25,627 nucleotides of DNA from a virus, in IMG/VR virus record IMGVR_UViG_3300034105_001531, positions 1-25,627 of that record. One strand, 5' to 3'. The notes beneath the pieces are model-generated. The model did no database searches. It was not told the origin of the DNA and saw nothing but the letters and a program-made list of their open reading frames with translations. Below are positions 1 to 25,627 of the stretch, one piece after another. Each line of letters starts with the position of its first letter. The stretch's first letter is position 1. A program made the translations under genes and the position numbers.

Positions 1-135
1 GCTATTTACAATAGTATATACCACAAATGGATACTGCACATTCTGTGGCACAATGTCAGGATAAATCTTACTCCCAACATAAGCTAATATTTCACCGTCA
101 GTGGATAATCTACTGTATATTAATTTTCCTATCAT
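1..135 (-). CDS. Tail-completion (DUF3168-like) protein, partial
   Basis: The frame begins with ATG at 135, stays open for 45 codons and runs off the left edge, so only the N-terminus is present. It shares an ATGA overlap with the gene before it, so the two are probably translationally coupled. The visible pattern (IYSRLSTDGEILAYVGSKIY, then a short YPD..P..VQYPFVVY segment) resembles the start of the DUF3168/tail-terminator family, which caps the tail tube at the head-proximal end in siphoviruses. A position right after a gp10-like gene is the usual place for this family. The assignment rests on a short fragment plus gene order; another small connector protein is possible. Confidence 0.6.
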   Translation of the reverse strand, partial: MIGKLIYSRLSTDGEILAYVGSKIYPDIVPQNVQYPFVVYTIVNS

Positions 136-749
136 GATACTTGCCAGAATTTTTTAGGTCTTTCCTGCATGATGAAAATACATTCATCACGCATGGTTTT
201 AATAACTTTTTCCCGGCTTAAATTTCTTGCCTTCACTACTATTTTATTGTACCATGCTCGCGTACTTCCGAATACCATGTGCGCGTAAAATCCATTTGTT
301 CCTTCGCTGCTATTAATACCTCTATTCATTGTATTTCTTTTATACAATGGTCCAATAGCACCAACGGCTCTTTTGTACGATACAAGGTTTTTAGATAAGT
401 CAATAATAGACTTTCTTAGATTACCCGGTTGTACATCATAGTGTGTACCATCGTCTTCTTCCCACCCTTGCATCTTTTTATTTTTAAAAGGACTGGTTGA
501 AATACGGTGCGGTTTGCTACTTACTGGAACTAATGACCTATAAACATCTAAAGCAATGGGAGTCGCTGAATCAATTACTCTACTTCTTTCTTTTACCGTA
601 CATTGCTCCATTAATTCTGCAAACTCAATCACAGCATCTGCTAAACCTACTATTCTTAGGCTCATGCCTTGAAAACTTCGCCTACCTGCATAATTAGATT
701 TTTGCAGGTCTTTGAGGTGATTAATTTGTTTAGCTGATAAATATCCCAT
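132..749 (-). CDS. HK97 gp10-like head-tail/tail protein
   Basis: A 205-aa protein starting with ATG at 749. The segment GNLRKSI, then AVGAIGPLYKR, then a YAHMVFGSTRAW stretch, matches the HK97-gp10 pattern (G-L-R-S, VGP, Y-A-x-x-V-E-F-G-T) of small neck/tail proteins lying between head-closure and tail-terminator genes. The C-terminal helix (about residues 180-200) is also typical. The gene is longer than many family members and has a basic middle region (about residues 78-100). It overlaps the next gene by 4 nt and follows a 43-nt gap holding a hairpin. Family placement is by motif and order; the exact virion role is inferred. Confidence 0.7.
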   Translation of the reverse strand: MGYLSAKQINHLKDLQKSNYAGRRSFQGMSLRIVGLADAVIEFAELMEQCTVKERSRVIDSATPIALDVYRSLVPVSSKPHRISTSPFKNKKMQGWEEDDGTHYDVQPGNLRKSIIDLSKNLVSYKRAVGAIGPLYKRNTMNRGINSSEGTNGFYAHMVFGSTRAWYNKIVVKARNLSREKVIKTMRDECIFIMQERPKKFWQVS

Positions 750-762
750 TGTATTATTTTAA

Positions 763-786
763 TCCTGCCTATATTTCAAGGCAGGA
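763..786 (-). other. Perfect 8-bp hairpin between late genes
   Basis: TCCTGCCT (763-770) and AGGCAGGA (779-786) form a perfect 8-bp stem with an 8-nt loop. It lies in the 43-nt gap between the 130-aa gene and the gp10-like gene. In the direction of transcription no strong U-tract follows, so it is more likely an mRNA processing, stabilising or weak attenuation element than a full terminator. Confidence 0.4.
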
Positions 787-792
787 ATGTTT

Positions 793-1185
793 TTAAGCTA
801 CTGTTAAAGTAAGCTGCAAAGCATTAAACTTAACTTCATCACCAATGGCAATAGTTTTAGATGCTGATAAAGCACCGTAAAATAAAAGATTACCACTTGT
901 AGCTGCATCAAATACCGCAAAATGTGAAGCCGTTGCAGAACTGCCTGCACTTGCTTGCATGGTTATTGCATTTGTGTTCGATAATGTTCCTGCGCCACCT
1001 GTTCCCCTTGTCCATCCACTCGCTGCGTAGGTTACACGTGTATACAATGCACCCGTAGCAGAACCTGCATCGGTTGGGTCTTGACTATACAACTGAACAT
1101 AAGTATTTGTGGGAGCACTTGGAAAGGTTGTTCCATTTATCCATGCTGTTATTGCATCCTCCATGTAATTTGAAAAAGCTGCCAT
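793..1185 (-). CDS. Phage virion-associated protein (tail fibre/decoration-like)
   Basis: A 130-aa protein rich in Ala, Thr, Ser and Gly, with almost no Lys or Arg and no Cys. It shows a pattern recurrent in phage proteins often labelled tail fibre or tail protein: an N-terminal SNYMEDAITAWINGTTF, then YVQLYSQDPTDAGSATGA, then SHFAVFDAATSGNLLFYGAL near the end. The composition fits a compact beta-sandwich exposed on the virion. It sits between a lectin-domain head-closure protein and the gp10-like protein. Whether it decorates the head or belongs to the tail cannot be told from sequence. It starts with ATG at 1185, just after an A/T palindrome. Confidence 0.5.
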   Translation of the reverse strand: MAAFSNYMEDAITAWINGTTFPSAPTNTYVQLYSQDPTDAGSATGALYTRVTYAASGWTRGTGGAGTLSNTNAITMQASAGSSATASHFAVFDAATSGNLLFYGALSASKTIAIGDEVKFNALQLTLTVA

Positions 1186-1194
1186 GATTTATAG

Positions 1195-1210
1195 TTTTTA
1201 ACGTTAAAAA
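1195..1210. repeat. 16-bp A/T palindrome TTTTTAACGTTAAAAA
   Basis: A perfect palindrome in the 39-nt gap between two small late genes, ending 9 nt before the ATG at 1185. It could be a protein-binding site or a weak bidirectional hairpin; A/T-rich DNA makes chance occurrence fairly easy. Confidence 0.3.
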
Positions 1211-1224
1211 TTTATTTTGTTTGG

Positions 1225-1467
1225 TTAGGGTTTAATGTTAAATTCTGGTTGTATAACTTCAAAAGTTATTGGTTCTCCAAGTATTTGACTTTCGTCGCAA
1301 AAAACAATATACCAAAAGGGAGGTACATTCAAGGCAGCATGCTGCACGTCAACAGCTTGCAAAGTTGTTCCATTAGGCTTTGGTAAATCTTCGTTAATTC
1401 GACAAATGTCCTGCGCGTGCAAGGCATCAGCCTCATTTGTATATTTGTAGCCTTTAATAGATTGCAT
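1225..1467 (-). CDS. Hypothetical 80-aa protein
   Basis: An 80-aa protein not recognised. It opens with MQSIKGYKYTNEADALHAQ and contains a Pro-rich middle (ALNVPPFWYIVFCDE) and a hydrophobic C-terminal segment without a membrane span. Its start lies inside the end of the 511-aa gene upstream (14-nt overlap), supporting translation as part of the structural operon. By position it is probably a small virion or tail-assembly component, but nothing in it indicates a reaction. Confidence 0.6.
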   Translation of the reverse strand: MQSIKGYKYTNEADALHAQDICRINEDLPKPNGTTLQAVDVQHAALNVPPFWYIVFCDESQILGEPITFEVIQPEFNIKP

Positions 1468-2989
1468 AATGTGTGTTTATGTTTGTATTAATACCATTTG
1501 AGTTACTTGTTTGGTCGGTTTTATAAAATATAATCTCTTGAGCCATTAGTTCTGAAAATACCGAAGATCTGGCAATTGTTAAATTATTTGATATATTTTG
1601 TATATTTCCAGCAACTGCATTAGAAAAAACACCATTATTTTTACTTATAGAAATATTTGTACCCGCCCTTTTTGCAAAAGATAATACTTGCGTATTTGCA
1701 GTAATTGATACAGAAGCTTCTCTCTTGTTTCCGTCCCACAAAGATGCAAATAAAAGATTTGTACTTTTAAAATTTACACCCGCATATCCGTTTGTCCCAT
1801 CCATCCAAATAACATCATTTCCTTCTATTGTTGCAGAATTAGTGGTTAATGCAATTGGATTAAAAACACATATATTTGTAAATGTAGATGAGGTTAAATA
1901 GTTACTTAAAGCAACGCCATTAAGAACATCATTTACTCCATCAAAATAAATACTTGGTTTCGAATTTTGAGTGACCAAAACTCCAGAATTAACAATTTGC
2001 GGCTGTGCGGCAGCAGATGTTTGAGTAACATTAATATTATTCCCACTTTGGTCATACCACGTTGTTACAAAGCCATTACCCGAGCCGACAAATGTTGTCA
2101 ACGCCGTCGTGTTTAAATCATTACCCGTAAATCCAATGTCTTGTTCCGTGTTATCCGAAGACCTTCTTACTCTTATCGCACTCCCCGTGTATGCCGTTCT
2201 TAACTTGCGCAAAGAATAAGCCGCAGACGCATTTGGATATAAATCTAATATCAAAGACGATGCAACATCTAACGTCGCACCTGTAACCGTTGCCTGACCC
2301 GTAACACTTGATTCTAAAGTTTTAGTTAACTTTAAATCAGCCGATATATTAGCATCTGCATTTACGCTCGCTGAAATATTTTGAACAATACTTGCATTAG
2401 CATCTACAAAAGCACTTCCATCCAAATCACCACTAATAGAAATAACCTTTGTAAGATTTGCCAAAGATGTACCTAAAGCATTAACCGAAGCCGCAACGTC
2501 AACCGTGCCTTGTTGGAAAACTGTAAGGTCGGCAAAAGATGAAGCGATAGCATTTGCCTGCCCAATGACAGACATTATTAGTTTAAGATTAGCTGAAGTT
2601 GTGCTAATGCCATTAACAGAGGCAGCGACGTTTACGCCTGTAAGGATGTAAGAATCATAGAATACGCCTTGAAATGAAATAAACCTTCTATCGTGGCTAA
2701 CTTTTAAATTCTTAACTTGATATAATTTGTCTCCCCAAACTATGCGAGATTCCTCGCTAATTGAAGATATATAACGTATGGTAAAATCACTTACGTTTTT
2801 AGCCGTGTTTTTACCATCTATAATAGTCTCGTTTGAACCGGGGAGCTTGCTTTCTGCAAATGCCCAAATAGTTGCAATATCTGCCCAGCTTTCGGAAGCA
2901 AAACCAGTTAACGACCTTACTCGCGTAACGTTCTGAAGGATTATCCTATCCCTCATTTTGCCAGTAACTTCGTTTTTGTTATACTTCAT
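1454..2989 (-). CDS. Head-closure protein fused to repeat stalk and lectin-like domain
   Basis: A 511-aa protein with three visible parts. Residues 1 to about 112 look like a complete head-tail joining/head-closure protein (Phage_H_T_join type: MRDRIILQNVT, FASESWADIATIWAFAES, FTIRYISSISEESRIVWGDK, then a VKNLKVSHDRRFISFQGV stretch). Residues about 113-240 are Ala/Ser/Val-rich with loosely repeated units (VAASVNG, VAASVNA, ISASVNA). Residues about 243-511 resemble arabinofuranosidase-B/concanavalin-like phage domains (AAYSLRKLRTAYTGSAIRVR, TTWYDQSGNN, PSIYFDGVNDVL). Known closure proteins are usually about 100-130 aa, so the extension is unusual. The gene overlaps the connector gene by 1 nt. 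The C-terminus probably binds glycans or host surface; that is inference. Confidence 0.75.
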   Translation of the reverse strand: MKYNKNEVTGKMRDRIILQNVTRVRSLTGFASESWADIATIWAFAESKLPGSNETIIDGKNTAKNVSDFTIRYISSISEESRIVWGDKLYQVKNLKVSHDRRFISFQGVFYDSYILTGVNVAASVNGISTTSANLKLIMSVIGQANAIASSFADLTVFQQGTVDVAASVNALGTSLANLTKVISISGDLDGSAFVDANASIVQNISASVNADANISADLKLTKTLESSVTGQATVTGATLDVASSLILDLYPNASAAYSLRKLRTAYTGSAIRVRRSSDNTEQDIGFTGNDLNTTALTTFVGSGNGFVTTWYDQSGNNINVTQTSAAAQPQIVNSGVLVTQNSKPSIYFDGVNDVLNGVALSNYLTSSTFTNICVFNPIALTTNSATIEGNDVIWMDGTNGYAGVNFKSTNLLFASLWDGNKREASVSITANTQVLSFAKRAGTNISISKNNGVFSNAVAGNIQNISNNLTIARSSVFSELMAQEIIFYKTDQTSNSNGINTNINTHYAIY

Positions 2990-3549
2990 TACAAAATTTG
3001 TACTCGATATTGGTCTAATAAATATTCGGATGCCGTAGGTAATTTCTTTACATAATCCTGTCGATTATCGTACGCATCAGTAATCATTAATAAAATAGCT
3101 TGCTTTATTTGCCCTGGCACCGATGAAGCATCAGAACCATATCCAGCCGTATAAGTAATGGTAACATCATTTATATTACCGTATAATGTGGGCCATGTTT
3201 TCCCGTAGGCTAAAGATAGCCTAGCAGGTTTTTCAAAAGTATCTACAATGTAATTATTCGCATTAAATGTTTGTGTAGTATTTTGACTGTCTGCATATTG
3301 AAAAGAGGTAACCGAAATAACAGGCGATACACTTAAATAAATAGTACTTAATTTTAGGTAATCTAATTTCTCTGTTATTGTTTGAGTTATTAAAGCCTGA
3401 TTCAAATAACGTTCCGCTGCCTGCCTTGCACTTTGTAATAAAGTAGTAATAAGAGTATCCTCTGTTGTGTCATCAACTTTTAGATAGTCCTTTACTTCTT
3501 GTAGTGTAAAGATTTCGTTTGCAGGTTGCGCAGTTATTTTCCAAGCCAT
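2989..3549 (-). CDS. gp6-like head-tail connector (phiE125 gp8 family)
   Basis: A 186-aa protein. The N-terminal half (FTLQEVKDYLKVDDTTEDTL, then LLQSARQAAERYLNQAL) is the hallmark of the gp6/phiE125-gp8 connector family: a short helix, then a helix with the AE-Y pattern. A beta-rich region follows, then a final helical segment (QIKQAILLMITDAYDNRQ) containing the family's typical DxYxNR. The protein forms the ring below the portal that receives the head-closure protein. The start is taken at ATG 3549 (MAWKI...) rather than the in-frame TTG at 3555. Transcription comes from the capsid gene across a hairpin-bearing gap. Confidence 0.8.
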   Translation of the reverse strand: MAWKITAQPANEIFTLQEVKDYLKVDDTTEDTLITTLLQSARQAAERYLNQALITQTITEKLDYLKLSTIYLSVSPVISVTSFQYADSQNTTQTFNANNYIVDTFEKPARLSLAYGKTWPTLYGNINDVTITYTAGYGSDASSVPGQIKQAILLMITDAYDNRQDYVKKLPTASEYLLDQYRVQIL

Positions 3550-3566
3550 GTTCAAATTTTTAAATA

Positions 3567-3590
3567 GGAGTGAGTATTGCTACCCACTCC
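3567..3590 (-). other. Hairpin with GNRA loop after capsid gene
   Basis: On the transcribed strand GGAGTGGGTA, loop GCAA, TACTCACTCC forms a 10-bp stem with one G-U pair and a GNRA-type tetraloop. It lies between the capsid stop and the connector start. The following sequence is only weakly U-rich, so it may set the capsid/connector transcript ratio by partial termination or by protecting the capsid mRNA 3' end. Confidence 0.45.
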
Positions 3591-3601
3591 ATTTTTATTT
3601 A

Positions 3602-4834
3602 TTAGGTCAACTTATTAGCTAAGTGCTTAATAGCAGCAGCCTGCAATAGTTTACCGTCATATCTTGCGTACAACAAGAATCCTAACTCCATTTCATCCAT
3701 GAAACGTTCACGCAATGGCACTAATACATTGTTTGAAACTTGACGAATAATGTACTTAGACCAATCACCAAAATAAACAATCTTTGCAGCAGTTGCCTGC
3801 GTGGATGGAAGATCGTTATTGATAAAGAAATTATAACCCAATAATCTATCAGGAATACCATCTCTCAACGATGGTTGGAATAAGGTTGTGTTACTATTAT
3901 CTAAGTTTAGTTTTCTTACCGCACTTAAAATAGTGTCGTTCATCATAAATGCAGCCGATGGAGCATTTCTGTAGTTCACGTCTACAGAGTGAATAAGGTC
4001 AACTAAGTTGGATGCAGTAAAAGCCGTTTGACTTGCAGATACAGCACCCTGCGTAGTGTTCGCAGCAAAACCTGTAGGTTTTCCAGAACCATCACCGGTA
4101 GTAAATGCAGTGTTTAAGCCTCTTCCTAAACGCTCACCTAACATAATTGGTAATTCTGTGTTCAATAGACCAAATTCATCATTTGCCCATTCAACAGATA
4201 CTTTTACCAATGTGTTAATAACGTGTGCAGCAAATGTTTCACGAGTGAATGTCATATCTTGTACCGTAACCGCACCACCTTCTGTATGCCATGAACCAGT
4301 TGTTCCGGTATCATTCACTTTAGGATAGTACAAAGTACCTGCCTGTGGAGTAGAGATAATACGAGCAACCTGTAACATAGGGCCATAATAAGCCATAGTT
4401 TTTTCGAGCTCATTCGAGAATTGGTAAGGAATCACAAAACCGCCTGCCAAACCGCTTTCAGATGTAGTAATGGTTGCAGTTCCTCTCATTTCCGTTAACA
4501 AGGCTCTATCTTTGCTAGATAGTTCTCTTTTGGCAATAGCTTTAATAAACGCTGCCTGATATTCTGGAGACTTTACAATCTCTCTTTTATCAGTTGGCAA
4601 AGCTGCAATAGTTTGCTCTGCTGCAGAATTACTTCTTTCTTCGGCATCAATTTCATTCCATCTTTCGAGGCGTGAAATTTGTTCCGTATAATTTTTAAAG
4701 TTTGCATCGGCAGCGTCCCATTGTGCCAATTCCTCGGCATTCATTAAACGACCCTCGGCAGATGCTCTCTTTTGCAAGTCCTCCATTATGGCATAGTCGG
4801 AAGCCCGCTTTTCTCTTAGCAATTTAGAGTTCAT
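3602..4834 (-). CDS. HK97-family major capsid protein
   Basis: A 410-aa protein of the HK97 capsid family. Residues 1 to about 90 are charged and helical like a scaffolding delta domain (LLREKRASDYAIMEDLQKRA, then LERWNEIDAEERS), which the upstream prohead protease would remove. The mature fold starts around residue 110-135 (TITTSESGLAGGFVIPYQFS). Later segments are typical: FTRETFAAHVINTLVKVS, FTTGDGSGKPTGF, LLGYNFFINNDLP and FGDWSKYIIRQ. It builds the icosahedral shell. The ATG overlaps the protease stop codon (TAATG), so translation is likely coupled. Portal-protease-capsid order is canonical. I could not see whether crosslinking Lys/Asn residues exist. Confidence 0.95.
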   Translation of the reverse strand: MNSKLLREKRASDYAIMEDLQKRASAEGRLMNAEELAQWDAADANFKNYTEQISRLERWNEIDAEERSNSAAEQTIAALPTDKREIVKSPEYQAAFIKAIAKRELSSKDRALLTEMRGTATITTSESGLAGGFVIPYQFSNELEKTMAYYGPMLQVARIISTPQAGTLYYPKVNDTGTTGSWHTEGGAVTVQDMTFTRETFAAHVINTLVKVSVEWANDEFGLLNTELPIMLGERLGRGLNTAFTTGDGSGKPTGFAANTTQGAVSASQTAFTASNLVDLIHSVDVNYRNAPSAAFMMNDTILSAVRKLNLDNSNTTLFQPSLRDGIPDRLLGYNFFINNDLPSTQATAAKIVYFGDWSKYIIRQVSNNVLVPLRERFMDEMELGFLLYARYDGKLLQAAAIKHLANKLT

Positions 4835-5433
4835 TATTTTGTTTTTAAATTAAGTAAGTGCAGGGCATTCCTGCGTAATTCGTTTTTAATATTAATCTCT
4901 GATTTCAGAGATATATCAATTACTTTTAGTAAATCTTTGTCTATTTCCTTTGTAGCATCATAACTTCTTTTAGCTACCATTGTATCTGGATTAGCTGGAT
5001 AAGTTACCGGAGATACATCATACACTTTTTTAATTGAGCGGATAACTCTTTTAGGTTTACTTCCCATTCTTTCCTGCCAATCTTCAGCCTCTACGGTAAA
5101 TGCAAAGCTACTTTGATAAACGTCACCACGTTTTACCATTTCAAGTAAATCATTACCTAAAGTAGTGTTTGGTGCCTCAAATTCATATTCCATCGCATCG
5201 CCTGTAATATTTAGCTTTAATGTTCCGGATGATGTTCTTGCTAAAACCATATTCATATCATGGTTAAATAAAGCTACGACATCTTTCAAATCAGAATCTT
5301 TTAAAGCTTCGGACGACATTTCTTCATCGTACCAACCCATGTCATAAGAGGAATTAAACACTGTAGCAGTACCAAAGATGGTGCGGCTTTCAGGTTTAGC
5401 TCTTAGTTCAAAATTTATGCTTCTTTTTTCCAT
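4834..5433 (-). CDS. HK97-family prohead protease (peptidase U35)
   Basis: A 199-aa serine protease that cleaves scaffold regions inside the procapsid. The N-terminal beta strands carry the family pattern FGTATVFNSSYDMGWYDE, followed by VALFNHDMNMVLAR with the catalytic His at about residue 58, and VYQSSFAFTV with the nucleophile Ser at 108/109. The fold then continues to about residue 150 (VYDVSPVTYPANP, also typical). The tail beyond residue 160 is poorly conserved. Length is normal for the family. The gene sits 5 nt after the portal gene and overlaps the capsid start by 1 nt, so the three are one expression unit. Confidence 0.92.
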   Translation of the reverse strand: MEKRSINFELRAKPESRTIFGTATVFNSSYDMGWYDEEMSSEALKDSDLKDVVALFNHDMNMVLARTSSGTLKLNITGDAMEYEFEAPNTTLGNDLLEMVKRGDVYQSSFAFTVEAEDWQERMGSKPKRVIRSIKKVYDVSPVTYPANPDTMVAKRSYDATKEIDKDLLKVIDISLKSEINIKNELRRNALHLLNLKTK

Positions 5434-5438
5434 ATATC

Positions 5439-6722
5439 TTAATCGTTAGTATCGTTACTATCGTCGTTCATATCAATCCCTTCTTCTTCTTTCTCATGTG
5501 CCATTCCTTCTTTAGATGGCTCTATCTTTATATTAGATGCTAATGGTAATTCATAGCTATCACCACCATCATAAGGATTCATATTTTCTTTTATGCGGAT
5601 TTCGTTTGGTGACATTGCTAGTACATTACGCATTGTAGTATAATAAGAAGATCTCGCAGCTATATCGCCACGTAACAATCCATCAAGATTAAATCTTGTT
5701 GTAAACTTTTCCTTTTCTACTTCAAAAAATATCTTCTTATTAAATTCTGCCTCTATCGTTTCACAAAGAGGCATGATTGTATAATTCACAAACATTTGGC
5801 TCAACTGTTCCATGTTGCCAAACGTTGCTTTATCCATATCTTCCAAAAGAACACCGGGAACACCCGTTATTCTTGCTATATCTGAAATAGTAGCTTTTTT
5901 AGTTTCGTTAAATGCAGCATCGGTAGGATTTAAACCTACCTTTTGGAAATCCATTCCTTCTTCTAAAATAGCAGTACCTCCAGCATTTTGACTTCCACCA
6001 AAAGCACGGTTAAAACTACTTTTTAGTCTATCGTAAGCCTCATTGGTTAATCTCCCAGGATGTTTTAAAACACCGTTAAGGTGCGCACCGTTTTTGTAAA
6101 AGTTAGCTCCGTAGTTTCTGTTTGCTAAAGCTAACCCAAAATTGTCACGGTGAACGTCTGGCACTAACAACGCCTTAACGCCATCCCATGCAAAATTGGG
6201 AATGTAGATAATATTCTCCCCTCTGTATGTTTTATTATTTTCTTTATTTTTAAATACAAGTTCATTCCTACTATTGTATCCTATCTCCATTTTGGTAGGA
6301 TTAAGAATAGTAAGGCTGTTTATTCTTGTAGTTATGCTATTTCTATTAATAGCCGCATAAAATGCACCATGAGCCAAATAATGTAGCACCATTGTTTTGT
6401 AAAACGTATGCGAAGTGTATAGCTCCGAAGGCTCTCGCGATACTACTTTGTAGTTTGGGTGATCCTTTGCTATTCTTATCCCTCCATTATCTTGTTTCTC
6501 AATAATGTCAAAAGGAATAGAGGCGATAACGCCTCCAAGTATTTGAGTAGCACGATAAAAAGCAGGAAGACCTATAATTGCGTATTCATCGACCGCAACA
6601 CCAGCAGCACTACCACGCTGAAATAATGCACCTAAAGTGTCTCCGTTTATAGGTGTAGATGGATTTTCTAACGAACCTCGTTTATTAGAAAAAAAAGACC
6701 GCATGGTATCGAATATTGCCAT
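5439..6722 (-). CDS. HK97-family portal protein
   Basis: A 427-aa portal protein. It forms the dodecameric ring at one vertex through which DNA is packaged and ejected. Visible family signatures are YRATQILGGVIASIPFDIIE (about 56-75), LAHGAFYAAINRN (116-128), IIYIPNFAWDGVKAL (171-185), the wing region with FGGSQNAGGTAILEEGMDF (241-259), and the stem helix IARITGVPGVLLEDMDKATF (282-301), which closely follows the HK97 portal consensus. The C-terminus (about 400-427) is acidic and probably disordered. Start is ATG at 6722. It lies between the 87-aa gene and the prohead protease gene. Confidence 0.94.
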   Translation of the reverse strand: MAIFDTMRSFFSNKRGSLENPSTPINGDTLGALFQRGSAAGVAVDEYAIIGLPAFYRATQILGGVIASIPFDIIEKQDNGGIRIAKDHPNYKVVSREPSELYTSHTFYKTMVLHYLAHGAFYAAINRNSITTRINSLTILNPTKMEIGYNSRNELVFKNKENNKTYRGENIIYIPNFAWDGVKALLVPDVHRDNFGLALANRNYGANFYKNGAHLNGVLKHPGRLTNEAYDRLKSSFNRAFGGSQNAGGTAILEEGMDFQKVGLNPTDAAFNETKKATISDIARITGVPGVLLEDMDKATFGNMEQLSQMFVNYTIMPLCETIEAEFNKKIFFEVEKEKFTTRFNLDGLLRGDIAARSSYYTTMRNVLAMSPNEIRIKENMNPYDGGDSYELPLASNIKIEPSKEGMAHEKEEEGIDMNDDSNDTND

Positions 6723-6773
6723 GCGGTAAAAATAAACAAAATCAGTATGAAAAAAACAACTTACAGTAACACG

Positions 6774-7037
6774 TTAAACGAACCTAATATCCATATATGC
6801 CTTTTTAGCCCTTCTAAAGCTATTATAAGTAGTATATTTTTCATCAAGTCCTAACTCTCCTCTTTCCTCCTCTAACTTTTGCCATGCTTCTTCATGTTTA
6901 GAGCATTCGCCTACAAGTTGGTAAAATCTTGTAAAATAACCATCATTAGAATTAATAGTCCTGACTTGTTGGGCATAATCTTGTTTTCTCATTAATATCT
7001 CCATAATTGACATTTTTAACTTTTCAATTAGGTACAT
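6774..7037 (-). CDS. Hypothetical 87-aa protein between terminase and portal
   Basis: An 87-aa charged, helical protein without a recognised domain. The C-terminal part (WQKLEEERGELGLDEKYTTY, then NSFRRAKKAYM) ends in a basic helix. Alternative ATGs at 7013 and 7004 would give shorter versions starting MSIMEIL or MEILMRK; these are quite possible because the first start lies only 2 nt past the terminase stop. Small genes at this position, between large terminase and portal, are common in Bacteroidetes phages. A role in packaging is only a guess from position. Confidence 0.6.
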   Translation of the reverse strand: MYLIEKLKMSIMEILMRKQDYAQQVRTINSNDGYFTRFYQLVGECSKHEEAWQKLEEERGELGLDEKYTTYNSFRRAKKAYMDIRFV

Positions 7038-7039
7038 TT

Positions 7040-8707
7040 CTATAACATCAATAGACCTTTTTCGCGTTCCGCAGATGTATAGATGGTTGGTCTATCCTCT
7101 ACCATGATTTGTGCGTATGCCATAACCATAGCTACAGGCCCATCTACCTTTTCAGTTGACTTCGCTTTGTCTATCTTTATATTTCCTGCGGGGTCAAATC
7201 TAAGCATTACATTTGTCATCATCCACTCCATTACTGGATTTCCATCATGCGTTATTTCATTAGATAAAAACATCTTTTCTATCTCTTTTGTTGGTGCAGA
7301 CATCGAAATAAAACCCTGTCCAAATGGTTTCATATTTGCACCATCATTTGTAAGCTGAATAACTAACTGCGAAGCGTTCCACCTATCAAAAGCTATACAC
7401 TCTATTTTATACTTTGCCGTTAACTCAATAACTTTAGCTTTTATAAAGTCGTAGTCGGTTACGTTACCATCGGTCATGATAATATCTCCATCCTGTGCCC
7501 ACTGGACATAAGGAACGCCATCCGAAAGCGATCTTTCCCTAACGTTATCCTCCGGACAAAAGAAATAGGATTTAATATGTGGTTTATCTAAACCTGCCTG
7601 TACGGGGAAGCATAACACTAAAGCCGCAATATCACGAGTAGAGGCAAGGTCTAATCCAGCAAAGCATTTTTTATTATAAAGTAAATCATCATCTAATTTT
7701 AACCTTGTTTGCTCAATGTAATTATTGGAAATCCAAACACTGGATGTAGTTGTCCATACGTTTAGATTCTTTGTCATAAATTGTATCTGCTTTGCGGCCC
7801 CTTCGTTTAATGCCTTTTGAAATTGGTCATCCATGTAGCTAATGTATGGAGTTACTCCAAGATTAGGATTGGATTTTGTCCAATTCTTTTTATCCTGCCA
7901 ATCATCTCCTTCATCTAAGCAAAATAGCAAAGGAAAAACACTATTATCTACTTTCCTTTTCTCCAGAATATCTACCATTACTTTTCGGAATTGATAGCAT
8001 GGTGATTCACGGTTAAATCCTGCCGTAGTGGTAATAAGCAGTAAAGGTTGAAATCTTGAACCCATACCCGTCTCCATTACTTGTTCCACGTCACTTGTTT
8101 TATGCGAATGGTATTCGTCGATACCTGCATAATGTGGATTCAAGCCATCCAATGTATCTGCCTCGGATGCAACAGCCTCAAATTTAGAATTAGTAGATGG
8201 TACGTTGCAATTATACTTTAATACATTGACTAACTTGTTAAATGTCCTTGAATCTGCCTTTAATGATTTAAGCATCACCTTTGCCGTATCAAATGCAATG
8301 CGAGCCTGATCTCTGGTAGTTGCAGCCGTATAAACTTCCGCACCTGTTTCATTGTCACATAGAAAACAATACACAGCAATAGCAGCCGCTAACTCTGTTT
8401 TACCGTTTTTTCGTGCTATTTCAAGATATGCTTTTCGAAATCGCCTACCTCCTTCTTTTCTTTGCCATCCAAACAGGACTTTAATAAAAAACTCTTGAAA
8501 TGGTTGGATATTAAAACGTTGTCCAGCAAATTCGCCTTTAGTGTGTCGTAGAGCAGAAATAAAGTTAAAGGCCCTATTTGCTTGAGCTTCGGAATAAACA
8601 TATTCCCATTTCTTATTTTTTAAATCATTCAGATGCCGTTCAACTGCTAGCCTTGCGTAACTGCCTATTAATAATTTCCCCGAAACAACATCCTCAATAA
8701 ATTTCAT
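7040..8707 (-). CDS. terL: Terminase large subunit (TerL)
   Basis: A 555-aa packaging motor of the HK97-type terminase family. The N-terminal ATPase has a Walker A-like ARKNGKT at residues 98-104, following the family's YLEIARKNGKTELAAAIAVY pattern, and a Walker B HYAGIDE ending at D197-E198. The C-terminal RNase H-like nuclease carries FAGLDLASTRDIAAL (about residue 345-360) with the first metal Asp, CIAFDRWNASQLV with another Asp, and a late DGPVAMVMAYA with the last. It translocates DNA into the prohead through the portal and cuts the concatemer. Its start overlaps the preceding membrane-protein gene by 4 nt (ATGA). Confidence 0.95.
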   Translation of the reverse strand: MKFIEDVVSGKLLIGSYARLAVERHLNDLKNKKWEYVYSEAQANRAFNFISALRHTKGEFAGQRFNIQPFQEFFIKVLFGWQRKEGGRRFRKAYLEIARKNGKTELAAAIAVYCFLCDNETGAEVYTAATTRDQARIAFDTAKVMLKSLKADSRTFNKLVNVLKYNCNVPSTNSKFEAVASEADTLDGLNPHYAGIDEYHSHKTSDVEQVMETGMGSRFQPLLLITTTAGFNRESPCYQFRKVMVDILEKRKVDNSVFPLLFCLDEGDDWQDKKNWTKSNPNLGVTPYISYMDDQFQKALNEGAAKQIQFMTKNLNVWTTTSSVWISNNYIEQTRLKLDDDLLYNKKCFAGLDLASTRDIAALVLCFPVQAGLDKPHIKSYFFCPEDNVRERSLSDGVPYVQWAQDGDIIMTDGNVTDYDFIKAKVIELTAKYKIECIAFDRWNASQLVIQLTNDGANMKPFGQGFISMSAPTKEIEKMFLSNEITHDGNPVMEWMMTNVMLRFDPAGNIKIDKAKSTEKVDGPVAMVMAYAQIMVEDRPTIYTSAEREKGLLML

Positions 8708-8919
8708 TTATCTTTTTTACTTTTTACTGTTAAGCCAAAAATACTATTTAGCAAAACTGCAAATGCCATTAGTCCCCATGCCTCGACATAATCAATATAA
8801 GGCAAACTAAATATATTTGGTATTAGCCAATTCCACATAAAATAAACTGGAACTGAAATAAATGCCAGTGCGAAGGCAGATGCTAATATAGAAATGGCAA
8901 TTTCTTTAATTTCTTCCAT
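8704..8919 (-). CDS. Small membrane protein, two spans
   Basis: A 71-aa protein with two hydrophobic stretches (about residues 7-30 and 48-63) separated by an aromatic Pro-containing link (FMWNWLIPNIFSLPYIDY) and followed by a basic tail (KSKKDK). The MWNWL(I/M)P pattern followed by a short loop and a second span recurs in small bacterial membrane proteins of unknown function. It lies between small and large terminase genes and overlaps the latter by 4 nt. Size and topology would suit a holin-like protein, but the packaging-gene context does not point to lysis, and no function can be claimed. Confidence 0.7.
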   Translation of the reverse strand: MEEIKEIAISILASAFALAFISVPVYFMWNWLIPNIFSLPYIDYVEAWGLMAFAVLLNSIFGLTVKSKKDK

Positions 8920-8922
8920 AGT

Positions 8923-9372
8923 TTAGTTCATTTTAAGAAGTTTGGCAATTTCATCTTCTTCATCACCGTTACCATCTTGAAAATATTCTAAAGTTAGTCT
9001 GGATTTAGGATCTAACCCTAAAGTCTTAGATAATTCAAGAAATAATTCAAATCCCTGCTTAAATGCTGTCCATTCGGCACTTACCTGCCTTGCACCGTTA
9101 GGATGCACCATAACTGCACCGTCTTTGCTTAAAATATCGGCATTATGCAATAAATGACCAATAGCACGCGCTGCAACTGAAAGGTAAATTTCATCGACTT
9201 GCTTTCCTGCTTTATGGATGTGTAGGTGTTCACGAATGCGGTTATAAATTCTTTTTTCGCCTTCATCTAATTTAAACATTGGCTCTCCGATTTCACCCGG
9301 AGTAAATGTTTTAACTCTGGATTTCTCCAAGGTTCCCTGAAGTAGTTTTGTTTTTATGCTCTTTTGTGCCAT
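8923..9372 (-). CDS. terS: Terminase small subunit (P27 family)
   Basis: A 149-aa protein matching the P27-type small terminase: a basic N-terminus, the start of the fold around FKLDEGEKRIYNRIREHL (about 33-50), helix VDEIYLSVAARAIGHLLHNA (about 59-78), then the region after it (HPNGARQVSAEWTAFKQGFE) and the diagnostic C-terminal LGLDPKSRLTLEYF. It recognises the packaging site and presents DNA to the large subunit. An acidic tail (GDEEDEIAKLL) ends the protein. The GC-rich island just upstream is a plausible binding/cleavage region. Start ATG at 9372. Confidence 0.88.
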   Translation of the reverse strand: MAQKSIKTKLLQGTLEKSRVKTFTPGEIGEPMFKLDEGEKRIYNRIREHLHIHKAGKQVDEIYLSVAARAIGHLLHNADILSKDGAVMVHPNGARQVSAEWTAFKQGFELFLELSKTLGLDPKSRLTLEYFQDGNGDEEDEIAKLLKMN

Positions 9373-9522
9373 TTTACGACTGTTTTATGATTTTGAATTA
9401 AACCCCCCTTTAGAGGTTGCGTTGATGTGCTCTGTTCTGCACAGTACGATGCGGGGGGAAAGGAGGTCCTTGAACCCCTCCCGCGTGTCTTTGGAGGTCT
9501 GTCCTCCTGTTCTGTGACCTTT
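9373..9522. other. GC-rich non-coding island, candidate cos/packaging site
   Basis: These 150 nt are conspicuously richer in G and C than the surrounding A/T-rich DNA and hold no convincing gene. They contain CCCCCC at 9403-9408, GGGGGG at 9453-9458, and two 5-bp stems GGAGG/CCTCC (9462-9466 with 9477-9481; 9493-9497 with 9503-9507). An open frame across it (down to 9354) looks like chance and overlaps two better genes. In HK97-like phages cos lies between an HNH gene and the small terminase gene, exactly this position. Cleavage position is not visible. Confidence 0.45.
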
Positions 9523-10440
9523 TCATAGTTCCATTTGTAATTGTAGTTGTAAACCTTTAGAATTGTAGTCAATGAATTGTAATTCTAATTGACTTTTGTT
9601 TCTTTTCAATTGTGTCGGTAAACTATCGCTCTTAATAGTATTACAAGACCTACAAAGCAATGTAACATTATCATAAGTATGCCCACCGCCTTTTGATTTA
9701 GGTATAATATGATCTAATGTTGCTGCGTTTGGTTGATTATAATTATCAGCCTTAGGGTGAATACATTTAATACCACAAGATGTGCATATATAATTATGTT
9801 TCCTATATACAATAGTCCTATTCACTGGCTCATATTCATTACCATACTTCTTAGCAAATTGTTTGTCCTCTTTAATTCTTTTATGTTTACGCCTACTTAT
9901 TTTTTGATTTCTTTTTCTTACAATCTTATTTAATTGTTCATTACATTCAACCGAACAATATTTATTTAACTGAGCAACATCACCTAAATTATTTAATTTT
10001 ATATCTATTCCAAACTCTTTACTACAATGTTTACATGTCGATACATAATCATAAAGAGATACATATCTCTTACTAACCTTACATTTGTCGCATAACTTAT
10101 TACCATATAATCTAACACCATTACACTCTATGCAATATAAATTAGAATATTTACCTTCCTTAGATTTGTATTTGTAATAAATAATTAACTCTTTACCTTT
10201 TTGAGATTTACGATATTTTTCCTGCGCTTGTTTTAAAACATCGGGATTCTCTAACCTTTTCTTCGCTTGATAATTCCTATCTATCTCGCGTTTGTTTTCC
10301 TTAGCCTTTTGACTTCGTACTGTATTTCTATTGCGTTCATTAGTACATTCACGACAATGCATTCTATCGCTACTGCCACGTTGTACATAACTGCAATTAT
10401 GTTTTTCACAATACTTAACCTTAATACTATTTACGCACAT
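9523..10440 (-). CDS. Cys-rich HNH endonuclease
   Basis: A 305-aa, strongly basic protein. Its C-terminal HNH domain shows C219-x2-C222, DHIIPKSKGG with D243-H244, N258, and C263-x2-C266 followed by N267 (an HNN variant). The N-terminal two thirds hold repeated zinc-knuckle pairs: C29/C32, C103/C106, C117/C120, C136/C139 and C162/C166, with a Lys/Arg-rich helical linker (about 36-95). Such free-standing zinc-knuckle HNH proteins are often mobile homing enzymes. It sits between a packaging-type HNH gene and the cos candidate, only 4 nt from the former, and appears A/T-richer than the neighbouring head genes, suggesting insertion. A packaging role cannot be excluded. Confidence 0.85.
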   Translation of the reverse strand: MCVNSIKVKYCEKHNCSYVQRGSSDRMHCRECTNERNRNTVRSQKAKENKREIDRNYQAKKRLENPDVLKQAQEKYRKSQKGKELIIYYKYKSKEGKYSNLYCIECNGVRLYGNKLCDKCKVSKRYVSLYDYVSTCKHCSKEFGIDIKLNNLGDVAQLNKYCSVECNEQLNKIVRKRNQKISRRKHKRIKEDKQFAKKYGNEYEPVNRTIVYRKHNYICTSCGIKCIHPKADNYNQPNAATLDHIIPKSKGGGHTYDNVTLLCRSCNTIKSDSLPTQLKRNKSQLELQFIDYNSKGLQLQLQMEL

Positions 10441-10444
10441 AGCT

Positions 10445-10882
10445 TTATTGTTTTAATTCGCCCTCGACCTCGACCCTCTTTCGCACCTTGTCCGCTAACC
10501 ATGCCACTACTTGCGACTTATTCGCAGGTACATACTTCCCATCGCTATCCATGTGCAAGGTAACAGGTGCTATAGATGTCTTTTCATTGATAGACTTCGT
10601 ATCATGACAAGACTTACACAATGCTAATAGATTGTTTAGATTATACATTGAACCACCACGCGTGATAGGTATCATGTGATCCACACATCCTTTGTAATCA
10701 CCTGGAGTTATGTCTGTCATTATGCCTAAGACTATGCAGCATTCACACAGTGGATTAGCACGACGATATGCCTTACTCATCTTATGCCATGCATTGTTGT
10801 AGCTGCCTTGTTCACCTGATGGTGTACGGTGCATCTTAGCCTTATGTATTGTACTACCTATTCCCTTGCTTATATATGGCAT
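10445..10882 (-). CDS. HNH endonuclease, packaging type
   Basis: A 145-aa compact HNH protein: W32-HKMSKAYRRANPLCECC (Cys 46/48/49), CVDHMIPITRGGS with H69, NLNNLLALCKSCH with N84, C89, C92 and H93. This arrangement matches the HNH proteins (HK97 gp74-like) encoded next to terminase genes, which assist terminase-dependent cos cleavage. All key residues are present. A short basic C-terminal helix follows (about 120-142). It is the first large gene of the late operon, 51 nt after the RHH-like gene. Function is taken from family and position. Confidence 0.88.
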   Translation of the reverse strand: MPYISKGIGSTIHKAKMHRTPSGEQGSYNNAWHKMSKAYRRANPLCECCIVLGIMTDITPGDYKGCVDHMIPITRGGSMYNLNNLLALCKSCHDTKSINEKTSIAPVTLHMDSDGKYVPANKSQVVAWLADKVRKRVEVEGELKQ

Positions 10883-10933
10883 ATATACCTATTCTTTAAG
10901 GAGTAATTAAATTATCCAATAAATAAATATACA

Positions 10934-11095
10934 TTAACTTTCCTTATGATTAGCAATATGCAAATTAATAAGGTGTGCTATCACCTTCTCCATTGTTAAC
11001 AATGTTCCAGTGTTCTTATAGATTTTCATCCTTACTTCCATAAGCGCACAATGGACATCGTCTGTCATCATTACATTTTTCTTTCTTATTGTCAT
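10934..11095 (-). CDS. Ribbon-helix-helix-like 53-aa protein
   Basis: A small frame starting with ATG at 11095 and ending TAA at 10934. The basic N-terminal strand (MTIRKKNVMMTDDVHCALM) leads into a helix (ALMEVRMKIYK) and, after a turn (NTGTLLT), a second helix (MEKVIAHLINLHIANH). This strand-helix-helix order and the T-D-D-V-H-x-A-L pattern recall Arc/MetJ-type DNA-binding proteins and antitoxins. It is the first gene of the minus-strand operon, right behind the divergent promoter region at 11113-11170, so autoregulation and control of early/late transcription are plausible. Fold assignment is by eye and tentative. Confidence 0.6.
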   Translation of the reverse strand: MTIRKKNVMMTDDVHCALMEVRMKIYKNTGTLLTMEKVIAHLINLHIANHKES

Positions 11096-11112
11096 GTGTA
11101 TATTATTTTGCA

Positions 11113-11120
11113 CAAATATA
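11113..11120 (-). promoter_or_regulatory. Promoter -7 box for minus-strand late operon
   Basis: On the minus strand TATATTTG matches the Bacteroidetes -7 consensus TAnnTTTG exactly, 17 nt before the ATG at 11095. No clear -33 TTTG is seen at normal spacing. It would give a very short leader for the RHH-like gene. Confidence 0.55.
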
Positions 11121-11143
11121 CATTTTATTTTATTAAAAAGTAT

Positions 11144-11170
11144 TTTGTTTAATTATTTTATGTAGTTTTG
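11144..11170 (+). promoter_or_regulatory. Promoter for plus-strand early operon
   Basis: TAGTTTTG (11163-11170) matches TAnnTTTG exactly, and TTTG lies at 11144-11147, a 15-nt spacer that is shorter than usual but identical to that of the 18538-18564 promoter. The predicted start is near 11177, about 26 nt before the SSB gene. It faces the minus-strand promoter 43 nt away. Confidence 0.6.
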
Positions 11171-11202
11171 CCTATCAATATTATTTCACAAAAACCAATC
11201 AA

Positions 11203-11631
11203 ATGATTAAGCTAATAGTAAGCGGAAGAGTGGGCAATGATGCCGAACTAAAAACTGTAGGCGATACGACTGTATGCACCTTTAGTGTTGCGCACACGGA
11301 AAAGATATATGGCCCAAATCCTTTAGAAAAAACGATATGGACATCCTGTAATATCTGGGGAGAACGAGGGCCCAAATTGCAGCCACATATTACCAAAGGT
11401 ACTTATGTTGTGGTAGAAGGATCCGGAACGGTTAATTCTTATATGCAAAAGAACGGAGAACCTGCCGCAATACTTAACTGTAGGGTTGCTACCTTAGAAT
11501 TTGGTGGCAAATCTAACGCATCTACAGAAAGTAGCTCAATAACATCTACAGGAAATGTACAGCTACTTAATAATCCAGCGGTACAGGAATTGAAAACTAA
11601 ATTAAACTTTGACGAAGAACTACCATTTTAA
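11203..11631 (+). CDS. ssb: Single-stranded DNA-binding protein
   Basis: A 142-aa SSB. The OB-fold occupies residues 1 to about 105: LIVSGRVGNDAELK, TTVCTFSVAHTEK, TIWTSCNIWGERGPKL, GTYVVVEGSGTV. A Ser/Thr-rich linker follows, and the protein ends in the acidic tip DEELPF, the standard docking peptide for replication and recombination partners. It coats single strands during phage replication and probably works with the Bet/exonuclease pair further on. First gene of the plus-strand operon, with start ATG 11203 preceded by the A-rich leader aaaaaccaatcaa. Length is slightly below that of typical cellular SSBs, as usual in phages. Confidence 0.93.
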   Translation: MIKLIVSGRVGNDAELKTVGDTTVCTFSVAHTEKIYGPNPLEKTIWTSCNIWGERGPKLQPHITKGTYVVVEGSGTVNSYMQKNGEPAAILNCRVATLEFGGKSNASTESSSITSTGNVQLLNNPAVQELKTKLNFDEELPF

Positions 11632-11633
11632 CC

Positions 11634-11879
11634 ATGACACCAGAACAAAGAATAGCATACAACGCAAAGAAAGAGGAGTATCGAAAAAATATGCCTGAAT
11701 ACCAAAAACTAAAGTATTTAGAATATTGTCGAAAAAAATACAACGATTTAACGCCTGAAAAGAAAGCTGAATTATTTGCAAAAAGAAAATCAAATTACGA
11801 GGCAAATAAAGAGAAAAAAAAGGAATATCAGCGAATGAGATACCACGCAACAAAAGAAAAGAAATCGATTGATTTATAA
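11634..11879 (+). CDS. Charged, helical 81-aa protein
   Basis: An 81-aa protein dominated by Lys, Glu, Arg and Tyr, predicted fully helical. Motifs such as MTPEQRIAYNAKKEEYRKNM, TPEKKAELFAKRK and NKEKKKEYQRMR resemble the Lys/Tyr-rich repeats that precede HNH domains in phage zinc-knuckle endonucleases, and resemble the 82-aa protein at 23820-24068. It starts 2 nt after the SSB stop. It may be a stand-alone nucleic-acid-binding peptide or a relic of a larger HNH protein; no Cys or HNH residues remain. Function unknown. Confidence 0.7.
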   Translation: MTPEQRIAYNAKKEEYRKNMPEYQKLKYLEYCRKKYNDLTPEKKAELFAKRKSNYEANKEKKKEYQRMRYHATKEKKSIDL

Positions 11880-11921
11880 AGAGGCTTTTTTAGTGAGCGA
11901 GAGTAGTTAATAGTGTTCTTC

Positions 11922-11953
11922 GTAGCAAGGTGTTAAATGCCTTGCTACTTTTT
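11922..11953 (+). terminator. Intrinsic terminator after SSB gene pair
   Basis: GTAGCAAGG (11922-11930), 9-nt loop, CCTTGCTAC (11940-11948), then TTTTT: a perfect 9-bp stem. It ends the ssb unit or attenuates into downstream genes. It also shows that the in-frame ATG at 11937, inside the hairpin, is not the start of the next gene. Confidence 0.8.
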
Positions 11954-11966
11954 AAAAACCAAAATT

Positions 11967-12272
11967 ATGAGCAAGTACAAACAATTTTTTACAAATCATG
12001 CCTTATTAAAAGAAAGGTGTGTTGAAATCTGTAGATTATTCCATAAACACGATCCTGATTTATATCCGGATATTCTTGAAGAAGATTTACTTTTTGTTTT
12101 TGACGAAAAAAATACCATTACTGTTATTAACTCTGAATTGATAACTATTGAAGATTATTGCTACATCGACATTGAGTGGCTGGATGCTACTAATGACGAA
12201 ATTGTAAAAAAAATAATTGAGAATAAAATTAAACGCGAAGATTATATAACCTTCAGAAGCAATAAAAAGTAA
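11967..12272 (+). CDS. Hypothetical 101-aa acidic protein
   Basis: A 101-aa protein starting at ATG 11967 (leader aaaaaccaaaatt), not at the in-frame ATG 11937 that lies inside a terminator. It has the layout VEICRLFHKHDPDLYPDILE, then a beta stretch DEKNTITVINSELITIED, then DIEWLDATNDEIVKKIIENK. The next gene repeats this layout, so the two are probably divergent tandem copies. No catalytic motif or membrane span. The mixture of acidic loops and a C-terminal helix could suit a small protein-binding protein, for example an inhibitor of a host enzyme, but that is only a guess. Confidence 0.65.
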   Translation: MSKYKQFFTNHALLKERCVEICRLFHKHDPDLYPDILEEDLLFVFDEKNTITVINSELITIEDYCYIDIEWLDATNDEIVKKIIENKIKREDYITFRSNKK

Positions 12273-12542
12273 ATGGGAGATAGATTTAAAAGAGCCGTTT
12301 ATTTTGCAGATACTAAAGTTTTCGTAAAGCGAATATTTAGGATTTTAGATTTGCTTAAGCAATGCAATCCTCAAAAATATGGTGATTTAAACACAGATTT
12401 AACCAAATCTTACATTAGTCGCAAAACAGTAACGGTAACTATGTATGATGGTAGCTTTGATAATCCCTATTGTGAATTTCCTACAGAATGGTTAAAACTT
12501 GAAGATGGTGAAATTCTCCTAAAGATTTTAACCGAAAATTAA
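12273..12542 (+). CDS. Hypothetical 89-aa protein, paralogue of preceding gene
   Basis: An 89-aa protein that follows the previous stop codon without a gap. It aligns in outline with the 101-aa protein: VKRIFRILDLLKQCNPQKYG against VEICRLFHKHDPDLYP, KTVTVTMYDGS against NTITVINSE, and PTEWLKLEDGEILLKILTEN against DIEWLDATNDEIVKKIIEN. The N-terminus is basic, unlike its neighbour. A shared ancestral duplication is the likeliest reading. Function unknown; direct adjacency suggests co-expression. Confidence 0.65.
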   Translation: MGDRFKRAVYFADTKVFVKRIFRILDLLKQCNPQKYGDLNTDLTKSYISRKTVTVTMYDGSFDNPYCEFPTEWLKLEDGEILLKILTEN

Positions 12543-12566
12543 TAACATATTGGTGACGTCAACGAA

Positions 12567-13205
12567 ATGGTAATGAAAAATAGAAAGCTACCTTACACCG
12601 AAGAAGAGTTGTTAATAATTACAAAATTATACGCAACTACACCGGCTAAAGTTATCGCTACTTGGATGCCCCACTCTTCTATTTCCATTAGTAAGAAAGC
12701 CCACACGATGGGATTGAGGAAAGATAAAAAATATTTAGGCGAACACGCCAGAAAGATAGCTTTAGCGCAATGGCAAAATGAAAAAACAAGTAGTATTGCA
12801 AGAAAGACTGCTTTTCATAAAGGGCATATACCATGGAACAAAGGACAAAAGCTATCCGAAGAACACATAGCAAAATTAACGGGTGTTTACAAAAAAGGTA
12901 ATTTACCTCACAATAATTTACCTATTGGAAGCATCAGGAATATTGACGGATACAATGAAATTAAATACGCAAATCATAAATGGATGTCTTTAGCCCGTTA
13001 TAATTGGCAACAAGTTCACGGGGAAATCCCTAAAAATATGTGCGTGTTTAAATTGGATGGCGATCGGCTGAATGATGACATTAGTAATTTGTGTTTAGTC
13101 ACTAGACAGGATTTAGCCCAATTTAACCGAAAGCACAACAAAATCCCCCAGAAATTAAAAGAAGTTCAAATATTAGTAAACCAAATCAAGCAAAAAACAA
13201 AATGA
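12567..13205 (+). CDS. HNH_3-type homing endonuclease-like protein
   Basis: A 212-aa protein. The N-terminus (YTEEELLIITKLYATTPAKV, then SISISKKAHTMGLRK) looks like a small Myb/GcrA-type DNA-binding helix bundle. FHKGHIPWNKGQKLSEEH (84-100) is a motif common in phage HNH_3 proteins. The nuclease part is KWMSLARYNWQQVHGEIPKN followed by VFKLDGDRLNDDISNLCLVTR (160-180), with the D-G-D and N residues kept. The His that family members usually have at about residue 143 (in the L-x-H-R-x-x-W pattern) appears to be Ala, so activity is uncertain. Such genes often move as free-standing homing enzymes. Start is ATG 12567 or 12573. Confidence 0.8.
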   Translation: MVMKNRKLPYTEEELLIITKLYATTPAKVIATWMPHSSISISKKAHTMGLRKDKKYLGEHARKIALAQWQNEKTSSIARKTAFHKGHIPWNKGQKLSEEHIAKLTGVYKKGNLPHNNLPIGSIRNIDGYNEIKYANHKWMSLARYNWQQVHGEIPKNMCVFKLDGDRLNDDISNLCLVTRQDLAQFNRKHNKIPQKLKEVQILVNQIKQKTK

Positions 13206-13441
13206 AAAACAAAATCAGCGATTTACGAAATCACCTATTTGTAGTACTGGAAGAACTTAGCGACCCAGAATCAAACTACGATTTAGAGAAAGCGAAGGTA
13301 ATTGCCAACGTTGCGCAAACTATTATTAATTCTGCCAGCGTAGAGAACCAATATCTAAAGATAGTGGGTAGTAGTCAGGGCAGTGGATTTATTGAGGAGA
13401 AGGGAAATGAGAATATTAAAACTTTAAACGAAAGAAACTGA
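13202..13441 (+). CDS. Conserved phage protein, 79 aa
   Basis: A 79-aa protein beginning MKNKISDLRNHLFVVLEELS, followed by LEKAKVIANVAQTIINSASV. This two-helix layout, ISDLRNHLF then E-AK-I-NVAQTIINSA-V, is recurrent in small early phage proteins across many hosts, with unknown function. The C-terminal third (SSQGSGFIEEKG) looks disordered. It overlaps the HNH gene stop (ATGA) and the next start by 1 nt, so it is part of a coupled string of small genes. Confidence 0.75.
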   Translation: MKNKISDLRNHLFVVLEELSDPESNYDLEKAKVIANVAQTIINSASVENQYLKIVGSSQGSGFIEEKGNENIKTLNERN

Positions 13442-13668
13442 TGATAAGTTTGCAACCAGGAATAAACCCATATCCTAAAATGGAAGAAATTACTAAACCA
13501 CCATTAGGATTAATACCTAAAAGGATTCATGACAAAAATGTTAAAATAGAACGATACAATGATGTTTGTAGTGCGATTGCCCGATATTATCATGCTCGAT
13601 TAAAAATAAACATTGAGTGGATTGAAGAATATAACGATTTAGTGGATTATCTAAATAATTTAAAATGA
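13441..13668 (+). CDS. Conserved small phage protein, 75 aa
   Basis: A 75-aa protein with a short N-terminal lead and then the pattern PPLGLIPKRIHDKN, then a helix (RYNDVCSAIARYYHARLKIN) and IEWIEEYNDLVDYLNNL. The combination LGL-P-(K/R)-I, a helix, then EWIEEYN is seen in many small early phage proteins and is of unknown function. Its ATG overlaps the preceding stop, and its stop overlaps the start of a 46-aa frame (ATGA). No catalytic residues seen. Confidence 0.7.
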   Translation: MISLQPGINPYPKMEEITKPPLGLIPKRIHDKNVKIERYNDVCSAIARYYHARLKINIEWIEEYNDLVDYLNNLK

Positions 13669-13805
13669 ATAATTTTTTAAAAACAGCCCTAGACAAACTA
13701 TTTACCTACACAACACCAAAACCAGTTGTAAAGTATATAGAAACAAATTATTTAATTCAAAATCCACCTTTTAAAACAAAACAATATGAAAATAGAAATA
13801 AATGA
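13665..13805 (+). CDS. Possible 46-aa coupled small protein
   Basis: A 46-codon frame from ATG 13665 (ATGA overlap with the previous gene) to TGA 13805, running 20 nt into the next gene. The peptide starts MNNFLKTALDKLFTYTTPKP and ends in a basic tail; no domain is visible. Coupling at both ends supports real translation, but it may simply be the leader of the next gene. Confidence 0.45.
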   Translation: MNNFLKTALDKLFTYTTPKPVVKYIETNYLIQNPPFKTKQYENRNK

Positions 13806-14205
13806 CTTTTGGAATGGTATAGAAGAAACCTTAGAAGGTGATACGGCTTTAGATTCAAAAGTAGTAGCTAAACATAATATTTTTCATCATTCTATAACTT
13901 GGTTCGATGCTAAAACTACTACGGTTTTACAAGCTATTGAGTTTATTGATTCTAAAAATATTATAAATGCTTTTGACCAAATAGATTTAATGATTTTGGT
14001 AAAACATGAAAATACAGAGGGTTTTTATTGTTTGGAATTTGACAAAGGATTTTACCAAAAAACAAAAGATACCATTTGGCAATTTAAATTTTGTTTTGAT
14101 ACAAAGCAATACCACTTTTCACCAATAGAAGGCGAATTATTAGCCTTTGCCTTTGTTGACGATTTGCCTTTAATGAGGATTTTTAATGAGGATGAGGAAA
14201 TGTAA
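13786..14205 (+). CDS. Hypothetical 139-aa protein
   Basis: A 139-aa acidic protein not recognised. It alternates short strands and helices (FHHSITWFDAKTTTVLQAIE, then FDQIDLMILVKHE, then FYCLEFDKGFYQKTKDTIW, then a final FAFVDDLPLMRIFNEDEEM) and is rich in Phe and Asp. No Cys pairs, Walker motif or membrane segment. It lies directly before the structured RNA at 14230-14325 and looks about as A/T-rich as the helicase gene beyond it, so it may belong to the same transferred block. Start ATG 13786, A-rich leader. Confidence 0.7.
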   Translation: MKIEINDFWNGIEETLEGDTALDSKVVAKHNIFHHSITWFDAKTTTVLQAIEFIDSKNIINAFDQIDLMILVKHENTEGFYCLEFDKGFYQKTKDTIWQFKFCFDTKQYHFSPIEGELLAFAFVDDLPLMRIFNEDEEM

Positions 14206-14215
14206 ATAAATTGTT

Positions 14216-14223
14216 TATCTTTG
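14216..14223 (+). promoter_or_regulatory. Promoter -7 box of the small RNA
   Basis: TATCTTTG matches TAnnTTTG exactly. The expected start, about 7 nt beyond the box, is near 14230, and the first hairpin begins at 14231. No TTTG is seen about 15-20 nt upstream, so -33 recognition would be weak or factor-dependent. The same TATCTTTG box occurs at 18557-18564. Confidence 0.6.
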
Positions 14224-14229
14224 TGATGT

Positions 14230-14325
14230 TCTTTTGAATGGTGTAGCAGGTATTCAAAAGGAAATTGGAACAAACCATTGTTCTAACCCTTTGCCAACAG
14301 ACTGCTACCTGTTGGCATTTTTTTT
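14230..14325 (+). ncRNA. Three-hairpin structured RNA with complementary loops
   Basis: The gap between two genes is filled by three consecutive hairpins. H1: CTTTTGAAT (14231-14239) with ATTCAAAAG (14252-14260), 12-nt loop. H2: TTGGAACAA (14265-14273) with TTGTTCTAA (14278-14286), one G-U, 4-nt loop. H3: TGCCAACAG (14292-14300) with CTGTTGGCA (14309-14317), 8-nt loop, then eight U. All stems are 9 bp and linkers are 4 and 5 nt. GTAGCAG in loop 1 (14243-14249) is the exact complement of CTGCTAC in loop 3 (14302-14308), permitting a 7-bp kissing interaction. With the box at 14216 this is a complete small RNA gene of about 96 nt. It could act in trans, or as a leader/attenuator of the helicase gene. 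No known RNA family is recognised. Confidence 0.75.
14292..14325 (+). terminator. Intrinsic terminator 6 nt before helicase start
   Basis: A perfect 9-bp stem TGCCAACAG/CTGTTGGCA, 8-nt loop and U8. It is the 3' end of the small RNA. Placement directly before ATG 14332 means that transcription from upstream must read through it to express the helicase, so it may act as an attenuator. Confidence 0.85.
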
Positions 14326-14331
14326 CTACCT

Positions 14332-16182
14332 ATGAAAAGGAGTTATTCTAATTCCGAAAAATCATTTTTATACAGACTTGCTAAAGGTAAATGTCAGTTA
14401 TGCCAATGCGACCTTCCAAGGTTTTGGCATGCTGACCATGTTATACCATTTAGCAAAGGAGGGATAACTGCATTAAGTAATGCCCAGGCATTATGTCCAA
14501 CTTGTAACTTAAAAAAATCTAATAAAATGTTTGAATTTACACCAAGAGGATGGCAAATAGAAGCCACTAAAAAATTCTATGAGGAAATTAAATTTAATAA
14601 TGTTTTTTTACTACACGCTGGTGTTGGTTCTGGTAAAACATTATGGACTTGTTCTATATTAAAACATTATGTTGATAATGGATTTGATGTAGTTATTTTT
14701 AGTCCAAAAGATGCAATTAAAACAGATTGGGCAAATGAGTCAAAAAAATTTAATATAGAACTTGATATAAAATTAATACCATATTATTCTTGGAAACATA
14801 GTTACAATGGTGTTTCACTTTGTTATCAAGTTTTAAAAAACAATACTAATTCATTAAAAGAACAAATTACAAATAAAACTATTGTTGTTTTAGATGAACA
14901 TCATCATGCCTCTGATTCTGGAAGCTGGGGAGATGAATTAAAAAACATTTGTGAAAATGCTGGAGTAATCTTATGTTTAACAGGAACTCCTTTTAGAAGC
15001 GATAATAGTAAAATACCTTTTGTAAAATATTTAGAAACAAAATCTAACGATATTGATGGATGGGAAATTGCTACTGATTATTCCTATACATACGCTCAAA
15101 GTGTTAAGGATCGTATATGTTGCCCTACATCATTTAGACCCATTGATGTAATAATTAATGGCGAAACTAAAATTTTAATTGGTGAAGAGGATAAAAAATA
15201 CTTGAACCAAATATTAAACGCTTCAAATGGTAATAGTAATTTTATTGATGTTGCATTTAATCAAGCAAACAAAGAATTAAATGGAATAAGAAATACTTAT
15301 TACCCAGAGGCAAAAGGTTTAATTATTGCAAATACTATTGAAGATGCTAAATGTATTTATGATAAATTAAAAAAACAAAATATTAGTTGTTCTATTATTA
15401 CAAGTGACGCTGATTCAACTACTGAAACTATAAATGAATTTAGGAATAATAATAAGCATTGGGTTGTAACTGTTCAAATGGTTAGCGAAGGTGTAAATAT
15501 TCCTCAAATACGCGTTATTCTATACCTTAATAACATTACTACCAGAACATACTTTGAACAGGTAATGGGTAGAGGTGTAAGAAATTGTAAGGTTTATCAA
15601 AATGCAATAGACCATTGCTATTTTTATTATCCTAATTTTTCTTTATTTACCGAAGTTGCAGAAACTCTCGAAGCTGGGTATAAGCATTTTGTAATAGAAG
15701 AAAAAGAAAGAACTGAAGGAGGTTGTTTTACACCAATTGGAGGAGGAAATACCGACCCAAAACCACCAACTTTATTTGATGAAATTAATGGAGGTAATTT
15801 TGGAATTATTAATAATGGGTATCATGCAAATGAACAAGAAAAAGAAATGATTTCAAAGATTAGAGAATGGAATTATCCTTATGCAAGTGTATTGGAAAAT
15901 ATGATTGCAAGAAACATTCCAAAAAATATTGAAATAAAAAATGAAATAACTTTAATTGACGAAAAACCTAAATATCAGAAAATTGAAATTATAAAAAAGG
16001 AAATTCACAAAAGAGTTGGATATGCTATTAAATTAGGTGTTTATGATGATTATGGTATTGCTCATTATAATTACAATGAAGCTGCAAACATTAAAGACCA
16101 CAAAACTTGCAATGATTTAAGATTATTAACAAAAAAATTAAACCTTATCAATAATGACATCAGTAACTATGCAAGAAATTAA
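14332..16182 (+). CDS. HNH nuclease-SF2 helicase fusion
   Basis: A 616-aa protein. Residues 18-65 form a zinc HNH domain: C21/C24, ADHVIPFSKGG with H36, N50, C55/C58 and N59 (HNN variant). An SF2 helicase follows: Walker A GVGSGKT (97-103), DEHH box (188-191), TGTP motif III (217-220), ANTIEDA (333-339), motif V VSEGVNIP (384-391) and motif VI QVMGRGVR (410-417). The last 190 residues are unassigned. It should unwind or translocate on duplex DNA and may also cut it. Placed just before the initiator, it may be the phage replication helicase; a defence or anti-defence role is also possible. It looks A/T-richer than flanking genes and directly follows a structured RNA. Confidence 0.88.
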   Translation: MKRSYSNSEKSFLYRLAKGKCQLCQCDLPRFWHADHVIPFSKGGITALSNAQALCPTCNLKKSNKMFEFTPRGWQIEATKKFYEEIKFNNVFLLHAGVGSGKTLWTCSILKHYVDNGFDVVIFSPKDAIKTDWANESKKFNIELDIKLIPYYSWKHSYNGVSLCYQVLKNNTNSLKEQITNKTIVVLDEHHHASDSGSWGDELKNICENAGVILCLTGTPFRSDNSKIPFVKYLETKSNDIDGWEIATDYSYTYAQSVKDRICCPTSFRPIDVIINGETKILIGEEDKKYLNQILNASNGNSNFIDVAFNQANKELNGIRNTYYPEAKGLIIANTIEDAKCIYDKLKKQNISCSIITSDADSTTETINEFRNNNKHWVVTVQMVSEGVNIPQIRVILYLNNITTRTYFEQVMGRGVRNCKVYQNAIDHCYFYYPNFSLFTEVAETLEAGYKHFVIEEKERTEGGCFTPIGGGNTDPKPPTLFDEINGGNFGIINNGYHANEQEKEMISKIREWNYPYASVLENMIARNIPKNIEIKNEITLIDEKPKYQKIEIIKKEIHKRVGYAIKLGVYDDYGIAHYNYNEAANIKDHKTCNDLRLLTKKLNLINNDISNYARN

Positions 16183-16756
16183 TCCAGAGGAAGTTTATGA
16201 TAAACTTGTTGACATAAACGGATTAAACAGTTTCGGATTAACAATGACCTATTTTGATTCTCTATATTCATTTAAAGACTTTTGGAATAAAAGGCACCCT
16301 TATGGCTTATCTCCTAAAACCTTTATAACTTATGTAGAATTTGCAAGGTACGAAGTGCCATGGGGATTAGGCTGGGACATTGATGTTATAAAAGCCTGCT
16401 GTAAGCGTAATCCTAATATATGGAAACAATACGAAGAGCAAAGTAATCCTTTAAAAAATGTTGGAAGAGATTGGAATAATAATAATGGTAGTAATCTACC
16501 ATTAAATATTGATAGAGGAAGACAATACCAAATACAACGCCTTAAACGAGATGCCCCCGACATTGCCACTAAGGTAATTAACCGCGAAATAAGCGCAAAG
16601 CAAGGCATGGAGATAGCTGGATTGAAAGACAAAACGGTAACTGTAAAGTGTAAAGCGGAGGACTTTGTAGTAAAGGCAATTAATAATCTTGAAACTAATC
16701 AAATAGAAAAATTAGTACAGGATTTATCTTTATATTTAAAGAACATTAGTTTATGA
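16154..16756 (+). CDS. Phage protein with ParB/KorB-like C-terminal motif
   Basis: A 200-aa protein (195 aa if it starts at ATG 16169, equally plausible: MQEINPEEVYDKL). It begins inside the helicase gene. The N-terminal half (FWNKRHPYGLSPKTFITYVE, then EVPWGLGWDIDVIKA) is unassigned. The middle has a basic pattern, RGRQYQIQRLKRDAPDIATK followed by VINREISAKQGMEIAGLK, that is seen in phage and cyanobacterial DNA-binding proteins, with a helix-turn-helix-like EISAKQGMEIAGLKD. It ends in helical residues (about 165-200). Located next to the initiator and origin, it is plausibly a DNA-binding replication or partition-like factor; the function is inference. Confidence 0.65.
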   Translation: MTSVTMQEINPEEVYDKLVDINGLNSFGLTMTYFDSLYSFKDFWNKRHPYGLSPKTFITYVEFARYEVPWGLGWDIDVIKACCKRNPNIWKQYEEQSNPLKNVGRDWNNNNGSNLPLNIDRGRQYQIQRLKRDAPDIATKVINREISAKQGMEIAGLKDKTVTVKCKAEDFVVKAINNLETNQIEKLVQDLSLYLKNISL

Positions 16757-17697
16757 AAGAAAATAGAGATTTTAAAGGCGTATGGATTCCTAAAGAAATT
16801 TGGCTAAATACTGATTTGTCTATTATAGAAAAAGTCTTATTAGTTGAAATTGATTCACTGGATAACTCCGACAGAGGATGTTTTGCCTCTAATGAATATC
16901 TTGCAAAGTTTGTGCAATTATCTGAAGGTAGGGTAGCTAACATTATTAGTGACTTAAAGAAGCGTAAATTTTTAATTCAAGTGTTTTTTGATGGTAGAAA
17001 TAGAGGATTAAGGATTAGTAAAAGTGAAAGCAGCTTTAACGAAAACGTGAAAGCAGAATCCACGAAAACGGGAAAGCTGCCTACACGAAAACGTGAACAT
17101 AATAATACAATGAATAATACAGATAATAATACAATTATATCTTCTAAAAATTCTATCGAATTTTGCCAAAATGAAAAAGATATATATTTTGAGGATTTGG
17201 AAGAATTTCCAATTTTTGAATCTATTGAAATTAAAAAAAATGGAAAAGAGAAAGTTAACCCATTTTCTGTAGTTTCCCAAGTTGAAAAAGAAAGAAAAAT
17301 TGCGCCAAAAGAAAGAAAGCCAAACCCAAACTACGAAGCCTTTACCATTTTCTGCCAAACGTTTGAGCAACTTTCTGGAGCAAATTATCCCACCGACCAA
17401 AATGGACATTACATAATGATGCCAAAAGATGCAGGAAATATGGTTTATTTAATGCGTTTCATCGACAAAATAGATAGGAATGGAAATAGCCATGAAGCAT
17501 TAAAAATATTTATGCAAGCCGCATGGTCATTAAATGACAAATGGTTAAAGGCTAATTTCACGATAGCAAATCTTTATTCCCAAGCCTCAAAGATATTTAC
17601 CGCTTATCAGACAAGTAGCCCAGCTGCAAAGGATAAAGCTTTCAATGATAAATTAGCAGAACTTTTAGCCGAAAGAATGGCAAAATTTGAAGATTAA
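16753..17697 (+). CDS. Replication initiator, winged-helix (phage O-like)
   Basis: A 314-aa protein. The N-terminal 85 residues form a winged-helix pattern common in phage replisome organisers: FKGVWIPKEIWLNTDLSIIE, then KVLLVEIDSLDN, then CFASNEYLAKFVQLSEGRV and ANIISDLKKRKFLIQ, with a wing containing FDGRNRGLR. A low-complexity Lys/Asn/Thr linker follows (about 88-130), and a C-terminal domain (about 195-314) is helical. The linker DNA carries four iterons and an A/T-rich stretch, the same layout as lambda O with its internal origin. It overlaps the preceding gene by 4 nt. It should bind the origin and recruit the helicase; partner is unknown. Confidence 0.8.
   Translation: MKENRDFKGVWIPKEIWLNTDLSIIEKVLLVEIDSLDNSDRGCFASNEYLAKFVQLSEGRVANIISDLKKRKFLIQVFFDGRNRGLRISKSESSFNENVKAESTKTGKLPTRKREHNNTMNNTDNNTIISSKNSIEFCQNEKDIYFEDLEEFPIFESIEIKKNGKEKVNPFSVVSQVEKERKIAPKERKPNPNYEAFTIFCQTFEQLSGANYPTDQNGHYIMMPKDAGNMVYLMRFIDKIDRNGNSHEALKIFMQAAWSLNDKWLKANFTIANLYSQASKIFTAYQTSSPAAKDKAFNDKLAELLAERMAKFED
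17016..17107 (+). repeat. Four 23-bp iterons, candidate replication origin
   Basis: Four tandem repeats with an exact 23-bp period (starts at 17016, 17039, 17062 and 17085). Copies 2-4 begin ACGAAAACGTGAA or ACGAAAACGGGAA; the first copy keeps AAAAGTGAAAGCAG. Each repeat shifts the reading frame, because 23 is not a multiple of 3, so selection acts on DNA rather than protein. An A/T-rich run with AATAATACA repeats follows (about 17100-17160), as expected for an unwinding element. Position inside the initiator gene parallels ori-lambda. Confidence 0.75.
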
Positions 17698-17711
17698 AAA
17701 ACAAACGATTA
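17696..17711 (+). repeat. Left arm of 16-bp inverted repeat at gene start
   Basis: AAAAAACAAACGATTA, ending in the A of the ATG at 17711, is the exact reverse complement of 18446-18461. It covers the initiation region of the 245-aa gene. Confidence 0.6.
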
Positions 17712-18448
17712 TGAACAACCTACCAATGATTGCAAGCCGCGTAGATGAGAAAATACAAGACGTGCAGCTTGTTATTCAGAACCGCGAACTAAGAATTTTC
17801 AAAACAGGGATAAAAGAAGCTATTCCCAAAATTACACAAGTTTTAACGCAACTTCTCCCAGTGTATGGGATTGAGGCGAAACCAGAGCAAATATTAAAGC
17901 TCACAGATTTTATAGCATCTTATAAATTGCTTTCTGTTGATGAAATAAAACTTGCTTTTGAAAAGTTTGCGAAGGATGAACTAAATTTGAATGAGCATAA
18001 ATTGTATGGTAAAATAGATCTTCATGCGATTGGCAGAATTTTAACAGCTTACACCACATGGAGGCAAAAGATATATTTTGCGATGGATAGCGATTTGCAA
18101 GCGAAGAAAGATGAAGAGGATCGGATTAAACGCCTGGGTAAAGTTGCGGAGGAATACGATAAGGATTTTGATAATAAACTAAAGAATTTTAATAAAACTT
18201 TAGAAGAAATACCTATTTTTTGGTACGATGAATGCGTGAAAAGAGGTTATATAAATGATTGGTTTTATGGCGAAAAAGAGGCATTGTGGGCCGAAGCACA
18301 GGAAATGGCACGCAATGAAAAGCCAGAATCAGATAGCATGATAGATAGAAAGAATCATCTACGGAAAATTGAGGAGGGTAATATACCCAGAGCCCGCGCA
18401 CTGGCGTATAAATTAGCCGTTTGGCGCAAAGTGTTATTAAGAGATTAA
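17711..18448 (+). CDS. Phage replication-associated protein, unknown
   Basis: A 245-aa protein from ATG 17711 (a TTG at 17687 would add 8 residues but lies within the preceding gene). The N-terminal half is helical (KITQVLTQLLPVYGIEAKPE, then FIASYKLLSVDEIKLAFEKF) with AKDELNLNEHKLYGKIDLHA (about 91-110), then a charged linker (about 125-165) and a basic end. No Walker motif, so it is not a DnaC-type ATPase loader. Proteins of this layout commonly follow the initiator in Bacteroidetes phages. It is flanked exactly at start and stop by a 16-bp inverted repeat. Replication accessory role is inferred from position. Confidence 0.7.
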   Translation: MNNLPMIASRVDEKIQDVQLVIQNRELRIFKTGIKEAIPKITQVLTQLLPVYGIEAKPEQILKLTDFIASYKLLSVDEIKLAFEKFAKDELNLNEHKLYGKIDLHAIGRILTAYTTWRQKIYFAMDSDLQAKKDEEDRIKRLGKVAEEYDKDFDNKLKNFNKTLEEIPIFWYDECVKRGYINDWFYGEKEALWAEAQEMARNEKPESDSMIDRKNHLRKIEEGNIPRARALAYKLAVWRKVLLRD

Positions 18449-18461
18449 TCGTTTGTTTTTT
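18446..18461 (+). repeat. Right arm of 16-bp inverted repeat at gene stop
   Basis: TAATCGTTTGTTTTTT starts with the TAA stop codon of the 245-aa gene and is the exact reverse complement of 17696-17711. The two arms could pair in the mRNA and mask the start codon. Confidence 0.6.
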
Positions 18462-18483
18462 GTCATATACATTTGGTTTTTGG

Positions 18484-18514
18484 GTGAGGCATATTTTGTG
18501 CCTCACTTTTTTTT
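18484..18514 (+). terminator. Intrinsic terminator of replication operon
   Basis: GTGAGGCA (18484-18491), 7-nt loop, TGCCTCAC (18499-18506), then eight T: a perfect 8-bp stem and U-tract, 35 nt after the stop of the 245-aa gene. It closes the unit of helicase, initiator and accessory genes. Confidence 0.9.
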
Positions 18515-18537
18515 ATTTTTTTTACATAAAAATGTAC

Positions 18538-18564
18538 TTTGTATTATATTTAGTATTATCTTTG
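18538..18564 (+). promoter_or_regulatory. Promoter of 57-aa gene
   Basis: TATCTTTG at 18557-18564 matches TAnnTTTG exactly; TTTG at 18538-18541 gives a 15-nt spacer, the same as the early promoter at 11144-11170. Expected start is near 18571, about 40 nt before the ATG at 18611. Confidence 0.7.
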
Positions 18565-18582
18565 AAAGGTCAACAGGACACA

Positions 18583-18610
18583 ACGATTAATTACCACTAA
18601 AACAAAGTTT
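18583..18610 (+). promoter_or_regulatory. Shared leader motif, copy 1
   Basis: ACGATTAATTACCACTAAAA, then a short A-rich stretch to the ATG. Two similar leaders occur at 24441 and 24839 before unrelated genes. Probable translation-initiation enhancer or RNA-binding site in the 5' UTR. Confidence 0.45.
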
Positions 18611-18784
18611 ATGAAAACCATTATTTTTAAATCTGAAAAAAAGGCAAAGGTTTATGAAATTCGTTCAGCAGTAAAACAACACATTTACTCTGCTAATGAA
18701 CTTATTTATATTGTAAAAACTGACAATATAAATGAAATAAATCATTATGATTTACAACTTATCATAAATGAAGTAAATATTTAA
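18611..18784 (+). CDS. Monocistronic 57-aa protein
   Basis: A 57-aa protein from ATG 18611 to TAA 18784. It begins MKTIIFKSEKKAKVYEIRSA and ends LQLIINEVNI, with a mixed strand-helix pattern and no membrane segment or Cys pair. It is bounded by its own TAnnTTTG promoter (18557) and a perfect terminator (18792), making it an independently expressed gene in an otherwise operonic region. Such small genes in phages are often regulators or host-takeover peptides; the sequence gives no direct indication of which. Confidence 0.65.
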   Translation: MKTIIFKSEKKAKVYEIRSAVKQHIYSANELIYIVKTDNINEINHYDLQLIINEVNI

Positions 18785-18791
18785 TTTTCAC

Positions 18792-18820
18792 AGGGCAGTC
18801 CCCCAACTGCCCTATTTTTT
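18792..18820 (+). terminator. Intrinsic terminator of 57-aa gene
   Basis: AGGGCAGT (18792-18799), loop CCCCCA, ACTGCCCT (18806-18813), then A and six T, followed by ATTTT: a perfect 8-bp stem. It separates the 57-aa gene from the recombination operon that starts at 18839. Confidence 0.88.
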
Positions 18821-18838
18821 ATTTTAAAAACCAAAAGC

Positions 18839-19087
18839 ATGACACAAGAAGAAAGACAAAAAGCCATTTCAGAAGCATTTTACCAGATTTCTATTTACGC
18901 GATGGTTACAAATACGTGTAGTAAAGAAGGCTCGCATAGGTTAAATTATATGCTAAATATCATAAATCAAATACCAGTTGTGCATGATGTCGATTATAGT
19001 AACTTTAATCACAGGTATTATAAAGATATTTTGGAACAAGCTATTAAAGATAATGATAAGTTTATTGAACACTTAAAATCATTATAA
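18839..19087 (+). CDS. Hypothetical 82-aa protein
   Basis: An 82-aa, mainly helical protein (MTQEERQKAISEAFYQISIY, then RLNYMLNIINQIPVVHDVDY and ILEQAIKDNDKFIEHLKS) without a recognised family. It follows the terminator of the 57-aa gene and has the leader aaaaaccaaaagc; no TAnnTTTG box is seen in the 18-nt gap, so its promoter is unclear and it may rely on read-through. It overlaps the next gene by 1 nt (TAATG). Confidence 0.65.
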   Translation: MTQEERQKAISEAFYQISIYAMVTNTCSKEGSHRLNYMLNIINQIPVVHDVDYSNFNHRYYKDILEQAIKDNDKFIEHLKSL

Positions 19088-19317
19088 TGAACGATACTAA
19101 CCTAATGGTGCTAAATTACCTAAATGATGTTTATCACATAAAAGATACTTCGGTAGAAGGCGTAGAAAGGGCAATAGATGACATTTTTAACTTTGAAAAT
19201 ATTCTGCCTCAATATCGTAGCCTATTTAATTCAATTATGGTGGATGCCATAGATTTTGAGTTAATCAGCGAAAGATTAACTTTTAAAAAAATGAAAGACC
19301 AATTAGACCAATTTTAA
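19087..19317 (+). CDS. Hypothetical 76-aa protein
   Basis: A 76-aa acidic helical protein (MNDTNLMVLNYLNDVYHIKD, then VEGVERAIDDIFNFENILPQ and VDAIDFELISERLTFKKMKD). It overlaps the preceding stop and ends 2 nt before the Bet gene, so all three are probably one operon. No known domain; a partner or regulator of the recombination pair is possible from position only. Confidence 0.65.
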   Translation: MNDTNLMVLNYLNDVYHIKDTSVEGVERAIDDIFNFENILPQYRSLFNSIMVDAIDFELISERLTFKKMKDQLDQF

Positions 19318-19319
19318 TT

Positions 19320-20081
19320 ATGGAAGTAGCGAAAATAGGGATAACACCCGCACAAATCGAAACATTAGCACAGGCAGGCGTTATTCCTGCTGGAACACCT
19401 GCGCCACAGGTAGAAGTATTTGCCGAAAGTTGCAGGCAGCATGGATTAAGTCCTTTTAAAAAAGAAATCTATTTAGTGGCATATAACAGCCGCGACGGCA
19501 TGAAGTATCATACCATTGTAGGTATAGACGGTTTACAACAAAAAGCCGCGCGCACTGGAAGATTTGCCGGAATAGATGAAGAACAATATAATAGGGAATC
19601 TAACGGAAGCTACAAAACAGCAAGCGAATTAAAAGCAGCTAAAGAAATGCCTATTTCATGTACAGTCACTGTTTGGGCGATTGTTGGTGGGATCCGCTGC
19701 CCATTTACTGCTACGGTTTTGTTTGCAGAATATTACCCAGCCGTATCTTTGGGAAAAGATAGCTATTCAAAAGCCGCCACAATGCCATTTAACATGATTG
19801 CCAAATGTGCCAGGGCGAAAGCTTTAAAGGTTGCGTTTAGTGACGAACTATCCGGACTACACATTGAAGAAGAAAAAGCCGCTTTTGAAGATGCTACCAT
19901 TCAGGCTGCAGAAATTAATCCTTCGGTTGAAATTAATGTAGAGGAGTTAAGGATTAAAATACTTTCTTGTAAAAATAGAGATGAATTAATTAATCTATAC
20001 GCCTCAAATCCTGGGCACAAAGTACACGCTGCTTTATTTACCGAAATGGCTAACGCTTTAAATACAAAGCCAAATGAATGA
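19320..20081 (+). CDS. bet: Bet/RecT-family single-strand annealing protein
   Basis: A 253-aa recombinase of the Red-beta (Bet) family that anneals complementary single strands made by its partner exonuclease. Visible family pattern: CRQHGLSPFKKEIYLVAYNS (38-57), HTIVGIDGLQQKAARTGRFA (64-83), PISCTVTVWAIVGG (111-124), AEYYP, then MPFNMIAKCARAKALKVAFS (155-174) and DELSGLHIEEE, the standard end of the core. The rest (190-253) is a variable region that may contact SSB or the exonuclease. Length is normal. It overlaps the exonuclease gene by 8 nt, a classic arrangement. Confidence 0.93.
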   Translation: MEVAKIGITPAQIETLAQAGVIPAGTPAPQVEVFAESCRQHGLSPFKKEIYLVAYNSRDGMKYHTIVGIDGLQQKAARTGRFAGIDEEQYNRESNGSYKTASELKAAKEMPISCTVTVWAIVGGIRCPFTATVLFAEYYPAVSLGKDSYSKAATMPFNMIAKCARAKALKVAFSDELSGLHIEEEKAAFEDATIQAAEINPSVEINVEELRIKILSCKNRDELINLYASNPGHKVHAALFTEMANALNTKPNE

Positions 20082-20877
20082 AATAACCCATCTTAGTTTT
20101 TCGAGATTAAAAGCCCTTTCCCATTCTCCATTATGCTTAAAAAGGTATATTGAACAAACACGTACATCTACTAAAGCGATGGATGAAGGTACGCTTTTAG
20201 ATTGTATTTTATTTGAACCTGAAAGTTTTCATGATAGATTTTTTATCATGCCAGACCACATAAAGAAGCCAACTAGCGCACAAATAAACGCTAAAGTCCC
20301 ATCAGCCGACACATTAAAACAGTTAGCTAAATGGGAAGAAGTTCAATTAAAAATAGGTAAAAGAATTGTTATAAATCAGGAACAATACGACGATGCTTTA
20401 AACATATCTGGTGCGGTTATGGATAATAGTACTGTTGCATTTAATGGTTTAATGAATATGAATAATTTTAAATTTCAGGTAACAACAGAATTTTTTTACA
20501 AAGGATTTAAGCACAAAGGAATTAAAGACGCTGAAGGAATAGATAGAAATGGTAAGCGCGTTATATGGGACTTGAAGCGTATGGGCGCACGTTCCGGTGA
20601 ACAACTTGTAAGGGCACAAATACGACATAATCAATACGATTTACAAGCCGCTATTTATTGCCATAAATTTGATGAAATTAATGAGCCAGTAGATTATTTT
20701 ATCATAGCAGTAGATAATGAAGGATATGTTACTCCATTCAGAATTTCCCGTGATGCTAGGGAAAAAGCTAGATGGCAATGGAATAGATTAATAGCTGCTG
20801 CACACAGGGTAAATATGGAAGGTTTGGATATGGGTCCCGAGTTTTGGGCAGATAGTGAAGGATTTTTTGACTTTTAA
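20074..20877 (+). CDS. RecE-like PD-(D/E)XK exonuclease
   Basis: A 267-aa nuclease of the exodeoxyribonuclease VIII/DUF3799-type family. The N-terminal FSRLKALSHSPLCLKRYIEQ is the typical helix preceding the conserved G-T-x-L in DEGTLLDCILFEPE (37-50). Core PD-(D/E)XK residues are D152-E154-D157 in KDAEGIDR, D166 and K168 in VIWDLKRMG, and the downstream QYDLQAAIY with Q187 and Q191. It chews duplex ends to create the single strands bound by Bet. It overlaps bet by 8 nt, so the stoichiometry is probably coupled. Complete and of usual length. Confidence 0.9.
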   Translation: MNEITHLSFSRLKALSHSPLCLKRYIEQTRTSTKAMDEGTLLDCILFEPESFHDRFFIMPDHIKKPTSAQINAKVPSADTLKQLAKWEEVQLKIGKRIVINQEQYDDALNISGAVMDNSTVAFNGLMNMNNFKFQVTTEFFYKGFKHKGIKDAEGIDRNGKRVIWDLKRMGARSGEQLVRAQIRHNQYDLQAAIYCHKFDEINEPVDYFIIAVDNEGYVTPFRISRDAREKARWQWNRLIAAAHRVNMEGLDMGPEFWADSEGFFDF

Positions 20878-20888
20878 AATAAATAATC

Positions 20889-21107
20889 ATGAATGATAGA
20901 CATTTAGAAAGACAGGTAGATAATTTGTTAGATAATGTAAACGACACAATTTATCTTCTTGTAAAAAAAATTGAAAATATGGAAAATGATTTAATTAAAT
21001 TAGAAAAGCAACACGAACAATCTTTAAAAGAATCTTTTGAAAAAGGCTACGAAGAAGGCGTAAAATATACCGATGAACTTATCAGTAGTGAAAGATTCCC
21101 ATTCTAA
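20889..21107 (+). CDS. Coiled-coil 72-aa protein
   Basis: A 72-aa protein that is almost one long helix with a heptad pattern (VDNLLDNVNDTIYLLVKKIE, then NMENDLIKLEKQHEQSLKES) followed by FEKGYEEGVKYTDELI. Probably a dimeric coiled coil. It lies between the exonuclease and an unknown gene. No enzymatic motif. Such small coiled-coil genes are common in phage recombination regions and have no assigned role. Confidence 0.65.
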   Translation: MNDRHLERQVDNLLDNVNDTIYLLVKKIENMENDLIKLEKQHEQSLKESFEKGYEEGVKYTDELISSERFPF

Positions 21108-21117
21108 AAACAACCAA

Positions 21118-21528
21118 ATGAAAGAGTACAATGCAAAGATGTTGGAGATTAAATCATTTTGCGAGGAAATAAATCAATGGATCACCACGGCTCCGAGTGC
21201 CGAACATTTGGATGAATGCGACGAGTATTTAAGGCAATTATCTGCTTACTATTCTCGCTATACTATGATTAGTGGAATGAATGAAAGTATTTACGCCTAC
21301 TTAATGATGACTTGTATAAAAAATATGCCAGACGAGGAGTACAAGAAAATAAAGCATTCATCTACTTTGACTGATTATTACATAAAGGGAAAATATCCAA
21401 ATGCTACGGCTATCTTTGAGCAATGTAGAGCCGTTCAAAAGTTACTAATTGTAACCTCTGATAATTATCGGACATTATTAAGTAGCTTTAGGCAGGAAAG
21501 GATTTTAGTAGGACACATGACAACTTAA
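21118..21528 (+). CDS. Hypothetical 136-aa protein
   Basis: A 136-aa helical protein starting at ATG 21118, directly after the motif aaaaacaaccaa that precedes several genes here; an in-frame ATG at 21073 lies within the previous gene and is less likely. Patterns such as CEEINQWITTAPSAEHLDEC, then LRQLSAYYSRYTMISGMNES and IFEQCRAVQKLLIVTSDNYR suggest a helical bundle, with scattered Cys not arranged as a metal site. Function unknown. It ends just before the tRNA-like cluster. Confidence 0.65.
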   Translation: MKEYNAKMLEIKSFCEEINQWITTAPSAEHLDECDEYLRQLSAYYSRYTMISGMNESIYAYLMMTCIKNMPDEEYKKIKHSSTLTDYYIKGKYPNATAIFEQCRAVQKLLIVTSDNYRTLLSSFRQERILVGHMTT

Positions 21529-21534
21529 AGAAAT

Positions 21535-21609
21535 AACAAGGTAGTTCAGTGGTTTAGAACGGCCTGGGTAACGCTGGGTGCGACGCATGTTCGAATCATG
21601 CCCTTGTTG
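21535..21609 (+). tRNA. tRNA-like gene, isotype uncertain, 8-nt anticodon loop
   Basis: Acceptor AACAAGG (21535-21541) pairs perfectly with CCTTGTT (21602-21608). D-stem GTTC/GAAC with a 9-nt loop, variable loop of 5 nt and T-arm GCATG-TTCGAAT-CATGC are canonical. The anticodon arm is odd: GCCTG (21562-21566) pairs with TGGGT (21575-21579) only through three G-U pairs, leaving an 8-nt loop GGTAACGC. No usable isotype can be given. CCA is not encoded (CCC follows). It may be a real but unusual or a decaying tRNA. Confidence 0.65.
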
Positions 21610-21621
21610 CCCTACAAATGG

Positions 21622-21744
21622 CAGACATTAAACTAGAGTGAAATAAATGGTGGTAATATTTCTAAAGTCTGTATTGTACCACTACTTACCACCCGAAGGT
21701 TGAGCAATGCTGGCACCGTGCGTTGATAAAGGGATGGAACGGTG
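21622..21744 (+). other. Structured segment between tRNA-like genes
   Basis: No gene here. CAGACATTA (21622-21630) can pair with TAAAGTCTG (21663-21671; one mismatch). GGTGGTAA (21649-21656) pairs perfectly with TTACCACC (21686-21693), so the two stems interleave as in a pseudoknot. CACCGT (21714-21719) pairs with ACGGTG (21739-21744). Together they suggest a structured RNA or a decayed tRNA array. Confidence 0.35.
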
Positions 21745-21752
21745 TAAATTTT

Positions 21753-21854
21753 AGCAAGATGGCGGAATGGTAGACGCACATCCTAAATACATTCAGATGG
21801 TGGAACTGAATTAATTGGGTGTACCACTTGCGGGTTCGAATCCCGTTCTGACTA
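21753..21854 (+). tRNA. Interrupted or decayed class II-like tRNA
   Basis: D-arm GCG-GAATGGTAGA-CGC is typical of Leu tRNAs, and the T-arm GCGGG-TTCGAAT-CCCGT is complete. Acceptor AGCAAGA/TCTGACT has two mismatches. ACATCC (21778-21783) pairs with GGGTGT (21817-21822), but the loop between is 33 nt instead of 7 and holds its own hairpin ATTCAG/CTGAAT (21791-21796, 21805-21810). It looks like a tRNA with an insertion of about 26 nt in the anticodon loop, or a pseudogene. Confidence 0.45.
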
Positions 21855-21859
21855 CTTTT

Positions 21860-21903
21860 TAAACCTCTCTTAAATCTCTCTTAAACCTCTAATAAACCTC
21901 TAA
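21860..21903 (+). repeat. Four 11-bp tandem repeats before thyX
   Basis: TAAACCTCTCT, TAAATCTCTCT, TAAACCTCTAA and TAAACCTCTAA follow one another without gaps, and TAAAATG continues into the thyX start at 21908. An 11-bp period puts every copy on nearly the same DNA face, suggesting an operator; as RNA it is a pyrimidine-repeat leader that could bind a translational regulator. Confidence 0.75.
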
Positions 21904-21907
21904 TAAA

Positions 21908-22552
21908 ATGAAAGTAGAACTTTTAGAAATATTTGGAAACGATGACATGGTAGCAAATGCGGCCCGCGTTTCGTATGGCAAAGAAGCAAGTAATTACACT
22001 GTTGAGCAAAATGGAAAGCTAATAAAATATCTTGCGGAACACAATCACACCTCTCCTTTTCGCCATCCACAACTGCAATACAGAATAACCTGCCCTATTT
22101 ATGTAGAAAGGCAGTTATTTAAGCATCAGGTAGGATTGACGGCTAATTCTATCTCTGGCAGGTATGTAGATTTTGAAGATAATTACTACAAAATTGATAC
22201 TTGGAGAAAACAAAGTAAATCAAGTAAGCAAGGCAGTGGCGAAAATTTAGATGAAATAAACAATGTGACAGCGTTATTTTTTCAAGATGCTGTAATAAGT
22301 TATTGTACGACTGCCTATCAAAAGTTAATTGAATTAGGAGTAGCAAAAGAACAGGCGCGTACTATTTTACCATTAAATTTAGAAACTACTTTTATCTGGA
22401 CAGGGAGTTTATTAGCTTACATAAACTTTTGGAAGTTAAGAATTACGCGAGATACACAGGCTGAAACAATGCAAATAGCGCAGGATATGCTACATGAATT
22501 AAAATTGCGTACTAATAGTTTTGAACACTCTTTAAAAGCATTTTATTTATGA
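21908..22552 (+). CDS. thyX: Flavin-dependent thymidylate synthase
   Basis: A 214-aa ThyX, which makes dTMP from dUMP with methylene-tetrahydrofolate, FAD and NADPH. Family marks are AARVSYGKEA (18-27), HNHTSPFRHPQLQYRI (45-60), the ThyX motif region FKHQVGLTANSISGRYVDF (71-89), ARTILPLNLETTFIWTGSL (150-168) and RDTQAETMQIAQDML (181-195). The motif reads K-H-Q with one extra residue before NSISGRY, compared with the consensus RHRxxSxNxxSxRY; S83 and R85-Y86 are retained. The gene is preceded by 11-bp repeats and overlaps the hydrolase gene by 4 nt. It supplies thymidylate for phage DNA together with the deaminase. Confidence 0.92.
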   Translation: MKVELLEIFGNDDMVANAARVSYGKEASNYTVEQNGKLIKYLAEHNHTSPFRHPQLQYRITCPIYVERQLFKHQVGLTANSISGRYVDFEDNYYKIDTWRKQSKSSKQGSGENLDEINNVTALFFQDAVISYCTTAYQKLIELGVAKEQARTILPLNLETTFIWTGSLLAYINFWKLRITRDTQAETMQIAQDMLHELKLRTNSFEHSLKAFYL

Positions 22553-22920
22553 CAATTAACGTCGATGACTTAATGAAGGCATCAGGAAAAAATCCTGACT
22601 TTGACGAAGTTAGGGGAATGAGGCATAATAGCGATAAATTACGATACGACCTTATTCCCGCGCTTGCTAATCGTGAATATGCCAAAATATGGACACAGGC
22701 ATTAGGAAAATATCCAGAGGGCAACTGGGAAAAGGGTATGCCTTGGACAGAGGTAATTGCTTCCGCAATGAGGCACTTGGAAGCGATAAGGCTGGGAGAA
22801 GATATAGATGCAGAATCAGGACTACTCCACGCTGCACATTTACAGGCAAACGCCGCGATGCTCACTGAATATTATTTTACTAAACAAGATTTTGATAACC
22901 GTAAAAAATACGACAAATGA
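22549..22920 (+). CDS. dATP/dGTP diphosphohydrolase-like (DUF5664)
   Basis: A 123-aa protein with the DUF5664/dGTP_diPhyd_N layout: MRHNSDKLRYDLIPALANRE (24-43), KYPEGNWEKGMPWTEVIASA (54-73), MRHLEAIRLGEDIDAESGLL (74-93), then HAAHLQANAAML. The conserved RHL-x16-D-x-E-S-G-x-x-H-x-A-H residues are present. Family members are MazG-like nucleotide hydrolases thought to act on dNTPs. It is translationally linked to thyX (ATGA) and sits in a nucleotide module, consistent with pool control. The exact substrate cannot be told. Confidence 0.8.
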   Translation: MTINVDDLMKASGKNPDFDEVRGMRHNSDKLRYDLIPALANREYAKIWTQALGKYPEGNWEKGMPWTEVIASAMRHLEAIRLGEDIDAESGLLHAAHLQANAAMLTEYYFTKQDFDNRKKYDK

Positions 22921-23165
22921 AAAAGACGGCAGTTGAATGGTTGATTGAAAAGTTAGACCAAAATTTTGATTATGTAGCAGATACATTAATTGAACAAGCC
23001 AAAGAAATGGAAAAGGAGCAGATTATTAATTCTCATGTAACTGGATTAATTGAACCTATAATAATGAAAAATTACAAAGGACTTTCAGTTGATGAAATTA
23101 AAGTAGAGATAACAAAACAAGCAGAAGAATATTACAACGAAACTTTTAAAAACGAAACAAAATGA
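22917..23165 (+). CDS. Conserved small phage protein, 82 aa
   Basis: An 82-aa acidic helical protein: KTAVEWLIEKLDQNFDYV, then LIEQAKEMEKEQIINSHVTG, and a C-terminal EEYYNETFKN. The pattern TAVEWLIEKL followed by QAKEMEKEQII and YYNETF recurs in early regions of many Bacteroidetes phages and prophages, without assigned function. It overlaps both neighbours by 4 nt, so it is co-translated with the hydrolase and the deaminase. Confidence 0.75.
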   Translation: MKKTAVEWLIEKLDQNFDYVADTLIEQAKEMEKEQIINSHVTGLIEPIIMKNYKGLSVDEIKVEITKQAEEYYNETFKNETK

Positions 23166-23695
23166 TTTTAACCGACAAGACAATTAATGACGAAATTAAC
23201 GAAGGCAACATCGTTATAGAGCCATTTAATCCTAATAACTTAGGAACGAATAGCTATGATTTAACGCTTTCAAACACGCTTATTTTATACACCGAAAGGG
23301 TTTTAGATGTGCGAAAGAAAAACCCATCCGCACCAATGATTATTCCCGATGAAGGTTTGATTTTACAACCCGGAATAGTTTATCTTGCATCTACGGTGGA
23401 ATATACTCAAACTTTAAAACACGTGCCAGTTATTCAGGGTAAATCTTCATTAGGTAGATTAGGTTTATTTGTACACATCACAGCCGGATTTGGAGATACG
23501 GGCTTTGCCGGACATTGGACGCTGGAGTTAGTTTGCATTCAACCTTTACGTATATATCCAGGAATGAAGATAGCGCAAATAGTTTATCATGATATTTCAG
23601 AGATGCCAAATGTAAGCTACGATAAAAAAGAAGATGCTAAATATTCAAATCAGGGGAAAGATCCAGTAGCATCAAAAAACTATCTAAACAAATAG
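23162..23695 (+). CDS. dcd: dCTP deaminase
   Basis: A 177-aa dCTP deaminase of the dUTPase superfamily, converting dCTP to dUTP. Marks: MILTDKTINDEINEGNIVIE, NLGTNSYDLTLSNTL (27-41), LQPGIVYLASTVEYTQ (68-83), GKSSLGRLGL (93-102), then AGFGDTGFAGHWTLELVC (108-125) with the catalytic Glu at about 122, and YPGMKIAQIVY (132-142). With a dUTPase step it would supply dUMP to ThyX encoded 1 kb upstream; whether this enzyme is bifunctional cannot be seen. It overlaps the preceding gene by 4 nt (ATGA). Length is typical. Confidence 0.93.
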   Translation: MILTDKTINDEINEGNIVIEPFNPNNLGTNSYDLTLSNTLILYTERVLDVRKKNPSAPMIIPDEGLILQPGIVYLASTVEYTQTLKHVPVIQGKSSLGRLGLFVHITAGFGDTGFAGHWTLELVCIQPLRIYPGMKIAQIVYHDISEMPNVSYDKKEDAKYSNQGKDPVASKNYLNK

Positions 23696-23697
23696 CC

Positions 23698-23817
23698 ATG
23701 AATAATAAACAAATAACTATTTTATATAGAACGCTTTCTATTATTTTTAGCTTAATATCTTTAATTGCTGGTTCAATTTTGTTAATAAGACTTTATAATT
23801 ACTTCTTTAATAAATAG
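23698..23817 (+). CDS. Tiny single-span membrane protein, 39 aa
   Basis: A 39-aa frame from ATG 23698 to TAG 23817, fitting exactly between dcd and the next gene (2-nt gaps). A basic N-terminus precedes one hydrophobic span (about residues 11-30: LYRTLSIIFSLISLIAG and on) and a short polar end. Both flanks start after a gcc-ATG context (gccATG), suggesting co-expression. Function unknown; could be a small lysis or membrane-modifying protein. Confidence 0.55.
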   Translation: MNNKQITILYRTLSIIFSLISLIAGSILLIRLYNYFFNK

Positions 23818-23819
23818 CC

Positions 23820-24068
23820 ATGACCGACGAAGAAAAGAAAGCAAAGCGAGCTGCTTATATGGTACAATGGAGGCAAAATTTAAGCCGCTTCCAGAAAGAA
23901 AAAAGGAGGTCAAAAGAAAACGAATACCGAAAGAAATTGCGTACTGAATGGACACCCGAACAACTTGAAAAATCAAGGGAATTAAATAGGATTTACTACG
24001 CAAACAATAAAGAAAAATTATTAGCTAATATGGCAATTTATCGAGAAAACAAAAAAAAAAAATTATGA
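23820..24068 (+). CDS. Charged, helical 82-aa protein
   Basis: An 82-aa Lys/Arg/Glu-rich helical protein: MTDEEKKAKRAAYMVQWRQN, then WTPEQLEKSRELNRIYYANN, ending RENKKKKL. Its layout resembles that of the protein at 11634-11879 (MTPEQ start, TPE(Q/K) in the middle, NNKEK near the end), suggesting paralogues or a recurrent module. The same Lys/Tyr-rich patterns occur in the linker of the zinc-knuckle HNH protein at 9523-10440. Stop overlaps the following start (ATGA). Possible nucleic-acid binding; unproven. Confidence 0.65.
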   Translation: MTDEEKKAKRAAYMVQWRQNLSRFQKEKRRSKENEYRKKLRTEWTPEQLEKSRELNRIYYANNKEKLLANMAIYRENKKKKL

Positions 24069-24193
24069 TAACTGAAAATGAAAAGCAAAAATTGATTAAA
24101 GATGCTGTTACTATTTTTGTAGCTGCTGGGGGCGTTGTTACTTTGGCTTTCGCCATTTACTTTATTGGTGATCTTATAAAAAAATGGTACTGA
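24065..24193 (+). CDS. Tiny single-span membrane protein, 42 aa
   Basis: A 42-aa frame from ATG 24065 (ATGA overlap) to TGA 24193. It starts with a charged helix (MITENEKQKLIKDAV), then has one span (about residues 16-36: TIFVAAGGVVTLAFAIYFIG) and a basic end (KKWY). The next frame begins in its stop codon, so it is probably translated. No function visible. Confidence 0.6.
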   Translation: MITENEKQKLIKDAVTIFVAAGGVVTLAFAIYFIGDLIKKWY

Positions 24194-24330
24194 TGAAATA
24201 TGAAATTAAATGGAAAACAGGTAAAGTAATTACCGAGGCTGAAAACATAGAAGAAGCCATTAAGAAATTTAAAGAGTTAAGGATAAAGGTACCAGACAAA
24301 GAAATAAGTATTGCATCATTTGGTAAGTAG
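24193..24330 (+). CDS. Hypothetical 45-aa protein
   Basis: A 45-aa frame from ATG 24193 (sharing TGATG with the previous stop) to TAG 24330: MKYEIKWKTGKVITEAENIE, then a helix EEAIKKFKELRIKVPDKEI and a final strand. It looks like a complete small beta-alpha-beta protein, last in its transcription unit before the terminator at 24351. Function unknown. Confidence 0.6.
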   Translation: MKYEIKWKTGKVITEAENIEEAIKKFKELRIKVPDKEISIASFGK

Positions 24331-24350
24331 GTTAATTTAGGTTGATTTTG

Positions 24351-24382
24351 TCCCGTATCATTTTGGTACGGGATTTTTTTTT
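24351..24382 (+). terminator. Intrinsic terminator after nucleotide module
   Basis: TCCCGTA (24351-24357), loop of 9 nt, TACGGGA (24367-24373), then nine T. It ends the unit that includes thyX, the hydrolase, dcd and the small membrane-protein genes. The next 80 nt (24383-24440) are A/T-rich with no exact TAnnTTTG box; a promoter for the following gene is probably there but cannot be pinned. Confidence 0.88.
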
Positions 24383-24440
24383 AAATAAATACACAAATAT
24401 TTTTTTATATAATTATTTATATATAAATTTACGTATTGAA

Positions 24441-24468
24441 ACGATTATTTACCATTAAAAACAACCAA
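24441..24468 (+). promoter_or_regulatory. Shared leader motif, copy 2
   Basis: ACGATTATTTACCATTAAAA followed by ACAACCAA and ATG. It is nearly the same as the leaders at 18583 and 24839, with GATTA-TTACCA-TAAAA shared. Confidence 0.5.
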
Positions 24469-24804
24469 ATGGCAACTTTAGCAAAAACAACAGAAAACAA
24501 CGCAATAGTTAAAGCACTTAAAAAAATAGCTGGAACTAAATGGACTGGAACAACTATTCATACAAATTTAGATGCTTGTTTAACAGGAATAAATTTAGGC
24601 AGTACAAATTCAGGATGGTACAAACCATCGGCATCAAGAATAGATGGATTAACTGGTATTTATATGATTAATCAAGATGGTTCAATTTTTTGCGAGGCTA
24701 GGGTTATAAAAGAAAGCGAAAAAGAATATAAAATAGAATATATGACAATGGCAGGATGGAATGAATTTGAAAATCTGTTTCATCAATTTATGGATGAAAA
24801 TTAA
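24469..24804 (+). CDS. Hypothetical 111-aa protein
   Basis: A 111-aa protein from ATG 24469 (leader acaaccaa); an in-frame TTG at 24436 would add 11 residues but lies in the untranslated leader. It contains KALKKIAGTKWTGTTIHTNL, SGWYKPSASRIDGLTGIYMI and MAGWNEFENLFHQFMDEN, a mixed fold with aromatic residues. No catalytic pattern seen. It is separated from the preceding unit by a terminator and from the next gene by a GC hairpin, so it may be a separate small transcript. Confidence 0.65.
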   Translation: MATLAKTTENNAIVKALKKIAGTKWTGTTIHTNLDACLTGINLGSTNSGWYKPSASRIDGLTGIYMINQDGSIFCEARVIKESEKEYKIEYMTMAGWNEFENLFHQFMDEN

Positions 24805-24816
24805 AAAAAAAGAAAA

Positions 24817-24838
24817 GAGAGGGATTAAACGCCCTCTC
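24817..24838 (-). terminator. Hairpin, terminator-like on the minus strand
   Basis: GAGAGGG (24817-24823) pairs with CCCTCTC (24832-24838). On the plus strand no U-tract follows, but on the minus strand the hairpin runs into TTTTC and ten T (24801-24816), so it would stop antisense transcription. No minus-strand gene is visible here. Confidence 0.45.
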
Positions 24839-24865
24839 CATTATTTACCATTAAAAAACAAACAA
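24839..24865 (+). promoter_or_regulatory. Shared leader motif, copy 3
   Basis: CATTATTTACCATTAAAAAA followed by CAAACAA and ATG. Together with the leaders at 18583 and 24441 it defines a recurrent 5' element placed immediately before start codons. Confidence 0.5.
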
Positions 24866-25129
24866 ATGGAAAAGACAATTTATTCAGTGATGTATTTTGG
24901 CAATGCTAAAAGGTATCAGGATTTATGCGAAGAAGTTGCAGCCTATTCAAAGAGGCATGCTGTTGAAAAGGTTTATTCTAAAATGCGCAATGAAGATTAT
25001 TTCCCTGAAGATGATTTTTTATGGGGAGGCGTTGTTAAGGATTGTGACGGCAACGTAATTGCAGAAATAGGAAGCGAAACTATCGAGTACGATGGTGGAT
25101 ATTTTTACGCAGAACCTGTAATTCTTTAA
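24866..25129 (+). CDS. Hypothetical 87-aa protein
   Basis: An 87-aa protein from ATG 24866 (an in-frame ATG at 24761 lies within the previous gene and the hairpin, so is unlikely). KTIYSVMYFGNAKRYQDLCE begins a strand-helix unit, followed by SKRHAVEKVYSKMRNEDYF and a beta-rich end (LWGGVVKDCDGNVIAEIGSE). The mixture suggests a small alpha/beta protein. No recognised family. Start has the shared leader motif. It precedes the lysis-like gene by 2 nt. Confidence 0.65.
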   Translation: MEKTIYSVMYFGNAKRYQDLCEEVAAYSKRHAVEKVYSKMRNEDYFPEDDFLWGGVVKDCDGNVIAEIGSETIEYDGGYFYAEPVIL

Positions 25130-25131
25130 TC

Positions 25132-25627
25132 ATGAAAGAACCTATTATTGATTACGTACCACAAAATAAACGGCTGCCATATCAGGTAGCTACAGGTATT
25201 GGAATTGCTTTTGTTGTAGGCTTAATTTATTCTCCAATAAATACCCAATACAATTATACCTCATTTGTACCCATTATTGAACGCGACACAGTTTACGTTC
25301 ACAAAATTACTACGCTTACATTCCCTGCAAAGGAAGAAAGTAAAGAGATAGATGAAGAAGCATATGGATCTCGCAGCTACGGATGGGAAGTGCGTAAATT
25401 ATCAGGTGAACAATTACGCCAAACATTAGAAGGTAGAGGATTCAGAAACTTAAAAGGAGTTGATAAGTCAAAATTACGTCGCATTTATATCGCCTATTGC
25501 TACGAATCAATGCTAATGAACGTACATCTATTGACTGATTTCCCTATTTCTATGATTTATAGCTTCTTTATCATTGAGGCTACCAGTGCAGGAATTGAAA
25601 CTGAATTATGGCGTAAACACGCAAATG
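25132..25627 (+). CDS. Membrane-anchored glucosaminidase/lytic protein, partial
   Basis: The frame starts with ATG 25132 and is still open at the right edge (165 codons seen). Residues about 18-36 form a hydrophobic anchor near a basic patch. A linker follows (37-90), and then a helical domain with FPISMIYSFFIIEATSAGIE and TELWRKHAN at the edge. This matches the entry of FlgJ-type glucosaminidase/lytic transglycosylase domains (P-x-S-x-x-x-x-x-x-I-x-E, catalytic Glu at about 149, then the T-x-L-x-x-x-x-N segment). It would cut peptidoglycan during lysis or entry. The domain is truncated, so the assignment is provisional. Confidence 0.6.
   Translation, partial: MKEPIIDYVPQNKRLPYQVATGIGIAFVVGLIYSPINTQYNYTSFVPIIERDTVYVHKITTLTFPAKEESKEIDEEAYGSRSYGWEVRKLSGEQLRQTLEGRGFRNLKGVDKSKLRRIYIAYCYESMLMNVHLLTDFPISMIYSFFIIEATSAGIETELWRKHAN

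Follow-up and report, generated by a model that had tools for sequence, protein, structure and literature searches.

What is the compact structured element that fills the gap before an HNH-helicase gene in the viral contig IMGVR_UViG_3300034105_001531, and does it act as an RNA gene of its own or as the leader of the genes that follow? The window, i.e., the whole stretch of DNA analysed here (25,627 nt, positions 1 to 25,627 of that record), had been described in a first-pass annotation as harbouring at this place a promoter-like box, three consecutive stems, a U8 tract, a match between the first and third loops and a gap of 6 nt before the next gene. This layout proved correct in every detail, by sequence and by RNAfold (Table 1). 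The box TATCTTTG is present; stem 1 is a perfect 9-bp helix (14231-14239/14252-14260) that can be extended to 12 bp, stem 2 has 9 bp including one G-U, and stem 3 has 9 perfect bp followed by the U8 tract, which ends 6 nt before the ATG. The loop-1 sequence GTAGCAG is the exact complement of CTGCTAC in loop 3. When folded with RNAfold, the segment 14224-14331 gives three hairpins at -33.4 kcal/mol (z = -3.9), a value matched by none of 200 shuffled sequences. Hairpin 3 and the U8 tract were scored as the sole terminator-like site within the surrounding 1 kb, and the window copy has the G+C-rich hairpin and U-tract of an intrinsic terminator.

Table 1. Features of the three-hairpin cassette and of the genes that follow it, in window coordinates.
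Feature	Position	Strand	Basis or remark
Bacteroidota-type -7 box TATCTTTG	14216-14223	+	Family consensus TATnTTTR
Hairpin 1	14229-14262 (14229-14240/14251-14262), loop 14241-14250	+	Fold and covariation
Loop-1 kissing 7-mer GTAGCAG	14243-14249	+	Covariation
Hairpin 2	14265-14286 (14265-14273/14278-14286)	+	Fold and alignment
Hairpin 3, intrinsic terminator hairpin	14292-14317 (14292-14300/14309-14317), 8-nt loop 14301-14308	+	Fold, covariation and terminator score
Loop-3 kissing 7-mer CTGCTAC, complement of 14243-14249	14302-14308	+	Covariation
Terminator U8 tract	14318-14325	+	Sequence and terminator score
HNH endonuclease-SF2 helicase gene, 616 aa	14332-16182	+	First gene after the window cassette; other genes here in relatives
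Gene for a 200-aa protein of unknown function	16154-16756	+	Between helicase and initiator
HTH_36 replication-initiator-like gene	16753-17697	+	Constant downstream neighbour of the RNA family

The window copy is a member of an undescribed RNA family, of which we collected 71 distinct copies, all from IMG/VR, a single collection of uncultured viral contigs, and related to one another (effective number of ~32 at 90% identity). The first-pass annotation had recognised no known family and Rfam holds no match: Rfam 15, searched at gathering and at relaxed thresholds, gave nothing convincing, the best hit being Qrr (24.6 bits against a cut-off of 50). Likewise, blastn of one cassette against phage records gave no match and a literature search retrieved no paper describing such an RNA. 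A search of IMG/VR with the HNH-helicase protein retrieved further contigs with ~80% protein identity, and all helicase relatives that reach far enough upstream have the same layout directly before the gene, but with differing loops (GTAGCAG/CTGCTAC in the window and L002, GTGATAG/CTATCAC in L008 and L015, GCACTAC/GTAGTGC in L003, L004 and L006, GTTGAGG/CCTCAAC in L005 and L007). That four different 7-mers occur, always together with their exact partners, is compelling evidence for a loop-loop helix.

A structural scan revealed that L003, L005 and L008 each have another, different copy 2.5 kb further downstream, located directly before the ATG of an HTH_36 replication-initiator-like gene, and searching IMG/VR with this initiator protein gave 77 loci. 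A covariance model (R1) that holds the stems only, without kissing information, matched 113 plus-strand sites with 88-120 bits over the initiator and helicase loci, and its next matches, all antisense to cassette sites, reached at most 36 bits; leaving out these weak antisense matches, each contig carries one or two copies. The pattern of hairpins 1 and 2 alone was found in 50 stretches, seven of them on new contigs, with a cassette in all seven. Scanning for the whole layout (three stems, loop complementarity of at least 7 nt and a U-tract) gave no match in 1.95 Mb of Markov-shuffled sequence, and every real match in the loci scanned with the covariance model is a family member or the antisense strand of one. 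No relative of the helicase or of the initiator protein was retrieved in bacterial genome scans, and Flavobacterium tant8-1, Croceibacter P2559S and two Bacteroides phages have distant initiators, with no cassette in the stretches scanned. The host is probably a member of the Bacteroidota, as indicated solely by the promoter type and by the closest relatives of the initiator, which are in Flavobacterium and Croceibacter phages.

The complementarity of loops 1 and 3 extends over 7 nt (6 nt in one copy) and is perfectly Watson-Crick in all 71 distinct copies, which comprise 20 pair types without a single G-U; loops were read directly in each copy, including by hand in seven copies shifted by the aligner. 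By comparison, none of the 380 non-cognate loop combinations matches fully. When 38 copies were aligned, 95% of the cells of the seven kissing pairs were paired, rather than all, because the aligner shifted some copies, and each pair is changed on both sides. Since part of the 71-copy set was chosen by a scanner that requires complementarity, independent sets matter, and the complementarity is present in every one of the 21 distinct copies that were retrieved independently of the loop match (six from the protein search, seven from the pattern of hairpins 1 and 2, two from a final out-of-sample search, four by the covariance model only, and two more by the model on contigs from other patterns). 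When all columns were ranked by mutual information the kissing pairs were among the very top, and no competing, mutually exclusive covarying helix was detected, so that a classical two-state attenuator is not supported; the alternative helix excluding the terminator, by which such an attenuator or a riboswitch is recognised, was not found.

The stems covary as well. In the family alignment, hairpin 1 is paired in 92% of the cells with double changes in nine of 11 pairs (its closing pair, G14240-U14251, also covaries), hairpin 2 is paired in 82% with double changes in five of seven pairs and recurrent sequence GRRACAA...UUGUUYC, and hairpin 3 is paired in 98% with double changes in 10 of 10 pairs. 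A U-tract is present 3' of hairpin 3 throughout, loop 3 has 8 nt in most copies (one nucleotide and the 7-mer), loop 1 is usually larger, and the sequence outside the helices is poorly conserved. The compensatory changes that the first-pass annotation had proposed to look for by covariance search are thus present in the stems and in both loops, and homologs that had lost either the stems or the loop complementarity were sought and not found. Altogether, the covariation strongly supports a structured RNA with a real loop-loop helix, and would fit pairing within one molecule and between two molecules alike. The folded molecule is the plus-strand RNA, since in hairpin 3 we counted 59 G-U and no A-C pairs; this asymmetry, together with the one-sided U-tract, rules out a DNA-level element or an antisense RNA. 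Coding through the cassette was also ruled out, because stops interrupt the downstream frame in all but 14 of 65 cases. In L003 (3890-5839), the helicase frame is open upstream through the entire cassette, from a TTG, probably by chance, because most other cassettes have stops in that frame.

The predicted strength of the loop pairing is nearly constant. Exactly four G/C are present in 14 of 19 kissing 7-mers, and the kissing stack has a standard deviation of 0.88, versus 2.02 in column-shuffled sets, relatedness being uncorrected for in this comparison; the narrow spread suggests a tuned interaction. Between RNAs with at least ~95% identical stems, kissing sites differ in 12.8% and stem sites in 0.9-4.5% of cases, in pairs that are not independent of each other. 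A purely intramolecular strut would not require loops that change faster than their stems while keeping their strength constant.

Upstream of the hairpins, TATnTTTR is the consensus of a box whose TA and TTT are invariant in 64 distinct upstream regions, TA..TTT being itself the search motif and a few copies with short upstream sequence having been set aside. This box, which resembles the -7 element of Bacteroidota promoters, is located 24-28 nt before the loop-1 7-mer in those regions and ~14 nt after the stop codon of the upstream gene. The predicted transcription start falls on the first base pairs of hairpin 1, which would give an RNA of ~95 nt. No -33 TTG was observed in the family upstream alignment, where the sequence is A-rich instead. 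In that alignment, the expected -33 place (positions -32 to -24 upstream of the box, window ~14184-14192) is A-rich and lies within the end of the upstream gene; this stretch may be a phage-specific or UP-like promoter element. Judging from the layout, the RNA would be expressed from the box and terminated at hairpin 3, and would control the operon that follows.

The cassette fills the gap between the upstream stop codon and the next start codon, with the next ATG 12-17 nt after hairpin 3 (29-31 nt in one gene family). The genes that follow represent at least nine unrelated families (HNH-helicase, ParB-methyltransferase, HNH-AP2, ParB-like, DUF4326, small unknowns and several initiator N-terminal types). 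The same loop allele precedes different genes and the same gene follows different alleles, which indicates that the cassette reassorts as a module. The HNH-helicase is an incidental neighbour, given that at least eight other gene families are preceded by the same cassettes. The initiator is the constant neighbour: in 71 of the 71 untruncated loci a cassette is present 0-2.3 kb upstream of it, on the same strand, and in none downstream, the six initiator loci without a cassette being cut off by contig ends. Conversely, cassettes found without using the initiator have it downstream in cis in eight of eight contigs, and newly found untruncated initiator contigs carry a cassette in three of three. 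In the window, the initiator is 2.4 kb downstream of the cassette and has no cassette of its own. Such a constant, same-strand location upstream of the initiator is that of a replication-initiator leader. The main evidence for a probable role in cis on the replication operon is this linkage, which is reciprocal and runs in one direction only.

Regarding the surrounding genes, the window helicase has an N-terminal HNH nuclease fused to an SF2 (ResIII-like) helicase, and a Saccharomonospora phage protein (32% identity) is its closest relative in phage records over most of the length. The C-terminal domain of the initiator (window 16753-17697; L003:6540-7493) is nearly invariant (YPTDQNGHYIMMPKDAG), and its N-terminal HTH part is swapped among several types (MNKL, MEFSF, MINI, MKNLL, MELRL and the window type), being sometimes a separate 93-aa ORF. 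A strong terminator-like hairpin followed by T8, GTGAGGCATATTTTGTGCCTCAC, is present at window ~18490-18520, and a similar one, also with T8, is in a comparable place after the early genes of L003 (~8510-8545). The window also contains a tRNA gene (21535-21609) with a ThyX-type thymidylate synthase gene close behind it. Two ORFs on the minus strand (9523-10882), located upstream of the terminase genes, look HNH endonuclease-like by eye, in addition to the HNH gene at 12567-13205.

The structure of the RNA, kissing helix included, and its linkage to the initiator are established by the alignments and the loci, and from them we infer a mechanism. We favour, with a probability of about 0.5, a promoter-RNA-terminator leader that controls the replication operon, in which the match between the loops tunes termination and may serve to distinguish self from non-self. 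Transcription would begin at the TATnTTTR box and yield, as the layout suggests, an RNA of three hairpins, in which, as the covariation shows, loop 1 forms a 7-bp helix with the loop of the terminator hairpin. The kissing helix would set the stop at hairpin 3 versus read-through into the next gene and the initiator, and thereby time or limit the expression of the replication genes. An intrinsic terminator between a promoter and a gene makes sense as a gate, and kissing could tie the first-made hairpin to the terminator hairpin. With less certainty, the released RNA might pair with, and influence, leaders of the same allele only, since loops differ between phages and their strength is constant; this self-specific feedback would resemble plasmid copy-number control without an antisense RNA.

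Loop diversification at constant strength goes beyond the needs of a strut and is like plasmid specificity, which makes self-specific action in trans the most interesting open reading. In its fullest form, one leader would carry both key and lock (loop 1 and the terminator loop) and the ~20 pairs of equal strength would have evolved to separate co-infecting relatives, i.e., a self-recognising RNA for immunity or copy control, which we regard as rather doubtful. Two alleles in the same genome always differ, yet by no more than chance when compared with permuted pairs, and selection for orthogonality within a genome is not claimed. Prophage immunity is unlikely, as 20 contigs of 28-42 kb contained no PF00589 tyrosine integrase.

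The annotation had called the element an RNA gene. That it is a structured RNA stands; a leader of the next operon fits at least as well as a gene of its own, because the element is always placed before a start codon and never lacks the initiator downstream. A stand-alone gene for a trans-acting small RNA between early genes, made compact and stable by its ring and directed against host or other phage RNAs, would account for the 5' box and terminator of its own, which delimit a discrete ~95-nt RNA, and for the lack of a competing helix. We nevertheless consider it unlikely, given that it always lies immediately before a start codon and upstream of the initiator, and that the kissing nucleotides, the likeliest seed, vary freely; moreover, the 7-mers have no conserved or recurring targets in trans, and the remainder of the same contigs is not enriched in them (21 and 11 occurrences versus ~20 expected).

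Assembly through the two loops into dimers or rings, as in phi29 pRNA, or a role as origin RNA (primer or transcriptional activation), seems improbable to us. phi29 pRNA is a phage RNA with two mutually complementary loops, as is the cassette, and its loop alleles differ between phages, as they do here; loops 1 and 3 could equally pair between molecules, and the place upstream of the initiator gene is constant. Unlike pRNA, the cassette has three hairpins in a row, by fold and covariation, and no three-way junction or Rfam match; its third hairpin is a terminator, it lies in the early/replication region, and many contigs hold two copies with different loops. The cassette-initiator distance, which varies from 0 to 2.3 kb, and the exchange among unrelated genes also argue against this assembly or origin role. 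We give little credence, too, to a mobile promoter-terminator cassette that merely punctuates and insulates exchangeable genes, its loop pairing only strengthening the terminator, even though the mixing of alleles and genes and the close fit between stop and start codons are what it predicts. It leaves unexplained the ~20 alleles of nearly constant strength and the strict tie to the initiator, and a terminator behind the promoter would silence the very gene it precedes. The PeSL cassettes of T4-type phages, reportedly promoter and stem-loop units shuffled between genes and proposed as insulators, are similarly small and mobile; the present cassettes differ from them in having three hairpins, a covarying loop-loop helix, the promoter before the terminator and the tie to the initiator operon.

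The preferred leader reading also places the family beside plasmid replication control. Fully paired 7-nt loops are the geometry of ColE1 RNAI/RNAII kissing complexes, and the comparison with RNAI made in the first-pass annotation holds for this loop geometry, as covariation points to a fully paired helix of ~7 nt. It does not extend to an antisense partner, of which there is no sign here: RNAI-type regulators come from the strand opposite their target, and neither the G-U/A-C counts nor boxes facing the cassette from downstream, which are not enriched, indicate one. In the repZ leaders of IncI-alpha/IncL plasmids, a pseudoknot formed by intramolecular loop pairing in the replication-initiator mRNA activates translation; the cassette shares loop pairing in an initiator leader, and differs in that its partner loop belongs to an intrinsic terminator. 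We know of no natural system with both partners in one sense RNA, diversified into many orthogonal alleles. More generally, in plasmid kissing-loop RNAs (ColE1 RNAI/RNAII, the pT181 attenuator, IncK/IncB RNAI-SLI) short hairpin loops likewise pair, upstream of or acting on replication genes, and specificity likewise resides in loop nucleotides that diversify within a kept frame. Loop changes decide plasmid compatibility in IncK (PMC10724649), and pT181 uses a kissing hairpin whose altered versions yield orthogonal attenuators (PMC3753616). Unlike these, the cassette carries both partner loops in one sense RNA and belongs to phages, with one or two copies per genome.

The cassette thus defines a new and sharply delimited phage RNA family, obligately linked to replication genes in a clade of uncultured phages, and offers a natural case of covarying kissing loops that is very clean. 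Should these loops act in trans, the phages, which have no detectable integrase, would follow a plasmid-like incompatibility logic, and the family would amount to a natural library of ~20 orthogonal RNA regulators, matched in strength and useful for RNA circuits.
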